A stretch of DNA of 64,000 nucleotides from contig NZ_QUNO01000003.1 in NCBI RefSeq assembly GCF_003387475.1, positions 186,001-250,000 of the forward strand. Reading direction: 5' to 3'. A program made the translations under genes and the position numbers. How positions within the stretch are numbered: position 1 is the stretch's first letter; every line of letters starts with the position of its first letter. The DNA comes from Kutzneria buriramensis (GTDB lineage: Bacteria; Actinomycetota; Actinomycetes; Mycobacteriales; Pseudonocardiaceae). The notes under the pieces are model-generated. The model was not told where the DNA came from, ran no database searches, and saw only the letters and a list, made by a program, of their open reading frames with translations. This document shows positions 1-64,000 of the stretch, in pieces.

Positions 1-1426
1 CGGCCGGCTGCGGGCGTTCCACACCGAGGCCGACTATCGCGCCGCGGCGGATTCCCTTGAGTGGTACGACATCATCGTCATGCACCGCGTGCCCGACGAT
101 GTGCCACGCCTGGCCGGAATCGTGAATGCACACCACACCACGCCGTTGTCGCACACCAATGTGCTGGCGTCGGGCTGGCAGGTGCCGAATGCCGTGCAAC
201 TGGGTGTTTTCGACCGCATCGACGCCGAACAGCTGAACGGCCGATGGGTCCGCTACGAGGTCGATCCCGCCGCCGAGGAGATCACCCTGGTCGCGACCGA
301 GGATCCCGTTGACGTCACCCGCAAGCCGGCCTGGTACGCGCAGCGAATCGTGTTGGAGGAGCCGGAATCCCAGACCTCGCCGATCGCCGGCCTCGACCGG
401 CTCCGGCTGCACGACCGGCATCGCTACGGCACCAAGGCCGCCAACCTGGGCGAGCTGCACCACGTGCTCGCCAACGGTTCCGGCCGGCTGCTGGGCTTCT
501 ACCAGGTGCGCCGGCCGCCGCGGGAGAACCTGTTGCCGTACCTGGCAAAGTTGCTCGACGTGCCGTCCGACGCCGACCTCGGCGACGCGGCCGTCCGACT
601 GCTGCGGGACAACATCGAGGTGCCGCGCGGAATCGCCCTGCCGTTCTCCGTGCAGCGGCGCTTCCTGGAGTCCTCGCCTCGGGTGCAGCAGGCCATCGGC
701 AAGCTGAAGATGGCGCTGGAACTGGATGTTCCCGACGTCGACCGGCTCTGCCTCGAGCTGCAACGCCTCATCCGCGCCACTCGGATCCCCGGCGACCTGC
801 GCGACGCCGTGGACGCCGCTCTCGTGTCCGAGCTCGGCGGCGTCCGCACCTTCGTCGTGCGCAGTTCGTCCAACGCCGAGGACCTGGCCGGATTCTCCGC
901 GGCCGGCATCTACGAGTCGATCAACCACGTGACCACCGCCGACCGGATCTTCGCCTCCATCAAGGAGGTCTGGGCGTCGCTGGTGTCGCCGCGCAGCGTG
1001 CGGCTGCGCCAGCAGGCCGGCATCTCGCTCGACGACAGCTACATGGGCGTGATCGTGCAGGAGCAGGTCGACGGCGCCGTCGGCGGCGTCATGGTCACGA
1101 CGAACCCGTTGAACCGCAACGACTTCCGCAACGTGTACATCAACGTCTCGGCCAAGTCGGTGATCGACGTCGTGTCCGGTTCCGAGCTGCCCATCCAGTA
1201 CCTCTACAGCACCGTCGAGGGCGACGGCCGCACCGTCTCGCTCGGCGACGCCGACGAGGACCTGGATGTCTCGACGCGCCAACAACTCCAGCGCCTCGCC
1301 ATCGCCGGCCGCCTGCTCCAGGCCCACTTCTCGCCCGACTACACCTTCGACTCGCCGGTCGACGTCGAGTGGATCGCCGACCAGCGGCGGATCACCGTCG
1401 TCCAGCTCCGGCCGTACAGCTCGTGA
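1..1426 (+). CDS. PEP/pyruvate-binding (PPDK_N-like) phosphotransferase, 5'-truncated by window
   Basis: The frame is open from base 2, so the gene begins outside the window; 474 codons are visible, ending in TGA at 1424-1426. The first ~80 visible residues contain TPLSHTNVLASGW, which resembles the swivelling phosphohistidine domain of PEP-utilising enzymes with its carrier His. They are followed by an ATP-grasp PEP/pyruvate-binding domain: GTKAANLGEL, VRSSSNAEDL with the usual Arg, and a terminal EWI...VVQLRP strand. The His domain therefore precedes the nucleotide-binding domain, as in glucan water dikinase-like proteins and unlike PpsA. Transfer of phosphate from ATP to an unknown acceptor is inferred. 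The stop overlaps the GTG start of the MFS gene by 4 bases, suggesting translational coupling. Confidence 0.8.
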   Translation, partial: GRLRAFHTEADYRAAADSLEWYDIIVMHRVPDDVPRLAGIVNAHHTTPLSHTNVLASGWQVPNAVQLGVFDRIDAEQLNGRWVRYEVDPAAEEITLVATEDPVDVTRKPAWYAQRIVLEEPESQTSPIAGLDRLRLHDRHRYGTKAANLGELHHVLANGSGRLLGFYQVRRPPRENLLPYLAKLLDVPSDADLGDAAVRLLRDNIEVPRGIALPFSVQRRFLESSPRVQQAIGKLKMALELDVPDVDRLCLELQRLIRATRIPGDLRDAVDAALVSELGGVRTFVVRSSSNAEDLAGFSAAGIYESINHVTTADRIFASIKEVWASLVSPRSVRLRQQAGISLDDSYMGVIVQEQVDGAVGGVMVTTNPLNRNDFRNVYINVSAKSVIDVVSGSELPIQYLYSTVEGDGRTVSLGDADEDLDVSTRQQLQRLAIAGRLLQAHFSPDYTFDSPVDVEWIADQRRITVVQLRPYSS

Positions 1427-2661
1427 GCGCCGTGCGGCGGGCGGTGTGGCTCAGCTACACCTTCCAGTTCTTCTTCGGCCTGCTGCTCTGGCTGCCCGTG
1501 TTCTACGAGTACCAGCGCCAGCTCGGCCTGTCCGACACCCAGATCTTCGGCATCCAGAGCATCTACTACATCGCCTTCTGCCTGCTCGAGATCCCCACCG
1601 GCATGGTCGCCGACCGCTTCGACTACCGCCACTGCCTGGTGGCCGGCGGCGTCGTGCTCATCGCGGCCAACCTCACCCCCGTGGTGCTCGCCTCGTACAC
1701 CGGCTTCCTGGTGCACTTCCTCCTCATCGCCCTGGCCCGCTCCCTCGTCTCCGGCGCAGCAAGCGCTTACCTGTACGAGTACATGCACGCCGCCGGCGCC
1801 GGCGCGGACTACCCCCAGGCCGAGGGCTACGGCCGCTCGTACAGCCTCATCGGCAAGGTCGTGTGCTGGCCGGTCGTGGGCCTGCTCATGCAGTGGAACA
1901 TGCCGTCGCCGTACTGGCTCAGCGCCGTCAACGCCGCCATCGCAGTGGTCGCCGCCGTCGCCCTACCGGCGATACCGGGACGTTCTTCGAGGCAGTTGGA
2001 TTCCGCCATCGCCGCTCCTTCCGACCGCCCCTCGCCGCCACCCATCTCCGTCGCGCTCCGCGGTGCCTTCCACCAGCTGCGGTCGTCCCGGCTGTTGGTG
2101 CTGCTCATGGTCCAGGGCGTGGCCATCTTCACGCTGGCCCGGATCTGCTCGGTCAACCTGTTCCAGCCGATCCTGGACAGCAAGCACACCCCGGTCGTCC
2201 TGTACGGGGTCGTGATGGCGCTGATGACCGTGTTCGAGGCGCTCGGCGCGGCCCGGCCCAACTGGTTGCGTAGGCGGGTGAGCGATGTGCGGTCGGTGTT
2301 CCTGCTGACCGTGGCGATGGCGGTGACGCTGGCGTTGGCCGGGCTGCTCGGAGTCGTGGGCGCGGTGGTTGCGTTGTGCGTGTTCTCGCTGGCGTGCGGG
2401 CTGTCGTTCCCGATCCAGCGGGCGCTGTTGAACGCCGCGATCACCGATTCCCGTTACCGCGCAACGCTGTTGTCCATCGAGTCCATCATCGACCGAGCGG
2501 TGTGCGCCCTGGTGGCGTTGGCCCTCGGCGGTTACCTGGAGGCCGGCCAGCTGACCGGTTTCCTGGTGCAGACCGCGGTCGGGACCTGCGTGCTGATGGT
2601 CGCGGTCGGCGTTGCGATCAAAGCGGCGCGGCGACGGGCGGAAGCCGCTACGGTTGGCTGA
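1423..2661 (+). CDS. MFS transporter (first of two)
   Basis: This 412-aa polytopic membrane protein has about 12 hydrophobic segments. The loop after TM2 reads MVADRFDYR, a form of the MFS signature between TM2 and TM3. The GTG start at 1423 overlaps the preceding stop (GTGA). An upstream ATG in frame would add 18 residues that lie inside the upstream gene and look non-membrane. It probably exports or imports a small molecule by proton coupling; the substrate is unknown. A second MFS gene follows immediately with a one-base TGATG overlap, so the three genes look like one transcript. The neighbouring PEP-binding protein may modify or sense the transported compound, but that is speculation. Confidence 0.85.
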   Translation: MSAVRRAVWLSYTFQFFFGLLLWLPVFYEYQRQLGLSDTQIFGIQSIYYIAFCLLEIPTGMVADRFDYRHCLVAGGVVLIAANLTPVVLASYTGFLVHFLLIALARSLVSGAASAYLYEYMHAAGAGADYPQAEGYGRSYSLIGKVVCWPVVGLLMQWNMPSPYWLSAVNAAIAVVAAVALPAIPGRSSRQLDSAIAAPSDRPSPPPISVALRGAFHQLRSSRLLVLLMVQGVAIFTLARICSVNLFQPILDSKHTPVVLYGVVMALMTVFEALGAARPNWLRRRVSDVRSVFLLTVAMAVTLALAGLLGVVGAVVALCVFSLACGLSFPIQRALLNAAITDSRYRATLLSIESIIDRAVCALVALALGGYLEAGQLTGFLVQTAVGTCVLMVAVGVAIKAARRRAEAATVG

Positions 2662-3977
2662 TGTTCCGGGCGGTGCTGGCGGTGCCGGACTTCCGCTGGC
2701 TGTGGGCCGGCGAGGCGCTGTCCCAGGCCGGCGACCAGCTGGCCCGGGTGGCGCTGGCCGTGCTCGTGTACCAGCGGACGTCATCGCCCGCGCTGACCGC
2801 GTTGTCCTACGCCCTGACCTTCGTGCCCACCCTGGTCGGCGGCGCCCTGCTCGGCTGGGTCGCCGACCGCGTGGCGCGCCGGACCGTCATGGTCGCCTGC
2901 GACCTGCTCCGAGCAGTGCTCGTCGGCGCACTCGCGATTCCCGGCATGCCGCTGCCCGTGCTGTACGTCCTGCTGATCGGCGTGACCCTGTTGGGCGGTC
3001 CGTTCCGGGCCGCCCAACAGGCCCTGCTCCCGGACGTTCTCGACGGCGAGCTCTACGTCTCCGGTCTGGCGCTGCGCGGCATGACGATCCAGGGCGCCCA
3101 ACTCGCCGGCTTCGCGTGTGGCGGCGTGCTGGTCGCCGCGCTGACGCCGTATTGGGCGCTGGCCGTCGACGCCGGCACGTTCCTGGCGTCCGCGCTGCTG
3201 GTCGGTTCCGGCGTCCGCCACCCCGCGGCGGTGTCGCCCCCGACGGCGTGGACTTCGGCTGGTGAATCGCCGTCGTCTGCCCCGCGGTCGGCCGGCGGTG
3301 CATCGTCGCCATCTGCTCGGCTGCCGGCCGGATCGCCGGTGTCTGCCCAGCGGTCGGCCGGCGGCTCGGTGCTCGCGGGTCTCCGCGTGGTGTTCGGCGA
3401 TCCGGCCGTGCGGGCGCTGGCCATCCTGAGTTGGCTCGCCGGCTTCTACGTCGTCCCGGAGGGTCTGGCCGCTCCCTACGCCGCCGCGATCGGCACCGGC
3501 ACGGTCGGCGTCGGCCTACTGATGGCGGCCGATCCCGCCGGATCGGTCATCGGCGCCTTCGCCCTGGCCCGGTGGATTCCCGAGCACCTGCGGCCACGCC
3601 TGCTCGGCTTGCTAGCTGTGCTAGCCGGGCTGCCGCTGCTCGTGTGCGCACTCCAGCCCGGACTGCTCGTTTCGCTAGCGGCGCTAGCGGTTTCGGGAGC
3701 GTTGGCGCAGGCGTACCAGACGCAGGACACCGCCTCGCTCGCCCGCGCGGTGCCGAGCGCCGGTCGGGCGCAGGTGATGGGGATCGTGGTCAGCGGTCTC
3801 GTGACCGTGCAGGGTGTGGGCGTTCTGCTCGCGGGCGTGCTCGCCGACGCGATCGGGACACCGTTGACCATCGGGATCGCCGGCCTCGGGGGCATAGCCG
3901 TGGGCGTGCCCACGGCTCTGTCGTGGCGGCGCGCTACGCGTCGATCAGTGCCAGGGCTTCCGGAATCGAGTCGGTGA
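2661..3977 (+). CDS. MFS transporter (second of two)
   Basis: This 438-aa 12-TM transporter starts MFRAVLAVPDFRWLWAGE, typical of the DHA3-like efflux branch (FRxLWxG near the N-terminus), and has the TM2-TM3 motif GWVADRVARRT. ATG at 2661 shares one base with the stop of the upstream MFS gene. The central cytoplasmic loop (about residues 193-238) is Pro/Ser/Ala rich and repeats APRSAGG / AQRSAGG, a low-complexity linker. The 3' end overlaps the convergent HAD gene by 44 bases (3934-3977). It is probably a drug or metabolite exporter; the substrate cannot be read from sequence. Confidence 0.85.
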   Translation: MFRAVLAVPDFRWLWAGEALSQAGDQLARVALAVLVYQRTSSPALTALSYALTFVPTLVGGALLGWVADRVARRTVMVACDLLRAVLVGALAIPGMPLPVLYVLLIGVTLLGGPFRAAQQALLPDVLDGELYVSGLALRGMTIQGAQLAGFACGGVLVAALTPYWALAVDAGTFLASALLVGSGVRHPAAVSPPTAWTSAGESPSSAPRSAGGASSPSARLPAGSPVSAQRSAGGSVLAGLRVVFGDPAVRALAILSWLAGFYVVPEGLAAPYAAAIGTGTVGVGLLMAADPAGSVIGAFALARWIPEHLRPRLLGLLAVLAGLPLLVCALQPGLLVSLAALAVSGALAQAYQTQDTASLARAVPSAGRAQVMGIVVSGLVTVQGVGVLLAGVLADAIGTPLTIGIAGLGGIAVGVPTALSWRRATRRSVPGLPESSR

Positions 3978-4590
3978 CCGGCACTCCCGCGGTCTCCAGA
4001 CGGTCCCGCGGCATCATGCCGGTGGTCACCAGCACGCACTGCGCGCCGACCTGCCTGGCCGCCAGGGCGTCATCCACGACATCACCGATCATGACGACGT
4101 CGGCCGGGTCCAGCCGCTGCGCCTCGAGGTGCTCGACCAGGTGCTCCGCCTTCGAGCCGCCCATGTTGTAGCCACGCAGGCCGTCGACTCGATCGAACAG
4201 GCCGGTCAGGCTCATCTTGCCGACCAGCGGCACCAGCTCGTCGTGGAACCACATCGACAGCAGCGACTGGCTGCGGCCCGCGGCCCGCCACTCGTGCAGC
4301 AGGTCCGGCACGCCGACCGCCAGGCCGCAGGTCTCCAGTTCCAGCCGGTAGGCCCGGTGGTACTGCTGGTCGATGACGTCCCAGTCGGCCTCGGTGAGCG
4401 CCCGGCTCAGCACCTTCTCGTAGCAGGCGAGGATGGGCCGGCTGAACACCGCGCGCCACTCGTCCAGCGTCACCGGCGCGGACTCGTACATCGCGCACAC
4501 CGTGTTGACCGCCGCTAACACTGCGTGATTGTCGTCCAGGAGCGTTCCGTTCCAGTCCCAGACCACATGGCGTGCCCGCAGCTTCGTCAC
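3934..4590 (-). CDS. HAD-superfamily hydrolase (phosphoglycolate-phosphatase-like)
   Basis: This 218-aa HAD phosphatase has motif I VVWDWNGTLLDD (residues about 9-20), where the nucleophile Asp is followed by Trp rather than the usual Phe/Leu. A serine of motif II lies in LLSMWFHDE, Lys of motif III in GGSKAEHL, and the acidic motif IV in VVMIGDVVDDALAA. The helical cap between motifs I and II suggests a small phosphorylated metabolite as substrate. The gene lies 4 bases downstream of the membrane-protein gene 4595-5008, so the two are probably co-transcribed. The 3' end overlaps the convergent MFS gene. Family assignment is firm; substrate is unknown. Confidence 0.88.
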   Translation of the reverse strand: MTKLRARHVVWDWNGTLLDDNHAVLAAVNTVCAMYESAPVTLDEWRAVFSRPILACYEKVLSRALTEADWDVIDQQYHRAYRLELETCGLAVGVPDLLHEWRAAGRSQSLLSMWFHDELVPLVGKMSLTGLFDRVDGLRGYNMGGSKAEHLVEHLEAQRLDPADVVMIGDVVDDALAARQVGAQCVLVTTGMMPRDRLETAGVPVTDSIPEALALIDA

Positions 4591-4594
4591 CGGC

Positions 4595-5008
4595 TCAGCC
4601 TACGTAATACGTCGCCAGGTACGTCGCCCACAGAGCCGTGAACACCGTCGCCCCGGCCGCCGTCGCCGCAAGCCGTCCGCGCCTCCTCGTGGTGCGGCCG
4701 AACAACTCATAGCCGCCGTAGGCCAGGAAGCCCGCGATCCCCGCCAGCAACCCCACCGTCGCCGCCGGGCTGCGTCCCCAGCCCCACGTCACCAATGTCA
4801 CGACGACCGCCAGCAGTCCGAACGAGACCGTCGCCAGAAACAGCTCGCCAACGGCTTCGAGGACGAGGTCCTTGAGGAACTCCCCCACCGCCCGAACCGC
4901 CGCCGCGATGGCCTCGCCCACTCGCCTCGGCCACAACCGCCATGGCTGCATCGCGTCCCGTCGGATCAGCGCCAGCTCTCGGCGTGCGGCCTCGCGTGAC
5001 TCGGACAT
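4595..5008 (-). CDS. Small membrane protein of unknown function
   Basis: This is a 137-aa protein with an N-terminal charged amphipathic region (SREAARRELALIRRD) and three hydrophobic stretches (about residues 56-75, 82-100 and 115-136). The loop before the last one is Arg-rich (GRTTRRRGR). No recognised domain was found. It is the first gene of a two-gene unit with the HAD phosphatase. Codon use matches the neighbours, so it is a real gene. Function is not assigned. Confidence 0.7.
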   Translation of the reverse strand: MSESREAARRELALIRRDAMQPWRLWPRRVGEAIAAAVRAVGEFLKDLVLEAVGELFLATVSFGLLAVVVTLVTWGWGRSPAATVGLLAGIAGFLAYGGYELFGRTTRRRGRLAATAAGATVFTALWATYLATYYVG

Positions 5009-5103
5009 AAGTCCCAGTTTCTCTCATCCCTTCGAGTGAAGTCCGGGACTTTCCGCGAACCGATTCGTGGTGGCGCTGAGCACATCGGGCCGTCGCCGCG
5101 TAG

Positions 5104-5301
5104 ATGAACAGCATGAGCAGCGATGACCCCGACACCATCCGCTTCAACCGCTTCGTGCCGCCCGAGGAGGGCGAGGAGATCGAGGCCCAGGCGCGGTTCT
5201 TCGGCGTGACGGTGGACCAGATGCTCCAGGACACCGAGACCATGACCATGATGCGCGGCGGGCGTCACCAGGCCATGCACGAGTTCAACTGGCACCGCTG
5301 A
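5104..5301 (+). CDS. Small conserved-looking protein of unknown function
   Basis: A 65-aa acidic soluble protein with nearly all codons ending in G or C, which supports coding. It contains PPEEGEEIEAQARFFGVTVDQML, an amphipathic helix region, then a Met-rich stretch (TMTMMRGG) and a His-containing tail (HQAMHEFNWHR). ATG at 5104 or 5113 could be the start; neither has a convincing Shine-Dalgarno sequence, so a leaderless or weakly translated mRNA is possible. It is divergent from the membrane-protein gene. No family is recognised. Confidence 0.6.
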   Translation: MNSMSSDDPDTIRFNRFVPPEEGEEIEAQARFFGVTVDQMLQDTETMTMMRGGRHQAMHEFNWHR

Positions 5302-5445
5302 CCCACCACGGCCCCGGTTAGGGGCGAGTACACCGGGCCGCACCTGACTGAGATCGCCGGCCACACAACGTCGGCGGCCCCGCCACACCGGTCCCCCGGG
5401 ACTCGGTCAGGCGTGCACCGCCCGGCCACACGGAATTCGGCCCGG

Positions 5446-5985
5446 TCAGCAGTCCTCATCGGGGAGGCCGGATCCTGCGCTGGCGAGTTCTTCGCGCACC
5501 ACGCGGATCGCCATGCCCTCGGCGTAGCCCTTGCGGGCGAGCACGCCGACCAGGCGGCGCAGCTTGGTGGTGTCGTCGACCCTGGCCACGGACGGCAGCT
5601 TCCGGCGCACCAGCTCGCGCGCCCGCTCCAGCTCGCTGTCCTCGCCGACGGCGGCGGCCGCCTGGGCGGCCACCGAATCGTCGACACCCTTGCGGCGCAA
5701 CTCGTTCACGAGCGCCCGCCGGGACAGGCCCTTGTGACCGTGCCGGGACGCCACCCACTCGTGGGCGAACGCCTCGTCGTCGATCAGGCCCGCCCGGTCC
5801 AGGCGGCCGAGCACCAGCTCGGCCACCTCCTCCTCGATCTCCTTGCGCGCCATGGCCTGCCGCAGCTCGGTGCGGGACCGGGCCCGCACGCTCAGCAGCC
5901 GCACACACAGATCCTGCGCCCGACGCACCTCCGGCGCGTCCCGCACCGCCGGGGTCTCACCCGACGATGCCTCTTCCCGCTCCAC
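5446..5985 (-). CDS. recX: Regulatory protein RecX
   Basis: This 179-aa RecX-family protein binds RecA filaments and limits their ATPase and strand exchange activity. It is built of helical repeats: VRLLSVRARSRTELRQAM, then DRAGLIDDEAFAHEWV, then GLSRRALVNELRRKGV, the usual RecX pattern. It starts 5 bases after the recA stop on the same strand, so it is co-transcribed and probably translationally linked, the standard actinobacterial order. The N-terminal ~20 residues are a variable acidic extension. Confidence 0.95.
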   Translation of the reverse strand: MEREEASSGETPAVRDAPEVRRAQDLCVRLLSVRARSRTELRQAMARKEIEEEVAELVLGRLDRAGLIDDEAFAHEWVASRHGHKGLSRRALVNELRRKGVDDSVAAQAAAAVGEDSELERARELVRRKLPSVARVDDTTKLRRLVGVLARKGYAEGMAIRVVREELASAGSGLPDEDC

Positions 5986-5990
5986 GACCG

Positions 5991-7031
<1,041 letters not shown>

Positions 7032-7100
7032 GGGAAGTTCACCTCTGTCTGTCTGGCTGGCCCACTCGCCCAGGGCCGCCGCCGGTTGTCGTCACCGAGG

Positions 7101-7123
7101 ACGCTACGGGGAGGGTCTGACAA
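7101..7123 (-). promoter_or_regulatory. RecA-independent DNA-damage (PafBC-type) promoter of recA
   Basis: On the minus strand the sequence reads TTGTCAGAC, then exactly eight bases, then TAGCGT. This fits the mycobacterial RecA-NDp consensus (tTGTCRGtg-N8-TAnnnT), which is activated by PafBC. The -10 hexamer lies about 70 bases before the recA start. Mycobacterial recA has the same kind of proximal promoter. Confidence 0.75.
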
Positions 7124-7152
7124 TTTCGGCGACCCGCGGATCCCCAGGCTAG

Positions 7153-7168
7153 CCGAACACCTGTTCGA
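7153..7168. promoter_or_regulatory. LexA (SOS) box upstream of recA
   Basis: The sequence CCGAAC-ACCT-GTTCGA differs at one position from the actinobacterial SOS box TCGAAC-N4-GTTCGA. It lies about 122 bases before the recA start, upstream of the damage promoter, where mycobacteria also have their LexA-controlled recA promoter. Confidence 0.85.
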
Positions 7169-7196
7169 GGGAAAACCGACACGCCGTCCGCACTTC

Positions 7197-7391
7197 TCAG
7201 CGCCGCTCGACCGGCACGTCGAACGCCTCGCACACCACCCGCCAGATCGTCCTCGTCGGCACGCCGGCCTCCAGCGCCTGGTCGACGGTCAACCCGTCCA
7301 GGTCGGAAAACACGTGGTCGCGGGCGATCGTCTCGGACCGGACCCGCCCGAACTCCTCGGCCATCAGGGCCCGGAAGGCAGTGATACGCAT
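7197..7391 (-). CDS. DUF3046 family protein
   Basis: This 64-aa protein starts MRITAFRALMAEEFG and ends DVPVERR, matching the short DUF3046 family found beside recA in actinobacteria. ATG at 7391 is chosen because a GGG-rich ribosome site (GTAGGG) lies 9 bases upstream; a TTG three codons earlier is possible. It contains the pattern GLTVDQALEAGVPTRTIWRVVCEAF. The function is unknown. It lies upstream of recA on the same strand, separated by the recA control region, so it is probably transcribed independently. Confidence 0.85.
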   Translation of the reverse strand: MRITAFRALMAEEFGRVRSETIARDHVFSDLDGLTVDQALEAGVPTRTIWRVVCEAFDVPVERR

Positions 7392-7464
7392 CGTGGTCAA
7401 CCCTACGCCGACAGCAAATTGCAGAAAGTGGGGACCGAGGGCTTCCCTGCCCCCGGAAACACGC

Positions 7465-7566
7465 TATCCTTGGGGCGGGCCCGTGATCCCCCCGACCTCA
7501 GCAGTTGGAAACTCACGGCGGAGCGCCGCAGTCGACCCCCAGGGCTGCGGCGCTCCTCTTTGTTTT
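7465..7566 (+). ncRNA. 6C-like small RNA with its own terminator
   Basis: A gene-free stretch contains a -10-like TATCCT at 7465-7470. It is followed by a hairpin (CCGTGA 7481-7486 with TCACGG 7513-7518) whose loop has a run of exactly six C (7488-7493). A second, perfect 11-bp hairpin follows (7521-7531 with 7545-7555) with five C in its loop, then CTCTTTGTTTT. Two stem-loops with C-rich loops, the second being a terminator, is the layout of the actinobacterial 6C RNA, a trans-acting sRNA that pairs with G-rich mRNA sites. The likely RNA is about 88 nt, from about 7477 to 7565. Family identity is inferred from architecture. Confidence 0.6.
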
Positions 7567-7584
7567 GCCCCGCCTTCGGCGGGG
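7567..7584. terminator. Short GC hairpin after the sRNA
   Basis: GCCCCGCC-TTC-GGCGGGGC forms an 8-bp stem with a 3-base loop directly after the T-rich end of the sRNA terminator. It may back up termination. There is no T-run after it. Confidence 0.45.
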
Positions 7585-7587
7585 CGG

Positions 7588-7718
7588 CTCGGCCCCTTCC
7601 AAGCCGATGCCTGGCCCTTGCCAGATTTTTCGAGCGCCGCATCGGCTTCCTGGTGGGGCGCGTCGGGTGGCGGCGCTCGAAAAATCTGCCAACCGGGCCA
7701 AGCATCGGCGGGGCCGAG
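7588..7718. repeat. 131-bp interrupted inverted repeat (long hairpin)
   Basis: Arms 7588-7640 and 7670-7718 are near-complementary, with a few mismatches, around a 29-base loop. Both arms share the block agatttttcgagcgccg, and the outer ends pair CTCGGCCCC with GGGGCCGAG. Part of the left arm also pairs internally (AAGCCGATGC 7601-7610 with GCATCGGCTT 7639-7648), so two alternative folds exist. No protein is encoded. It fills most of the gap between the sRNA and the cyclodeaminase gene. Confidence 0.8.
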
Positions 7719-7877
7719 CGCTCTCCGGGGGTGGGGGCGGAAGACCAGCCGTGGAAGTGCCGTGGAAGTTTGGTGCGTGGGGGCTACTGGGGGCGCGTTG
7801 GTGGCGGGTGGGGCTACCAAGTCCGCGTTCGTGGCGTTGGGGGCCGCGGAAAGTGCTGCTGGTCCTAGGCTTGATCC

Positions 7878-8486
7878 ATGCGGGAGCAGAGCTTGGGGGA
7901 CTGGCTGGACTCGTTGGCCTCGGGGGCGCCGGCTCCTGGGGGTGGGGCGGTGGCGGCGATGCACGCGGCGATGGCGGCGGGGCTGGTGTCGATGGTGTGC
8001 GAGCTGACAGTGGGACGACCGAAATACGCCGAGCACGAGGCGACGATGCGGGCGGTCCTGACCGAGGCCGGGGACCGGCGGCGGGAAGCGGTGGAGTTGG
8101 CGGACGCCGACGCGAAGGCGTTCACGGGGGTGACGGAGGCCTATCGGCTGCCGAAGGGCACCGACGAGGAGAAGGCGGCGCGGACCGCGGCGATCCAGCA
8201 GGCGCTGGTGGGAGCGGCGGCGGTGCCGGTGCGGACGGCGACGCTGGCCGGGGAGATCCTGGAGCTGGCGATGCGGATCCGGGCGGGGGCCAACGTGAAC
8301 GTGCTGTCGGACGTGGCGGTGGCCGCGGTGTCGGCACGGGCGGCGATGCAGGCGGCGGCGGTCAACGTCGAGGTGAACCGGGCGGCGATGACCGACGTAG
8401 TCGCCCGAGCCCGACTGGAAGCGGAACTGGCCAGTATCGGCGACCGGATCGCCGTGGCCGAGAAGTTCATCGAGGAGCTGGCATGA
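7878..8486 (+). CDS. Cyclodeaminase/cyclohydrolase family protein (FTCD_C; FchA-like)
   Basis: This 202-aa mostly helical protein matches the formiminotetrahydrofolate cyclodeaminase family: an N-terminal SLGDWLDSLASGAPAPGGG with the Gly-rich substrate loop APGGGAVAA, later ANVNVLSDVAVAA. Members convert 5-formimino-THF to 5,10-methenyl-THF plus ammonia, or act as methenyl-THF cyclohydrolase. Its stop overlaps the folD start by 4 bases (ATGA), so the two enzymes are made together and would feed methenyl-THF into the reduced folate pool. The exact reaction, cyclodeaminase or cyclohydrolase, is not decided by sequence. Confidence 0.9.
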   Translation: MREQSLGDWLDSLASGAPAPGGGAVAAMHAAMAAGLVSMVCELTVGRPKYAEHEATMRAVLTEAGDRRREAVELADADAKAFTGVTEAYRLPKGTDEEKAARTAAIQQALVGAAAVPVRTATLAGEILELAMRIRAGANVNVLSDVAVAAVSARAAMQAAAVNVEVNRAAMTDVVARARLEAELASIGDRIAVAEKFIEELA

Positions 8487-9304
8487 CCCTCATCGACGGC
8501 CGCGCGGTGGCCGCCACCATCCGTGCCCGGGTCGCCGAGGACGCGGCCCGGCTGCTGGCCGCCGGCACCACGCCGACGCTGGCGATCGTCGTCCCCACCG
8601 ACGACGAGGCGACGGCCTGGTACGTGCGCTCGATCGTGCGCACCGGCGAGAAGATCGGCGTCGCCGTGCGGGTGGTCGAGGAGCGCGAGCTGTTGGGACC
8701 GTGCCTGGCGGAGCTGTCCGCGGACCCGACGGTGCACGGCGTGATGTGCCAGGCGCCGCTGCCGCCGGGCGTCGTCCGCGACGACATAGCCGTGCACATC
8801 GACCCGGCCAAGGACGTGGACGGCGCGAACCCGAGCAGCCTCGGCCGGCTGGCGGTGGGCCTGCCGGCGTTCGCGCCGGCGACGGCGCAGGCGGTGGTGG
8901 AGCTGCTGCACGCCCACGGCACGACGCTGGCCGGCGCGGACGTTGTGGTTGTCGGCCGCAGCGCGGTGGTCGGCAAGCCGGCGGCGCTGCTGCTGCTCGC
9001 GGAGAACGCCACGGTGACGGTGTGCCACTCCCGGACCAAGGACCTGGCGGTGCAGACGAGCCGTGCGGACGTGGTCGTCGCCTGCGTCGGCAGCGCGCAC
9101 GTGCTCGGCGCGGCGCACATCCGCCCGGGCGCGGTGGTGATCGACGTCGGCACGAACCCCACCACGGACGGCGGCCTCGTCGGCGACGTGGACACTGCGG
9201 CGGTGGAGCCGATCGCGGAGGCGATCACGCCCGTGCCGGGAGGTGTCGGGCCGGTGACGACGGCGCTGCTGCTGCGCAACGTTGTGACGGCTGCCTCACA
9301 CTGA
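8483..9304 (+). CDS. folD: Bifunctional methylene-THF dehydrogenase/methenyl-THF cyclohydrolase FolD
   Basis: FolD interconverts methylene-, methenyl- and 10-formyl-THF in the cytoplasm. The 273-aa protein shows the family blocks GVMCQAPLPPG (usually VQLPLP), DPAKDVDGANPSSLGRL, the dinucleotide-binding VVVVGRSAVVGKPAALLLL, and the C-terminal PVPGGVGPVTTALLL. The catalytic-site region around YVRSIVRTGEKIG has Arg where the usual motif is SYVxxKxKxxxxxGI, so the classical YxxxK lysine may be replaced. ATG at 8483 overlaps the preceding stop. This may be a secondary FolD paralogue specialised to the cyclodeaminase partner; that is inference. Confidence 0.9.
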   Translation: MTLIDGRAVAATIRARVAEDAARLLAAGTTPTLAIVVPTDDEATAWYVRSIVRTGEKIGVAVRVVEERELLGPCLAELSADPTVHGVMCQAPLPPGVVRDDIAVHIDPAKDVDGANPSSLGRLAVGLPAFAPATAQAVVELLHAHGTTLAGADVVVVGRSAVVGKPAALLLLAENATVTVCHSRTKDLAVQTSRADVVVACVGSAHVLGAAHIRPGAVVIDVGTNPTTDGGLVGDVDTAAVEPIAEAITPVPGGVGPVTTALLLRNVVTAASH

Positions 9305-9319
9305 CTTCATAGTGCCTGC

Positions 9320-9500
9320 TCGGCCGATTGACGTGCCCCGACGGGTGTCCGTAATGTGCCGCGCTGAGTGATGGTGTGCGTAAGCCGGTGAGATTCCGGC
9401 GCGGTCGCGCCACTGTGTGCCCGGGTCCTCGCGGACGTGGGCGAGCCAGACACCACCCCATCGCCTGCCCCACTGACGAACGGGACGCACGATCCCCGAA
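9320..9500 (+). promoter_or_regulatory. Cobalamin riboswitch
   Basis: The leader contains the conserved core aagccggtgagattccgg, then GCGGTCGCGCCACTGTG, and the B12-box region GAGCCAGACACC (9443-9454). These are the signature elements of the adenosylcobalamin riboswitch. It ends just before the cbtB ribosome site, so it probably controls translation initiation or early termination in response to cobalamin. It precedes a cobalt transport pair, which fits. Confidence 0.93.
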
Positions 9501-9510
9501 GGAGGCTCCG

Positions 9511-9726
9511 TTGAGCACGATTCCCGCGACCACCGCCGTTGCGACGCCGGTCGTCCTGCCGCTGCCCAAGGCGATGCTGTGGCTGGGCGGCACCGTGCTG
9601 TTCGCCCTGGCCCTGTACTACTTCATCGGCATCGACCAGGGCGCGACCTCGGTCTTCGGCGACAACATGTACATCCACGAGTTCGTGCACGACGCGCGGC
9701 ACTTCCTCGGTTTCCCCTGCCACTGA
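9511..9726 (+). CDS. cbtB: CbtB family cobalt transporter subunit
   Basis: This 71-aa protein has one transmembrane segment (about residues 23-42) and a His-rich C-terminus (HEFVHDARHFLGFPCH), the CbtB pattern, in which the histidines are thought to bind cobalt. The TTG start at 9511 is supported by GAAGGAGG five bases upstream; longer frames would run back through the riboswitch. Together with CbtA it is predicted to import cobalt for B12 synthesis. The riboswitch immediately upstream would shut it down when cobalamin is plentiful. Confidence 0.93.
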   Translation: MSTIPATTAVATPVVLPLPKAMLWLGGTVLFALALYYFIGIDQGATSVFGDNMYIHEFVHDARHFLGFPCH

Positions 9727-9749
9727 TCACCTGGGCGGGACAACCGAAC

Positions 9750-10589
9750 ATGGAGAAGCGAATCATCCTGCGGGGCGTGCTGGTCGGCGCCCTCGCCGGA
9801 CTGCTGGCGTTCGTCTTCGCGCGGATCTTCGCGGAGCCGCAGATCCAGGCCGCGATCGACTACGAGAGCGGCCGCGACCAGGCGCAGGCGGCCCTGGACA
9901 AGGCCGCCGGCCTGCCCGCGGGCGACGAGGGCCCGGAGATCTTCAGCCGGGCGATCCAGGCCAACGTCGGTATCGGCGTCGGCATGGTGCTGTTCGGCGT
10001 CGCGATGGGCGCGCTGTTCGCCGTGGCGTACGCGGTGTGCCTGGGACGGGTCGGCAATCTGCGGCCGCGCACGTTGTCGATGCTGGTCGCCGGCGGCGGC
10101 TTCCTGGGCATCTACCTGGTGCCGTTCATCAAGTACCCGGCCAACCCGCCGTCGATCGGCCACCAGGAGACGATCGCGCCGCGCGGTGCGCTGTACGTGC
10201 TGATGATGGTGTGCTCGGTGGCGTTCCTGATCGGCGCGGTGGTGCTGGGCAAGCGCCTGGCCAAGCGGTTCGGCAACTGGAACGCCACGTTGCTAGCGAC
10301 GCTAGCTTTCGTAGTGGTGATCGGCGTTGCGATGGCGCTGCTGCCGTCGCTGGGTGAGCTGGCCGCGAATGTTCGCGACTACGGCCCGCAGGCGACCGAG
10401 ACACCGCTGCCGCTGAAGAACCCGGCCGGCCAGATCGTCTACCCCGGATTCCCGGCCGACGTGCTGTGGGACTTCCGCTTCTACTCGATCGCCGCGCAGG
10501 CGATCCTGTGGGCGACCCTGGGCCTGGTGTTCGCGCCGCTGGCCGAGCGGCTGCTGGCGCCGAAACCGGCGCAGCAGCTGGCGATGTGA
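9750..10589 (+). CDS. cbtA: CbtA family cobalt transporter subunit
   Basis: This 279-aa membrane protein has about six hydrophobic segments (around residues 5-25, 74-98, 110-125, 145-165, 178-198 and 246-266). The loop FIKYPANPPSIG is typical of CbtA. The ATG at 9750 is 23 bases after cbtB. CbtA and CbtB form a predicted secondary cobalt transporter seen beside B12 riboswitches. Its stop overlaps the GTG of the histidine-phosphatase-like gene by 4 bases. Confidence 0.93.
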   Translation: MEKRIILRGVLVGALAGLLAFVFARIFAEPQIQAAIDYESGRDQAQAALDKAAGLPAGDEGPEIFSRAIQANVGIGVGMVLFGVAMGALFAVAYAVCLGRVGNLRPRTLSMLVAGGGFLGIYLVPFIKYPANPPSIGHQETIAPRGALYVLMMVCSVAFLIGAVVLGKRLAKRFGNWNATLLATLAFVVVIGVAMALLPSLGELAANVRDYGPQATETPLPLKNPAGQIVYPGFPADVLWDFRFYSIAAQAILWATLGLVFAPLAERLLAPKPAQQLAM

Positions 10590-11125
10590 ACCGGATCTTC
10601 CTCGTCTGCCACGGCGCCACCGACGCCGTGAAGCAGGCACGCTTTCCCGCCGACGAGCCGTTGTCGCGGCCGTTGGCGCCGCTGGCCGGACCGTCCAGAC
10701 CGGACGGTCTCGGCCGCGGGCCGGAGCTGCGCTGCGCGCAGACCGCCGAGGCCCTCGGCTGGGACGCCGTGGTCGACGACGCCCTGGCCGACCTCGACCA
10801 CGGCTCGTGGCGGGGACGGTCATTGGCGGAGGTCGACCAGCACGAACTGATGGCGTGGATGACCGATCCGGACGCCGCCCCGCACGGCGGCGAACCGGTC
10901 AGCGCCGTGCTCAAGCGGGTGGCCGCGTGGCTGGACCGCCAGGCCGACGTCGGCCGGCTGGGCGTGGTCACCTCGCCGGCCGTAGCAAGGGCAGCGGTCC
11001 TAGCGGCGCTAGGGGCACCGGCGTCCGCGTTCTGGCGGGTGGACATCGCGCCGCTGACCGTCACCCAGCTGACCGGCGGACCCGGCCGGTGGACCGTCCG
11101 CGAGACGGGCCGACCGCTGGCCTGA
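10586..11125 (+). CDS. Divergent histidine-phosphatase-like protein in the cobalt operon
   Basis: This 179-aa protein has the fold markers of the histidine phosphatase (phosphoglycerate mutase-like) family: IFLVCHGATDA at the N-terminus, ELRCAQTAEAL, and DLDHGSWRGRSLAEV. The usual RHG is CHG here, so the first catalytic Arg is replaced, and the second catalytic His segment reads VVTSPAVARA without His. The phospho-acceptor His of the first motif remains. Location after cbtBA suggests a role in cobalamin metabolism (alpha-ribazole phosphatase CobC belongs to this family), but the missing residues argue against normal phosphatase chemistry. The GTG start overlaps the cbtA stop. Confidence 0.8.
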   Translation: MNRIFLVCHGATDAVKQARFPADEPLSRPLAPLAGPSRPDGLGRGPELRCAQTAEALGWDAVVDDALADLDHGSWRGRSLAEVDQHELMAWMTDPDAAPHGGEPVSAVLKRVAAWLDRQADVGRLGVVTSPAVARAAVLAALGAPASAFWRVDIAPLTVTQLTGGPGRWTVRETGRPLA

Positions 11126-11147
11126 ACTCCTGGGGCTGAACTCCCTC

Positions 11148-11159
11148 TGGTCCAGACCT
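11148..11159. promoter_or_regulatory. DasR-like operator (dre) upstream of the GH27 gene
   Basis: TGGTCCAGACCT is identical to the 12-bp repeat of Streptomyces chitinase promoters and close to the DasR consensus core TGGTCTAGACCA. It lies 73 bases before the GTG start. DasR is a GntR-family regulator released by amino-sugar phosphates. Confidence 0.6.
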
Positions 11160-11178
11160 CTGTCACGGCGTACGCTGC

Positions 11179-11186
11179 AAACGTTT
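11179..11186. promoter_or_regulatory. LacI-family-like operator core (AAACGTTT)
   Basis: The sequence GCAAACGTTTCC contains the 8-bp palindrome AAACGTTT typical of LacI/CcpA-type operators, 46 bases before the GH27 start. Which regulator binds is unknown. Confidence 0.4.
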
Positions 11187-11232
11187 CCATCATGTTGCAC
11201 CCGCCGCCGCACGAACTGTCGAGGAGGACCTC

Positions 11233-12558
11233 GTGCGCCGGTTTGGCTTACCGATCGTGGTGCTAGCAGTGCTAGGAAGCGTAGTGGCGACAACGCCCGT
11301 GGCGAACGCCGAGAACAACGGGCTGGCGGCGAAGCCGCCGATGGGGTGGAGCAGCTGGAGCTTCATCCGCAAGGCGCCGACGGCGGCGAAGATCGACGCC
11401 CAGGCGGACGCGATCAAGTCCAGCGGGCTGGCCCAGCACGGATTCCAGTACGTCAACCTGGACGACTTCTGGATGAAGTGCGACAGCAACGGCCCGACGG
11501 TGGACGGCAACGGGCGATGGGTCGCGGACACCGGCAAGTTTCCCGGCGGGATCAAGGCGGTGGCCGACCACGTGCACGCGGACGGCCTGAAGTTCGGGCT
11601 GTACGTGACGCCGGGCATCGCGGCCAACGCCGTCAAGAACAACTCCCCCATCGCGGGCACGAGCTTTCACGCGCAGGACATCGCGGTGACCTCGACCCAG
11701 GAGAAGAACTACAACTGCAAGCACATGTACGGCATCGACTACAGCAAGCCGGGCGCGCAGGCGTTCATCGACTCCTGGGCCAAGCAGTTCGCGGACTGGG
11801 GCGTCGACTACCTCAAGATCGACGGCGTCGGCAGCCCGGACATCCCGGACGTCAAGGCGTGGTCGCAGGCGCTGAGGAACTCGGGCCGGCCGATCCACTT
11901 CGAGCTGTCGAACAATCTGTCCATCGCGGACGCCACGACGTGGCAGCAGTACGCGAACGGCTGGCGCACACAGGGCGACGTCGAGTGCTACTGCGGCACA
12001 GGAGGCGCCAGTTTCCCGCTCACGGACTGGAAACACGTGTCGGCGAGGTTCGACACGGCGTCGAACTGGCAGCAGTACGCCGGCCCGGGCGGCTGGAACG
12101 ACCTGGACTCGCTGGAGATCGGCAACGGCGACAACACCGGCCTGACCAGTGACCAGCGCCGCAGCCACCTGACGCTGTGGGCGATGGCCTCGGCCCCGCT
12201 GCTGCTGGGCACCGACCTCACCGCCATCGACGCCACCGACAAGGCGATGCTGACCAACGACTCCGTGCTGAGCGTCGACCAGGACGCCATCGCGGCCAAG
12301 CGCATCGTCAAGAGCGGCAACAACCAGGTGTGGGTGAAGAAGGAACCGTCCGGCGCCTACGTGGTGGCCCTGTTCAACACGGGCACGAGCGGCAACGCCA
12401 CGATCACGGTGACCTGGTCGCAGGTCGGCATCACCACCGGCAGCGTCGCGGTGACGGATCTGTGGGCGCAGAAGGCGAAGGGCACGGTCAGCGGCAGCTA
12501 CAGCGCGACGCTGCGCCCGGGCGAGACCCGGCTCATCCGCGCGGTGCCGACGTCCTGA
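11233..12558 (+). CDS. Secreted GH27 glycosidase (alpha-galactosidase or alpha-N-acetylgalactosaminidase)
   Basis: This 441-aa protein has a signal peptide cleaved after ANA (residue 26). The mature part starts with the GH27 signature KPPMGWSSWSF and continues with YVNLDDFWM. The likely nucleophile is Asp197 in YLKIDG, followed by a GGWNDLDSLEIG segment of the barrel, then a C-terminal beta-sandwich (about residues 350-441). The enzyme should release terminal alpha-galactosyl residues outside the cell. The GTG start has GAGGAGG upstream. A DasR-like site in the promoter hints at an amino-sugar substrate, which would favour alpha-N-acetylgalactosaminidase. The 3' end overlaps the convergent MFS gene by 61 bases. 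Confidence 0.92.
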   Translation: MRRFGLPIVVLAVLGSVVATTPVANAENNGLAAKPPMGWSSWSFIRKAPTAAKIDAQADAIKSSGLAQHGFQYVNLDDFWMKCDSNGPTVDGNGRWVADTGKFPGGIKAVADHVHADGLKFGLYVTPGIAANAVKNNSPIAGTSFHAQDIAVTSTQEKNYNCKHMYGIDYSKPGAQAFIDSWAKQFADWGVDYLKIDGVGSPDIPDVKAWSQALRNSGRPIHFELSNNLSIADATTWQQYANGWRTQGDVECYCGTGGASFPLTDWKHVSARFDTASNWQQYAGPGGWNDLDSLEIGNGDNTGLTSDQRRSHLTLWAMASAPLLLGTDLTAIDATDKAMLTNDSVLSVDQDAIAAKRIVKSGNNQVWVKKEPSGAYVVALFNTGTSGNATITVTWSQVGITTGSVAVTDLWAQKAKGTVSGSYSATLRPGETRLIRAVPTS

Positions 12559-13838
12559 GCACCGGCCGGTGGCTCCGCATCCGGGGCCACCGGCCGCAGG
12601 GTCGTCCCCATGCACGCCATCAGCAGCGGCAGCGCGGCGAACCCGACGACCAGCCCCAGCACGGTGAACGACCAGGCGCTCATGATCAGGCCGGCGAGCA
12701 GGCCACCGAGCACGCCGCCGACGTTGAGCACCAGGTCGGCGAGCCCCTGGGTGGACGGCCGCAGCCCGGCGGGCACGGACTCGGTGAGCAGCGCGGAACC
12801 CGCGACGACGCCGGCCGACCACCCGCAACCGAGCATGATCATGCCGACGGCCATCTGCGGAGCGTCGTGCGCCGACGCCATGCCGCAGACGCCGGCCCCG
12901 GCAACAACTAACGCCGCTCCGAGAGCTAGCACCGGTACACGCCCGATCCGGTCGGCCAGCGCGCCGAACAGCGGACTCGCCGCGTACATGCCGGTGACGT
13001 GCACGCTCACCACGATGCCGACGACCGTCAGCGTCGAACCGCCGCCGGTCATCTGCACCGGCATCATCGACATCATCCCGGTCATCGCCGTGTTGCACAG
13101 GGCCACCCCTAGCAACGCTAGCCGCACGTTCGGGCCGATCACCTGCCACACCTCGGCGCGCGTGTGCCGGCGGGGCAGCTCGGAAGCGCCCACACCGCAA
13201 CAGCTGTCGCCGACGACGACGGCAACCCGGCCGGCCAGCAACGGATCCGGCCGCAGACCGATCAGAACTCCGCAGCCGGCAAGCAGAAACGCCGCGGCGG
13301 ACACCAGGAACGGCCCGCCGGCGCCGAAGGCCGAGGCCGGCGCGGCCAGGTTCGGCGCGGCGATCACACCGACCGTCGTCGCCCACACCACGGTCGACAT
13401 CGCGCCGGCCCGCCGGCCCGGATGGGCCAGGTCGGCGGCCGCGTACCGGGCGGACAGCGTCGCCGCGGTGCCGCCGCCGAAGACCGTCAACGCCACCAAC
13501 AGCAACGGCCACGAGCCAACAGCCGTAGACACGAAACACCCGACAGCGCCCACAACCCCGACGCCGTAAGCGGAAGCCAACGCCCGACGGCGTCCGAACC
13601 GACCGGCCAGCAGCGCCACCGGCACCGCAAGCAGCGCGGCGCCGAAGGCGATCGCGGTCGCCCCGAGGCCGCCGACCGCCACCGACCCGGAGAGCGTGGT
13701 CGCGGTGAGGGCGCCGAGCGTGATGCCGGTGCCGACACCGATCGAGCCGACGGCCTGTGTGCCCATGAGAAATCCGAGCACCCGGCGCTGCGCGGGATGG
13801 CTGCGGTCCACCGATCGATCGTCACATGCGGCGGACAT
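12498..13838 (-). CDS. MFS transporter
   Basis: This 446-aa protein has about 12 membrane segments, with the TM2-TM3 motif AGRFGRRRALA and a second-half copy FGALADRIGRVP. A cytoplasmic loop (about residues 203-228) contains DSCCGVGASELPRRHTRAE. The region GGGSTLTVVGIVVSVHVTGMYAASP is typical of the drug-efflux branch seen in actinobacteria. Substrate is unknown. The C-terminal ~30 residues are hydrophilic and overlap the end of the GH27 gene antiparallel. It lies 16 bases downstream of the Hsp70-like stop region but on the same strand upstream of nothing else, so it has its own promoter. Confidence 0.87.
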   Translation of the reverse strand: MSAACDDRSVDRSHPAQRRVLGFLMGTQAVGSIGVGTGITLGALTATTLSGSVAVGGLGATAIAFGAALLAVPVALLAGRFGRRRALASAYGVGVVGAVGCFVSTAVGSWPLLLVALTVFGGGTAATLSARYAAADLAHPGRRAGAMSTVVWATTVGVIAAPNLAAPASAFGAGGPFLVSAAAFLLAGCGVLIGLRPDPLLAGRVAVVVGDSCCGVGASELPRRHTRAEVWQVIGPNVRLALLGVALCNTAMTGMMSMMPVQMTGGGSTLTVVGIVVSVHVTGMYAASPLFGALADRIGRVPVLALGAALVVAGAGVCGMASAHDAPQMAVGMIMLGCGWSAGVVAGSALLTESVPAGLRPSTQGLADLVLNVGGVLGGLLAGLIMSAWSFTVLGLVVGFAALPLLMACMGTTLRPVAPDAEPPAGAQDVGTARMSRVSPGRSVAL

Positions 13839-13854
13839 CGCCGTTGACCACCAA

Positions 13855-15573
13855 TCAGGTACCGGGCTGCACCGAACGTTCGAACGCGCCCGCCGCCTTG
13901 GCAGCGGTCAGTGAGCCCGGCGCGGACGTGGCCGGCGCGGTGAGCACGCCGACGAGCGGGCGGTCCGACACCGTGAACACGACGACGCCCACGCCGCTGG
14001 CCGCGAGCGCCTCGTAGTCGCCGGACAGTCCGTTGCCCTTCCACGACGCCTTCACCTTGGCGCTGTCGGGATAAGCGTCCATCATCGCGGCCACCTCCTT
14101 GTTCACCTCATCGAGCGACCCTGCCTGGATATAGACCACGGTCTGCCCCGATGTGTGACAGGTGACGGTGCTGCCGGCCAGCCCCGGCACGGTGACGCCG
14201 CTGCCGTCGTAGCCGCCGTGGCAGTCGCCCTGGTCGGCGACGGGCCCGGCGAGCTGGCGCGTACAGCTGGTGAAGCCCTTGTCGTCCGGCGATCCCGGCT
14301 GGCCCGAGCAGTCCGCCGCGCTGGGGAACGAGTGCCGCCCGAACACCAGGAACCCGCCGAGCACCAGGAGCGCGACCACCATGATCGCGCCCAGCGCCAC
14401 CAATGTCCCCTTCGGCGCGGCCTTGCGAACGGGAGGAGCCTGAGGCGCGGGCAGCTGCGGGAACTGCGCCGAAGCCATGAAGTCGCCGGCACTCGGGTAC
14501 TGCTGCTGCGAAACGGAATGGTGCTGCGGCGCCGGCGTCCGGATCGTCACGCCGTTGTGCGGCACCAGGTGTGCGCCCAGGGCGACGGCGGTTTCGGGCT
14601 GGTCCAGCACGGGCACGGACCGCAGCCGCTCCCCGATCAGCGCGGCCACCAGTGGCATCCGGCTCGCCCCGCCGACCAGGTAGACCGCTCCCGGCTGCAC
14701 GCCGCCGGCCGCGATCGTCGACGTCAGCAGCTCCACGCTCCGCGACAGGCTCGGCCGGACCAGCGCCTCCAGCTCCGGCCGCGTGACCAGCACGTCCGGG
14801 AACGGCTCGGGCATCGGGATCTCGGCCTGCGGCTGCCGGGACAGCGTCTCCTTGGCCGCCCGCACCGGCTCGATGAGCTCGGTGGACTGGAGCTGCTGCC
14901 ACTTCGCGGCGTCACGGTTGGAGACCTGCCGCCCCACGTACTCCAGCAGCACCTGGTCCACGCCCGCGCCGCCGAGATCGGGCAGCGCGTCCTCGGCGAG
15001 CACGGTGAATCCCGGCGGCGTCGCGGCGACGACGGCGACGTCGAAACTGCCCGCGCCCAGGTCGTACACGGCGATGGCGGCGCCCGGGGTGACCCGGCGC
15101 GTGGCCAAGAAGTGGGCGGCCGCGGCGACGGGGGCCGGCACGAGGACGATCTCGCCGGTCACGCCCGCGAGCCGCGCGGCCGACAGCAGGGTGTTGCGAC
15201 GGGGTTCGGCCCAGCCGGCGGGATGCGTGAGCCGGAACTCGTCGGGCAGCGCGCCGCCGAGCTGGCGCACCGTCTCGTCGAGGACCCGCCGCAGCACGGC
15301 GGCGAGCGCGTCGGTGACCGGGACGACGCTGCCACCCAGCTTCAGCACACCGTCGTCGATACGGCGCCTCGGATTCGCCTCGAAGCGCGCGGGGTCCACA
15401 CGGGACTGGCGGACAGCGTCATGGCCGACGAGGATCACGCCCGCCTCGTCGGCGTAGACAGCCGTGGGCATGGTCGCCGCGCCGTCGACCTCGACGACGC
15501 GGGGTTGCTGCCCCGACACCGCCAACACCGCCACCGTGTTCGACGTCCCCACGTCGATCGACAGCACCCGCAC
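13855..15573 (-). CDS. Membrane-anchored Hsp70-like protein with extracytoplasmic domain
   Basis: This 572-aa protein has an N-terminal actin/Hsp70 ATPase domain (about residues 1-335): phosphate-1 loop SIDVGTSNTVAV, phosphate-2 AIAVYDLGAGSFDVAV, adenosine loop YLVGGASRMPLV. The Hsp70 substrate-binding domain is missing. Instead a Gln/Pro-rich linker leads to one membrane segment (about 390-412, VALGAIMVVALLVLGGFLVF). A C-terminal outside domain follows with four to five Cys (SAADCSG, FTSCTRQ, GDCHGG, TVTCHTSG). The layout is that of a transmembrane sensor in which an ATPase replaces the kinase. It sits downstream of the ShbA sigma gene on the same strand with a 126-base gap. Confidence 0.85.
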   Translation of the reverse strand: MRVLSIDVGTSNTVAVLAVSGQQPRVVEVDGAATMPTAVYADEAGVILVGHDAVRQSRVDPARFEANPRRRIDDGVLKLGGSVVPVTDALAAVLRRVLDETVRQLGGALPDEFRLTHPAGWAEPRRNTLLSAARLAGVTGEIVLVPAPVAAAAHFLATRRVTPGAAIAVYDLGAGSFDVAVVAATPPGFTVLAEDALPDLGGAGVDQVLLEYVGRQVSNRDAAKWQQLQSTELIEPVRAAKETLSRQPQAEIPMPEPFPDVLVTRPELEALVRPSLSRSVELLTSTIAAGGVQPGAVYLVGGASRMPLVAALIGERLRSVPVLDQPETAVALGAHLVPHNGVTIRTPAPQHHSVSQQQYPSAGDFMASAQFPQLPAPQAPPVRKAAPKGTLVALGAIMVVALLVLGGFLVFGRHSFPSAADCSGQPGSPDDKGFTSCTRQLAGPVADQGDCHGGYDGSGVTVPGLAGSTVTCHTSGQTVVYIQAGSLDEVNKEVAAMMDAYPDSAKVKASWKGNGLSGDYEALAASGVGVVVFTVSDRPLVGVLTAPATSAPGSLTAAKAAGAFERSVQPGT

Positions 15574-15656
15574 GCGGCCCCCTCAACTCTGGCTTCGCGC
15601 AGATGCTGCCACACGGCACGGCGCCGGGTGCGCCGGTTGACCGAGCCCGTCACGAG

Positions 15657-15689
15657 CCCGATGGGATGACACTCCCTCACCCCATCGGG
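15657..15689. terminator. Hairpin between shbA and the Hsp70-like gene
   Basis: CCCGATGGG (15657-15665) pairs with CCCATCGGG (15681-15689) around a 15-base loop, just after the shbA stop. There is no T-run, so it is a weak terminator or an mRNA-processing hairpin. Confidence 0.5.
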
Positions 15690-15699
15690 TGCCCGACCT

Positions 15700-16341
15700 T
15701 CAGAATTCCTTCGTGTTGCCGACCAGCTTGCGCAGCCTGGTCAGCGCCCGGTGCTGGGCCACCCGAACCGCTCCGGGAGTGGACCCCACCAGGTCGGCGG
15801 TCTCCTCGGCCGACAGGCCGACGACCACCCGCAGCACCACGATCTCGCGCTGCTTGTCGGACAGGACCGCCAACAGCCGGTCCATCGAGCCGCGCAACTC
15901 GTCCTGGAGCACCCGCTGCTCCGGGCCCGCCACCGTCTCGGCGCGGTCCGGCACCTCGGGCACCGGCAGCGACCGGTTGCGGGCCGCCGCCCGGTGCGCG
16001 TCCGCGACCTTGTGCTGGGCGATGCCGTACACGAAGGCCAGGAACGGCTGACCCTGGTCCCGATAGGACGGCAACGCGGAGATCACCGACAGACACACTT
16101 CCTGCACCACGTCGTCCGCCGACGCGAACGACCGGTCCAGTCGACCGATCCGGGCCCGGCAGTACCGCAGCACGACCGGCCTGATCGACTCCAACACCCG
16201 TTGCGTGGCCACCGGATCACGGTTGACCGCCGCGTCGACGAGCCGTCTGAACTGCTCGTCCTGCGGACCGTACGCGGCCACCGGCTTCGGCGCCGGCGCG
16301 TTGTCGGTCCCCACAGGTAGCACCTGTGCCAAGTTATTCAT
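15700..16341 (-). CDS. shbA: RNA polymerase sigma factor ShbA-like
   Basis: This 213-aa sigma-70 family protein has region 2 (RARIGRLDRSFASADDVVQEVCLSV, then YRDQGQPFLAFVYGIAQHKV for promoter melting) and region 4 with the helix-turn-helix LSAEETADLVGSTPGAVRVAQHRAL. The sequence is typical of the actinobacterial ShbA group; in Streptomyces griseus ShbA transcribes hrdB. The start MNNLAQVLPVG at 16341 is chosen; a longer frame to 16431 adds Arg-rich sequence of intergenic character. No anti-sigma gene is adjacent. The membrane Hsp70-like gene follows downstream. Confidence 0.85.
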   Translation of the reverse strand: MNNLAQVLPVGTDNAPAPKPVAAYGPQDEQFRRLVDAAVNRDPVATQRVLESIRPVVLRYCRARIGRLDRSFASADDVVQEVCLSVISALPSYRDQGQPFLAFVYGIAQHKVADAHRAAARNRSLPVPEVPDRAETVAGPEQRVLQDELRGSMDRLLAVLSDKQREIVVLRVVVGLSAEETADLVGSTPGAVRVAQHRALTRLRKLVGNTKEF

Positions 16342-16924
16342 CTGTCCCCGCACGTGAATTTGGGTGGTGACCCGCCCTCGACTGGAGAATCTCCGGCGAA
16401 TCGGCTTACCAACTACGGTTGTGCACCCCACGCGCCGGGTAAATCAGGTCGTCTCCGCCACGGCCGGCGACCCGATACACCCCCGACACCCCTTGCCCCG
16501 TGCTTCGTCGCCCCTGGAGAACCATTCCCAAAGCCCTTCGGCGCGACTTACGTCCCGGCAGTCGTCCCACCGACTTCCTGGACGCAGAGAGAACGCTAAC
16601 GCTGCGTGGCCGCCCTCACAAGCACCCTGGGAAAATTCCCGGGAATGGATCCGCACTGGTGAACACGCCGCTACCGACCGTGAGGAGTACGCAGCCATCG
16701 GCCGCATGGTCCAGGGTGGCTCGTGCAGACACACCAGGAAAACGTGCACCGCCCGGCCGCCGGACACTCCCGCCTACCAGGGAGAACACGAAACGCAACC
16801 GTGACCTGGCGGCCCGGCGCGCCGTCCGGACACGTCACGGTAACGACCGTCCGTTGCCATCACAACCACCCGTCCGCACAGCGAAGTCAGCCGAACACCC
16901 GCTGTTGCCGTCTCCCTAAAATTG
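16342..16924. other. Gene-free stretch upstream of shbA
   Basis: About 580 bases without a supported gene. Open frames exist on the plus strand but have mixed third-position bases and no ribosome site. Sequence directly before shbA (16342-16480) presumably holds its promoter, though no clear -35/-10 pair is seen. Composition falls toward A/T after about 16900. Confidence 0.5.
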
Positions 16925-16944
16925 AGTAGAAAAGCTTTTCTACT
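16925..16944. repeat. 20-bp perfect palindrome
   Basis: AGTAGAAAAGCTTTTCTACT is a perfect 20-bp palindrome in an A/T-rich patch between the chitinase terminator and the shbA upstream region. It could be an operator or a small cruciform/termination element. It has no loop, which argues for a protein-binding site. Confidence 0.7.
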
Positions 16945-17011
16945 ACCCATTGGTAATCAATACGCGGGCACATTGCCCCGGCATACCCACCCGATCGAGT
17001 GAATAGAAACG

Positions 17012-17046
17012 CGTGCGGCCCATTCCCGGCAGGAATGGGCCGCACG
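17012..17046 (-). terminator. Terminator of the chitinase gene
   Basis: A perfect 15-bp stem (17012-17026 with 17032-17046) has a 5-base loop. It lies 50 bases after the chitinase stop, followed on the minus strand by GTTTCTATT. Confidence 0.85.
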
Positions 17047-17095
17047 TGACATTCGACAGCAGTTAAGGGTTACCGCAAGTACGGTGTCGCACGTC

Positions 17096-18775
17096 TTACA
17101 TGCCGGCGAGGTGCGGGTGAACGGTGTTCGCGAAGGCGTAGCCGCTGGACGCGTCCCAGTTGATGGACCAGGTCATCGCGCCCCGCAGCGTCGGGTACGT
17201 GGCCGACGGCTTGAAGCTGCCGCAGCTGGTGCCCTTGGCCAGGCAGTCCAGCGCGGCGTTGACCGTGCTCGGCGCCAGGTAGCCGCCGCTGGGCGCGGCC
17301 CCGCTGGTGGCCGGCAGGCCCAGGCCGACCTGGTCGGCCCGCAGGCCGCCCTGGAGCTGGATGCAGGCCAGCGCGGTGACGAAGTTCTCCGTGCTCTCGG
17401 CGTAGACGCCCTGGTCGCAGCCGTTCATGGTGCCGGAGTTGTAGTACTGGGTGTTGACGATGGTCAGGATGTCCTTGATGTTCAGCGCCAGCTGGAAGTA
17501 CGCCATGCCGGTGGACTGCATGTCGATGGTCTGCGGCGCCATCGTCACGATCATGCTGGAGCCCACCTTGCCGGCCAGCGAGTGCAGCGCCTGCGCCATG
17601 TAGGTGGCGTTGACCCCGTTCTCCAGGTCGATGTCGACGCCGTCGAAGCCGTACTTCTGGATCAGGGAGTAGGCGCTGTTGGCGAAGTTGGTCGCCGAGG
17701 ACGAGTCGCCGACGCTGATGGTGCCGTTCTGGCCGCCGACCGACAGAATCACCTTCTGGCCGCGGGAGTGCAGGGTGGCGATGTCCGCGGTGAACTGCGC
17801 GTCGGAGTAGCCGCCGACCGCGCTGGACAGGCCCGAGTCCAGCGTGAACGAGATGGCGCCGGGGGTGCCCGTGGCGTCGGCGAAGGCCACCGCGACCAGG
17901 TCGTAGCTGGTGGGCACGTCGGCCAGCTTCAACGCCTTGGCGCTGTTCACGAAGTTCTGCCAGTAGCCGGTGAGCACGTGCGCGGGCAGCGAGCCGCCCG
18001 GGTTGCCACCGCCGCTGGCCGTGGTGGTGGCGCTGACGGTGCTGGACTTGGGCGACTCGCCGACCGAGTTGTACGCCGTCACGGCGTAGGAGTAGGTGGT
18101 CGAGGCGGACAGCCCGGTGGCGGTGTAGGAGGTGCCTGACGCCGTGCCGACCTTCGTGCCGTTCTGGTACACGTTGTAGCCGGTGACGTCACCGGACGGG
18201 GCCGTCCAGGCCAGCGACACGCTCGACGACGTGGTGCTGGGGGCGGTCAGCCCCGTGGGGGCGGCCGGTGCGGTCGGGGTTCCGCCACCGCCGCCGGGGC
18301 CGCTGAGCACGAAGTCGTCCGCGTAGTACGTGGGCTGGCCGTACCAGCCGTGGATGTAGACGGTGACGCTCGTGGTGTTGGCGCCGGTGGTGAAGCTGGT
18401 CGACAGCTGCGTGTAGCTGCCGGAGACCGTCCACGTCTGCGGGTCGGTGCCGCCGGTGCCGGTCGCGCCGAGGTAGATGTAGCTGCCCTGCACGTACGCG
18501 GACAGCGTGTACGCCGAGTTCGGCAGCACGGTGACCTTCTGGCTGCACTGGGCGTAGTCCTGGCCGGCCGGGGTGGCGGCGAGCGCGTACGAGCCGCTGT
18601 GCACCGGGCTGCTCACCGTGGTGGCGCCGCTGCACGTCCAGCCGCTCGTGTTGCCGGCTTCGAAGCCCGGGTTGGCGAGCAGGTTCGAGGCGGCCGCCGC
18701 GGTGGCGGTGGTGCCCAGCACGACCGTGGCGGCGGCGACCGCTCCGGCTAACCAGCGTGTCCACTTCCGTGACAT
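17096..18775 (-). CDS. Secreted multidomain GH18 chitinase
   Basis: This 559-aa protein hydrolyses chitin outside the cell. ATG at 18775 has GGAGG eight bases upstream; a longer frame to 18826 lacks this. Order: signal peptide (residues 1-30, ending AAAAS), a CBM4/9-like carbohydrate-binding beta-sandwich (about 31-160, NLLANPGFEAGN start), a Gly/Pro linker, one fibronectin type III domain (about 172-257, APTGLTAPSTTSSSVSLAW), and a GH18 barrel (about 268-555) with the catalytic motif DGVDIDLE. The architecture resembles Streptomyces family-18 chitinases. A DasR-type operator precedes the gene and a strong terminator follows. Confidence 0.95.
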   Translation of the reverse strand: MSRKWTRWLAGAVAAATVVLGTTATAAAASNLLANPGFEAGNTSGWTCSGATTVSSPVHSGSYALAATPAGQDYAQCSQKVTVLPNSAYTLSAYVQGSYIYLGATGTGGTDPQTWTVSGSYTQLSTSFTTGANTTSVTVYIHGWYGQPTYYADDFVLSGPGGGGGTPTAPAAPTGLTAPSTTSSSVSLAWTAPSGDVTGYNVYQNGTKVGTASGTSYTATGLSASTTYSYAVTAYNSVGESPKSSTVSATTTASGGGNPGGSLPAHVLTGYWQNFVNSAKALKLADVPTSYDLVAVAFADATGTPGAISFTLDSGLSSAVGGYSDAQFTADIATLHSRGQKVILSVGGQNGTISVGDSSSATNFANSAYSLIQKYGFDGVDIDLENGVNATYMAQALHSLAGKVGSSMIVTMAPQTIDMQSTGMAYFQLALNIKDILTIVNTQYYNSGTMNGCDQGVYAESTENFVTALACIQLQGGLRADQVGLGLPATSGAAPSGGYLAPSTVNAALDCLAKGTSCGSFKPSATYPTLRGAMTWSINWDASSGYAFANTVHPHLAGM

Positions 18776-18842
18776 AGCTGCTACCTCCATGCGCAGGGGT
18801 GGCGGCCTGGGCATCGAGTGACGCACACACGTGCTGATGAAA

Positions 18843-18858
18843 ATGGACTAGACCATTT
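18843..18858. promoter_or_regulatory. DasR operator (dre) upstream of the chitinase gene
   Basis: AATGGACTAGACCATT has the core TGGACTAGACCA, one base from the DasR consensus core TGGTCTAGACCA. It lies 68-83 bases before the chitinase start. Chitinase genes are classic DasR targets in Streptomyces. Confidence 0.8.
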
Positions 18859-18912
18859 CCCGGTGTCAAGAGAAAGTCACGTTTCCGCAGGTCAGAGGCA
18901 CTGGTGCCGGAA

Positions 18913-18935
18913 GTGTCAGACCCGCTTGTCATGAT
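18913..18935 (+). promoter_or_regulatory. Possible RecA-independent damage promoter of lhr, leaderless
   Basis: GTGTCAGAC, eight bases, then CATGAT resembles tTGTCRGtg-N8-TAnnnT with mismatches at the first -35 base and the first -10 base. The -10 ends six bases before the ATG at 18942, so the mRNA would be leaderless; no Shine-Dalgarno sequence is present, which agrees. Confidence 0.5.
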
Positions 18936-18941
18936 GGGTCC

Positions 18942-21900
18942 ATGGCGGAAGCACTGTCGGTGTTCTCCCCCGCGACCAGGGACTGGTTCACGGGGGCCTT
19001 CGCCGCGCCCACCGCCGCCCAGCAGGGGGCCTGGACGGCGGTGTCGGCCGGCGAGCATGCCCTGGTCGTCGCGCCCACCGGCTCCGGCAAGACGCTCGCG
19101 GCCTTCCTCTGGGCACTCGACCGGCTGGCGTCGGAGCCGCCGCCGGCCGAGAAGCAGCACCGCTGCCGCGTGCTGTACGTGTCGCCGCTGAAGGCCCTGG
19201 CCGTGGACGTGGAGCGCAACCTGCGGGCGCCGCTGGCCGGCATCCGGCAGGCGACGCACCGGCTCGGGCTGCCGGACCCGGCGATCACCGTGGGCATGCG
19301 GACCGGCGACACGCCCGCAGAGGAGCGCCGCGCCTTCGCCCGCACGCCGCCGGACATCCTCGTGACCACACCCGAGTCGCTGTTCCTGATCCTGACGTCG
19401 GCGGCGCGCGAGTCGCTGCGCGGCGTCCAGACCGTGATCGTGGACGAGGTGCACGCCGTCGCCGGCACCAAGCGCGGGGCGCACCTCGCGCTGTCGCTGG
19501 AGCGGCTCGACGCGCTGCTGCCGAAGCCGGCGCAGCGGATCGGGCTGTCGGCGACGGTGCGGCCGGTCGAGGAGGTCGGCGCGTTCCTGGCCGGCGGCCG
19601 GCCGATCAAGGTCGTGCAGCCACCGGCGAGCAAGACCATCGAGGTCAGCGTCGAGGTGCCGGTCGCGGACATGGCCACCCTCGGCGAGCCGACCGGCGAG
19701 GTCAGCGGCGCGGCCTCCGGGCCGGAGCAGCGCACGTCGATCTGGCCGTCGGTGGAGCAGCGGGTGCTGGAGCTGGTGCGCCAGCACCGGTCGACGATCG
19801 TGTTCGCCAACTCGCGGCGGCTGGCCGAGCGGATGACCGCTCGGCTGAATGAACTCAGCGCCGAGAGGATCGATACAGCGGAACCCGTGGAGATGGAGCG
19901 ATTTCCGGCCGAGGCCGTCGGTGGTTCGGGGATAACCACCGGGGCCTCGCCGGTGATCGCCAAGGCGCATCACGGCTCCATGTCACGGGATCAGCGCACG
20001 CTCGTGGAGGAGGAGCTCAAGTCCGGCCGGCTGCCGTGCGTGGTGGCGACGTCGTCGCTGGAGTTGGGCATCGACATGGGCGCGGTGGACCTGGTCGTGC
20101 AGGTCGAGGCGCCGCCGACGGTCGCGTCCGGGCTCCAGCGGGTCGGCCGCGCGGGGCACCAGGTCGGCGCGGTGTCCAAGGGCGTGGTGTTCCCGAAGTT
20201 CCGCGGCGACCTGGTGGCGTGCGCGGTGGTCGCGGAGCGGATGTCCGTCGGCGCCATCGAATCCGTGCGCTATCCCCGTAATCCGCTGGACGTGCTGGCC
20301 CAGCACATCGTGTCCATGGTGGCGATGGAGCCGTGGTCGGTGACCGACCTGGCGTCGGTCGTGCGGCGCGCGGCGCCGTTCGCCGGACTGCCGGACTCGG
20401 CGCTCAACTCCGTGCTGGACATGCTGGCCGGCCGCTATCCCAGCGAGGAGTTCGGCGAGCTGCGGCCGCGCGTGGTGTGGGACCGGATCGCCGGCGAGCT
20501 GCGCGGCCGGCCCGGCGCGCAGCGGCTGGCGGTCACCTCCGGCGGCACCATCCCCGACCGCGGGCTGTTCACCGTCATGACGCCGGGCGGCGAGGACGGC
20601 CGCCCCGGCTCGCGGGTCGGCGAGTTGGACGAGGAGATGGTGTACGAGTCGCGGGTCGGCGACAACATCCTGCTGGGCACCAGTTCCTGGCGCATCGAGG
20701 ACATCACCCACGACCGCGTGATCGTGCGGCCGGCCCCCGGCGAGCCGGCGCGGCTGCCGTTCTGGAAGGGCGACACCGTCGGCCGTCCGCTGGAACTCGG
20801 CCGTGCGCTGGGGAAGTTCGTCCGGGAAGTGTCCGGAATGGACGCCGCGAAGGCGCGCGAGCGGGCGGTGGACGCGGGCCTGGACGAGTGGGCGTGCGAC
20901 AACCTGCTGACGTACCTGGACGAGCAGAAGCAGGCCACCCGGCACGTGCCGGACGACCGAACCATTGTGGTGGAACGGTTCCGGGACGAGCTGGGCGACT
21001 GGCGGATCGTCGTGCACTCGCCGTTCGGGGCGCAGGTGAACGCGCCGTGGGCGCTGGCCATCGGGGCCCGGCTGCGGGAGCGCCGCGGCCTGGACCCGCA
21101 GGTCGCGCACTCCGACGACGGCATCGTGGTGCGGCTGCCGGAGGCGTTCGACGACACCGGCGCCGACGTGCTGCCGGCCGCCGAGGAAATGCTGCTCGAC
21201 CCGGAGGAGGTCGAGCAGATCGTGGTCGCCGAGGTCGGCGGCTCGGCGCTGTTCGCCGCCCGGTTCCGCGAGTGCGCCGCGCGGTCGTTGTTGTTGCCGC
21301 GCAGGGATCCCCGCAAGCGGCAGCCGCTGTGGCAGCAGCGCCAGCGGTCGGCGCAGCTGCTGGCCGTGGCGTCCCAGTACGAGCAGTTCCCGGTGGTGCT
21401 GGAGGCGATGCGGGAGTGCCTCCAGGACGTCTACGACCTGCCCGGGCTGCGGGAGCTCATGGGCGACGTGCGGTCGCGGCGGGTGCGGGTCGTCGAGGTG
21501 CAGACCCCGCAGGCGTCTCCGTTCGCGCGCAGCCTGCTCTTCGGCTACGTCGGCATGTTCCTGTACGAGACGGACACGCCGCTGGCCGAGCGCCGGGCGG
21601 CGGCGCTGTCGCTGGACACGACGCTGCTGGCCGAACTCCTCGGCTCCGAGGCGATCCGCGAGCTGCTCGACCCCGAAGTGCTGGAGGAGATCGAACAGCA
21701 GCTCCAGCGGCTGGCCCCCGATCGGCACGCCCGCAACGTCGAGGAGACCGCGGACCTGTTGCGGCTGCTGGGAGATCTCACCGTCGAGGAGGCCGCCGAG
21801 CGCGGCGCCAAGGCGGAGTGGCTGGCGCAGCTGGTGGCCGAGCGGCGGGCGATCCAGGTGCGGATCGCCGGCGCCGAGCGCTACCTGGCCATCGAGGACG

Positions 21901-23531
21901 CCGGTCGGGTGCGGGACGCCCTCGGCGCGGCGCTTCCCGTTGGCGTGCCGGAGGTTTTCACCGAGCCGGTGGCCGATCCGCTCGGCGACCTGCTCACCCG
22001 CTACGCCCGTACGCGAGGGCCGTTCCCCGCCGCGCAGGCCGCCGCCCGCTTCGGGCTCGGCGTCGCCGTCGTGCACGGGGTCCTGGACCGGCTGACCGGC
22101 GCCGGGCGGCTGGTGCGCGGCGAGCTCAGACCTCTTGCGGGACACCCGCACCCGAGCATCGGCGGGGCTGGAACAACGGAGTACTGCGACGCCGAGGTGC
22201 TGCGGCGGCTCCGCCGGGCATCGCTGGCCCGGATTCGCGCCGAGGTCGAGCCCGTCGAGCAGGCCGCGTACGGCCGATTTCTGCCCAGTTGGCACGGCGT
22301 CTCCCGGCGGCTGCGGACCGCGCCGACCGTCGACGACGTGCTGTCGGTCGTCGAGCAGCTCGCCGGCGCGCCGCTGCCGGCCAGCGGCCTGGAGTCGCTG
22401 ATCCTGCCGTCCCGCCTGCCCGGCTACTACCCCGCGCTGCTGGACGAGCTCACCGCGACCGGCGAGGTCACCTGGGCCGGATGCGGGGCGCTGGCCGGCG
22501 GCGACGGCTGGATCGCGCTGGCCCCCGCCGACGTCGCCGACCTCGTGCTGCCCGATCTCGAGGAGACCGCGCCCGAGTCGCCGCTGCACTCGGCCGTGCT
22601 GACGGCGTTGGACGGCGGCGCGTTGTTCTTCCGGCAGGTCACCGACCGGGTCATCGGTCTCGTCGAGGATCCGGTCGACGACCAGGCCGTGGTCACCGCG
22701 CTGTGGGACCTCGTGTGGGCCGGGCTCGTCACCAACGACACGTTGGCGCCGCTGCGTTCCCTCGTCTCCGGTCGCGGCGCGGCGCACAAGCCCCGCCGTC
22801 CGTCGCCGCGCGGCCGGTACGCGCGGCTCGGCCGGGCCCAGATGCCCAGCCGCACCGGCCCTCCGACGGTGTCCGGGCGGTGGTCGCTGGCGCCGGCCCG
22901 CGAGGCGGATCCCACCCGGCGCGCCCACGCCCGTGCCGAGGTTTTCCTTGAGCGGCACGGAGTTCTGACGCGGGGAGCCCTGGACACCGAGCGCGTGTCC
23001 GGCGGCTTCAGCGGCGTGTACCGGGTTCTGCGCGCAATGGAGGACTCGGGGCAGGTCATCCGGGGTTACGTCGTCGAGGGCCTCGGCGCGGCCCAGTTCG
23101 CCGCGCGTGGGGCCGTCGACCAGCTGCGGGCGCTGTCCCGTCCCGGCGAGACATCCTTGGACGGCACCGCCTTGGTCCTCGCCGCCGCCGATCCCGCCCA
23201 GCCGTACGGGGCGGCCCTGCCCTGGCCCGATCCCGTCGGCGACGGCAAGCACCGGCCGGCGCGCAAGGCCGGCGCCCTGGCGGTGCTGGTCGACGGCGTC
23301 CCGACCCTGTACGTCGAACGCGGCGGCAAGTCGCTGCTGTCGTTCACCGAGTCCGAGCCGGAGCTCCGCCTCGCCGCCGAGGCGCTGGCCCGGTCGGTGC
23401 GTGAGGGCTGGCTCGGGCAGCTGGCCGTGCAACGCGCCGACGGCGAGGGCGCCCTGGGCTCCAAGCTGTCGGTGGTCCTCCAGGACGCCGGCTTCCGCGC
23501 GACCCCGAAGGGCCTCCGTCTGCGGGCATAG
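18942..23531 (+). CDS. lhr: Large ATP-dependent helicase Lhr
   Basis: Lhr is a superfamily-2 3'-to-5' DNA translocase and helicase of DNA repair. The 1529-aa protein has Walker A APTGSGKT (44-51), the DEVH box VIVDEVHAV (about 167), motif III IGLSATV, and the C-terminal helicase lobe with TSSLELGIDMG and LQRVGRAGHQVG. The winged-helix and core domains reach about residue 850. The long C-terminal half, typical of the long mycobacterial and Pseudomonas Lhr form, includes a DNA-glycosylase-like winged-helix region. Length is standard. A damage-type promoter candidate lies directly upstream, and a strong hairpin follows the stop. Confidence 0.96.
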   Translation: MAEALSVFSPATRDWFTGAFAAPTAAQQGAWTAVSAGEHALVVAPTGSGKTLAAFLWALDRLASEPPPAEKQHRCRVLYVSPLKALAVDVERNLRAPLAGIRQATHRLGLPDPAITVGMRTGDTPAEERRAFARTPPDILVTTPESLFLILTSAARESLRGVQTVIVDEVHAVAGTKRGAHLALSLERLDALLPKPAQRIGLSATVRPVEEVGAFLAGGRPIKVVQPPASKTIEVSVEVPVADMATLGEPTGEVSGAASGPEQRTSIWPSVEQRVLELVRQHRSTIVFANSRRLAERMTARLNELSAERIDTAEPVEMERFPAEAVGGSGITTGASPVIAKAHHGSMSRDQRTLVEEELKSGRLPCVVATSSLELGIDMGAVDLVVQVEAPPTVASGLQRVGRAGHQVGAVSKGVVFPKFRGDLVACAVVAERMSVGAIESVRYPRNPLDVLAQHIVSMVAMEPWSVTDLASVVRRAAPFAGLPDSALNSVLDMLAGRYPSEEFGELRPRVVWDRIAGELRGRPGAQRLAVTSGGTIPDRGLFTVMTPGGEDGRPGSRVGELDEEMVYESRVGDNILLGTSSWRIEDITHDRVIVRPAPGEPARLPFWKGDTVGRPLELGRALGKFVREVSGMDAAKARERAVDAGLDEWACDNLLTYLDEQKQATRHVPDDRTIVVERFRDELGDWRIVVHSPFGAQVNAPWALAIGARLRERRGLDPQVAHSDDGIVVRLPEAFDDTGADVLPAAEEMLLDPEEVEQIVVAEVGGSALFAARFRECAARSLLLPRRDPRKRQPLWQQRQRSAQLLAVASQYEQFPVVLEAMRECLQDVYDLPGLRELMGDVRSRRVRVVEVQTPQASPFARSLLFGYVGMFLYETDTPLAERRAAALSLDTTLLAELLGSEAIRELLDPEVLEEIEQQLQRLAPDRHARNVEETADLLRLLGDLTVEEAAERGAKAEWLAQLVAERRAIQVRIAGAERYLAIEDAGRVRDALGAALPVGVPEVFTEPVADPLGDLLTRYARTRGPFPAAQAAARFGLGVAVVHGVLDRLTGAGRLVRGELRPLAGHPHPSIGGAGTTEYCDAEVLRRLRRASLARIRAEVEPVEQAAYGRFLPSWHGVSRRLRTAPTVDDVLSVVEQLAGAPLPASGLESLILPSRLPGYYPALLDELTATGEVTWAGCGALAGGDGWIALAPADVADLVLPDLEETAPESPLHSAVLTALDGGALFFRQVTDRVIGLVEDPVDDQAVVTALWDLVWAGLVTNDTLAPLRSLVSGRGAAHKPRRPSPRGRYARLGRAQMPSRTGPPTVSGRWSLAPAREADPTRRAHARAEVFLERHGVLTRGALDTERVSGGFSGVYRVLRAMEDSGQVIRGYVVEGLGAAQFAARGAVDQLRALSRPGETSLDGTALVLAAADPAQPYGAALPWPDPVGDGKHRPARKAGALAVLVDGVPTLYVERGGKSLLSFTESEPELRLAAEALARSVREGWLGQLAVQRADGEGALGSKLSVVLQDAGFRATPKGLRLRA

Positions 23532-23575
23532 GAAGCGCCGCGCACTCGCTCCCCCGAACGAACGCGCGGCGCTTC
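23532..23575. terminator. Terminator after lhr
   Basis: GAAGCGCCGCGC (23532-23543) pairs perfectly with GCGCGGCGCTTC (23564-23575) around a 20-base loop. It lies between the convergent lhr and 23590-24057 genes and can serve both strands. Confidence 0.8.
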
Positions 23576-23589
23576 GGAAATGTGCCGGC

Positions 23590-24057
23590 TCAGGCGACCC
23601 GGGTCGGGTCGTCCACCGTCGGCATGCCGCCCTCGCGGTGCGCCCGCCGCACGTCGTCGACGTACTCGCGGGAGAACATCGCCGTGAGCTGGGCCGTGCC
23701 GCCGCGGCGGACCCGGATCTCCCCGTGCCGGACCTCGCCGTGCACGCGGATGCGCCGGCCGTCGGTGGCCGTGCCCTCGTGGTCCTTGACCTTGCCGCGG
23801 CCCAGCCAGCACAGGTCCCAGTGGTCGACGACGTCGTTCTCCGCGACCAGGAGCTTGACCAGCGAGTGGTCGCCGTCCAGCTCGATGTCGATGTCGCCGT
23901 CCGGGATCCGCGGCGAGCGCAGGTCCAGCACGACCAGGCCGCGGCGGGCCTTGACGTGGAACCGGGTCGCCGTCGTCCAGTGGCCCAGCTTCTTCACCGG
24001 CGTGTAGTGGGCGTGGATCTGTTCGGTCTCGCCCAGGTTGATCTGCGTGGTGTCCAT
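23590..24057 (-). CDS. Unknown beta-rich cytoplasmic protein
   Basis: This 155-aa protein starts MDTTQINLGETEQIHAHYTP; ATG 24057 has GGGAGGGGAAG upstream, better than the longer frame to 24087. Alternating hydrophobic strands (RGLVVLDLRSPRI, GDIDIELDGDHSLVKLLVAEN, GEVRHGEIRVRRGG) suggest a beta-sandwich. There is no signal peptide or membrane segment. The tail (MFSREYVDDVRRAHREGG) is helical. No family is recognised. The promoter region holds two CAAGT/ACTTG dyads, so the gene is probably under a dedicated repressor, which is not encoded next to it. Confidence 0.7.
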   Translation of the reverse strand: MDTTQINLGETEQIHAHYTPVKKLGHWTTATRFHVKARRGLVVLDLRSPRIPDGDIDIELDGDHSLVKLLVAENDVVDHWDLCWLGRGKVKDHEGTATDGRRIRVHGEVRHGEIRVRRGGTAQLTAMFSREYVDDVRRAHREGGMPTVDDPTRVA

Positions 24058-24099
24058 CTCGGTCTTCCCCTCCCAGGAATCGGGCAACTACCTCGCATC

Positions 24100-24131
24100 G
24101 CAAGTGACTTGCCATTCAAGTCTCTTACTTG
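24100..24131. promoter_or_regulatory. Two CAAGT/ACTTG dyads (operator candidates)
   Basis: GCAAGTGACTTGC (24100-24112) is a 13-bp dyad, and CAAGT-N5-ACTTG (24117-24131) a second one 5 bases on. They lie 43-74 bases before the start of the unknown gene 23590-24057. The arrangement fits paired sites for a MarR-like or similar dimeric repressor. Confidence 0.5.
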
Positions 24132-24162
24132 ATGAGAGATTAAGCGGGAGAGGGATCCCTTG

Positions 24163-25158
24163 TCAACCGAGGGAGCTGTACGCGCTCAGCGCCGGCTGTC
24201 CGCCCAGGTGGACGTAGAGCACGGTGCTGTCCGCGGGGATCTCCTTCCGGGCCACCAGGTCGATCAGGCCGGCCATGGACTTGCCCTCGTAGACCGGGTC
24301 GGTGATCATGCCCTCGGTCCGGGCCGCGACCCGCATGGCGTCCAGCGTCCGCTCGTCCGGCACGCCGTAGACGCCGGCGTGGTAGCGGTCGTCGAGCACG
24401 ATCTCCAGCGGCTCGTCCGCGCCGATCAGCTCCGCCGTGTTGTTGGCGATCCGCGTCACCTGGTCGAAGGTCTCCTTCGGCTTGGCCGACGCGTCGATGC
24501 CGATCACCCGGCGCTCGCGGCCGCGGTCCGTGAAGCCGGCGACCATGCCCGCGTGCGTGCCGCCGGTCACCGAGCACACGATGATCGTGTCGAAGAAGAC
24601 CCCGAGCTCGCGCTCCTGCTGCTCCAGCTCGCGGGACCAGCCCGCGAAGCCCAGCCCGCCCAGCCGGTGGTCCGAGGCGCCCGCCGGGATCGCGTACGGC
24701 CGGCCGCCCGCCGCCTCGATCTCCTCGATCGCGTCCTGCCAGCTGCGCTTGAACTCGATGCCGAACGTCGAGTCCACCAGGCGGACGTCCGCGCCCATCA
24801 GGCGGCTCAGCTGGATATTGCCCACCCGGTCGTAGCCCGGGTCCGCCCACTCCACCCAACTCTCCTGCACCAGCACGCACTTCAGCCCCGCCCGCGCCGC
24901 CGCCCCCGCCACCTGCCGGGTGTGGTTCGACTGGACGCCGCCGATCGACACCAGCGTGTCGCACCCCTGCGCCAGCGCGTCCGCGACCAGGTACTCCAGC
25001 TTCCGGGTCTTGTTGCCGCCGTAGGCGATGCCGCTGTTGCAGTCCTCCCGCTTGGCCCACACCCGTGCCCCGCCCAGATGGTCGCTCAGCCGCTCCAGCG
25101 CATGCACCGGCGACGGCCCGAACATCAGCGGATAGCGCGCGAAGTCCTCAAGTGCCAC
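24163..25158 (-). CDS. acdS: 1-aminocyclopropane-1-carboxylate (ACC) deaminase
   Basis: This PLP enzyme cleaves ACC, the ethylene precursor of plants, to 2-oxobutyrate and ammonia. The 331-aa protein has the PLP lysine in GGNKTRK (Lys50), the substrate carboxylate site [14 protein letters not shown], and [12 protein letters not shown]. The Tyr-Glu pair there separates ACC deaminases from D-cysteine desulfhydrases, which have Ser/Thr instead of Glu. The C-terminal segment [13 protein letters not shown] retains the diagnostic Leu. A GntR-type regulator lies 49 bases upstream on the same strand, the usual actinobacterial arrangement. The trait suggests a soil or plant-associated life. Confidence 0.92.
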
Positions 25159-25207
25159 GGCGAAACTCCCATCAGGTCGAGGAAAACGAGGAATAGTCAG
25201 GAATGGC

Positions 25208-25912
25208 TCACTCGGCGGAACCGGGCGGCTCGGATGCGATCGAGTCGGACTGCATGGCGGGGTCAGCGGATTCCGTCAGCTCCGCGGCGAGCGTCGCCCA
25301 GTTGCGTTCCGTCAGCCCGGCGGCCAACTCCGCGTCGCCCTGCTCGCACGCCAACACGATCTCCTCGTGCATGGCCACCGAGTCGACCCCACAGCTGGAC
25401 GAGAACCGTTGATACTCAAGGCGTCGCACGAGCGGCGTGTAGCGCTGGATCGTCGCGGCGACGGCGAAGTTGCCACAGACTTCCACCGGCACGCGGTGGA
25501 AGTCGTCGTCGGCCGCCAGGGCCTCGGCGATGTCGCCCGCGGCCAGGGCGGCCCCGAAGCGGGCATTGGCGGCACGCATGCGGGCCAGATCGTCGGGGGT
25601 CAGCAGCGGCATCGCCAACCGGAGGGCCAAGCCGTGCATGGCCTGCACGACCTGCAACGCATCCCGCACGGCCACCGGGTCGATGGGGGTGACCCGCGTG
25701 TAGCTGTGCGGCTTGGACTCGACCAGGCCCTCCTCGGTGAGGTGGCTCAACGCCTCCCGGACGGGCGTACGCGACAGCCCCAGGCGCTCGGCGAGCTCCA
25801 GGTCGCGGATGGCCTCGCCGGGCACGAGGTCGCCGGAGACGATGGCCTGCCGGATCATCTCGAGCGCGCGATCCCGCAGCAGCGGCCGGTCCAGGCGACT
25901 AATATATTGCAT
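25208..25912 (-). CDS. GntR-family (FadR-type) regulator of acdS
   Basis: This 234-aa regulator has an N-terminal winged helix (residues about 10-75) with the recognition segment [20 protein letters not shown], and an all-helical FCD ligand domain (about 85-220) containing DDDFHRV and the metal-binding-like [12 protein letters not shown] 25912 has no Shine-Dalgarno sequence. The gene directly precedes acdS and probably controls it in response to ACC or a related amino acid. It is divergent from the bL12-like gene with a 51-base gap. Confidence 0.88.
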
Positions 25913-25963
25913 TTCAGTAGCGTGACCGGCGGGAACCTCCACGTCAAGGCTTACCGTGCGCGC

Positions 25964-26251
25964 ATGGACCCGACACTGAACGCGTTGCTGCTCGCCGCGG
26001 CCGTGCTGGTGCTGCTGGCGGCGCTGGTCGGCCGGGGCGGCTCGACCAGGCAGCTGGAACGGCGGCTGGAACGGCTGGAGTCCAAGCTGGACCTGGTGAT
26101 GCGCCACCTGGACGTGGCGGAGCCGGGTCCGGACCAGGACGTCGTGCTGCTGGCCCGCGCGGGCCGGAAGATCGAGGCGATCAAGCGCTACCGGGAGCTC
26201 ACGGGCGTCGGTCTGAAGGAGGCCAAGGACGCGGTGGAGCGAATCCACTGA
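25964..26251 (+). CDS. Membrane protein with bL12 C-terminal-like domain
   Basis: This 95-aa protein has one N-terminal membrane segment (about residues 6-23), a coiled-coil stretch (RQLERRLERLESKLDLVM), and a C-terminal segment GRKIEAIKRYRELTGVGLKEAKDAVERI. The last is the helix-loop-helix of ribosomal protein bL12 C-terminal domain. Such proteins are common in actinobacteria; they are not ribosomal and their role is unknown. The ATG at 25964 lies close to the divergent GntR gene. Confidence 0.8.
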   Translation: MDPTLNALLLAAAVLVLLAALVGRGGSTRQLERRLERLESKLDLVMRHLDVAEPGPDQDVVLLARAGRKIEAIKRYRELTGVGLKEAKDAVERIH

Positions 26252-26320
26252 GGACCGGCCAGCGGGAGATCGGGCCAGAAGGAGATCGGACGGCGCAGGG
26301 ATCCCCGTCCGATCCGCTCC

Positions 26321-27085
26321 TCAGTGGGTGGCCAGGCGCAGCAACGCCCAGAGCGCGGCGACGGCGTCGGTGTCGCCGGTGATGCGGACGGCGCTGAACG
26401 GCGACCGCCCCCACAGCCACAGGTAGACGACCATGGGATCACCGGACACGGTGGCCTGCGCCTTCTCGGCGTCGGCCGGCGACGCCCGCCACGCGGCCTT
26501 GTTGTCGCCGTGCGACGACACGAGCCAGACGCGGTCGCCGGAGCGCACGGCGACCCTGAACTCCGCGCTGCCGGACACCCCGATCACCGACAGCCGGTGC
26601 GCGAACCACAGGGTCAGCGCCTCGTCGATGCCGTCCGCGGCAACGCCTTCGTCGACCGACAGCACCTCGACGCCGACCGCGGACTGCACGTCGATCCGGT
26701 GCATGGTCGCCTCGTGCGCCATCCGACGCCGCCAGAACCCGTACGTCCGGTCCAGCGTCCACCAGGTGTCGCACACCTCGTCGGCGGGATGCGCCGCCAA
26801 CTCATCGACCAGGTCGTGCAGCCCGCCGCGCAGGAACTCCACCAGCGCGCCGCCGGGCGGCGGCGTGCTCTCCCACCGCACCGGCCCGTTGCCGCCGCGC
26901 AGCCGCGCGGCGACCATCCGGAACACGCCGCCGACGTGCCGAATGGTGTCGGCCAGCGTGCTGGTCGGCCGGCTCGGGATGGTCAGCCCCGGTGGAGCGC
27001 CGTCGGCCGTGTCGGCCATCAGCTCTCCCTCGGCACCGAGGACTTCGAGCAACCTGTCGTGGTCGATGAGGGCCCGCCCGGTCAC
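26321..27085 (-). CDS. Maleylpyruvate isomerase-like (mycothiol-dependent type) protein
   Basis: This 254-aa protein has the DinB-like four-helix maleylpyruvate isomerase N-terminal domain: the start ALIDHDRLLEVLGAEGEL, the metal-ligand-type TIRHVGGVFRMV, and MAHEATMHRIDVQ. A C-terminal domain follows (about 165-254, FRVAVRSGDRVWLV). The family includes mycothiol-dependent enzymes. The GTG start at 27085 overlaps the HEPN gene stop (GTGA). It is the second gene of an operon whose promoter carries a perfect SOS box, so damage induction is expected. Its substrate is unknown. Confidence 0.85.
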   Translation of the reverse strand: MTGRALIDHDRLLEVLGAEGELMADTADGAPPGLTIPSRPTSTLADTIRHVGGVFRMVAARLRGGNGPVRWESTPPPGGALVEFLRGGLHDLVDELAAHPADEVCDTWWTLDRTYGFWRRRMAHEATMHRIDVQSAVGVEVLSVDEGVAADGIDEALTLWFAHRLSVIGVSGSAEFRVAVRSGDRVWLVSSHGDNKAAWRASPADAEKAQATVSGDPMVVYLWLWGRSPFSAVRITGDTDAVAALWALLRLATH

Positions 27086-27540
27086 CTCCCCGCCCCGTGC
27101 ACGGCCCGGTCGACCAGCTCCAGGAACTGGCCGGCCTGCCGGACCAGGTCGTCGGCGCTGCGCGGCGACACCAGCCGGGTGATGCCCGACTCCACGGCGT
27201 GCCGCGTGGCGGCGCAGGACTGGAAGAAGGCGGCCCACTCGGCGAGTTCGGGCGCCACCTTGGTGAGCAGCACCCAGGCGCTCATGGGCTTGGTGCGGGT
27301 CCGGTGCGGCCGCCCGCGAAGCGCGAGCACCGCGGCCGCGCCGCGCAGCGCCGCGAGGTGCGCGCGCACGTAGCGCTCGGCCGGGTCCGCCTCGTGCTCG
27401 GCCTGCAGCAGCCCCTGCCGGGCCTGCGCGAGCAGGGTCCGCGCCGAGGGCGACGCGCCGGGCGAGGGAACCGCGCGAAGTCGCGACCTGGGCGGCGTGG
27501 ACACCAGGAAGGACTCGGGAAGACGAACGGGCACAGACAT
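27082..27540 (-). CDS. SAV_6107-family HEPN domain protein, SOS-regulated
   Basis: This 152-aa helical protein matches the SAV_6107-type HEPN family: AERYVRAHLAALRGAAAVLALRG, then SAWVLLTKVAPELAEWAAFFQSCAATRHAVESG. HEPN proteins often bind or cut RNA, but the RNase motif Rx4-6H is not obvious here apart from RHAVES. The first ~35 residues are Ser/Pro rich. ATG at 27540 has GAGGAGG upstream. The promoter TTGAAC-18-TATTCT with an SOS box just downstream of the -10 shows LexA repression. The next gene is translationally coupled. Confidence 0.85.
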   Translation of the reverse strand: MSVPVRLPESFLVSTPPRSRLRAVPSPGASPSARTLLAQARQGLLQAEHEADPAERYVRAHLAALRGAAAVLALRGRPHRTRTKPMSAWVLLTKVAPELAEWAAFFQSCAATRHAVESGITRLVSPRSADDLVRQAGQFLELVDRAVHGAGR

Positions 27541-27602
27541 CAGCGGCCTCCTCGCGGCGTCGTGGCTCGACGTCTCCGCCGTGGGGAAGCCGGCGGCTCG
27601 GA

Positions 27603-27618
27603 TCGAACATCTGTTCGA
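27603..27618. promoter_or_regulatory. Perfect LexA (SOS) box of the HEPN operon
   Basis: TCGAAC-ATCT-GTTCGA matches the actinobacterial SOS consensus exactly. It covers the expected transcription start of the minus-strand promoter at 27626-27655, the classic position for LexA repression. Confidence 0.92.
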
Positions 27619-27625
27619 TAGTTCG

Positions 27626-27655
27626 AGAATAGCGCGTCGGGGGCGGCGCGTTCAA
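27626..27655 (-). promoter_or_regulatory. Promoter of the HEPN operon
   Basis: On the minus strand the -35 TTGAAC (27655-27650) and the -10 TATTCT (27631-27626) are separated by 18 bases. Both are close to the housekeeping sigma consensus, and the SOS box begins 7 bases after the -10. Confidence 0.8.
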
Positions 27656-27698
27656 CCCCGTTGGGGGCCACTTGCCGAGTCGTGGTGTCATTGCCTGC

Positions 27699-28196
27699 GT
27701 GAGGGATCAGGAGCACCCAGGGGTGAGCACGGTGCGCGGCGTGCTGGAGTCGAAGGGCGCGACCGGGGCCGCCGCGGGGATTCGGGTGCTCGACGACGCG
27801 GTCCGCACCGCCGCCGCGGCCGCCGAGGCGGTCGAGGTGCCGGTCGGCGCGATCGCCAACAGCCTGTTCTTCCTGGCCGACGGCGAGCCGCTGCTCGTGC
27901 TGACGTCCGGCGCGCACCGCGCCGACACCAAGCGCCTCGCCGAGCTCGTGGGCGTGCGCAAGGTGTCGCGGGCCGACCCGGACGCGGTGCGCACGCACAC
28001 CGGTCAGGTGATCGGCGGCGTCTCCCCCGTCGGCCACCCCGCGCCGATCCGTACCCTGGTGGACGTGCACCTCGCCGAGTACGACGTCGTCTGGGCCGCC
28101 GCCGGGCACCCGAACGCGGTGTACCCGACGACCTTCGACGAGTTGGTCGCCGTCACCGGCGGCACCCCTGCGACCGTGGCCGGAGACCAGCGATGA
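27699..28196 (+). CDS. YbaK/ProX-type aminoacyl-tRNA deacylase family protein
   Basis: This ~165-aa YbaK-domain protein likely hydrolyses mischarged aminoacyl-tRNA or acts on a related substrate. Typical features are the N-terminal STVRGVLESKG, a Lys-free VPVGAIANSLFFLADG strand, and the C-terminal active-site region TGQVIGGVSPVGHPAPI. GTG 27699 is chosen because family members begin around EHPGV; TTG 27672 or GTG 27723 remain possible. The stop overlaps the GNAT start by 4 bases. Confidence 0.85.
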   Translation: MRDQEHPGVSTVRGVLESKGATGAAAGIRVLDDAVRTAAAAAEAVEVPVGAIANSLFFLADGEPLLVLTSGAHRADTKRLAELVGVRKVSRADPDAVRTHTGQVIGGVSPVGHPAPIRTLVDVHLAEYDVVWAAAGHPNAVYPTTFDELVAVTGGTPATVAGDQR

Positions 28197-28762
28197 CTGC
28201 GTCGCCACAGACCGAGCGGCTGGTCGAGTTCAGCGCCGAGACGCTGCGCGCCCGCCTGCCCGAGGCGCTCAACCTGTACGTGACGGCGATGCGCTACCCC
28301 AGCGGCACCGCCCAGCAGCGCGCGCCCATGTGGCTGGCGCACATGATCCGGGCGGGCTGGCGCTGCGTGGGCGCGCTCGACCAGGACGGCGCGCTCGTCG
28401 GCATCTGCTACGGCTATCGCGGCGCCGCCGGCCAGTGGTGGCACGAGCAGGTCCGCCGCGGCCTCACGGCGCTGTCCACGCCGACCATCGTCGACGAGTG
28501 GATGCGCGACTACTTCGAGCTGACCGAGCTGCACGTGCTGCCGGACGCCCAGGGCCGCGGCATCGGCGAGCGGCTGCTGCGCGGCCTGCTCGACGGCATC
28601 GGATCCGAGCGGGTCCTGCTGTCCACGCCGGAGGGCCCGTCCCGCGCGTGGCGGCTGTACCGGCGGGTCGGCTTCGAGGATGTGCTGCGGCACTACCAGT
28701 TCGCCGGCGACCCGCGGCCGTTCGCGGTGCTGGGCCGCACCCTCCCGCTCGACCCGGCCTGA
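28193..28762 (+). CDS. GNAT-family N-acetyltransferase
   Basis: This 189-aa protein has the acetyl-CoA pyrophosphate loop LPDAQGRGIGERLL and the late core strand AWRLYRRVGFEDV. The N-terminal half (ERLVEFSAETLRARLPEALNLYVTAMRYP) is typical of an actinobacterial group with an extra helix. The substrate is unknown. ATG overlaps the YbaK stop (ATGA), so both are made from one transcript, terminated by the 57-bp palindrome downstream. Confidence 0.87.
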   Translation: MTASPQTERLVEFSAETLRARLPEALNLYVTAMRYPSGTAQQRAPMWLAHMIRAGWRCVGALDQDGALVGICYGYRGAAGQWWHEQVRRGLTALSTPTIVDEWMRDYFELTELHVLPDAQGRGIGERLLRGLLDGIGSERVLLSTPEGPSRAWRLYRRVGFEDVLRHYQFAGDPRPFAVLGRTLPLDPA

Positions 28763-28771
28763 CTCCCCTTT

Positions 28772-28828
28772 ATGCAGGGAAGGACGCCTTACCCGCGTTG
28801 AGCGAGGGTAAGGCGTCCTTCCCTGCAT
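28772..28828. repeat. 57-bp palindromic repeat, copy 1 (bidirectional terminator)
   Basis: Perfect 23-base arms (28772-28794 and 28806-28828; arm begins ATGCAGGGAAGGACGCCTTA) flank an 11-base loop gcgttgagcga. It sits between convergent genes, so it should terminate both. A second copy with identical arms lies at 42997-43053 in the opposite orientation. Confidence 0.93.
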
Positions 28829-28832
28829 CGGG

Positions 28833-30512
28833 TCAGATCCGGGCGAGCCGCTCGCGCAGCGTGTCCAGGCCCATCGAGCCCATCTCCAGCGCCTGCTTGT
28901 GGAACGCCTTCAGGTCGAACGCGTCCCCGTGCCGGGCGCGGGCCTCGTCCCGGGCCGCCAGCCACAGCCGCTCGCCGAGCTTGTACGACGGCGCCTGCCC
29001 CGGCCAGCCCAGGTAGCGGTCGATCTCGTCGCGCACGTGCGCCGGGTCGGTGATGGTCCGGGTCAGCATGAACTCCAGGCCCAGCTCCGGCGTCCACCGC
29101 TCGCCCTCGTGGAAGCCGGTGCCGGCCGGGATCTCCAGCTCCAGGTGCATGCCAAGGTCGACGATGACCCGCGCGGCCCGGAACAGGTGGCCGTCGAGCA
29201 TGCCGAGCAGGTCGCCGTCGTCGTCCAGGTAGCCGAGCTCGCGCACCAGCCGCTCCGCGTACAGCGCCCAGCCCTCGCCGTGGCCGGACACCCAGCACAT
29301 CAGCCGCTGGAACCGGTTGAGCTGGTCGGCCTTGTACACCGCGGTGGCGTACTGGAGGTGATGGCCGGGCACGCCCTCGTGGTAGACGGTGGTGGTCTCC
29401 CGCCAGGTGGAGAACTCCTCCCGGTCCTCCGGCACCGACCACCACATCGCGCCCGGCCGGCTGAAGTCGTCGGTGGGGCCGATGTAGTACGCGCCGACGC
29501 CGCCGCCGGGCGGCGCGATCTTGCAGTCCAGCGTCATCAGCGGGTCCGGGATGTCGAAGTGCACGCCCCGCATGTCGGCCAGCGCCTTGTCGGACAGCTG
29601 CTGCATCCAGTCCCGCAGCGCGTCCTGGCCGTGCAGCTGGTAGCGCGGGTCGGCGTCCAGCACCGCCGCGGCCTCGGCCAGCGTCGAGCCGGCGCGGATG
29701 CGGCCGGCGACCTCCTTCATCTCGGCCTCGATGCGGGCGAACTCCGCCCAGCCCCACTCGTAGGCCTCCTGGAGGTCGAGCCGGGCGCCGGTGAAGTAGC
29801 GCGACGTCAGCCGGTACACGTCCGCGCCGACGGCGTCCTTCTCGGGCGCCCGGCCGGCCAGCTCCTCGCGCAGGAACACGGCCAGGTCGGCGTAGCCCTG
29901 GGCGGCCGCGTTCGCGCCGGTCTCCAGGTGGGTCCGCAGCGAGTCGTCGACGTCCGCGCCGGCGATCAGCCGCGCGAAGAACGACGAGCCGCCGCGCTGT
30001 CCCGACCACGTCTCGCACTGCTCGGCGACCCGGGTCACCTGCCGCAGCGCCGACACGACCCCGCGGTCGGCGGCCAGGGACAGCGACGCCCGCAGGCCGG
30101 CCAGGGCCTGCGGCACCTTGGTCAGCCGGGTCGCGACGGTCGCCCACTGCTCGGGGGTCTCGGTCGGCATCAGGTCGAACAGCTGGCGCAGGTCCTGCAC
30201 CGGGCTCGCGATCACGTTCAGCGAGGACAGGTCCAGGCCCGCCTCGCGGAACTCCTGGGACAGCCCGTTGCGCTCCAGGAACACGGCCTTGGCGGCGCGT
30301 TCGGACTCGTCGGCGGGCTCGGCCGCCTCGATCTCGCGCAGGGCCCGCGCGGTCAGCTCGGCCCGGCTCTCGTGGCCCTCGGGCGAGTAGTCGGTCAGTT
30401 CCTCGTCGTACCCCGTGATGCCGAGGTGGGTCGCCGCGTTGGGGTCGAGTGCGGCGTAGTCGGCGACGAACTCGTCGCTCAGTTGGTGCACGCCTCGTGG
30501 GGTGGATGACAT
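28833..30512 (-). CDS. DUF885 family protein (putative zinc carboxypeptidase-like)
   Basis: This 559-aa soluble protein shows DUF885 features: the metal-binding motif YHEGVPGHHLQ (HExxxGHH-like), followed by GHGEGWALYAERL, and the C-terminal LGWPGQAPSYKLGERLW. Characterised relatives are metallopeptidases, so a peptidase role is likely. The start MSSTPRGVHQ at 30512 is favoured; the longer frame to 30659 begins with Arg/Gly-rich intergenic-type sequence. No signal peptide is seen. The gene ends at the 57-bp palindrome. Confidence 0.88.
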   Translation of the reverse strand: MSSTPRGVHQLSDEFVADYAALDPNAATHLGITGYDEELTDYSPEGHESRAELTARALREIEAAEPADESERAAKAVFLERNGLSQEFREAGLDLSSLNVIASPVQDLRQLFDLMPTETPEQWATVATRLTKVPQALAGLRASLSLAADRGVVSALRQVTRVAEQCETWSGQRGGSSFFARLIAGADVDDSLRTHLETGANAAAQGYADLAVFLREELAGRAPEKDAVGADVYRLTSRYFTGARLDLQEAYEWGWAEFARIEAEMKEVAGRIRAGSTLAEAAAVLDADPRYQLHGQDALRDWMQQLSDKALADMRGVHFDIPDPLMTLDCKIAPPGGGVGAYYIGPTDDFSRPGAMWWSVPEDREEFSTWRETTTVYHEGVPGHHLQYATAVYKADQLNRFQRLMCWVSGHGEGWALYAERLVRELGYLDDDGDLLGMLDGHLFRAARVIVDLGMHLELEIPAGTGFHEGERWTPELGLEFMLTRTITDPAHVRDEIDRYLGWPGQAPSYKLGERLWLAARDEARARHGDAFDLKAFHKQALEMGSMGLDTLRERLARI

Positions 30513-30604
30513 GTCGGGCACGCTACCTCGGCCCCCACCACGCCCTGTAGCTCCTTCGGGCGGTGATCCACCGTGGGCACGGTTTCGACTGGCACGATGG
30601 CCCG

Positions 30605-31285
30605 GTGCTGAAGACCGTGGCCAGGTCGTACCCGCGAATCGCGGGGCTGTCGCTGGCATTCGCGGCCGCCGCCGCGATGTTGACGGGCTGTGTGCGCGCC
30701 CACGCCGATCTGACCGTGTCCGGCGACTACAAGGTGTCCGGCACGATGATCGCGGCGACGGTGCCGTCCTCGCCGGCCGACCACGGGCCGCAGCTGTCCA
30801 TCCCGTCCGACCTCGGCGACCAGGTGCTGGTGCAGCCCTACGCCGCGGACGGCTACGTGGGCACCGAGCTCTCCTTCACCAACATGGACTTCGACCAGTT
30901 CACCACGCTGGTCGGCGGGTCCAGCGCCGCCAGCAGCGACTACCAACTGCTGCTGCGCCGGGTCGGCGACCTCGTGTACTTCACCGGCTCGGTGGACCTG
31001 CGGACGATGCCCGCCGACCACGCCGACGTCCAGCTGAAGATCACCTTCCCGGCCGACATCACCAGCGCGACCGGCGCCGTCAGCGACCAGACCGTCACGT
31101 GGAACCCGAAGCCCGGGACGATCACGTCGCTGTCGGCCACCTCCGACCTGTCCATGCTGGCCGACGCCGCGTGGATGCGGTGGAGCGTGCTGGTGGCCGC
31201 CCTGCTGTGCGGCTCGGTGCTGGCGATCAGCGTGCTGGCGCTGCGGGCGCACCGCCGCAGCCTGCGGTCGCGCTCCCGCCGCTGA
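30605..31285 (+). CDS. lppM: LppM-type lipoprotein
   Basis: This 226-aa envelope protein has a signal peptide with lipobox MLTGC, a beta-rich outer domain (LTVSGDYKVSGTMIA, VYFTGSVDLRTMP), and a C-terminal membrane segment (about residues 196-215) with an Arg-rich tail. This matches LppM of mycobacteria (Rv2171), involved in lipomannan-related envelope biology. The GTG start at 30605 is used. In mycobacteria lppM also lies next to metF and a polyprenyl synthase, and that order is kept here. A 12-bp hairpin follows. Confidence 0.85.
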   Translation: MLKTVARSYPRIAGLSLAFAAAAAMLTGCVRAHADLTVSGDYKVSGTMIAATVPSSPADHGPQLSIPSDLGDQVLVQPYAADGYVGTELSFTNMDFDQFTTLVGGSSAASSDYQLLLRRVGDLVYFTGSVDLRTMPADHADVQLKITFPADITSATGAVSDQTVTWNPKPGTITSLSATSDLSMLADAAWMRWSVLVAALLCGSVLAISVLALRAHRRSLRSRSRR

Positions 31286-31302
31286 GGGATCCCCGGACAG
31301 AC

Positions 31303-31338
31303 GAAACGGGGCGCACCCTGGTGGGCGCGCCCCGTTTC
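31303..31338. terminator. Bidirectional terminator between lppM and the secreted repeat protein
   Basis: GAAACGGGGCGC (31303-31314) pairs with GCGCCCCGTTTC (31327-31338) around a 12-base loop between two convergent genes. Confidence 0.85.
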
Positions 31339-31351
31339 TCGACGGCTGCGA

Positions 31352-31702
31352 TCAGCCGGCGGTGTTCGAGCTGTTGTCGGCGTTGGAGCCGAGGTACTCG
31401 AGGTAGCTGCTGATCGGCAGCGTGTTGCCCGCGAACTGGATCGGCAGGTAGTCGGTCTCCTGGAGATCGCCACCGCCGCCCAGCACGTTGGAGGCGTTGG
31501 TGTGGCTGGCGCCGCCGTCCACGTACTCCTCGCTGGACACCGGCACGTGGTTGTCGACGATCTGGATCGGCACGTAGTGCGTGACCTGCGTGTCGCCGCC
31601 GTCGTGCATGACCAGGTCGGTCGAGGTGCCCGCGAACGCCGGCGAGCCGACGATCATCAGACCGGCCGCGACGCCAGCGATCATTCCGGCTTTCTTCAGC
31701 AC
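31352..31702 (-). CDS. Small secreted protein with two chaplin-like beta repeats
   Basis: This 116-aa protein has a signal peptide ending AFA (residue 24). The mature part is two imperfect ~40-residue repeats: residues 35-75 (GGDTQVTHYVPIQIVDNHVPV) and 77-116 (GGDLQETDYLPIQFAGNTLPI). Each has the pattern Y-hydrophobic-PIQ-x-x-x-N-x-hydrophobic-P, reminiscent of chaplin strands (VPVNVCGNTV), but without cysteines. The GTG start at 31702 has AAGGAG ten bases upstream. A surface role on hyphae or spores is a reasonable guess. No named family is recognised. Confidence 0.75.
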   Translation of the reverse strand: MLKKAGMIAGVAAGLMIVGSPAFAGTSTDLVMHDGGDTQVTHYVPIQIVDNHVPVSSEEYVDGGASHTNASNVLGGGGDLQETDYLPIQFAGNTLPISSYLEYLGSNADNSSNTAG

Positions 31703-31925
31703 GGACTCCACACTCCTTGAGTTGCACCGCTCTTCATGAAGGCACCGCACCGGCGTGGAACACCGAAGCCGTGCAGGCGTGGAAACTACCGCCATTCGGA
31801 GCAACTTCGCAGGGTGACGACCCCATTGAGTGACAGCGCGAGCACGCGGCGTGTCGCCCTTGGCACCCGGTTTGACCAGCCCGTTCACCTGCCCGACGGG
31901 TGAGCGGGTTCACCCGGCCGAACGA

Positions 31926-32810
31926 TCATGCTCGGGCCGGCAGCAGCCCCAGCCGGGCGACCACCTCGGTGGTGGCCTTCGACATGTTGAACGTGTAGAA
32001 GTGCACCCCCGGCACGCCCTCGTCGATCAGCCGCTGGGACAGCTCGGTGACCACGTCGATGCCCGCCGCGCGGAACGCCTTCGGGTCGTCGGCGAACCGG
32101 TCCAGCCGGCTGGCCACCGACGGCGGCACCGGCGCGCCGGCCAACTCCGCCGTCTTGTGCAGGGTGCGGACCGTGGTCAGCGGCAGGATGCCCGGCAGCA
32201 GCGGCGCGTCGCAGCCGCGCGCGGCCACCCGGTCCCGCAGCCGCAGGAAGTCCTCGGCCTCGAAGAACAGCTGCGCGATGGCGAAGCTGGCACCGGCCCG
32301 GAACTTGCGGACCAGGTTCTCCGTGTCGGCGTCCAGGTCCGTGGACCGCGGGTGCCCGTACGGGAACGCGGCCACCCCCACGCAGAAGTCCCCGAGCTGC
32401 CGGATGAGCGTCACCAGCTCCTCCGCGTAGGTGAGGCCCTTGGGGTGCCGGACCCACTCGCCGTTGGGGTCGCCGGGCGGGTCGCCCCGCACCGCGAGCA
32501 CGTTGTGCACGCCCACCGCCGCGTACCAGCCGATGACGTTGCGCAACTCCGCCACCGAGTGGTTGACCGCCGTCAGGTGTGCCATCGGCAACAGCGAGGT
32601 CTCCTGCACCACCCGCCCCGTGGTCCGGATCGTCCGGTCCCGGCTGGAGCCGCCGGCCCCGTAGGTGACCGACACGAAGGCCGGCTCGCAGCCCTCCAAC
32701 TGCCTGATGGCCAGCCAAAGCCGCTGCTCGTCGGCAGCGTCGCGGGGTGGGAAGAACTCCACCGAGAACACCGGGCGCGGCCCGCGGAGCCGTTCGACCA
32801 CCGACGTCAT
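31926..32810 (-). CDS. metF: Methylenetetrahydrofolate reductase
   Basis: This 294-aa FAD enzyme reduces 5,10-methylene-THF to 5-methyl-THF for methionine synthesis. Family motifs are FSVEFFPPRD with the catalytic Glu, FVSVTYGAGGSSRDRT, the FAD-binding NVLAVRGDPPGDP, and AIAQLFFEAEDF. Length is typical of bacterial MetF. It is divergent from the polyprenyl synthase, the same pairing as Rv2172c/Rv2173 in Mycobacterium tuberculosis. Confidence 0.95.
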   Translation of the reverse strand: MTSVVERLRGPRPVFSVEFFPPRDAADEQRLWLAIRQLEGCEPAFVSVTYGAGGSSRDRTIRTTGRVVQETSLLPMAHLTAVNHSVAELRNVIGWYAAVGVHNVLAVRGDPPGDPNGEWVRHPKGLTYAEELVTLIRQLGDFCVGVAAFPYGHPRSTDLDADTENLVRKFRAGASFAIAQLFFEAEDFLRLRDRVAARGCDAPLLPGILPLTTVRTLHKTAELAGAPVPPSVASRLDRFADDPKAFRAAGIDVVTELSQRLIDEGVPGVHFYTFNMSKATTEVVARLGLLPARA

Positions 32811-32904
32811 GGCCTCAGATTACGGGCAGCAACCTCTGAGCAGGTCCCTCGGTGCGGCAACGTACTGTTGGCATGCACGCGTTGGGCGCACGACGGAGGT
32901 TGGC

Positions 32905-34053
32905 ATGAGCAAGCCGGGCACTCTGGCCGAGCTTTGGCCGGACCAGCCCAGCGACGACCTCACGGCGTTGCACCCCTGCGACACCGGCTTCCTCGGCCTG
33001 GTCGAGCGGGCGCTGACCGACTACCTGAACCGCCGCCGCACCGAGGCGGCGCTGGTGGACGAGAACTTCGCGGTGGCCGTGGACGCGCTGGCCGACTTCG
33101 TGCTCGGCGGCGGCAAGCGGATCCGGCCGACGTTCGCCTGGTGGGGCTGGCGGGGCGCGGGCGGCGACCCGCGGGGCGCCGACACCGAGGCCGTGGTCAT
33201 GGCGGTGAGCGCGCTGGAGCTGATCCAGGCGTGCGCGCTCGTGCACGACGACCTGATGGACGCCTCGGCGGTGCGCCGGGGCTCGCCGACGGTGCACGTG
33301 GCGTTCGCCGACCTGCACCGCGCGGAGCAGTGGGCCGGCACGGCGGAGCGGTTCGGGCAGGCCTCGGCGGTGCTGCTCGGCGACCTGGCGCTGGCCTGGG
33401 CCGACGACATGCTGCGCGAGTCCGGCCTGGGCGTGGGCCAGCTGAACCGGGCGTTCGAGCCGTGGCGGGCGATGCGCACGGAGATGCTCGCCGGACAGTA
33501 CCTGGACGTGCTGACGCAGGCGCGCGCCGACGAGTCGGCGGCCGCGCCGCTGCGCGTGGACCGGCTGAAGACGGCGGCGTACACGGTGGAGCGGCCGCTG
33601 CACCTCGGGGCAGTGCTCGCGGGCGCGGGCGACGGCCTGGTGCAGGGCCTGCGGCAGTTCGGCGTGGACATCGGCCTGGCCTTCCAGCTGCGGGACGACC
33701 TGCTGGGCGTCTTCGGCGACCCGGCCGTGACGGGCAAGCCGGCCGGTGACGACCTCCGTGAGGGCAAGCGCACGCTGCTGGTGTCGCTGGGCCTGGAGCA
33801 CGCGGAGCGGTCGGGCCGGGACGCGGACGCGGCCCGCCTGCGGTCCGCGATCGGCCGGCACGACCTGGACGAGCCTGCCGTGGACGTGATCCGCGAGCTG
33901 CTGGTGGACCTGGGCGCGGTCGCGGCGGTCGAGGCCCGCATCGACGAGCTGCGGGACCAGGCGCTGGCCACGCTGGCCGCGACGCCGGTCGCCGAGCCGG
34001 CCGCGTCCGAGCTGGCGCGCCTCGCGGTTGCCGCAACAAGGCGTAACCACTGA
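32905..34053 (+). CDS. Polyprenyl diphosphate synthase (probable geranylgeranyl diphosphate synthase)
   Basis: This 382-aa trans-prenyltransferase has the first Asp-rich motif LVHDDLMD (about residue 115) with GGKRIRPTFAWW before it, and the second motif FQLRDDLLG (about 265). It condenses IPP with allylic diphosphates; product length (C20) is inferred from the following carotenoid gene. ATG 32905 has CGGAGGT upstream. The crtI-like gene starts two bases after its stop, so both are coexpressed. Confidence 0.92.
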   Translation: MSKPGTLAELWPDQPSDDLTALHPCDTGFLGLVERALTDYLNRRRTEAALVDENFAVAVDALADFVLGGGKRIRPTFAWWGWRGAGGDPRGADTEAVVMAVSALELIQACALVHDDLMDASAVRRGSPTVHVAFADLHRAEQWAGTAERFGQASAVLLGDLALAWADDMLRESGLGVGQLNRAFEPWRAMRTEMLAGQYLDVLTQARADESAAAPLRVDRLKTAAYTVERPLHLGAVLAGAGDGLVQGLRQFGVDIGLAFQLRDDLLGVFGDPAVTGKPAGDDLREGKRTLLVSLGLEHAERSGRDADAARLRSAIGRHDLDEPAVDVIRELLVDLGAVAAVEARIDELRDQALATLAATPVAEPAASELARLAVAATRRNH

Positions 34054-34054
34054 G

Positions 34055-35581
34055 ATGAAGGCCATGAAGGGGCGCACGGACCACGTTGTGGTGGTCGGCG
34101 CCGGGCTGGCCGGGCTGTCGACGGCGCTGCACCTGCTCGGCGCGGGCCGACGGGTGACGGTCGTCGAGCGGGACCGGGTGCCCGGCGGCCGGGCGGGACA
34201 GCTCGACGTCGACGGCTACCGGCTGGACACCGGCCCGACCGTGCTGACCATGCCCGAGCTGCTGGACGAGGCGTTCGACGCGGTCGGCGACTCGCTGGCC
34301 AACCGCCTGGACCTGGTGCCGCTGCACCCCGCGTACGTGGCGCACTTCCCCGACGGCAGCACGATCGACGTGCACAGCGACGCCGACGCCATGGAGGCCG
34401 AGGTGCGGCGGGTGGCCGGCCCGGCCGAGGCCGCCGGCTACCGGCGGCTGCGCCGCTGGCTGACCGACCTGTACGCGGCCGAGCGCGACCGGTTCATCGG
34501 CGCCAACTTCGACTCCCCGCTGGACCTGGTCGGCCCGGCGCTGGCCCGGCTGGCGGCGATGGGTGCGTTCGGCAGCCTCGGCGCGAAGGTCGGCGGTTTC
34601 GTCAAGGACCGCCGCCTGCGCCGGATCTTCTCGTTCCAGGCGCTGTACGCCGGCGTGCCGCCGGAGCAGGCGCTCGCGGCGTACGCGGTGATCGCCTACA
34701 TGGACACCGTCGCCGGCGTGTGGTTCCCGCGCGGCGGGATGCGCGCCGTGCCGGAGGCGATGGCGGCGTCGGCGGCCCGCGCCGGGGCGGAGCTCCGCTA
34801 CGGCACGACCGTCGCCTGGCTGGAGCGCATCGGTTCCCGCGTGGCGGCCGTGCGTACGACTCACGGCGAGCGGATCGCTTGCGACGCCGTCGTTCTGACG
34901 CCGGATCTGCCGGCCGCGTACCGGCTGCTGGGGCACCTGCCGCGGCGGATAGTGCCGCTGCGGTGGTCGCCGTCGGCGTTCGTGCTGCACGCCGGCGTCG
35001 ACCGGTCCTGGCCGGAACTCGGCCACCACACGATCTCGTTCGGGGCGGCCTGGCGGCGCACCTTCCAGGAGCTCACCTCGACCGGCCGGCTGATGACCGA
35101 CCCGTCGCTGCTGATCACGCGGCCGACGGCGACGGATCCCACGCTGGCGCCGGAGGGCCGCCAGCTGCTGTCCGTGCTGGCGCCGACGCCGAACCTGGAG
35201 CTGGCCCCGATCGACTGGGACCGCGTTGCGCCGGCGTACCGGGACGAGCTGGTGGGGGTGCTGGAATCCCGCGGGCTGACCGGACTCGACGACTCGGTGA
35301 CGGTGGAGCGGGTGCTGTCGCCGGCCGACTGGGCCCGGCAGGGCCTGGCCGCCGGCACGCCGTTCGCCGCCGCGCACACGTTTGCGCAGACCGGGCCGTT
35401 CCGGCCGCGCAACCTGCTGCGGGGCATCGACAACGTGGTGCTGGCCGGCTGCGGGACCACGCCGGGCGTCGGCGTGCCGCCGGTGCTGATCTCGGGGCGG
35501 CTGGCCGCCGACCGGATCACCGGCGGGCGGGTCGCCGACAGCGGACGGTCTCACCACGATCTCGCCCGATCCGCGACGTGA
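34055..35581 (+). CDS. crtI: Phytoene desaturase (CrtI-like)
   Basis: This 508-aa FAD oxidoreductase introduces double bases into phytoene-type carotenoids. It has the N-terminal dinucleotide fold VVVVGAGLAGLSTALHLL, then DTGPTVLTMPELL, and the C-terminal FAD motif GCGTTPGVGVPPVLISG. ATG 34055 (MKAMKG) or 34064 may be used. No phytoene synthase (crtB) gene lies in the window, so either crtB is elsewhere or the substrate differs. The stop overlaps the acyltransferase GTG by 4 bases. Confidence 0.92.
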   Translation: MKAMKGRTDHVVVVGAGLAGLSTALHLLGAGRRVTVVERDRVPGGRAGQLDVDGYRLDTGPTVLTMPELLDEAFDAVGDSLANRLDLVPLHPAYVAHFPDGSTIDVHSDADAMEAEVRRVAGPAEAAGYRRLRRWLTDLYAAERDRFIGANFDSPLDLVGPALARLAAMGAFGSLGAKVGGFVKDRRLRRIFSFQALYAGVPPEQALAAYAVIAYMDTVAGVWFPRGGMRAVPEAMAASAARAGAELRYGTTVAWLERIGSRVAAVRTTHGERIACDAVVLTPDLPAAYRLLGHLPRRIVPLRWSPSAFVLHAGVDRSWPELGHHTISFGAAWRRTFQELTSTGRLMTDPSLLITRPTATDPTLAPEGRQLLSVLAPTPNLELAPIDWDRVAPAYRDELVGVLESRGLTGLDDSVTVERVLSPADWARQGLAAGTPFAAAHTFAQTGPFRPRNLLRGIDNVVLAGCGTTPGVGVPPVLISGRLAADRITGGRVADSGRSHHDLARSAT

Positions 35582-36384
35582 GCCAGAACCGGGCCACCCG
35601 ATCGTGCGAAAGTCTTAGCGTGCTCATCCCGGAGGCGACCCACGACGCCGGCACCGCGCCACGCGGCCCGCTCGCGAAGATCCGACTGACCCTGCGCACC
35701 CCCAAGCGGGGCCGCGGCTTCTGGTACGGCCTGGCCATCGACGTGCTGTGGCCGTTCGTGATGGTCTTCACCCGGTCCGGCTGGTTCGGCGGGTCGAACA
35801 TCCCCGCCGAGGGGCCGGTGCTGATCGCCAGCAACCACGTGTCGTTCGCGGATCCGGTGACGGTGACCGCGTATGTGCTGGCGCACGGCCGCATTCCCCG
35901 CTACCTGGCCAAGGCCGGGCTGTGGCAGATCCCGGTGGTGCGCAGCGTGCTGGCTGGCGGCAGGCACATCCCCGTGCACCGGGGCACGTCGAAGGCGACG
36001 GACGCGTACCGGGACGCCGTGAAGTCCCTGGAGAGCGGGGAATGCGTGCTGGTGTTCCCCGAGGGGACGTTCACGGCGGATCCGGACGGCTGGCCGTCGG
36101 TGAAGCAGGCCAAGAGCGGCATCGCCCGGCTGGCGCTGGCCACCGGGGTGCCGGTGGTGCCGATCGGCCACTGGGGCACGCAGAACGTGTTGCCGCAGAA
36201 GGCAAAGCTGCCCAGGCTGCTGCCGCGCAAGCGGGTGGTGATCCGCACCGGGCCGCCCGTCGACCTGTCGGACCTGCTCGGCCGGGAGCAGACCCGTGAC
36301 GTGGTCGCGGAGGCGACCCGGCGGATCATGGACGCGATCACCGAGCAGCTGGAACTGGCCCGCGGCGAGAAGGCCCCGAATTGA
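35578..36384 (+). CDS. 1-acyl-sn-glycerol-3-phosphate acyltransferase-like (PlsC family)
   Basis: This ~268-aa acyltransferase has the catalytic HX4D motif SNHVSFADP, the substrate Arg region GGRHIPVHRG, the block VFPEGTFTAD, and PVVPIGHWG. It most likely acylates lysophosphatidic acid; acylation of a terpenoid product is possible given the neighbours. The GTG at 35578 overlaps the crtI stop; a second GTG at 35620 is an alternative start. A hydrophobic segment (about residues 46-61) should anchor it to the membrane. Confidence 0.85.
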   Translation: MSQNRATRSCESLSVLIPEATHDAGTAPRGPLAKIRLTLRTPKRGRGFWYGLAIDVLWPFVMVFTRSGWFGGSNIPAEGPVLIASNHVSFADPVTVTAYVLAHGRIPRYLAKAGLWQIPVVRSVLAGGRHIPVHRGTSKATDAYRDAVKSLESGECVLVFPEGTFTADPDGWPSVKQAKSGIARLALATGVPVVPIGHWGTQNVLPQKAKLPRLLPRKRVVIRTGPPVDLSDLLGREQTRDVVAEATRRIMDAITEQLELARGEKAPN

Positions 36385-36406
36385 CCCGATGCCATCGGGC
36401 ATGAAA

Positions 36407-36694
36407 TCACGGAATCGCAGGAAAGGAGGTGTCGCAATGTTCGGCATTCCTGCCATCGAAGAGGCCGGAGCAGAGTGACACCTTCACGACGGGCCCCTTG
36501 AAGAAGACCTGCGAGGCCGTCCCGCTGTCACCGCCAGGCGTTGTGAGCCGCAGCCTTTCGTTGTCCCGGAACGTGAAGTCCGCAAAAGCGAAGTGCGCGG
36601 AGTCCTTGACGATGCCGGCGTTGATCGCGACGGAGGCGGACGCCGACCCGGCCGCGGTCACCGCACGCAGAACTATCCGGTATGCAAATTCCAC
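36407..36694 (-). CDS. Possible small protein or 3' remnant of a secreted-protein gene
   Basis: This 95-aa frame starts with GTG and reads YRIVLRAVTAAGSASASV, then DSAHFAFADFTFRDNERLRL and VVKVSLCSGLFDGRN. It has two Cys, beta-strand character, and mostly G/C third positions except in the first seven codons. A stop lies eight codons upstream of the GTG. The minus-strand sequence before it, in another frame, reads SLIPVAIADSG, like the end of a signal peptide, so this may be a frameshifted secreted-protein gene. It is downstream of the FUSC gene on the same strand. Status uncertain. Confidence 0.4.
   Translation of the reverse strand: MEFAYRIVLRAVTAAGSASASVAINAGIVKDSAHFAFADFTFRDNERLRLTTPGGDSGTASQVFFKGPVVKVSLCSGLFDGRNAEHCDTSFPAIP
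36437..36478 (+). CDS. Putative 13-aa peptide with a perfect ribosome-binding site
   Basis: AAAGGAGGT at 36422-36430 is a perfect Shine-Dalgarno sequence 6 bases before ATG 36437. The frame encodes MFGIPAIEEAGAE and stops at 36478. It follows the acyltransferase gene by 52 bases, after a small hairpin (CCCGAT-GCC-ATCGGG). No longer frame follows in phase. It lies antisense to the end of the 95-aa frame, so at most one of the two is likely to matter. Function is unknown. Confidence 0.45.
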   Translation: MFGIPAIEEAGAE

Positions 36695-36840
36695 TGTCCG
36701 CGATCGCCACGGGAATCAGGCTTTCGGCTCCGGCGACCGGACCAAAACGTCGACACTGCGCTACGCCGAACGTCATCAGGCGACCCCAGGTACACATTAC
36801 GGCCGCCGGTCGCGAAAACCTTACCCGGTTGACCGCGATT
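36479..36840. other. Gene-poor stretch
   Basis: Apart from the uncertain minus-strand frame, nothing recognisable is present between the tiny ORF and the FUSC gene. Local composition is less G/C-biased (around 36660-36780), as in decayed sequence. Confidence 0.5.
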
Positions 36841-39270
36841 TCAACGCCAGGCGTCCCGCTCCGCCTCGAGCACCACGTCCTTGGTCACCGGCCCGGCCGG
36901 CACGGTGACCAGGTCGGCGCTGGGATGCCGGCCGGGGCTGGAGGCGATCAGCAGGTACGTCCCGCTCTGCGGCACCTCGATCCGGAACCGCCCGTCGTCG
37001 GCGGGCACGGACCGGCCGACCTGCCGGCCCTTCCCGTCCACCAGCGTCAGCGCGGCATCGGCCAGCGGCGACCCGTCGGCGTCGCGGACCTGGCCCAGCA
37101 GCCGGGACGTCACGGCGTCGACCTCGTCGCTGGGCTCGGTGTCGGTGTCGTCGGACAGCCCCAGCGGCCGGGCCAGCGCGACGATCAACTCGTCCAGGTG
37201 GTCGAAACTGGCCATGATCCGCCGCGCGACGGCGTCATCGGGCTCGCCGCCCTCAGCGAGATGCCGGGGCCGCACGTGCGACGACAAGGCGTCGCCGGCG
37301 ACGACCTGCTTCCGGTCACCGTCCGCGCCGCCGACGGCGGCGATCAACCGCCCCAGGTTCTCGACGATACGACTGCTGGTCCGTGGCAGCCGATCATCGG
37401 ACGCCAGCAGCGCCGGCTCGGCATTGGCGGCCAGGCTCCGCGCGTAGTAGGCGCTGCTTCCCAGCAACGCCAACAGATGCCGGAGCTCGCTGCGCTGATT
37501 CCGGTACGGGCTGATCACATGCGTCATCGGCTCCGCGGCCTTGCGCAGGTCGGCCAGCTTCTTGTCGATCTCCCGCGACTGGTCGATGAGGTCCACGGTG
37601 TCGGCGTCGCGCAGCAGCCCGGTGGCGTCGGAAATGAAGCGCCGCAACGCCTCCAGCACGGCGGCGATGTCTTCCTTGATCAACGCCCGGGTCTTCGTCG
37701 GCAGCACCAGCACGGCCGCGATCCCGCCGGCGAACGCGCCGATCATCGTCTCTTCCAGCCGCAGCACCAGAACCTCGGGCGTGAACGTGCCGATCAGGCT
37801 GTACAGCAGCGCCAGCATCATCGTCATGAAGAACGTCATGAGGCCGTACGAGACCTGCACGACGTACACGCCGAGCGAGATGCAGCCGATGATCAGAATC
37901 AGGATCAGCACGTTCTGGCCGGACACCAGCGACGCGGCGACCATGCCGGCGAGAATGCCGAGCAATGTGCCCACCGTGCGCCGGAAACCGCGGATCAGGA
38001 TGTCGCCGCGCGAGGTCGTGTTGGCGAACACCAGGAAGGCCGTGATCACCGCCCAGTACCAGCGCTGGGTCGACACGAACTCGCCGCCGAGGATCGCCAG
38101 CCCGGCGCCGATCACCGCCTGGATCGCCTGCCGCGTGGTCAACCGCAGCCCGGTCTGCGCCGGCGGCGCGGTCGGCGACGCCGGGGGCTCGTCGTCCGGC
38201 TGGCGGTGCCGCCCGGGGTGATCGTCCATCACGACGGCGGGCAGGTCCGACTCCAGCTCGGCCCGCGCCGAGGTGATGCTGACGGCCAGCTCCCGCACGG
38301 CGCGCCGCAACCGCGTCACGTGCGGCGGATTGTCCACGGCGTCCAGCTGCCGGCCGATCGCCGCGAGCCGGGTCATCGAGTCGTCGTCCTCGTACGCCAG
38401 CGCCGGCCGCGGATCGCGCCCCGCCAGCACGCGCAGCTCCCTCAGCTCGCCGACCAGCCCGGCACGAAGATCGTCGGGAACGGCCCCGCCGGCCACCAGC
38501 CGCCGCGCCGCGATGGCCAGCCGCTCGCCGGTGAGCTCGATGTCCACGACGTCCATCTGCCACTGGTCGAACTGGGTCGGCTCGACCAGGTCCGCCAGTT
38601 CGGTCTCCACCATCAGCGCGCACTCGTGCAGCCGCGCCACCCGCTTGCGCAGCTGCTCCTGACGGCGGTCGTCCGGCTCCTCGACCAGGTGCGCGGCGGC
38701 GTCGACCAGCTGTGCGAGCCTCGCTCGGAAAGCCACCACGATCCGCCGCAGGTTCAGCCGCGGCCGCCGGGGCACCAGCACGAAGTGCGAGAACGCCGAG
38801 CAGCACAGCGCCACCACCACCGCGAACAGCAGCTGCGGCAGCTGCGGCACGGTGGCGTGGATGAACAGCGAGAAGAAGAACGTCATGAACGCGACCATGC
38901 CGACGGCGAACCCGCGCGGGGCGTATCGCCGCAGGTAGACGGCCACGAAGATGATCACGAGGAAGGCGCCGTCGGCGATCCCCCGCCACGGCGCCAGCAG
39001 CGCGCTGGTGGTGATCGACACCCCGGCCGACACCGGCAGCAGCAGGAACGTGCCGGCCTTGGCCCGCGCGGTCTTGTCGTTGACCGACATCGCCGACATC
39101 ATCGCCACGATCGTGCCGAGCATGATCGCGGTGATGGGCAGGCCGAGCAGCGCGAGCGCCGCGATCGCCAGCACCACGCTGGCCGCCGTGCGGATCGCCT
39201 GCCGGAGCCGGAGCGTGCCCGGATCGGCCGCGGCGAACCGATCGAGCACGGCGTCGAACACGTGCCTCAT
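36841..39270 (-). CDS. FUSC-family membrane transporter with C-terminal carboxypeptidase-regulatory-like domain
   Basis: This 809-aa protein has two FUSC-type blocks of about six hydrophobic segments (about residues 20-180 and 410-570) separated by a long cytoplasmic helical region. This is the layout of aromatic-acid/fusaric-acid efflux proteins (YccS, AaeB). The tail (about 725-805) contains LLGQVRDADGSPLADAALTLVDGKGRQVG, a carboxypeptidase-regulatory-like beta domain rarely seen on FUSC proteins. The start MRHVFDAVLDRF at 39270 avoids a low-complexity longer frame. GNAT and LacI genes lie upstream on the same strand, so the LacI may control export. Confidence 0.87.
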   Translation of the reverse strand: MRHVFDAVLDRFAAADPGTLRLRQAIRTAASVVLAIAALALLGLPITAIMLGTIVAMMSAMSVNDKTARAKAGTFLLLPVSAGVSITTSALLAPWRGIADGAFLVIIFVAVYLRRYAPRGFAVGMVAFMTFFFSLFIHATVPQLPQLLFAVVVALCCSAFSHFVLVPRRPRLNLRRIVVAFRARLAQLVDAAAHLVEEPDDRRQEQLRKRVARLHECALMVETELADLVEPTQFDQWQMDVVDIELTGERLAIAARRLVAGGAVPDDLRAGLVGELRELRVLAGRDPRPALAYEDDDSMTRLAAIGRQLDAVDNPPHVTRLRRAVRELAVSITSARAELESDLPAVVMDDHPGRHRQPDDEPPASPTAPPAQTGLRLTTRQAIQAVIGAGLAILGGEFVSTQRWYWAVITAFLVFANTTSRGDILIRGFRRTVGTLLGILAGMVAASLVSGQNVLILILIIGCISLGVYVVQVSYGLMTFFMTMMLALLYSLIGTFTPEVLVLRLEETMIGAFAGGIAAVLVLPTKTRALIKEDIAAVLEALRRFISDATGLLRDADTVDLIDQSREIDKKLADLRKAAEPMTHVISPYRNQRSELRHLLALLGSSAYYARSLAANAEPALLASDDRLPRTSSRIVENLGRLIAAVGGADGDRKQVVAGDALSSHVRPRHLAEGGEPDDAVARRIMASFDHLDELIVALARPLGLSDDTDTEPSDEVDAVTSRLLGQVRDADGSPLADAALTLVDGKGRQVGRSVPADDGRFRIEVPQSGTYLLIASSPGRHPSADLVTVPAGPVTKDVVLEAERDAWR

Positions 39271-39298
39271 AGGCTGACGACTATGCCGTACGCGGTGG

Positions 39299-39772
39299 TC
39301 AGGCGGTGAGTCGGTAGATGTGCTCGACCACGTCCCGCCCCACCCCGTCGGCATAGGACGTCTCGGTGCCGATCCGCGCGAAGCCCGCCTTCGCGAGCAC
39401 CCGGGCCGAGCCGATGTTGTGCTCGGCGACCCGCGCGTACAGCGGCCTCGTCGCCTCGACCAGCAGAAACGCGCCGAGGGCGGCGGAGGCGAGCCCGCGG
39501 CCCCACCGGGAGGGGGCGATCCAGTAGGTGATCTCCCGCTCCCCCTCCATGGTGAAGCTCCCGATCGTGCCGACCAGGCCGTCCCCGTCGGCTATCGCCC
39601 GAACGAGCACGTCCGGATTGCTTCGAATGCGCGCGTAGTGGGCGTCGAACGCCGCCCGGTCCGACGGATCGGCCCGGGTGAAGGCCGCCATCGCGACCGC
39701 GGTCGGATCCCGCTCCCACTCGAAGATCCGGTCGAGATCGGCGTCGTCGAGCGCCCGCAGCACCAGGTCCAT
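39299..39772 (-). CDS. GNAT-family N-acetyltransferase
   Basis: This 157-aa RimJ/RimL-type acetyltransferase has the acetyl-CoA motif SRWGRGLASAAL, the earlier strand EITYWIAP, and the C-terminal NIGSARVLAKAGF. It starts 9 bases after the LacI stop and ends 28 bases before the FUSC start, consistent with one transcript. Its substrate is not known; acetylation of a compound exported by FUSC is speculative. Confidence 0.87.
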   Translation of the reverse strand: MDLVLRALDDADLDRIFEWERDPTAVAMAAFTRADPSDRAAFDAHYARIRSNPDVLVRAIADGDGLVGTIGSFTMEGEREITYWIAPSRWGRGLASAALGAFLLVEATRPLYARVAEHNIGSARVLAKAGFARIGTETSYADGVGRDVVEHIYRLTA

Positions 39773-39781
39773 GCCGGCACG

Positions 39782-40786
39782 CTACGCGGAGCGGCGGATC
39801 ACCAGCTTGGGGCGCACCACCGGCCAGTGCGTCGCCGCCGAGGTCTGCTCGGCCAGGATCAGCCCCACCTGCTCGACCGCCAGCTCGCCGATCCGGCGCT
39901 TGTCGATGTGCAGAGTGGTCAGCGGCGGGTCGACCAGCTCGCCGAGCTGCAACCCGTCGAAGCCGATCACCGCGCAGTCCGACGGCACCTCCCGGCCCAG
40001 CCCTCGCGCCGCCTGCACCGCGCCCACCGCAATCAGGTCGTTGAAGGCGAACACGGCCGTCAGATCGGGGTGGGCCCCGAGCAGGGCCTCCATCGCGGCC
40101 GCGCCGCCGGCGACCGACTGGTCGCAGTCGAAGATCCACCCCTCGTCGACGGCCAGCCCCAGCTCCTGGGACACCGACAGGTAGTGCTGCCGGCGGCCGC
40201 TCTGCGACGGGTACGGGGCGCCGTCCAGCATGCCGATCCGGTTGTGCCCGGACGACACGAGGTGCCGCATGCCGGCCAGCACACCGCCCTCGATGTCGAT
40301 CCGCACCGACCCCAGCCGCGGCGACGTGCTGGGCCGCTCCAGCAGCACCAGCGGCACCCCGCCGGCGTGCCGCTCCAGCTCGTCGTCGGTATTGCCGAGG
40401 TAGCCGACGATCGCGTCGGCCTGGTGCGACAGCACCTCCAGCGCCGTCAGCTCGCGCTCCAGCGAGTACTGGGTGTCGCACACGACCACGTGCCAGCCGC
40501 GGTGCTCGGCGGCGGCCAGCACGCCGGCGCAGACCTCCGGGAAGAACGGGTTGACCAGGTCGGAGATGATCAGGCCGATGGTGGTGGTGTCCTGCTTGAC
40601 CAGTCCCCGGGCGAAGCGGCTGGGCCGGTAGCCCAGGGTGCGCACCGCCTCCAGCACCCGCTGCTTGGTGGACGGCGTTATCTCGGCCATGTCGTTGACC
40701 GCCCGGGAGACGGTCTGCCGCGACACCCCCGCCAGTCTCGCGACGTCCTCGATGGTCGCTCGGCCCCGGCGTCCTGGTGTGTTCAT
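39782..40786 (-). CDS. LacI-family transcriptional regulator
   Basis: This 334-aa repressor has the N-terminal helix-turn-helix TIEDVARLAGVSRQTVSRAVN and hinge helix region, followed by a periplasmic-binding-like ligand domain (from about residue 66, TIGLIISDLVNPFF). The C-terminal domain shows the usual FAFNDLIAVGAVQAA and VIGFDGLQLGE blocks. It probably regulates its own operon (GNAT, FUSC) or the divergent phosphoglucomutase gene. Ligand is probably a sugar or related small molecule. Confidence 0.9.
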   Translation of the reverse strand: MNTPGRRGRATIEDVARLAGVSRQTVSRAVNDMAEITPSTKQRVLEAVRTLGYRPSRFARGLVKQDTTTIGLIISDLVNPFFPEVCAGVLAAAEHRGWHVVVCDTQYSLERELTALEVLSHQADAIVGYLGNTDDELERHAGGVPLVLLERPSTSPRLGSVRIDIEGGVLAGMRHLVSSGHNRIGMLDGAPYPSQSGRRQHYLSVSQELGLAVDEGWIFDCDQSVAGGAAAMEALLGAHPDLTAVFAFNDLIAVGAVQAARGLGREVPSDCAVIGFDGLQLGELVDPPLTTLHIDKRRIGELAVEQVGLILAEQTSAATHWPVVRPKLVIRRSA

Positions 40787-40904
40787 TTGCCCTTCCTCGC
40801 TCGGATCACTACCCGCTACCTGATTCCATCCGGGGCCGACGGAAAACCGCCGTCAGGGTGAGAGGATGCCTACCGCCCACAGCGCGTCACGAGGAGGAGC
40901 CCGG

Positions 40905-42542
40905 ATGTCGGTGGACCCCAGGGCCGGCCAGCCCGCACAGCCGTCCGATCTGGTCGACCTGGCCAAGCTCGTCACGGCCTACTACGCCGAGCACCCGGAC
41001 CCGTCGGTGCCCGAGCAGCGGGTCGCCTTCGGCACCTCCGGACACCGCGGCTCGGCGCTGTCGACGGCCTTCAACGAGGACCACATCCTGGCCACCAGCC
41101 AGGCGATCTGCGAGTACCGCGCGGGTCGGGGCATCACCGGCCCGCTGTTCATGGGCAAGGACACGCACGCCCTGTCCGAGCCGGCGTTCGTGAGCGCGCT
41201 GGAGGTGTTCGCGGCCAACGGCGTGCGGGTGCTGATCGACAGCCGCGACGGCTACACGCCGACGCCGGCGCTGTCCCGCGCGATCCTCGCGTACAACGAG
41301 AACCCCGGCGACCGGGCCGACGGCGTGGTCATCACGCCGTCGCACAATCCCCCACGCGATGGTGGTTTCAAGTACAACCCGCCCAACGGTGGCCCGGCCG
41401 ACACCGACGTGACGCGCTGGATCCAGGACCGCGCCAACGAGTTGCTGGCCGCCGGACTGGACGGCGTGAAGCGGGTGACGTACGCGAAGGCTCTCGCCGC
41501 GGAGACCACCGGCCGCTACGACTTCCTCGACGCGTACGTGGGCGCGTTGCCGACGGCCGTGGACATGGACGTGATCCGGGAGTCCGGGCTTCGCATCGGC
41601 GCGGACCCGCTGGGCGGCGCCTCGGTCGCCTACTGGGCGGAGATCGCCGACCGGTACAAGCTCCAGATGACCGTGGTGAACCCGTTGGTGGACGCCACCT
41701 TCCGGTTCATGACGCTGGACTGGGACGGCAAGATCCGGATGGACTGCTCGTCGCCGAACGCGATGGCCTCGCTGATCGGCCGCCGCGCCGAGTTCGACCT
41801 GGCCACCGGCAACGACGCGGACGCCGACCGGCACGGCATCGTCACTCCCGACGCCGGCCTGCTCAACCCCAACCACTTCCTGGCCGTCGCCGTGGACTAC
41901 CTCTATCGGCACCGCGACGGCTGGGCCGCGGACGCCGCCGTCGGCAAGACGCTGGTCAGCTCGTCCATGATCGACCGGGTGACCGCGAGCCTGGGCCGGC
42001 GGCTGGTGGAGGTGCCGGTCGGCTTCAAGTGGTTCGTGCCGGGCCTGCTGGACGGCAGCGTCGCCTTCGGCGGCGAGGAGAGCGCCGGGGCCTCGTTCCT
42101 GCGCCTGGACGGCAGCGTGTGGACCACCGACAAGGACGGGCTGCTGCTCTGCCTGCTGGCGGCGGAGATCACCGCGAGCACCGGCAAGACCCCGAGCCAG
42201 CGCTACGCGGAGCTGGTCGGCGAGTTCGGCGATCCCAGCTACGCCCGGGTCGACGCGCCGGCCACCCGTGGGGAGAAGGCCAAGCTGGCCAAGCTCTCCC
42301 CCGACGCCGTCACCGCGACCGAACTGGCCGGCGAGCCGATCGAGCAGCGGCTGACCGAGGCCCCCGGCAACGGCGCGGCGCTGGGCGGACTCAAGGTCAC
42401 CACCCGATCGGGGTGGTTCGCGGCGCGGCCGTCGGGCACCGAGGACGTGTACAAGATCTACGCCGAGAGCTTCCAGGGCCCCGACCACCTGGCCCGGATC
42501 CAGCAGGAGGCCCGGGAGGTCGTGTCGCAGGCGCTCGCCTAG
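40905..42542 (+). CDS. pgm: Alpha-D-phosphoglucomutase
   Basis: This enzyme interconverts glucose 1-phosphate and glucose 6-phosphate. The 545-aa protein has the N-terminal [12 protein letters not shown], the phosphoserine loop [13 protein letters not shown], the Mg loop [11 protein letters not shown], the sugar-binding [10 protein letters not shown], and the phosphate-binding RPSGTED. All catalytic elements are present. ATG 40905 is preceded by GAGGAGG. It supplies glucose 1-phosphate for glycogen, trehalose and cell-wall sugars. Confidence 0.95.
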
Positions 42543-42578
42543 GGGAATGTGGTCCCGGACACGGTGGTTGCAGCGGAC

Positions 42579-42989
42579 ATGGATCTGGACGCTGCCAGGG
42601 AAGTCATCCGGAGCCAGCACCGCGCGGTGCTGGCCACCACCCGTGCCGACGGCTCGACGCAGATGTCGCCGGTGACGGTGGACGTCGACCCCGAGGGCTA
42701 CGTGGTGATCAGCACCCGGGAGACCGCGTACAAGCTCAAGCACATCCTGCGGAATCCGCAGGTGGCGGTGTGTGTGCTGCCCGACGAGTTCTTCGGCCGC
42801 TGGATCCAGGTCGAGGGCACGGCGTCGGTGGTGCACCTGCCCGAGGCGATGGACGGGCTGGTCGAGTACTACCGGCGGGTGTCGGGCGAGCACCCGGACT
42901 GGGACGACTACCGGGCCGCCATGGTCCGGGACAAGCGCGTGCTGGTCCGGATCGACATCGCCAAGGCCGGTCCGGACCGCAACGGCTGA
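42579..42989 (+). CDS. PPOX-class F420-dependent oxidoreductase-like protein
   Basis: This 136-aa split-barrel flavin/deazaflavin-binding protein starts MDLDAAREVIRSQHRAVLATTRADG, typical of the PPOX-type F420 family, with QMSPVTVDVDPEGYVVIST and the later cofactor segment RETAYKLKHILRNPQVAVCV. It probably reduces an organic substrate with F420H2. A GTG ten codons upstream (42549) is an alternative start. The 57-bp palindrome follows 7 bases after the stop. Confidence 0.87.
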   Translation: MDLDAAREVIRSQHRAVLATTRADGSTQMSPVTVDVDPEGYVVISTRETAYKLKHILRNPQVAVCVLPDEFFGRWIQVEGTASVVHLPEAMDGLVEYYRRVSGEHPDWDDYRAAMVRDKRVLVRIDIAKAGPDRNG

Positions 42990-42996
42990 GGACTTG

Positions 42997-43053
42997 ATGC
43001 AGGGAAGGACGCCTTACCCTCGGTCAACGCGGGTAAGGCGTCCTTCCCTGCAT
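42997..43053. repeat. 57-bp palindromic repeat, copy 2 (bidirectional terminator)
   Basis: The 23-base arms (42997-43019 and 43031-43053) are identical to those of the copy at 28772-28828. The 11-base loop tcggtcaacgc is the reverse complement of the first loop with one change, so this copy is inverted. It again separates two convergent genes. Confidence 0.93.
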
Positions 43054-43055
43054 GG

Positions 43056-43889
43056 TCACTGTCCCCGGAACTCCGGCGGGCGGCGCTCGAAGAAGGCCTG
43101 CGCCGCCTCGCCGAGGTCCTTGCTCGGCAGGAACGCGGAGTTCCAGGCGCCGACGTAGCGCAGGCCGGCCGCGACCTGCGGGGCGCGGGCGGTGTCGAGG
43201 ACGTCCTTGACGCCCTGGACGACCAGCGGCGGGTTGGCCGCGATCTCCTCGGCGAGCCGGCGGGCGGCGTCGAGCACCTCGTCCTGGCTGTCGTAGACGT
43301 CGTTGACCAGGCCGATCCGCTCGGCACGGCGGGCGTCGATGTCGCGACCGCTGAACGCCAGCTCGCGCAGGTGGCCCTCGCCGATGATGCCGACCAGCCG
43401 CTGGAGGCTGCCCAGGTCGGCGACGATGGCGACCTTCACCTCGCGCACGCTGAACTTGGCGTCCGCGCTGGCCACCCGGATGTCCGCGGCGGCGATGACG
43501 TCCACGCCGCCGCCGATGCACCAGCCGGAGACGGCCGCGATCACCGGCTTGCGGCAGGCCGCCACCGAGGTCACCGCGTCCTGGAGCCGGCGCAGGTCGT
43601 GCAGGAAGCGGGTGCGGGGCTCGGCCAGCGCCGGGTCGGCGCCGAGCAGCTCGGCCCAGCTGGGCATCATCGCCGGCAGGTCCAGCCCGTACGAGAAGTT
43701 GGCGCCGCTGCCGGTCAGCACGATCGCGCGGACCTGCGGGTCGGCGTCCAGGGCGCCGAAGACGACCGGCAGCTCGCGCCAGAAGTCCGGGCCCATCGCG
43801 TTGCCCTTGCCCGGGCCGAGGAGCGTCACCTCGGCGACGTGCCCGGTCACCTTGACGCCCAGCGACACCAACTGATCCAGATCGGCCAT
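43056..43889 (-). CDS. Crotonase/enoyl-CoA hydratase family protein
   Basis: This 277-aa enzyme belongs to the crotonase superfamily. The oxyanion-hole segments are FSYGLDLPAM and SGWCIGGGVDVIAAADIR, and a catalytic-type Glu lies in FSVREVKVAIVADLGSLQRL. The segment ADLGSLQRL suggests a dienoyl-CoA isomerase-like member (Asp in place of the second Glu), so isomerase rather than hydratase activity is possible. ATG 43889 has GGGAG upstream. It lies next to a TetR and an acyl-CoA synthetase gene, so a role in fatty-acid breakdown is likely. Confidence 0.9.
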   Translation of the reverse strand: MADLDQLVSLGVKVTGHVAEVTLLGPGKGNAMGPDFWRELPVVFGALDADPQVRAIVLTGSGANFSYGLDLPAMMPSWAELLGADPALAEPRTRFLHDLRRLQDAVTSVAACRKPVIAAVSGWCIGGGVDVIAAADIRVASADAKFSVREVKVAIVADLGSLQRLVGIIGEGHLRELAFSGRDIDARRAERIGLVNDVYDSQDEVLDAARRLAEEIAANPPLVVQGVKDVLDTARAPQVAAGLRYVGAWNSAFLPSKDLGEAAQAFFERRPPEFRGQ

Positions 43890-43930
43890 CTCAGCTCCCA
43901 CCGCCAGTCAACTTACTGGACGGTAACATG

Positions 43931-44494
43931 TCACGGGAGCAGCGGCGCCAGATAGGACTGGGCGAACTCCCGGACGGCATCGTCGTCGTGCACGGCGATC
44001 GCGCCGTCCGGCGTGAGCGTGAACGAGATCGCCAGCCGCACCAACATCTCCGCCAGCACCCGCGGGTCCCGCCCACCGGGCCGCGGCCGCACCACCGCGC
44101 GGTACTGGTCGACCAGGAACTCGCTGGCCGCGGCGATCACGCCGGCCCCGCGCAGCGTCAGATACGGCAGCAGCTCCTCAGGGTCGCTGACCAGCAGCCG
44201 GGCCAGCAGCGCGTCCGTGCGCACCTTGCGCAGGCCGACGACGAAGCCCTCCACCAGGCGCTCGTTGGCGGTCGGCAGCGGGCCGATCGCGGCGACGATC
44301 TCGCCGAAGAACCGGGAGCTTTCCCGCACCAGCGCCGCCTGGACCAGCGCGTTCTTGCTCTCGAACCGCCGGTAGACGGTCGCCCGCGACAGCCCGGCGC
44401 GCCTGGCGACGTTGTCGACGCTGGTGCGGCGCAGGCCGTAGGCGCGCAGCTCCTCGACGGCGGCGTCGAGGATCAGGTCGTCGTCAACGGGCAC
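43931..44494 (-). CDS. TetR-family transcriptional regulator
   Basis: This 187-aa repressor has the N-terminal helix-turn-helix RTSVDNVARRAGLSRATVYRRFESKNAL and a helical ligand domain. Its start overlaps the end of the MpaB-like gene by 11 bases, so both come from one mRNA. The divergent acyl-CoA synthetase promoter contains a 16-bp dyad (45363-45378), a good candidate operator. Ligand is probably an acyl-CoA. Confidence 0.9.
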   Translation of the reverse strand: MPVDDDLILDAAVEELRAYGLRRTSVDNVARRAGLSRATVYRRFESKNALVQAALVRESSRFFGEIVAAIGPLPTANERLVEGFVVGLRKVRTDALLARLLVSDPEELLPYLTLRGAGVIAAASEFLVDQYRAVVRPRPGGRDPRVLAEMLVRLAISFTLTPDGAIAVHDDDAVREFAQSYLAPLLP

Positions 44495-45302
44495 CGGCCA
44501 CCCTTTTCATCGCGGATCGGGACCTCGGCGAGTACCGCAGCCGGTACGGCACCAGCGGCCACGCCCCGTGCACGATCTTGGCGAAGATCCGCAGCCGGCG
44601 CTCGTCCACCGCCGTCCAGGTGACGCCGATTCGCTGCCGGATGGCGGGATGCAGGGTGCCGCGGTTCACCCACCACAGGAACTTCCCGAAGGGCCTTTTC
44701 AGCAGCCGGTAGATCGGCTGCGGCACGAGAGGGAATCGTTCCGGCGGTTCCTCCACAAAAGCGAGCAGCCCTTGGGCCACCGGCGTCAGCTCCAGGTTCT
44801 CCCGGCACATCCGGTCCAGGTAGCGCTCGTAGCCGGCCCAGTCCGGCGGGGCGAACCGGTCGCTGACGCCGTAGAGTCGGAACGCGTCCAGTGATTCGGC
44901 GTAGAACCGTTCCCGCTCGGTCGGCGAGAGTTCGTGGTCGAACAGCTCGATGGCGCGGATCATCGTGTCGAAAATGGTCAGATGGGCCCAGAAATACGTT
45001 TCCGGGTCGAGGGCGTGATAGCGCCGGCCCTGCTCGTCCACGCCTGTGATGTCGACGTGATAGGCGGTGATCTTCCGCGCCGTGGCGGCCGCGTCCGGCC
45101 AGTCGAACGTGACGCCCTGGATCTGCGGCACCGAACGGATGATCCGCTCCCACGGCTCGCCGAAGAAGTCCGAATGATCGCGCACGCCGGCACCCAGCCC
45201 CGGATGCATCAGCTGCATCAGGCCGACCCGCACGAGCAGCAGCAGGACGCGGTTGTCACCGGCGTGCCGCCAGTGCAGCGAGCCCGGTCCGGCCAGGTCC
45301 AT
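44484..45302 (-). CDS. MpaB-family oxygenase (DUF2236)
   Basis: This 272-aa protein matches the MpaB/latex-clearing-protein superfamily (haem-containing oxygenases): WRHAGDNRVLLLLVRVGLMQLMHP, the YHALDPETYFWAHLTIFDTMI segment with a conserved His, and WAGYERYLDRMC. The enzyme probably oxidises a hydrophobic substrate. ATG 45302 has GGAGGTGACG upstream. It is the first gene of the operon with the TetR and is divergent from the acyl-CoA synthetase. Confidence 0.85.
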   Translation of the reverse strand: MDLAGPGSLHWRHAGDNRVLLLLVRVGLMQLMHPGLGAGVRDHSDFFGEPWERIIRSVPQIQGVTFDWPDAAATARKITAYHVDITGVDEQGRRYHALDPETYFWAHLTIFDTMIRAIELFDHELSPTERERFYAESLDAFRLYGVSDRFAPPDWAGYERYLDRMCRENLELTPVAQGLLAFVEEPPERFPLVPQPIYRLLKRPFGKFLWWVNRGTLHPAIRQRIGVTWTAVDERRLRIFAKIVHGAWPLVPYRLRYSPRSRSAMKRVAGAR

Positions 45303-45362
45303 CGTCACCTCCCGAAACGGTGAGACGATTCCCTCTCTTTGTATCACGGATGGGTGCCGGGT

Positions 45363-45378
45363 TGATTGGCACCAATCA
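45363..45378. promoter_or_regulatory. 16-bp dyad operator overlapping the acyl-CoA synthetase promoter
   Basis: TGATTGG-CA-CCAATCA has 7-base arms. The right part overlaps a -35-like TTGGCA (45367-45372), with a weak -10 (TTAGCG) about 15 bases on. It is probably bound by the TetR encoded at 43931-44494. Confidence 0.55.
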
Positions 45379-45428
45379 GGGGAACTGTTAGCGTCAGCAC
45401 GATTTCGGGCGGCCGGGGAGGAGGACCG

Positions 45429-47174
45429 ATGAGCACGCTGTGCGCCGTGTTCCAGGCGACGGCGGCCCAGCACCCCGACCTGGTCGCGCTCCGCACCCCC
45501 GCCGACGGGGTCACCGTGACCTGGCGCGAGTACGCCGAACGGGTGCGGCGGATCGCGACCGGGCTGGCCGCGCTGGGCGTGCGCCGGGGCGACACCGTGG
45601 CCCTGATGATGGTCAACCGCCCCGAGTTCCACCTGATCGACACCGCCGTCTTCCACCTCGGCGCGACGCCGTTCTCGCTGTACAACACGTCCTCACCGGA
45701 GCAGCTCCAGTTCCAGGTCGGCAACGCCGGCAACCGCGTGGTGGTCTGCGAGGAGCAGTTCCTGCCGACCGTGCTGGCCGGCCGCGACGGCACCGCCGTG
45801 GAGCACGTCGTCTGCCTCGACGACGCGCCCGAGGGCACCATCGGCCTGGCCGAGCTGGAGGCCATGGCCGACCCGGACTTCGACTTCGAGGCGACCTGGC
45901 GGGCCGTCGAACCGGACGACGTGCTCACGCTGATCTACACCTCCGGGACGACCGGGCCGCCCAAAGGGGTGGAACTCAGCCACCGCAACATGCTCGCCGC
46001 GGTCACCGCGGCCGCGACCGTGCTGCCGGCCGACCACAACGACCGGATCATCTCGTTCCTGCCGCACGCGCACGTCGCCGACCGATGGGGCACTCATTAC
46101 ACGCAGATCGTGACCGGACTTCAGGTCACGTGCGTGGCCAACCGGCGCGCGGTGCTCGCCGCCGTGGTGGAGACCCGGCCGACGATCTTCGGCGCCGTGC
46201 CGCAGGTCTGGTACAACATCCGCGCCGGCGTCGAGGCCATGATCGCCGGCGAGATCGACCCGGCCCGCAAGAACGCGCTCACCCAGGCGATCCGGCTCGG
46301 CCTCGACTACGTGCGCAGCGCGGCGCCCGACGAGCAGCTGCGCGCCCGCCACAAGTCGGCCGACGAGCGGATGCTGGCCCCGCTGCGGGCGATGATCGGC
46401 TTCGACCAGATCCGGTACGCGCTGTGCGGGGCCGCCCCGATCACCGCCGACGCCGTCGAGTTCATCAACGCGCTGGGCATTCCGCTGTCCGAGGGCTGGG
46501 GCATGTCCGAGGTGTGCGGGCTGGCGACGCTGAATCCCCCGCACGCCAACCGTTACGGCACCTGCGGCCCCGCCATCCCCGGCGTCGAGCTGCTGCTGGC
46601 GCCCGACGGCGAGCTGCTCGTGCGCGGGGAGCTCGTGATGAAGGGCTACCGGCACGACACCGCCCACGCCGCGGCCGCCGTCGACGCCGAGGGCTGGCTG
46701 CACACCGGCGACGTCGCGACCATGGATCCCGACGGGTACGTGCGGATCATCGACCGCAAGAAGGAACTGATCATCAACGCCAGCGGCAAGAACATGTCGC
46801 CGAGCACCATCGAGAACACCATCAGGGCCGGGTGTCCGCTCATCGGCCAGCTCGTGGTGATCGGCGACAACCGGCCGTACAACGTGGCCCTGGTGCTGCT
46901 GGAACCCGCTGTGGCGCAAGGCTTCGCCACCGCCAACGGCCTCGCCGGGGCCGAGCTGTCCGAACTGGCCGGATCCGAGGCCGTGCGGGCCGCCGTCGCC
47001 GAGGGCATCGACGCCGGCAACCAGCGGCTGTCCCGGGTGGAGCAGGTCAAGCGGTTCGCCATCCTGCCGACCTGGTGGGAGCCCGGCTGCCCCGAGCTCA
47101 CGCACACGTTGAAACTTCGCCGCGGCCCCATCGCCGAGCGCTACGCCGCGGAGATCGAGGAGCTGTACGCCTGA
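45429..47174 (+). CDS. Long-chain acyl-CoA synthetase (AMP-binding)
   Basis: This 581-aa enzyme activates fatty acids with ATP and CoA. It shows the AMP-binding P-loop YTSGTTGPPKGVE, the GWGMSEVCG block, the hinge GWLHTGDVATMD, and the catalytic loop INASGKNMSPSTIE. ATG 45429 follows GGAGGACC. Together with the neighbouring enoyl-CoA hydratase, TetR and MpaB-like genes it suggests lipid or terpenoid-chain degradation. The gene is convergent with the alpha-mannosidase. Confidence 0.94.
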   Translation: MSTLCAVFQATAAQHPDLVALRTPADGVTVTWREYAERVRRIATGLAALGVRRGDTVALMMVNRPEFHLIDTAVFHLGATPFSLYNTSSPEQLQFQVGNAGNRVVVCEEQFLPTVLAGRDGTAVEHVVCLDDAPEGTIGLAELEAMADPDFDFEATWRAVEPDDVLTLIYTSGTTGPPKGVELSHRNMLAAVTAAATVLPADHNDRIISFLPHAHVADRWGTHYTQIVTGLQVTCVANRRAVLAAVVETRPTIFGAVPQVWYNIRAGVEAMIAGEIDPARKNALTQAIRLGLDYVRSAAPDEQLRARHKSADERMLAPLRAMIGFDQIRYALCGAAPITADAVEFINALGIPLSEGWGMSEVCGLATLNPPHANRYGTCGPAIPGVELLLAPDGELLVRGELVMKGYRHDTAHAAAAVDAEGWLHTGDVATMDPDGYVRIIDRKKELIINASGKNMSPSTIENTIRAGCPLIGQLVVIGDNRPYNVALVLLEPAVAQGFATANGLAGAELSELAGSEAVRAAVAEGIDAGNQRLSRVEQVKRFAILPTWWEPGCPELTHTLKLRRGPIAERYAAEIEELYA

Positions 47175-47195
47175 GCGCACAGCTCCTCGCGCACG

Positions 47196-50100
47196 TCAGC
47201 GGCTGAAGCGCAGCGTCAGCACCTGGAACGGCCGCAGCTCCACCGTCACCGCGTTGTCCGCCAGCTCCCGGTCGGCCAGCGTCCGCTCCAGCAGGTCGGT
47301 CTCCCGAACCCCGGACGCCGCGAACGACGGCGTGACCACCGCCTTCGCCCGACCGCCGAGCGCCTCGTAGAGGCGGACGACGATGTCGCCGGAGCGGTCG
47401 TCGGCGGCCTTGACCGCCTCGACCACCACGCCCGGGTGGTCGACGGTGACGACGGGGGCGACCGAGCCGGCCCCGGAAACCTGACGCTCCGGCAGGTTGA
47501 TCCGGTAGCCCTCACGAACGGCGTCGGCGATGGCCGCACCCGGCACCAGGGAGTAGTTCAGCTTGTGCAAACCCTGGTCCGTCAGCGGATCCGGGAATCG
47601 CGGCGCCCGCAGCAGCGACAGGCGGACGGTCGTGGTGGTGCCGCCCTCGGACCGAGCCCGGCGGGTGATGTCGTGCCCGTACGTCGAGTCGTTGACGACG
47701 GCGACGCCGTAGCCGGGCTCTGCGACGTGCACCCAGCGGTGGGCGCAGATCTCGAACTTCGCCGCGTCCCAGGAGGTGTTGACGTGGGTGGGGCGGTGGA
47801 GATGCCCGAACTGGATCTCCGACGTCGAGCGGTCGGCGTGGACATCAACGGGAAATGCGACCTTGAGGAACTTCTCGGTCTCCTGCCAGTCGACCTCGGT
47901 CTCCACGTCGAGCCGCCGCTCGCCGGCCCGCAGCCGCAGCACCTGGGTCAGCGTGGACCGGTTGAACGTGCGCCGGATCCGGATCGCGCCGACGTCCTTG
48001 CCCTCGTCGACGGCGACGACCTCGTCGGCCTCGACCAGGTCGCGGACATTGTTGCGGTAGAAGGGATCCACGTCCCACGCGTCCCACTGGTTCGGGACGT
48101 CCACGTGCAGCTGGAGCAGGTTGCCGACGGCGCCGGGGGCCAGCACCTCGCGGTCGGCGACCAGGTCGCGGACGGACGTGATGAGGCCCTGCTCGTCGAC
48201 GGTCACCCGGAGCAAACCGTTGTCCAGCACCAAACCGTCGACGGTCACCGGCTGCTCGGAGCCGGAATCCACCGCCCCGGCGCCGAGTCCGGGCACCCCG
48301 GAACGCGAGTGCGGGGCGGCGTTGAAGACGACGGTCTGCTCACCGGAGCCGGCCAGCGCCGACAATGCCCCGGAGATGATTCCCTCCAGCTCCGCGGCGA
48401 CCTCCGCGTACCTCGCCTCGGCCTCGCGGTGCACCCAGGCGATGGAACTGCCCGGCAGGATGTCGTGGAACTGGTGCAGCAGCACGGTTTTCCACAACCG
48501 GTCCAGCTGCTCGTACGGATACTCGAAGCCACCCTCGAGCAGCGCCGCGGTCGCCCACAGCTCGGCCTCGCGCAGCAGGTGTTCGCTGCGGCGGTTGCCC
48601 TGCTTGGTACGGGCCTGCGTGGTGTAGGTGGCGCGGTGCTTCTCCAGGTACAGCTCGCCCGACCACACCGGCGCATCGGTGTACTCGGCCTCCGCCGCGG
48701 CGAAGAAGGCGGACGGCGGCTCGATGGCCACCCGCGGCGAGCCCTCCAGATCCGCCGACCGCCGGGCCGTCTCGATCATCTCCCGGGTGGGCCCGCCACC
48801 GCCGTCGCCGTAGCCGAACGGCACCAGCGAGCGCGTCGCCTTGCCGTGCTCGGAGAACTGCCGGCTGGCCCGCGCCAGGTCGGCGCCGAGCAGGTCGGAG
48901 TTGTACGTGTCGACCGGCGGGAAGTGGGTGAACACCTGGCTGCCGTCGATGCCCTCCCAGTAGAAGCTGTGGTGCGGGAACCGGTTGATCTGGTTCCACG
49001 ACAGCTTCTGGGTGAGGAACCAGCGCGAGCCGGACAGCTTCACCAGCTGCGGCATGGCCGCGCTGTAGCCGAAGGAGTCCGGCAGCCACACCTCCTGCGT
49101 CTCGATGCCGAACTCGTCGAGGAAGAAACGCTTGCCGTGGACGAACTGCCGCGCCATCGCCTCGCCGCCGGGCATGTTGGTGTCGGACTCCACCCACATG
49201 CCGCCGACCGGCACGAACTGGCCGCCGGCGACCTTGGCCTTCACCCGCTCCCAGACGTCCGGGTGCTTCTCCTTCATCCACGCGTACTGCTGCGCCTGCG
49301 AGCAGGCGAACACGAACTCGGGGTAGTCCTCCATCAACGCCGTCACGTTGGAGAACGTGCGGGCGCACTTGCGGACGGTCTCCCGCAGCGGCCACAGCCA
49401 CGCCGAATCGATGTGGGCGTGGCCGGCGGCGGTGATCCGGTGCGCGCTGGCGTGCGCCGGCCGGGCCAGCACCTCGGCCAGCTCGGCGCGGGCCGCCGCG
49501 GCGGTGCCGGGGACGTCCTCGAAGTCCAGCTGATCCAGCGCCCGGTCCAGCTGCCGCTGGATCTCCCAGCGCCGCGGCTCACGGTCGCCGAGCTCGTTCT
49601 TCAGGCTGCCCAGCACCTCGATGTCCAGCAGCAGATCCCAGACGTCCCGGTTGAAGACGGCCAGCTCCGCCCGCACCACGTGGTAGATCGGCTCGGCGCC
49701 GGCGGTCTCCTTCAGGCCCAGCTGGGTCGGCTGGAACGGCAGGACGTCCAGGATCACCGGGTTGGCCGCGGCCTCCACGTAGAACAGCACGTCCTCGCCG
49801 CCGGCCACCGAGACGCCGACCGGGACGTGCGTGCTGCGCGGGGCCAGGCCCTTGATCGGCTTGCCCTCCGGCGTGTACGCGAGGCCCTCGCACTGGAAAC
49901 CCGGCCCGGGGTGGGTGAAGCCGAGGTCGACGACGGCCTCCACGTGCCGGCCGGCCCACTCCGCGGGCACGGTGCCGGACATCCGGAACCAGGTCGTCGC
50001 CCACGGCGCGCCCCACGCGTCGCCGACCTGCGCCGGCCCGTACTCGGCGGCCAGCGCCTCGGCGACCGGCACCGGCTCGCCGGGCGCGGCCCAGACCTCC

Positions 50101-50198
50101 AGCCGCAGCGGCACGGCCGCGCCGTAGACCTCCGGCCGGATGCGCTGGCGGACGGTCCTGGTCAGCCGCTCGTCGAGCAGGCTGCGATCATCGTGCAT
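47196..50198 (-). CDS. GH38 alpha-mannosidase
   Basis: This 1000-aa cytoplasmic glycosidase (no signal peptide) has the zinc-binding start AAGHAHIDSAWLWPLRET, the nucleophile segment WLPDSFGYSAAMPQL, and HQFHDILPGSSI. A middle helical domain and a long beta-sandwich C-terminal part (about residues 620-1000) follow. It should split imported mannosides. It is the last gene of the operon lipoprotein-permease-permease-mannosidase, 27 bases after the second permease. Confidence 0.95.
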   Translation of the reverse strand: MHDDRSLLDERLTRTVRQRIRPEVYGAAVPLRLEVWAAPGEPVPVAEALAAEYGPAQVGDAWGAPWATTWFRMSGTVPAEWAGRHVEAVVDLGFTHPGPGFQCEGLAYTPEGKPIKGLAPRSTHVPVGVSVAGGEDVLFYVEAAANPVILDVLPFQPTQLGLKETAGAEPIYHVVRAELAVFNRDVWDLLLDIEVLGSLKNELGDREPRRWEIQRQLDRALDQLDFEDVPGTAAAARAELAEVLARPAHASAHRITAAGHAHIDSAWLWPLRETVRKCARTFSNVTALMEDYPEFVFACSQAQQYAWMKEKHPDVWERVKAKVAGGQFVPVGGMWVESDTNMPGGEAMARQFVHGKRFFLDEFGIETQEVWLPDSFGYSAAMPQLVKLSGSRWFLTQKLSWNQINRFPHHSFYWEGIDGSQVFTHFPPVDTYNSDLLGADLARASRQFSEHGKATRSLVPFGYGDGGGGPTREMIETARRSADLEGSPRVAIEPPSAFFAAAEAEYTDAPVWSGELYLEKHRATYTTQARTKQGNRRSEHLLREAELWATAALLEGGFEYPYEQLDRLWKTVLLHQFHDILPGSSIAWVHREAEARYAEVAAELEGIISGALSALAGSGEQTVVFNAAPHSRSGVPGLGAGAVDSGSEQPVTVDGLVLDNGLLRVTVDEQGLITSVRDLVADREVLAPGAVGNLLQLHVDVPNQWDAWDVDPFYRNNVRDLVEADEVVAVDEGKDVGAIRIRRTFNRSTLTQVLRLRAGERRLDVETEVDWQETEKFLKVAFPVDVHADRSTSEIQFGHLHRPTHVNTSWDAAKFEICAHRWVHVAEPGYGVAVVNDSTYGHDITRRARSEGGTTTTVRLSLLRAPRFPDPLTDQGLHKLNYSLVPGAAIADAVREGYRINLPERQVSGAGSVAPVVTVDHPGVVVEAVKAADDRSGDIVVRLYEALGGRAKAVVTPSFAASGVRETDLLERTLADRELADNAVTVELRPFQVLTLRFSR

Positions 50199-50225
50199 CG
50201 GTCGCTCCGTGTCCCCGTGTGGTAC

Positions 50226-51041
50226 TCAACCCTTTACGGCGCCTTCCCCGACCCCGCGGAAGAAGTGCTTCTGCGCGGCCACGAACAGCAGCACCAGCGG
50301 CGCCACCGCAATCATCGTGCCAGCCGCGACGAGCCTCTGGTCGTTGACGAAGGTGCCCTGGAGGTAACTCAGGCCGATGGTCAGCGTGTACTTGGCCGGA
50401 TCGCTCAGCACGATCAGCGGCCACAGGAAGTCGTCCCAGCTGAACATGAACGAGAACACCGCCACCACGACCACGGTCCCCCGCGCCGAGGGCAGCGCGA
50501 TCCGGGTGAACCGCTGCCAAGCGTTTGCGCCGTCGATGACGGCGGCCTCCTCGACGGCCGAGGGCAGCGCCAGGAAGGCGTTGCGCATCAGCATCACGTT
50601 CAGCGCGCCGATCGCGCCCGGCAGCACCACCGCGGCCAGAGTGTTGCTCAGGTGCAGCGACCGCATCACCAGGAACAGCGCCACCATGATCGCCTCGAAC
50701 GGGACGAGCAGGCTGGCCAGGAACACCGTCGTCGCCGCCGTCCGGCCGCGGAAACGCAGGCGGGCCAGGGCGTAGCCGGCCATGCTGGCGCCGAGGCAGT
50801 TGCCCAGCACGTTGGCCGACGCCACGATCAGCGAGTTCAGCGCGAACGACCAGATCGGCACCGCGTCGGCCACGCGGGCGTAGTTGCCGGGCGTCGGGTG
50901 CAGCGGGAAGAGCTGAGGCGGCGTCGAGTAGATGTCCTCGGTGACGCCCTTGAGCGAGGTCGACAGCTGCCACAGGAACGGGCCGACCGTGATCACCAGG
51001 ACCAGGAGCAGCAGCGCGTACCGACCGACGATCCGACTCAC
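50226..51041 (-). CDS. Carbohydrate ABC transporter permease (MalG-like)
   Basis: This 271-aa inner-membrane protein has six hydrophobic segments and the ATPase-coupling EAA loop EEAAVIDGANAW in the fourth cytoplasmic loop. The N-terminus (LLLVLVITVGPFLWQLSTSLKG) is typical of the MalG branch. It forms the channel with the permease 51115-52098. The ATPase is not in the window, as is common when a shared MsiK-type ATPase serves many sugar importers. Confidence 0.93.
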   Translation of the reverse strand: MSRIVGRYALLLLVLVITVGPFLWQLSTSLKGVTEDIYSTPPQLFPLHPTPGNYARVADAVPIWSFALNSLIVASANVLGNCLGASMAGYALARLRFRGRTAATTVFLASLLVPFEAIMVALFLVMRSLHLSNTLAAVVLPGAIGALNVMLMRNAFLALPSAVEEAAVIDGANAWQRFTRIALPSARGTVVVVAVFSFMFSWDDFLWPLIVLSDPAKYTLTIGLSYLQGTFVNDQRLVAAGTMIAVAPLVLLFVAAQKHFFRGVGEGAVKG

Positions 51042-51114
51042 AGGCCCTCCTCGCTGGCGCTCGTCGCACCTGCGAGCAAGGGCGCAGTGCCCGATGGTTC
51101 GCTCGCAAGCTCGC

Positions 51115-52098
51115 TCACAGGTCCTCCCGGCGGTTGAGGCGGTTCGTCGCCAGCAGCAGCCCGAGCGTGAGGACGAACAGCACCAGGCTCAGCGCCGACG
51201 AGTAGCCGAGCTCGCCCGAAAGACCGGTGCCGACCTGCTGGATCAACATCACCAGCGTCGTGTCCGCGCCGCCGGGACCGCCGGCCTGGCCGGCCAGCAG
51301 GTACACCTCGGAGAACACACGGAAGGCCGCCACCGTGGCCAGCACCGCCACCAGCACCATCGTCGGCCGCAGCGCCGGCAACGTCACCGACAGCAGCCGC
51401 CGCCACCAGCCGGCTCCGTCCACCTGAGCTGCCTCGTGCAGATCCTTCGGCACCGTTCCCAGCGCCGCCAGATAGATCACCATGTAGTAGCCGAGGCCCT
51501 TCCACACCGTCACGAGCATGGCGCTGACCAGCAGCAGCCAGCGGTCGGTGAGGAACGGGATCGGCGTCTTGAGCACCCCTAGCGCCGCTAGCACGTCGTT
51601 GACCAGGCCGCGGGTGTCCAGCAGCCAGGTCCAGATCAGGCCGACCACCACGATCGAGGCGATCACCGGCGTGAAGAAGGCCGTGCGGAAGAAGGTGATG
51701 CCCGGCAGCTTGCGCTCCACGAGCATCGCCAGCAACAGCGGCAGGATCACCAGCGGCGGCACCACGCCCACGACGTACAGCGCGCTGTTGCCGACCGCCG
51801 TCCAGAACGCCGGGTCGTCGACCATGCGGACGAAGTTGTCCGCGCCGGTGAAGTGGCTGCCGCCAAGGACCTTGGCGTCGGTGAACGCCAACACGACCGT
51901 GTTCAGGAACGGGAACAGGCTGAAGCCGATCACCACGACCAGGCCGGGGAGCAGGAACAGCCAGGGAGTGAACCACCGCTGCTGAGCAATCCTCGCCGGT
52001 CGCGGTCGGACGCCACTCGGCTCACAACCGGCAGCGGTTCCCGGCGCCGGACGGTCTCCCACTCGCCCAGCGCCAGTTTCGGCAGCGACCCCCGCCAC
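51115..52098 (-). CDS. Carbohydrate ABC transporter permease (MalF-like), start uncertain
   Basis: This protein has six membrane segments starting about residue 44 (FTPWLFLLPGLVVVIGF) and the EAA loop HEAAQVDGAGWW. The GTG start at 52098 lies inside a decayed ~50-bp tandem repeat, and the first ~35 residues (MAGVAAETGAGRVGDRPAPG) are translated repeat sequence. A GTG at 52062 is an alternative. No good ribosome site precedes either. The repeat may have displaced the original start. Confidence 0.88.
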   Translation of the reverse strand: MAGVAAETGAGRVGDRPAPGTAAGCEPSGVRPRPARIAQQRWFTPWLFLLPGLVVVIGFSLFPFLNTVVLAFTDAKVLGGSHFTGADNFVRMVDDPAFWTAVGNSALYVVGVVPPLVILPLLLAMLVERKLPGITFFRTAFFTPVIASIVVVGLIWTWLLDTRGLVNDVLAALGVLKTPIPFLTDRWLLLVSAMLVTVWKGLGYYMVIYLAALGTVPKDLHEAAQVDGAGWWRRLLSVTLPALRPTMVLVAVLATVAAFRVFSEVYLLAGQAGGPGGADTTLVMLIQQVGTGLSGELGYSSALSLVLFVLTLGLLLATNRLNRREDL

Positions 52099-52342
52099 TA
52101 GCCGGCCACCATCTCGTCCGGCACCGGCTTCGGCCGCAGTCCCGCCACCAACCGGCCGTCTCGGCGAGCGCCGTCTTCGCCAGCTGCCGCCCCCACCACC
52201 AGCCAGCGACGCACTCGCCCAGCGCCCTCTTCGGCAGCGCCAGCTGCCACTGGCCGGCCACCGCCTGCTTCGCCAACGGTTCGCGCCGCCAGCCGGCCGC
52301 CCTCTCCTCCAGCGCAGCCTTCGCCGGCTACTGCCCCCACCG
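52061..52342. repeat. Decayed tandem repeat of about six ~50-bp units
   Basis: Six imperfect units each contain CTTCG(C/G)CAGC-like and CCGCCAC-A-CCGGCC-like blocks. The CTTCG or TTTCG marks fall near 52078, 52128, 52175, 52229, 52268 and 52319. The end of each unit resembles the 3' end of the binding-protein gene (CTAGCCGGCCAGC). The array fills the unusually long gap between the lipoprotein and the first permease of the operon and enters the permease N-terminus. Confidence 0.75.
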
Positions 52343-53653
52343 CTAGCCGGCCAGCAGCTTGTTGCACTTCGCCACCGTGTCGTCCAGCGCCTGCTTCGGC
52401 GAGGTCTTGCCCTGCATCGCGTCGGCGAGCTGCTGCTGGAGCGCGGTGGTCATCTGGTCGCTCCACTGCACCGGCGTGTAGTTCACCGCCGTCTCCAGCT
52501 GCTTCGCGGCCGCCACCCGCACCTTGCCCTCGTCGGTGCCGCCGTCGTTGGAGAAGTACGGATCCGACATGGAACCCTTGGTGCTGGGGAAGATCGCCGT
52601 CAGCTTGGCGAACGCCATCTGGTTCTGGGCGTTGGTCACGAAGTGCGCGAACGCCAGCGCGGTCGCCTTGTTCTTGCTCGCCGCGGACACCGACAGGCCC
52701 TGCACGTACATGACGGCCTTGCCGGTGTTGGTGATCGTCTTGGTGATGCCGACGTTGGCGTACAGGCTGGGCGCGTTGGTCTTGAAGTTGGCCAGGTCGT
52801 AGGCCGACCCCGGGGCCCAGGCGATCTGTTGGTTCATGAACTTCGTGCCGGCGCCGGTGTAGTTGGCGGTCAGCGCCTCCGGGATGAGCGCGCCCGCGTC
52901 GTACAGCCGCTTGTACATCTCGACGAACTCGACGCCCTTGGGCTCGTTGAAGGTGAACTTGGTGCCGTCGGCGTTCATCACCTGGCAGCCGTACAGGCCG
53001 AAGTCGGCGATCACCGGCGTCAGGCCGAGCATGGCGACCTGCTTGTTGCTGCGCTGGGCCATCACCAGCGCGGCCGCCTCGAGCTCGGCGTAGTTCGTCG
53101 GCGGGTGCTCGGCGTCCAGGCCGACCTGCCGGAACAGCGCCTTGTTGTAGAAGGTCGGGCCGGTGTTGAGGTACCAGGGATAGCCGTACGAGCCGCTCTG
53201 GCCCGGCAGCGCGTACGCCGCCCACGACGCGTCCAGGTAGTCCTTGCCGGTGCCCGGCGCGGCCTGGTCGATGTTGAGCAGCAGCTTCTTCTTGGCCAGC
53301 GGGTAGGCCAGGTCCGGCGGCACGTTGACCACGTCGGGCAGGTTGCCGGCGGCGGCGTCCGCGGTGACCTTCTGGAGGTAGCCGTCGGCGGGCTGGTCGA
53401 TCCAGGTGATCTTGACGCCGTTGTGCTGCTTCTGGAACGCCGTGATCATGCCGTTGATGTAGTCGGTGTACTTCGGCTTCAGCGCCCAGGTCTGGAACTT
53501 GATCTCGCCGGTGATGTCCCCGGTGACCGGCCCGCTGCTGTCGTCCGGGTTGTCCGACGATCCGCCGAGACCGCAGCCGGACACGCCGATGGCGGTCGCG
53601 GTGGCGGCCACGCCGAGCAGGAAACCACGCCTGGACAGGGGATTCGTCGGCAT
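52343..53653 (-). CDS. Sugar-binding lipoprotein of an ABC transporter
   Basis: This 436-aa protein has a twin-arginine-like signal (SRRGFLLGVAATATA) and lipobox VSGC, then a family-1 solute-binding fold (EIKFQTWALKPKYTDYI, PDVVNVPPDLAYPL). ATG 53653 is chosen because it gives the signal peptide; longer frames add unrelated sequence. It probably captures mannosides or mannose-containing oligosaccharides, inferred from the GH38 enzyme at the end of the operon. It is divergent from the LacI regulator. Confidence 0.93.
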   Translation of the reverse strand: MPTNPLSRRGFLLGVAATATAIGVSGCGLGGSSDNPDDSSGPVTGDITGEIKFQTWALKPKYTDYINGMITAFQKQHNGVKITWIDQPADGYLQKVTADAAAGNLPDVVNVPPDLAYPLAKKKLLLNIDQAAPGTGKDYLDASWAAYALPGQSGSYGYPWYLNTGPTFYNKALFRQVGLDAEHPPTNYAELEAAALVMAQRSNKQVAMLGLTPVIADFGLYGCQVMNADGTKFTFNEPKGVEFVEMYKRLYDAGALIPEALTANYTGAGTKFMNQQIAWAPGSAYDLANFKTNAPSLYANVGITKTITNTGKAVMYVQGLSVSAASKNKATALAFAHFVTNAQNQMAFAKLTAIFPSTKGSMSDPYFSNDGGTDEGKVRVAAAKQLETAVNYTPVQWSDQMTTALQQQLADAMQGKTSPKQALDDTVAKCNKLLAG

Positions 53654-53793
53654 GACAACCGTCCAATGCATATCCGCGAGCGCCGGGTGACGCGCACGAA
53701 TGTGCCGTAGCCTCGCCATCGTTGTCAACAGTCGAATTTGTCCTGGTAGAGCCCTTGACATGTCATGAGTCCGGCCGGATCCTACCTTCGAGA

Positions 53794-53827
53794 TAAACCG
53801 GTTTAGCGATGTGGCTGAACCGGTTTA
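53794..53827. promoter_or_regulatory. Twin LacI-family operators in the mannoside operon control region
   Basis: TAAACCGGTTTA (53794-53805) and TGAACCGGTTTA (53816-53827) share the core AACCGGTT and are centred 22 bases apart, two helical turns. This suits two dimers on one DNA face. They lie just before the LacI gene, which suggests self-regulation together with control of the divergent operon. Confidence 0.8.
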
Positions 53828-53858
53828 GCTGCTGCGCTCTCGCCGTTTGGGGTAGCCC

Positions 53859-54875
53859 GTGAAACGACCGACGATCATGGACATCGCCCGCCGCGCGGGC
53901 GTGTCCAAGGGCGCGGTGTCGATGGCGCTCAACGGCCTGCCGGGCGTGTCCGAGGCGACTCGGAGCCGCATCCTCGAGGTGGCCCGCGAGCTGGACTGGC
54001 ATCCCAACAACGCGGCGCGGGCGCTGTCCGCGGCCCGCTCGGACGCCATCGGCCTGGTGCTGGCCCGGCCAGCCCGCACGCTCGGCGTGGAGCCGTTCTT
54101 CTTCCAGCTCATCTCCGGCCTGCAGGCCGAGCTGTCCGGGCGGCGCATCGCCCTGCTGCTCCAGGTGGTCGCCGACCACGAGGCCGAGATCGCCGTCTAC
54201 CGGCAGTGGTGGTCGGAGCGCCGCGTCGACGCCGTGCTCCTGATCGACCTCCGGGTCGAGGACACCCGCGTCACGCTGCTGGAGGAGCTGGGCCTGCCGG
54301 CCCTGGTGATCGGCGGGCCCGGCCACCACGGGCGGCTGCCGAGCGTCTGGGCCGACGACGCCCGGGCCATGACCCAGATCGTCGACCACCTCGCCGGGCT
54401 CGGCCACCGGCGCATCGCCCGCGTCGCCGGCCTGCCGGACCTGCTGCACACCGAGCGCCGCACCGAGGCCTTCCGCGCGGCGGCGGCCGCCCGCGGCCTC
54501 GACGAGCCGCGGATCGTGTGGACCGACTACTCCGGGGAGCAGGGCGCCGCCGCCACGCGCGGGCTGCTCGGCTCACCGCAGCCGCCGACCGCGATCGTCT
54601 ACGACAACGACGTGATGGCCGTCGCCGGCGTCGCCGTGGCCACCGAGCTGGGCGTCCCCGTGCCGGCCGCGCTGTCGGTGGTGGCCTGGGACGACTCGCC
54701 GCTCTGCCAACTGCTGCACCCGCCGCTGACCGCGCTCACCCGCGACACGTTCGCGTTCGGCGCCACGGCCGCCCGATCCCTGCTGGCCGTGCTGGACGGT
54801 GGCGAGGGAGCCGACATGGAGGACCACGTGCCCGTGCTGGTCCACCGTGAGAGCACGTCGGCGCCCCCGCCGTGA
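53859..54875 (+). CDS. LacI-family regulator of the mannoside operon
   Basis: This 338-aa repressor has the helix-turn-helix TIMDIARRAGVSKGAVSMALNGLPGVSE and the hinge-helix NNAARALSAARS. The ligand domain includes AIVYDNDVMAVAGVAVA and VVAWDDSPLCQLL. It is transcribed away from the lipoprotein gene, with the twin AACCGGTT operators between them. A mannoside inducer is likely. The DoxX gene ends one base after its stop on the other strand. Confidence 0.93.
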   Translation: MKRPTIMDIARRAGVSKGAVSMALNGLPGVSEATRSRILEVARELDWHPNNAARALSAARSDAIGLVLARPARTLGVEPFFFQLISGLQAELSGRRIALLLQVVADHEAEIAVYRQWWSERRVDAVLLIDLRVEDTRVTLLEELGLPALVIGGPGHHGRLPSVWADDARAMTQIVDHLAGLGHRRIARVAGLPDLLHTERRTEAFRAAAAARGLDEPRIVWTDYSGEQGAAATRGLLGSPQPPTAIVYDNDVMAVAGVAVATELGVPVPAALSVVAWDDSPLCQLLHPPLTALTRDTFAFGATAARSLLAVLDGGEGADMEDHVPVLVHRESTSAPPP

Positions 54876-54876
54876 C

Positions 54877-55308
54877 TCACCGTGTCGCCGGTTGCGGGTC
54901 CGCGCTGACCCGAACCGCGGCGGAACGGCGGAGAACGTGGTCGATCGACCAGATGCCGGGGCCGAGGAAGGCGACCAGCAGGAATGCCCAGCAGAACTGC
55001 ACCGACGCCTCGCCCCCGTTGAGGATCGGGAACAGCGATTTCGGCATGTGCACGGTGAAGTAGGCGTACGCCATGGAGCCCGAGCACAGCAGCGCCGCCA
55101 CCCGCGTGAACAGGCCGACCAGCACCAGGCCGCCGGCCACCAGCTGGATCGCGGCCGCCCACCACCCCGGCCAGGCGCCGAACGCGGCCGCCTGCTTGGC
55201 GCCGAACGCGCCGAACAGCGTGCCGGCGCCGTGGCTGACGAACAGCAGGCCGATCACGATCCGATACAGCGAGACGACGTATTCTTTTCCTTGTTCCAGG
55301 AATCGCAT
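54877..55308 (-). CDS. DoxX-family membrane protein
   Basis: This 143-aa protein has four membrane segments. It shows the DoxX pattern LYRIVIGLLFVSHGAGTLFG near the N-terminus, and the middle LVAGGLVLVGLFTRVAALLCSG. ATG 55308 is preceded by GGAGAG. DoxX proteins act in redox and envelope stress responses; the exact role is unknown. It is convergent with the LacI gene. Confidence 0.88.
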   Translation of the reverse strand: MRFLEQGKEYVVSLYRIVIGLLFVSHGAGTLFGAFGAKQAAAFGAWPGWWAAAIQLVAGGLVLVGLFTRVAALLCSGSMAYAYFTVHMPKSLFPILNGGEASVQFCWAFLLVAFLGPGIWSIDHVLRRSAAVRVSADPQPATR

Positions 55309-55745
55309 GGTCTCTCCAAGCGCGTGGAAGGACAGGCGGTTGCGCCGATTCTGACCAGCGACTCGCGAGTAGGGACACCGTTGACCGTTAACCGCCACCG
55401 CTGTCCAGGTTTGCGAAAAACCCCAGCTCGGACCGTACTCACGGGCGACCATCGGATTACCGAATGCCCCGCGACCAGGCACGTCAACAGCGAGAACGAG
55501 AACGTGCCCACACTTAACGACCGAGCAGATGAGCGATGCTTCGATCGTACTCATATCGATTTCAAAGCCAATTCTGAGAAAACACGACCGGGGCCGTGCC
55601 CTATTCAGAGCAGCGGGCGGGCCCGCCGCCGTAGCCCAACCGTCGGCGGGCCGAACGTCGGTCACGGGCGGCCGCCACGGGGGTGAACAACGGCAGAAAA
55701 CCCCCGTCGCGAGTACCTCTCGCGTTGCGGGCGATCAGGTTGAGC
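55309..55745. other. Intergenic stretch between divergent doxX-like and hdeD-like genes
   Basis: No gene is supported here. The part around 55500-55610 is A/T-richer and probably holds promoters for both flanking genes. GGCCCGCCG (55620-55628) pairs with CGGCGGGCC (55644-55652), a 9-bp hairpin of unknown role. Confidence 0.5.
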
Positions 55746-56306
55746 GTGACCATTACCGCCGTGGTCGAACTGTTGACGCGCAACTGGTGGCTGGTGGCCC
55801 TTCGCGGCGCGCTGGCCGTGGTCTTCGGCATCCTCACGCTGGCATGGCCGGGCGTGACGCTGCTCGCGCTGATCCTGCTCTGGGGCTTCTACGCCCTGAT
55901 CGACGGGATCAGCGCCATCGCGCTGGGCGCGGCCGTGCCCGGGCACCGGTGGGCGAACGTGTTGATCGGCGCCGTCGGCATCGTGGCCGGTCTGGTCGCC
56001 ATCATGCTGCCGGGCGAGACCGCCGTGGTGCTGCTCGTGATCATCGCCGTCTGGGCGATCATCGCCGGCGTCACGCAGATCGTGGCGGCGATCGCGCTGC
56101 GCCGGGCCGTCGCCCACGCCTGGTTCCTCGGCGTGACGGGCGCCCTGACCCTGATGCTCGGCGTGGTGCTGCTGTTCAACCCCGGCGCCGGCGCGCTCGC
56201 CCTGGTCACGACCATCGCGATCTTCGCCGTGATCTGGGGCGTTTCGCTGATCCTGATGGGCTTCCGGCTCCGCGGCCTACGCAACGCCACCGTCCAGGAG
56301 GCCTGA
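55746..56306 (+). CDS. HdeD-family (DUF308) membrane protein
   Basis: This ~186-aa protein has six hydrophobic segments in the paired pattern of HdeD: RNWWLVALRGALAVVFGILTLAWPG, then DGISAIALG, and HAWFLGVTGALTLMLGVVLLFNPG. HdeD proteins are linked to acid resistance in Escherichia coli; the role in actinobacteria is not established. GTG 55746 (after CAGGTTGAGC) is chosen over an upstream GTG at 55683, which adds a poorly conserved 21-residue extension. Confidence 0.87.
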   Translation: MTITAVVELLTRNWWLVALRGALAVVFGILTLAWPGVTLLALILLWGFYALIDGISAIALGAAVPGHRWANVLIGAVGIVAGLVAIMLPGETAVVLLVIIAVWAIIAGVTQIVAAIALRRAVAHAWFLGVTGALTLMLGVVLLFNPGAGALALVTTIAIFAVIWGVSLILMGFRLRGLRNATVQEA

Positions 56307-56373
56307 TCACTCACGTAGAGTAGTGTCACCGGTGATTCGGGTGACACCGTCGCACGAATGCGCACGCGCAGGC

Positions 56374-56385
56374 TACCCTGTGCTT
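56374..56385 (+). promoter_or_regulatory. Leaderless promoter (-10) of the toxin-antitoxin pair
   Basis: TACCCT at 56374-56379 ends six bases before ATG 56386, so the transcript would begin at or near the start codon. No Shine-Dalgarno sequence is present. Confidence 0.55.
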
Positions 56386-56970
56386 ATGACGTTGGCGTTG
56401 GAGACTGTGCTGGCCAAGGCGGGCCTACGGGTCACCGCCGACGAGTTCCTGACCCTGGTCGAGGACGTCGCCAAGCGTCTGGCCCCAGCACACCCCGAGC
56501 CGGCCACATACTTCACACCGGAGCAGCAGGTCGCGCTCACCGACGTCGGGCTCGACCTCGGCGGGCTGCGCGAGGACGACTTCGAGCCGCGGGCCCGCGA
56601 ACTGGCCGCCCGCGCCGTGCTGCTGGACAGCGCGCTGACCGTCAGCGACGCCGCCCGGGTCCTCGACGTCGACACCAGCCGCATCCGGCACCGCCTCGCC
56701 GCCGGCCGGCTCGCCGGCTGGAAGGACCGGGGCAGCTGGCGGCTGCCCGCGTGGCAGTTCACCGAGAACGGGGTGCTGCCCGGGCTGGAGACCGTGCTCG
56801 CGGCCATGCCCGACGACCAGCCGGCGCTCGTGCTGGCCGGCTTCATGACCACGCCGCAGCCCGACCTGCTGCTCGGCGACGCCCCCGGGACGCCGCGGGC
56901 CTGGCTGCTCGCCGGCGGCGACCCGCGGCGGGTCGCGGCCCTGGCCGCGATGCTGGGCACCCCGGCCTGA
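56386..56970 (+). CDS. Xre/MbcA/ParS-like antitoxin of a RES-type toxin-antitoxin pair
   Basis: This 194-aa protein has a central helix-turn-helix LTVSDAARVLDVDTSRIRHRL with a wing (GRLAGWKDRGSWRLPAWQF). The C-terminal toxin-binding-type region ends PRAWLLAGGDPRRVAALAAML, the pattern of MbcA/Xre antitoxins. It directly precedes a RES-domain gene, the standard order. It should neutralise the toxin and bind its own promoter. It is probably translated from a leaderless mRNA. Confidence 0.83.
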   Translation: MTLALETVLAKAGLRVTADEFLTLVEDVAKRLAPAHPEPATYFTPEQQVALTDVGLDLGGLREDDFEPRARELAARAVLLDSALTVSDAARVLDVDTSRIRHRLAAGRLAGWKDRGSWRLPAWQFTENGVLPGLETVLAAMPDDQPALVLAGFMTTPQPDLLLGDAPGTPRAWLLAGGDPRRVAALAAMLGTPA

Positions 56971-57072
56971 ACCGGCTTCGCCGGCCTGTCGCGCCGGCCC
57001 GTTCCGCACGTCCGGATCGGGTCGCCCGCGACCGGCGGCATCCCTCGTCCCCTACCGAAACGACGTATCTGA

Positions 57073-57720
57073 ATGGCTCGGCTCCCCCAGCCGCCGGCAC
57101 CCGCGGTGCTCCAGGCGCTACTGCGTCGCGCCGAGGATGTGGTGGCGGTGCACCGTGCGACCCGGCTCGTCCGCATCTTCACCGCAGGCGGCAGCCACCC
57201 GCAGCGATGGAACTCCTTCCGATACACCGGCCCGCTGCCGCACGCCCGCTTCGACCCGCACCCGGCCGGCTCGCCGGCCGACGACCCCGGCAACGGCGTC
57301 CTCTACTTCGGGCTCTCGGTGCGGACCAGCGTCGCCGAGGTGTACCAGGCCACGTCCACCGTCGACCGCCGGACGCGGCGGCCGCACCTGGTCGTCTTCC
57401 GGCCGAAGCGCACCCTGCGCCTGCTCGACCTGGCCGGCCTGTGGCCGACCCGCGCCGGCGCGTCCCAGGAGATCAGCAGCGGCCCCAAGGACGTCACCCA
57501 GGCGTGGGCGCGGACCATCCGCGCCGCCTACCCCGAGCTCGACGGGCTCTGGTACCGGTCGTCGATGGACGCCGGCGACCCCGCGATCTGCCTGTGGGAC
57601 CCGCCCGGCGGCAACGCCATGCCGGACGCCCCCGACGTGCTGCTGCCGCTCGAGCACCCCGGCCTGGACCTGCCGCTGAGCCGGATCTGCGAGGAGCTGA
57701 ACTACATCATGCTGGGCTGA
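57073..57720 (+). CDS. RES-domain toxin (NAD+ phosphorylase family)
   Basis: This 215-aa protein carries the RES domain: an Arg in VVAVHRATRLVRIFTAGG, Glu in TSVAEVYQAT, and Ser in LWYRSSMDAGD. Characterised members (MbcT, Res) break down NAD+ using phosphate and stop growth. It lies 102 bases after the antitoxin gene. The segment RWNSFRYTGPLPHARFDPH is typical of the actinobacterial branch. The pair is probably functional since all three named residues are present. Confidence 0.87.
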   Translation: MARLPQPPAPAVLQALLRRAEDVVAVHRATRLVRIFTAGGSHPQRWNSFRYTGPLPHARFDPHPAGSPADDPGNGVLYFGLSVRTSVAEVYQATSTVDRRTRRPHLVVFRPKRTLRLLDLAGLWPTRAGASQEISSGPKDVTQAWARTIRAAYPELDGLWYRSSMDAGDPAICLWDPPGGNAMPDAPDVLLPLEHPGLDLPLSRICEELNYIMLG

Positions 57721-57743
57721 CCCCGCCTCAACCGAAGGCGGGG
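57721..57743. terminator. Hairpin between the RES toxin and GNAT genes
   Basis: CCCCGCCT (57721-57728) pairs with AGGCGGGG (57736-57743) around a 7-base loop. It begins at the RES stop and covers the last codons of the convergent GNAT gene. Confidence 0.6.
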
Positions 57744-58324
57744 AAGCGAAAGCCGGACGGGGGCCGGTTGCGCTTGCGGGCGTTGAGGAAGCGGCCGTAG
57801 CGGACGACGGGCACCCGCTGGTCGCCGGCCGCGTGGTCCTTGGTGGCGCCGTCGTGCCGCCAGCCGTGGTGGGCGTAGAAGGATCGGGTGGTCCAGTCGT
57901 CCTTGAGCACCCACAGCACCGCGTAGCGGAAGCCCTGCTCGGCCAGGTGGTCGAGGGCGGCGTCGTGCACCGCCCGACCGGCCCCGGTGCCCATGTGCAG
58001 GGGGTCGGCGTGCACGCCTATCAGCTCGCCGGTCCGCAGGTCGGCGTGTATGTCGTCGTCGTCGCGGGCCTCGGCCACCGTGCAGTAGGAGCCCAGCCGC
58101 CCGGCCTCGTCCTCGGCCACGAAGACCCCGTCGGGGTCGGGTAGGCGGACCCAGCGCCGCCAACCGTTCAGGTAGCTCTCCGGCAGCATCCGGTCGAGCA
58201 ACACGTCCGGCACGACGCCGCGAGCGGAATGTTGCCAGGATTCGCAGTTGATCCTGGCCAGCTCGCCGACGTCACCCGGTCCGGCCCGTCGCACCGTCCA
58301 TGTCATGACGGGAGCGTGCCCCAT
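57728..58324 (-). CDS. GNAT-family N-acetyltransferase
   Basis: This ~198-aa protein has the acetyl-CoA loop HADPLHMGTGAGRAVHDAAL and the late strand-helix WTTRSFYAHHGWRHDG. The core GNAT start is TVRRAGPGDVGELARI. ATG 58324 overlaps the S9 peptidase stop as TGATG, pointing to coupling; ATG 58306 is an alternative. The substrate is unknown, though peptidase-acetyltransferase pairing suggests a peptide or amino acid. Confidence 0.85.
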   Translation of the reverse strand: MGHAPVMTWTVRRAGPGDVGELARINCESWQHSARGVVPDVLLDRMLPESYLNGWRRWVRLPDPDGVFVAEDEAGRLGSYCTVAEARDDDDIHADLRTGELIGVHADPLHMGTGAGRAVHDAALDHLAEQGFRYAVLWVLKDDWTTRSFYAHHGWRHDGATKDHAAGDQRVPVVRYGRFLNARKRNRPPSGFRFPAFG

Positions 58325-60249
58325 CACCGGTGCTCCGTGCCAATGGATTCCCCGCCCTGGGATTTCGGCAGGTGACGGCCCCACCACTCCAGCACCGCGT
58401 CGAAGCGCTGCCGGCGGTGCGCGGGCCGGCCGGAGCGGGTCAGCTCGTGCCCCTCGCCGGGGAAAACGAGCAGCTCAGCGGCGACGCCGTTGCGCTTGAG
58501 GGCCACGAACATGCGCTGGGCCTGCTCGAGGGGACACCGCCAGTCCTGCTCGGAGTGCACCACCGCGAACGGGATCCGGATCTTGTCGGCGTAGGTGAGC
58601 GGACTCACGGCTCGTTGGGCATCGGGATCGGGCCCGCAGTACACGTCGGCGAACCACCAGCCGATGTCGGAGGAGCCGACGAACGAGTCCCAGGCGTTGA
58701 CGGCCCGCTCGCTCCACGCCGCCCTGAACCGGTGCCCGTGGTGGGCGGACAGCCAGCTCGTCATGAAGCCGCCGTACGAGCCGCCCATCACGCCCACCCG
58801 GTCGGCGTCGCATTCGGGCAGGTCGAGGGCGGCGTCGAGGAGCGCCAGCACGTCGTCAGCGTCAACGGTGCCGAGCTTGTTGACGATGGCCATGCCGTGC
58901 TCGTAGCCGTAGCCGGCGGAGCCGCGCGGGTTCGCCAGCACGACGGCGTAGCCGGCGGACGCGTAGACCTGGGCCTCGTCGAACAGGCCCCAGCCGTAGT
59001 ACATGAACGGACCGCCATGCACGCTGAGGATCACCGGGTGCGGGCCCTCACCCTCCGGCAGCACGACCCAGCCGTGCACCGGGTAGCCGTCCGGGGCGGT
59101 GCCGTGGATCTCGCGGGGCGCCAGGATCCCGGCGGCGCGCAGGTCAGCGCCGAAGTCGGTCTTGACGTCCGTGCCGACGAGAACGACCTCGCCGGCGCTC
59201 TCGGGCGTGGCGATGACCGCCGCGATGCGGCCGGCGTCCTCGGTGAACGCCTTGACGACGGCCCGTTCGCCGGCGATCAGGGGCAGGTCGGCCAGCAGCG
59301 CGCGGTCAGCGTCGAGGGGCACCCGGCGCAGCTCGACGGCGCCACGGTTGCGGACCTGGACGAGCACGCCCTCGGCGGTGACGACGAGGGTGCCTTCGCA
59401 GTCGACGGTGCGCGGATCGGTCAGGAGGCGGGGCGGCTGCGGGGAGCCGGCGGGGTCGAAGTCGGCGACCCACAGGCTGCCGGGCCGCGGCTCCGCGCCC
59501 CGCCCCGAGAATTCGGAGCTGATCAGGAAGATCCGCCCCTCGGCGGCGCTCATGGAGATGATCTCGCCCATGCCGTGGAGGGCGACCGTGAGCGGCCCGC
59601 CGGCGGCCCGCACGGCGTAGACGTCGTCGTGCACGCTCGGGCTGTCGCCGCTCTGCCGCACGCCGTAGACCAGCACGTGCTCGCCGTCGGGGGTCCACGA
59701 CGGCGCGGTGAGGTCGAAGTCGCTGGTGGTGAGCTGTCGGGGCGCTTCGTCGTCGAGGACGTCCACGACGAAGAGCTGCTGGACGCGGTCGAGGAGGAAG
59801 CCGACGCCGTCCATCCGGTAGCGCAGGTCAGTGATCCGGCGCGGGGCCTCGCTGTCCGCCTCCGGCGCGCCCTCGATGCCGTATCTGCCCTGCTCAGGCA
59901 CCCGCGCGGCGAAGGCGACGCGGCGCGAGTCCGGGGCCCACACGGGCGCGCCGGCGCCGCCGGGCAGGTCGGTCACCCGGCGGGCCTCGCCGCCGTCGGC
60001 CGGCATCACGTGCAGCTGCTTGTCACGCAGGAAGGCGACCCAGCGGCCGTCGGGCGAGATCCGCGGCGCGGTGTCCCGCTCGCCCGTGGTCCACGGCCGC
60101 GGCTCGGCGCCGTCGGTCGGCACACGGACGACGCCGCCGCGGTAGCTGTCGGCCTCCAGGTCCGGACGGGCCACGTCGGTCAGCAGCAGATCGCCGCGCA
60201 GTGTCACGGAACCGGGAACGCGCAGCAGCGCGACGTCTTCAGGGCGCAT
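58324..60249 (-). CDS. S9-family prolyl oligopeptidase-like serine peptidase
   Basis: This 641-aa cytoplasmic protein has an N-terminal beta-propeller (about residues 1-370, with WD-like repeats such as ISPDGRWVAFL) and a C-terminal alpha/beta-hydrolase domain (about 380-635). The nucleophile is in [11 protein letters not shown], the Asp in HSEQDWRCP and the His in GEGHELT. This is the acylaminoacyl-peptidase/DPP IV arrangement, acting on short peptides. The GNAT gene downstream overlaps by one base. Confidence 0.93.
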   Translation of the reverse strand: MRPEDVALLRVPGSVTLRGDLLLTDVARPDLEADSYRGGVVRVPTDGAEPRPWTTGERDTAPRISPDGRWVAFLRDKQLHVMPADGGEARRVTDLPGGAGAPVWAPDSRRVAFAARVPEQGRYGIEGAPEADSEAPRRITDLRYRMDGVGFLLDRVQQLFVVDVLDDEAPRQLTTSDFDLTAPSWTPDGEHVLVYGVRQSGDSPSVHDDVYAVRAAGGPLTVALHGMGEIISMSAAEGRIFLISSEFSGRGAEPRPGSLWVADFDPAGSPQPPRLLTDPRTVDCEGTLVVTAEGVLVQVRNRGAVELRRVPLDADRALLADLPLIAGERAVVKAFTEDAGRIAAVIATPESAGEVVLVGTDVKTDFGADLRAAGILAPREIHGTAPDGYPVHGWVVLPEGEGPHPVILSVHGGPFMYYGWGLFDEAQVYASAGYAVVLANPRGSAGYGYEHGMAIVNKLGTVDADDVLALLDAALDLPECDADRVGVMGGSYGGFMTSWLSAHHGHRFRAAWSERAVNAWDSFVGSSDIGWWFADVYCGPDPDAQRAVSPLTYADKIRIPFAVVHSEQDWRCPLEQAQRMFVALKRNGVAAELLVFPGEGHELTRSGRPAHRRQRFDAVLEWWGRHLPKSQGGESIGTEHR

Positions 60250-60264
60250 CCGGTGACCGTACCT

Positions 60265-61260
60265 TCAGGCCGCCTCGGTGTTCGCCTTGCCGGAGAAGTG
60301 CGTCTTGACCAGGCTCGCGACGGTCGTGACCAGCAACACGCCGCCGATCACGCCGAGCGAGGCGCCGGTGCTGATCACCGGCACCGCCAGGCCGTCGCCG
60401 CCGTTGATGAACGGCAGCTCGTTGTCGTGCAGGGCCTCCAGGATGAGCTTGAGGCCGATGAAGCCCAGCAGCACCGACAGCCCGATCGGCAGGTACACCA
60501 GCCGGTCCAGCAGGCCGCCGATCAGGAAGTACAGCTGCCGCAGGCCCATCAGCGCGAACGCGTTGGCGGTGAACACCAGGTAGGGCTCCTTGGTGAGCCC
60601 GAAGATCGCCGGGATGGAGTCCAGCGCGAACAGCAGGTCGGTGGTGCCGATGGCGATCATCACGATCAGCATCGGCGTCACCATGCGGCGGCCGTTGTGC
60701 CGGACGAAGGACTTGGCGCCGTGGTAGCTGTCGGTGACGGGCAGCAGCTTGCGGGAGATCCTGATCAGCAGGTTCTCCTTGAACTCCTCGTCCTCGTGCG
60801 ACTCGCCCTGGGAGCGGGCCATCTGCACGGCGGTGTAGATCAGGAACGCGCCGAACAGGTAGAACACCGCGCTGAACTTGCTGATCACCACCGCGCCGAC
60901 GCCGATGAACAGGCCGCGCATGAGCAGCGCCAGCACGACGCCGATCAGCAGCACCCGGTGCTGGTGGATCCGGGGCACCGCGAACGCGGTCATGATGATC
61001 ACGAAGACGAACAGGTTGTCCACCGACAGCGAGTACTCGGTGAGATAGCCCGCGATGAACTCGCTGGCGGGCGCCCCGCCGGCGAAGATCCACAGGCCGC
61101 CGGCGAACGCCAGCGCGCACAGCACGTAGAAGACGACCCAGCGCGCGGCCTCGCCCACCTTCACCACGTGCGGGTGGCGGTCCACGATCACCAGGTCGAG
61201 GGCCAGCAGGACGGCGAGTCCGCCGAGGGTGGCCACCCACAACCACAGTGGGACGATCAT
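60265..61260 (-). CDS. TerC/Alx-family membrane protein (probable manganese exporter)
   Basis: This 331-aa protein has about nine membrane segments and the TerC signature YLTEYSLSVDNLFVFVIIM, with a second acidic motif TTDLLFALDSIPAIFG in the second half. The family exports Mn2+ (Alx, MntX-like). ATG 61260 has GGAGG eight bases upstream, and this ribosome site is inside a leader hairpin of a manganese-type riboswitch, which supports metal control. A cytoplasmic loop (about residues 150-190) is acidic/basic (GESHEDEEFKENLL). Confidence 0.93.
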   Translation of the reverse strand: MIVPLWLWVATLGGLAVLLALDLVIVDRHPHVVKVGEAARWVVFYVLCALAFAGGLWIFAGGAPASEFIAGYLTEYSLSVDNLFVFVIIMTAFAVPRIHQHRVLLIGVVLALLMRGLFIGVGAVVISKFSAVFYLFGAFLIYTAVQMARSQGESHEDEEFKENLLIRISRKLLPVTDSYHGAKSFVRHNGRRMVTPMLIVMIAIGTTDLLFALDSIPAIFGLTKEPYLVFTANAFALMGLRQLYFLIGGLLDRLVYLPIGLSVLLGFIGLKLILEALHDNELPFINGGDGLAVPVISTGASLGVIGGVLLVTTVASLVKTHFSGKANTEAA

Positions 61261-61266
61261 CGCGAA

Positions 61267-61400
61267 ACCTCCGGTCCTAGGGCATGCGCCACCGACCGGA
61301 GGTCTCTTCCGCCGACACCGAGATGTCGACCGGCGGTACCGGGTGCTCCTCGTCGAACACCGTGCTGACGACGCCGCCGCGGGGGAATACTCCCCTCCAA
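61267..61400 (-). promoter_or_regulatory. yybP-ykoY-type (manganese) riboswitch of terC
   Basis: On the minus strand the leader has the three conserved blocks of this class in order: GGGGAGTA (61395-61388), GTCGTCA (61372-61366) and GAGACC (61306-61301). A final 10-bp hairpin pairs ACCTCCGGTC (61303-61294) with GACCGGAGGT (61276-61267). The right arm contains the ribosome site, so folding can block translation. The class senses Mn2+ and normally controls exporters such as TerC/Alx. Confidence 0.78.
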
Positions 61401-61442
61401 CGTTCCCCATTGTCCCCTATGACCGCTCCCCGATGCCAGTCC

Positions 61443-61660
61443 ACCCCCGCGAGTCGCGCTCTCGGACAGGGCGGATGTAGGGAAAATGCAGAAACGAGCC
61501 TCGGGTCTCACATCTGCCTGAGGCCGACATTGGGTGTGTCTGGGGGCGAGACTCGCCGGCGTGTGTGGGAAGAACGGGTTCGGTGTGATGCTGGGCGGGA
61601 CTCGCGGGGGTGTGCCCGAGAGGTGCATTCGGTGTGTCCGAGAGCGCGACTCGCGGGGGT
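61443..61660. repeat. Repeat-rich intergenic stretch with 49-bp period and 25-base inverted copies
   Basis: A 25-base unit at 61443-61467 recurs as an exact inverted copy at 61636-61660. Between them are two degenerate direct copies, so GACTCGC occurs at 61550, 61599 and 61648, exactly 49 bases apart. Each is preceded by GGTGTG and followed by GGGTGTG-like sequence. No gene or ribosome site is present. Confidence 0.85.
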
Positions 61661-61698
61661 TGTGCTGGGACGTGGCACGGCGTGACACGATTGATCCC

Positions 61699-62007
61699 GT
61701 GATCCTCACGATCGCCGAGATGCGGATCCGGGCCGGCTGCGAGGGCGACTTCGCCGCCGCCGCGCGGGACGCGATCGAGCACATCCTGGCCAGCCCCGGC
61801 TGCCGGTCGGCCAAGCTGACCCGCAGCGTCGAGGACCCGTGCCGGTACCTGGTGATCACCGAGTGGGACTCGCTCGAGGCCCACACCCAGCGCTTCTACC
61901 ACTCCGAGCACCTCGCCAACTGGCGCACCGCGGTCAGCGAGTACTTCGACGAGCCGCCGATGGTCGAGCACGTCAGCGAGGTGCTGGACACTCGGGGAGA
62001 GTCTTGA
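61699..62007 (+). CDS. Antibiotic-biosynthesis-monooxygenase (ABM) domain protein
   Basis: This 102-aa dimeric alpha/beta-barrel protein has the ABM pattern [20 protein letters not shown] near the N-terminus, the middle [16 protein letters not shown] and the strand [17 protein letters not shown]. Members are cofactor-free oxygenases or haem-degrading/stress proteins. GTG 61699 is the only sensible start after the repeats. The stop overlaps the TTG of the next gene (TTGA), so both are cotranslated. Confidence 0.83.
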
Positions 62008-64000
62008 CCAGGCAGAAGTGGCCCGCGTTCGGGGTCGTCGTCCTGCTCCTGCTCGTCGCGGCGGGCGTGTGGTGGGTCAACCGGCCGTCGCCGGAGCCCA
62101 CCGTCGCCTCGCGCGACGTGCTGATCGACGTGGTGGACGGCCCGAACCACGACCAGCCGGTCGAACTGGACGCCACCTTCTACGTCCCGCAGGTCACACC
62201 CGCGCCGGCGGTGCTGGTGTCGCCGGGTTTCGGCCAGACCAAGACCAACCTCGCCGACGACGCGACCGACCTCGCCCGCCGCGGCTTCGCCGTGCTGACG
62301 TACTCGGCCCGCGGCTTCGGCCGCAGCACCGGCCAGATCGCGCTGAACTCGCCGGACTACGAGGTGCAGGACGCCGACCAGCTGATCTCCTGGCTGGCCC
62401 GGCAGCCGGAGGTGCTCCAGGACGGCCCGGACAACCCGCGCGTCGGAGTGATGGGCGGCTCCTACGGCGGCGCGCTGGCCCTGATGCTGGCGGGCCTGGA
62501 CAAGAAGAAGCGGGTCGACGCCGTCGCCTCGCTGATCACGTACAACGACCTCTCCCACGCCCTGCTGCCCAACGCCGCGAGCACCACCCCGCTGGACGGC
62601 TCGACCCCGGGCACGGGCGTCGGCGGCGCGGACGGCGTGTTCAAGAAGGTCTGGGCCGGCAACCTCTTCGGCACGGCCCTGAGCAATATCGGGGGGCCCG
62701 GCATCAACCCCAAGGCCCCGACCTCCTGCGGCCGGTTCCTCAAGGACGTCTGCGACGCGTACACGAAGGTCGCCACCACCGGGCGGGCCGACCAGGCGAC
62801 GGTCGACCTGCTGCGGCGGAACTCGCCGGTGAGCGTCGCCGACCAGATCAGCGTGCCGACGCTGCTGGTGCAGGGCGAGCAGGACACGCTGTTCGGGCTG
62901 GACCAGGCCGACGCCACGGCGAAGCAGCTGGCCAGGAACAACATCCCGGTCAAGGTGGACTGGTACCCCGGCGGCCACGACGGCGGCGCGCCCGGCGACG
63001 ACGTCCGCGGCGACGTCGCCGCCTGGTTCGCCTTCTACCTGATGAAGGGCGACGCCCCCAACCCCGGAACCGGCTTCTCCTACGAGGTCCAGGGCACGAT
63101 CCGGGCCCGCGGCGCGCCGATCACGCGGACGATCACCGCCCTGGACTACCCCGGCCTGCGCGGCGACCGCACGACCCGGCAGCGCGTGAGCCTGTCCGGC
63201 CCGCCGCAGCCGGTCGTCACACCGCCGGGCGGCAGCCCGGCGTCCATCAGCAGCCTGCCCGGCGTCGGCACGGCCCTGCTCGGCGGCTCGTCGACGGCGT
63301 CCAGCCTGGCCGGCAGCCTCGCGATCGACCTGCCCGGCCAGTCCGCGGTGTTCACGAGCGCCCCGCTGGACGCGCCGCTGATGATCGCCGGCTCCACGCT
63401 CACGACCCTGCGCATCGGCGCCGTCCCGAACGCCACCGACTCCGGCGACACCGAGCTGTTCGCCAAGTTGTACGACGTCGGCCCGGACGGCCGGCGGACG
63501 CTGCCGGGCGCGGCGGTCGCGCCGTTCCGGGTGCAGCTGCCGACCAACGGGACGGCGGTGGACGTGAACGTCAGCCTGCCGGGGATCGTCCGGCCGGTCG
63601 CTGCCGGGCACCGCCTGCAACTCGTCGTCACGACCACCGACCAGGCCTATGCCAACGCCACGACCCCATCGGTGCGGACGGTCGCGCTCTCCGGCGCGAT
63701 GTCGCTCCAGGTCCCGGTCGTCACCGGCAGCAGCGCCTCCGGCAGCGGCATCCCGGCCACGCCGGTGATCGGCATCGCGATCATCCTCGGCCTTGCGGTG
63801 CTCGTGGCCACCGTCGCCGCGCTGCGCCGCCGCGGCAGCGACGACGCCGACCCCGAGCTCGCCGACGTACCGATGGTGATCACCGGCCTGACCAAGTCTT
63901 ACCCGGGGCGGCTGACCGCCGTGAAGGAGCTGTCCTTCCGGGTGGAGCACGGCCAGGTGCTGGGCCTGCTCGGACCGAACGGCGCGGGCAAGACCACCAC
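62004..64000 (+). CDS. Alpha/beta-hydrolase (S15/CocE-like) fused to an ABC ATPase, 3'-truncated by window
   Basis: The frame starts with TTG 62004 and stays open to the window end (665 codons). Order: one N-terminal membrane segment (about residues 7-24), an alpha/beta-hydrolase domain (about 40-345) with the nucleophile motif [13 protein letters not shown], and a jelly-roll-like beta domain (about 350-570) as in X-Pro dipeptidyl peptidases. A second membrane segment follows (about 590-612, [20 protein letters not shown]), then the start of an ABC ATPase (from about 625) with Walker [10 protein letters not shown] at the very end. The hydrolase would face outside and the ATPase inside. It may couple hydrolysis to export. 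Confidence 0.85.

Follow-up and report, generated by a model that had tools for sequence, protein, structure and literature searches.

What does a perfect SOS box control when it stands in front of a HEPN gene, and what would that HEPN protein do in a damaged cell? The question is raised by a two-gene operon of Kutzneria buriramensis on contig NZ_QUNO01000003.1 (positions 186,001 to 250,000; this whole stretch of 64,000 nt is referred to as the window, and coordinates are window positions). The operon encodes a HEPN protein and MDMPI, a DinB-fold protein of the mycothiol-dependent maleylpyruvate isomerase family (Table 1). The original prediction was that an exact LexA operator governs this pair, that the HEPN protein may be an RNase or toxin component, and that the two genes would constitute a new arm of the SOS response.

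Table 1. Features of the HEPN/MDMPI operon and its control region in the window
Feature	Position	Strand	Basis or remark
-35 element TTGAAC	27650-27655	-	sequence
-10 element TATTCT	27626-27631	-	sequence; 18 nt spacing to -35
LexA operator (SOS box) TCGAACATCTGTTCGA	27603-27618	.	exact consensus TCGAAC-N4-GTTCGA
Leader hairpin CCGCC-GGCUUCCCCAC-GGCGG	27576-27596	-	partial match to covariance model R1
Shine-Dalgarno GAGGAGG	27547-27553	-	sequence
HEPN_SAV_6107, 152 aa, ATG start	27082-27540	-	PF18726, 131.7 bits, E 1.5e-38
MDMPI (DinB-fold, mycothiol-dependent maleylpyruvate isomerase family), 254 aa, GTG start	26321-27085	-	PF11716, PF07398, TIGR03083

The box and the coupled operon are real. 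TCGAACATCTGTTCGA is the sole exact LexA-box match in the window, with zero mismatches, and its minus-strand reading TCGAACAGATGTTCGA (27618-27603) is an exact palindrome of the form TCGAAC-N4-GTTCGA. As had been claimed, it lies just past the TTGAAC-18-TATTCT promoter: this 16-bp actinobacterial LexA box starts 7 nt after the -10 element, and the predicted transcription start falls at its edge. TTGA-like -35 elements were seen by eye at the equivalent place in inspected relatives, and a TA...T motif lies at most 16 nt ahead of the box in 60 of the 75 named-genome loci with a perfect box. The proposed coupling of HEPN to a DinB/maleylpyruvate isomerase-like gene also stands, given the PF18726 match, MDMPI domain scores above the respective cut-offs (PF11716, 47.3 against 24.2 bits, E 4.3e-12; PF07398, 39.4 against 29.5 bits, E 1e-9; TIGR03083, 53.6 against 50 bits, E 3.6e-14) and the overlap of the MDMPI GTG codon (27085) with the HEPN stop codon. 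The divergent neighbours of the operon are a YbaK-like tRNA-editing protein and then a GNAT protein, with LppM and a MetF-like ORF (the latter named by eye) farther along on that side.

The rest of the genome (11.97 Mb, 65 contigs) contains the regulator and a set of comparable boxes. Nine exact matches to TCGAAC-N4-GTTCGA occur in it, and 92 forward matches with at most one mismatch, against 42 for a reversed-pattern control. The lexA gene (LexA by TIGR00498, 256 bits) adjoins three one-mismatch boxes, imuA'-imuB (ImuA' by NF058630, 184 bits) has a perfect box ahead of it, and one-mismatch boxes stand ahead of each of two error-prone dnaE2 genes (NF004225) and of the best IMS-family (dinB-type) polymerase gene. 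The HEPN box is thus at least as good as the boxes of this genome's recognised SOS genes, since the lexA, imuA'-imuB, dnaE2 and dinB boxes are equal to it or weaker. Perfect boxes also lie 14 nt upstream of an AlkB-like 2OG-Fe(II) oxygenase ORF (PF13532, E 1.2e-16) and about 105 nt upstream of a MazG-type ORF; no SOS gene was assigned to the remaining five of the nine exact boxes.

The box is kept across the Pseudonocardiaceae. HEPN is present in all seven genomes of the genus, the window's own included, and in 137 of 150 sampled family genomes, with one match in each. The best 30 of these 137 loci (again including the window's) all carry a perfect box, which in 29 of them is no more than about 260 nt upstream of the HEPN match and in L037 is about 1.2 kb away. 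From the other 107 hits every second one was fetched, and among these 54 loci the best box within 1300 nt is perfect in 52 and has one mismatch in two, giving 82 perfect and two one-mismatch boxes in 84 family loci. Absence of the box from close relatives, which had been named beforehand as the result that would count against the prediction, was therefore not what we observed. A named-genome set that overlaps the family set (the best 80 of 366 loci, from Kutzneria, Lentzea, Saccharothrix, Actinokineospora, Amycolatopsis, Pseudonocardia and others) has perfect boxes within 500 nt at 66 loci and within 1000 nt at 75, the five exceptions being L065, L080, L108 (on a short contig), L115 (one mismatch) and L116. 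The palindrome arms are constant among relatives and the four-base spacer is variable. Dinucleotide shuffling of the 54 half-sampled regions produced no perfect box in 100 rounds, and sites with at most two mismatches number seven in the window against 2.36 expected. On the window and genome counts, the conservation in relatives and the shuffles, we reject a chance origin of the box. On comparative grounds, control of the HEPN/MDMPI operon by LexA is close to certain.

HEPN folds are frequently RNases, and the window protein contains R56-X4-H61. The operon could accordingly be read as an SOS-induced toxin-antitoxin or growth-arrest module, in which HEPN is an RNase toxin and MDMPI neutralises either HEPN or its products. 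We collected 162 HEPN sequences, 120 of which span positions 56 to 61; R56 is found in 118 of the 120, but position 61 holds Tyr in 86 and, as in the window protein, His in 34, and the RX4-6H RNase motif is not conserved at that position. The protein belongs to PF18726 (cut-off 27.2 bits), that is, to the HEPN-M (SAV_6107) family of Anantharaman 2013, whose table row places it in actinobacteria, without a conserved motif and with no operon or functional association given (PMC3710099). Our literature search found SAV_6107 together with HEPN only in that paper. Eight genomes outside the class, with PF18726 matches of 23 to 31 bits (two above the cut-off), were left out.

Distribution also argues against a toxin. 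Rather than the constant partner and patchy, mobile distribution of a toxin-antitoxin pair, HEPN has partners that differ between families and is a single-copy gene in 137 of 150 family genomes; MDMPI is found without HEPN, and HEPN without MDMPI. A PADLOC scan gave zero matches at E ≤ 1, and the HEPN profile had no sequence match among solved structures at E ≤ 10. With the RNase histidine not conserved and the partner gene not constant, the toxin/RNase hint of the original prediction is unsupported; we reject it, and a defence role, because of the unconserved motif, the distribution and the PADLOC result, and consider an SOS-induced toxin module highly improbable. One toxin-antitoxin survey contains both terms, 'LexA regulon' and 'HEPN' (PMC2701414).

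In other families HEPN is found in the company of translesion polymerases. An order-level search detected it in 158 of 200 genomes. In the best 29 of these 158 loci (the window's excluded) the box is perfect in 25, has one mismatch in two and is absent from two that are cut by contig ends. The gene directly after HEPN in these 29 loci is DnaE2 in 24 (starting 293 to 523 nt downstream), ImuA'-ImuB in two and a methyltransferase in three, once with Pol IV; because one family (f69) dominates the set, the 24 HEPN-DnaE2 loci are not 24 independent events. Larger cassettes include SOS box-DUF6504-HEPN-ImuA'-ImuB-DnaE2 with perfect boxes (L327, L328 and L329), HEPN-ImuA'-ImuB-DnaE2, where the box has one mismatch and DUF6504 was not detected (L324), HEPN-methyltransferase-Pol IV under perfect boxes (L325 and L326), and DUF6504-HEPN-DnaE2-methyltransferase-Pol IV with boxes of zero, one and zero mismatches (L148, L151 and L152, respectively). 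DUF6504-HEPN-DnaE2 also occurs in L108 and L117.

A different arrangement is seen in the family of genome G199, where HEPN is present in 114 of 121 genomes and lies ahead of DUF3040, followed by MraZ and MraW where the stretch is long enough. When the best box within 1300 nt was scored at 45 loci, 21 had zero, 14 had one, eight had two and two had more mismatches (16, 13, eight and two for the subset of 39 loci from the G199 family), and the two-mismatch sites among these can arise by chance. In seven presumed Streptomyces genomes the upstream site has two mismatches in five and is absent in two. HEPN is missing from all six genomes of one genus, g47.

The window operon resembles the actinobacterial/mycobacterial SOS mutasome cassette (imuA'-imuB, dnaE2) in its LexA-box control and in a CUUCCCC element that both the imuA' and the HEPN leaders carry, and in several families HEPN lies within the same gene run as ImuA', ImuB and/or DnaE2. 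It differs in that the window HEPN forms a separate operon with MDMPI: in its own genome HEPN is not beside imuA'-imuB, dnaE2 or dinB, which lie elsewhere with their boxes, and most Pseudonocardiaceae loci likewise have HEPN apart from translesion polymerases and with MDMPI. An operon with DnaE2, ImuA'/ImuB or Pol IV under a box is thus seen in other families and absent at the window locus, and because HEPN is separate from the polymerase genes in its own genome, a mutasome role rests on those other families. Gene order across families therefore makes HEPN a widespread partner of translesion polymerases that is often linked to SOS, and from it we infer that HEPN is a mutasome-associated SOS protein. 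Gene order gives good support for this link to translesion cassettes, and it is fairly likely that HEPN acts with them. The cassette may be the older arrangement. No paper combining HEPN and DnaE2 was found in our literature search, and the main text of the S. venezuelae LexA study does not mention HEPN (PMC9380542).

SOS control of an ortholog of this HEPN is probably already on record under another name. C. glutamicum carries the PF18726 family, and in presumed Corynebacterium genomes (L314 to L316) the gene order is HEPN-DUF3040-MraZ-MraW. In PMC5055667, which cites Jochmann 2009, cg2381 is a LexA-regulon gene of C. glutamicum, annotated merely as a conserved hypothetical protein, with an M value of 3.86 under ciprofloxacin that equals that of recA; the same text identifies mraZ as cg2378, and mraZ is described as adjacent to cg2380 in PMC4046766. 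Because the HEPN-DUF3040-MraZ-MraW order matches the cg2380/cg2378 numbering, cg2381 is probably the HEPN ortholog, by synteny and gene numbering rather than by sequence. On this reading cg2381, an SOS-induced gene next to cg2380 and mraZ, would be the counterpart of the window HEPN.

Beside HEPN, MDMPI is a lineage-specific addition seen in the Pseudonocardiaceae. It lies directly downstream of HEPN in 66 of the named-genome loci (best 80 of 366). Its residues H50 (72 of 73 sequences), E125 (70 of 73) and H129 (71 of 73) are kept in the family, and this His and Glu-x3-His are probably the metal ligands of the MDMPI structure. A phmmer search of MDMPI against PDB found no relative at E ≤ 1. 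That MDMPI is an SOS-induced thiol transferase is plausible, and we regard the case as evenly balanced.

HEPN-less genomes raise the possibility that MDMPI, as an SOS-induced mycothiol-dependent detoxification enzyme, is the true payload of the operon in this family and that HEPN is a passenger undergoing loss. Seven of the 13 HEPN-less family genomes retain MDMPI (E ≤ 1e-20), and all seven have the box (five perfect, two with one mismatch) and a leader matched by the covariance model (lowest score 26.3 bits, E 0.0025). G027, one of the seven, has only remnants of the HEPN reading frame between leader and MDMPI. The retention of the probable metal-site residues in 70 to 72 of 73 sequences fits such a role, as does the damage induction of DinB-superfamily genes in B. 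subtilis and, under SiwR, in M. smegmatis described in PMC10693628. But the same survey of 150 family genomes has HEPN retained in 137, and in other families HEPN adjoins polymerase genes in SOS-boxed operons where no MDMPI was found. We therefore think it unlikely that MDMPI is the payload and HEPN a passenger.

These comparisons divide the proposal of a new arm of the SOS response. An SOS-boxed HEPN/MDMPI pair exists, and its MDMPI half is lineage-specific. HEPN itself is tied to known translesion cassettes, with a probable ortholog in cg2381, and damage-induced DinB-superfamily genes were already known (PMC10693628). According to that source, the B. subtilis dinB-like genes and msmeg_1357-56 of the DinB/YfiT superfamily have a related fold and are induced by genotoxic stress, the controller of msmeg_1357-56, SiwR, being a WYL-domain activator and not LexA. 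In contrast to these stress genes, the window MDMPI belongs to a different branch, has an SOS box and is coupled to HEPN.

Between the box and the HEPN start codon lies a leader that in many relatives forms a covarying hairpin. The window leader has a partial match to covariance model R1 (27568-27615, 25.3 bits, E 0.0015), and its hairpin contains GGCUUCCCC, which is complementary to the Shine-Dalgarno region. Many relatives have an extra hairpin between the box and the CUUCCCC hairpin; the window retains the CUUCCCC hairpin only, and the upstream GGGGAAG-loop hairpin of those relatives is absent. GGGGAAG occurs at most 160 nt after the box in 68 of the 75 named-genome loci with a perfect box, and GGGGAAG and CUUCCCC are found in the expected order in 48 of the named-genome loci (best 80 of 366). 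Hairpins of at least eight pairs with a GGGGAAG loop number 62 among these 80 loci, and 19 of 20 control rearrangements of the same letters gave 0 to 7; the twentieth, GGGGGAA, overlaps the same element and accordingly gives 54.

We aligned leaders selected for holding GGGGGAAGC and CT(T)CCCC, so that the invariance of these letters in the alignment is by construction. It took in 29 of 33 distinct leaders, and 65 of the 113 scanned loci (32 of the 80 named-genome loci and all 33 others) lack such a motif pair. The stem has 15 pairs, nine of them with compensatory changes, and 98.9% of cells are paired; RNAalifold recovers the same stem. Both helices together have 48 two-sided cells, against 12.8 expected in shuffles, none of 500 of which reached that number, and no more than 10 in slid controls. 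Further pair types are less striking (39 of 500 shuffles as high), support for helix 2 is weak (86.2% paired cells and a single pair changed on both sides), and no covariation support was found for the loop-loop pairing. When loci were not selected by the loop, a hairpin of at least nine pairs was present within 160 nt past the box in 61 of 75, and the best hairpin has GGGGAA in its loop in 52 of the 61.

Such inverted repeats could instead be DNA operators for another regulator; a DNA dyad would covary too, and the repeats adjoin the promoter. However, the stem is 15 pairs long and varies in sequence with compensation, its distance from the box ranges from 18 to 96 nt, the repeats lie inside the predicted transcribed leader, and the GGGGAA loop recurs in the loop-unselected hairpins. 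A DNA-operator explanation is in our judgement quite improbable, and we treat the repeats as RNA structure.

The covariance model matches 42 of 60 family genomes, and none of three from the window's genus at that threshold. Of its 43 hits, 36 lie 9 to 527 nt upstream of HEPN on the same strand, five are in HEPN-less genomes and two are elsewhere, one of these being an imuA' leader. A search of 100 family genomes for an SOS box followed after 40 to 70 nt by CTTCCCC gave 37 places in 34 genomes, and none with a reversed control. Among 30 fetched loci, 21 have HEPN (one in the opposite direction), seven lie ahead of ImuA', including one in the window's own genome, and two have neither; the HEPN hits are partly circular because the pattern was drawn from HEPN leaders and the genome's own imuA' leader. 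Rfam yielded no match at gathering scores in the window and none at E ≤ 1 in 17 leader loci, including for the mraW leader RNA (RF01746), which is likewise an actinobacterial leader RNA and presumably resembles the HEPN leader in its C-rich loop. The leader hairpin family is thus new, without an Rfam match, and its CUUCCCC half recurs before imuA'.

Pairing of CUUCCCC with the Shine-Dalgarno region is predicted at -14.5 to -29.6 kcal/mol in 51 leaders. The window duplex, at -27.3 kcal/mol, is reached by two of 300 shuffles. Among 13 leaders tested, at most four of 300 shuffled segments pair equally well in seven, and 6 to 50 of 300 in the other six. Across 19 genera or MAG groups the two elements show no significant co-evolution: 417 of 5000 permutations did as well as the true pairs. 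With shuffled controls mixed and co-evolution not significant, a two-state switch stays a hypothesis: in the off-state CUUCCCC would be paired to the ribosome-binding site, and in the on-state the G-rich loop of an upstream hairpin, GGGGAAG for example, would capture it. The HEPN/MDMPI and imuA'-imuB leaders might on this basis form one switch family, a second, RNA-level layer of control, with HEPN as a mutasome component that may read the leaders and couple polymerase supply to damage. We regard this extended scheme as rather unlikely.

The best explanation of the locus as a whole, which we consider likely, is a LexA-repressed operon with a structured leader, in which HEPN is a mutasome adaptor and MDMPI a detoxifier. 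In an undamaged cell LexA would sit on the operator at the transcription start and keep HEPN and MDMPI off, a repression proposed because the box is conserved and the pathway is known. DNA damage would lead to RecA-stimulated LexA cleavage and transcription of both genes. HEPN, which has no conserved RNase motif, would most likely serve the DnaE2/ImuA'/ImuB/Pol IV machinery as a helical adaptor and not act as a toxin, and MDMPI, judging from its family, would most likely move mycothiol onto electrophiles or alkylators that accompany DNA damage. Since CUUCCCC is able to pair with the ribosome-binding site, the leader, complete in many relatives and reduced to the CUUCCCC hairpin here, probably provides a further, translational level of control.

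Damage-induced mutation in mycobacteria is driven by the DnaE2 mutasome, whose make-up the abstract of PMC10421592 describes as elusive. HEPN lies at or near the head of the cassette in several families, carries boxes at almost every Pseudonocardiaceae locus inspected and has in cg2381 a probable damage-induced ortholog, which makes it a candidate component open to direct testing. Its MDMPI partner would couple chemical detoxification to the SOS response, and through the common leader mutagenesis would gain a new point of control. The conservation of the box and the cassette company of HEPN suggest an overlooked part of damage tolerance and mutation in actinomycetes.

A perfect SOS box (the 16-bp LexA operator, TCGAAC-N4-GTTCGA) is found elsewhere in the K. 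buriramensis genome 14 nt upstream of an ORF for an AlkB-like 2OG-Fe(II) oxygenase (PF13532; contig C16), and another lies about 105 nt upstream of an ORF for a MazG-type pyrophosphohydrolase (PF03819; contig C8), in whose leader one hairpin carries the GGGGAAG loop found in the HEPN leaders of many relatives. The imuA'-imuB translesion genes of this genome also have a perfect SOS box, followed by a leader that is matched by the covariance model of the HEPN leader hairpins (32.7 bits, E = 1.2e-4) and in which a CUUCCCC hairpin, similar to that of the HEPN leader, was read by eye. Two error-prone DnaE2 genes, on contigs C1 and C6 (loci L337 and L336, respectively), each have an SOS box with one mismatch. 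Within the window, a further one-mismatch box, CCGAACACCTGTTCGA, falls inside a listed ORF.

Coordinates of SOS boxes and neighbouring features in the K. buriramensis genome
Feature	Sequence	Coordinates
AlkB-like ORF with its SOS box	L006	870-1516
MazG-type ORF with its SOS box	L004	1079-1516
imuA' leader	L337	619-705
One-mismatch SOS box	window	7153-7168
ORF containing this box	window	5967-7868

Several relatives, of which the named ones include Amycolatopsis and Haloechinothrix, have a near-complete second SOS box upstream of HEPN, recognized by eye between the -35 and -10 elements (loci L069, L070, L099, L125, L244, L245, L251 and L256), in addition to the box that follows the -10. In G027, a family genome without a HEPN match, the HEPN reading frame is reduced to N- and C-terminal remnants (locus L200), although the SOS box, the leader and the downstream mycothiol-isomerase-like gene (MDMPI) are all still present.
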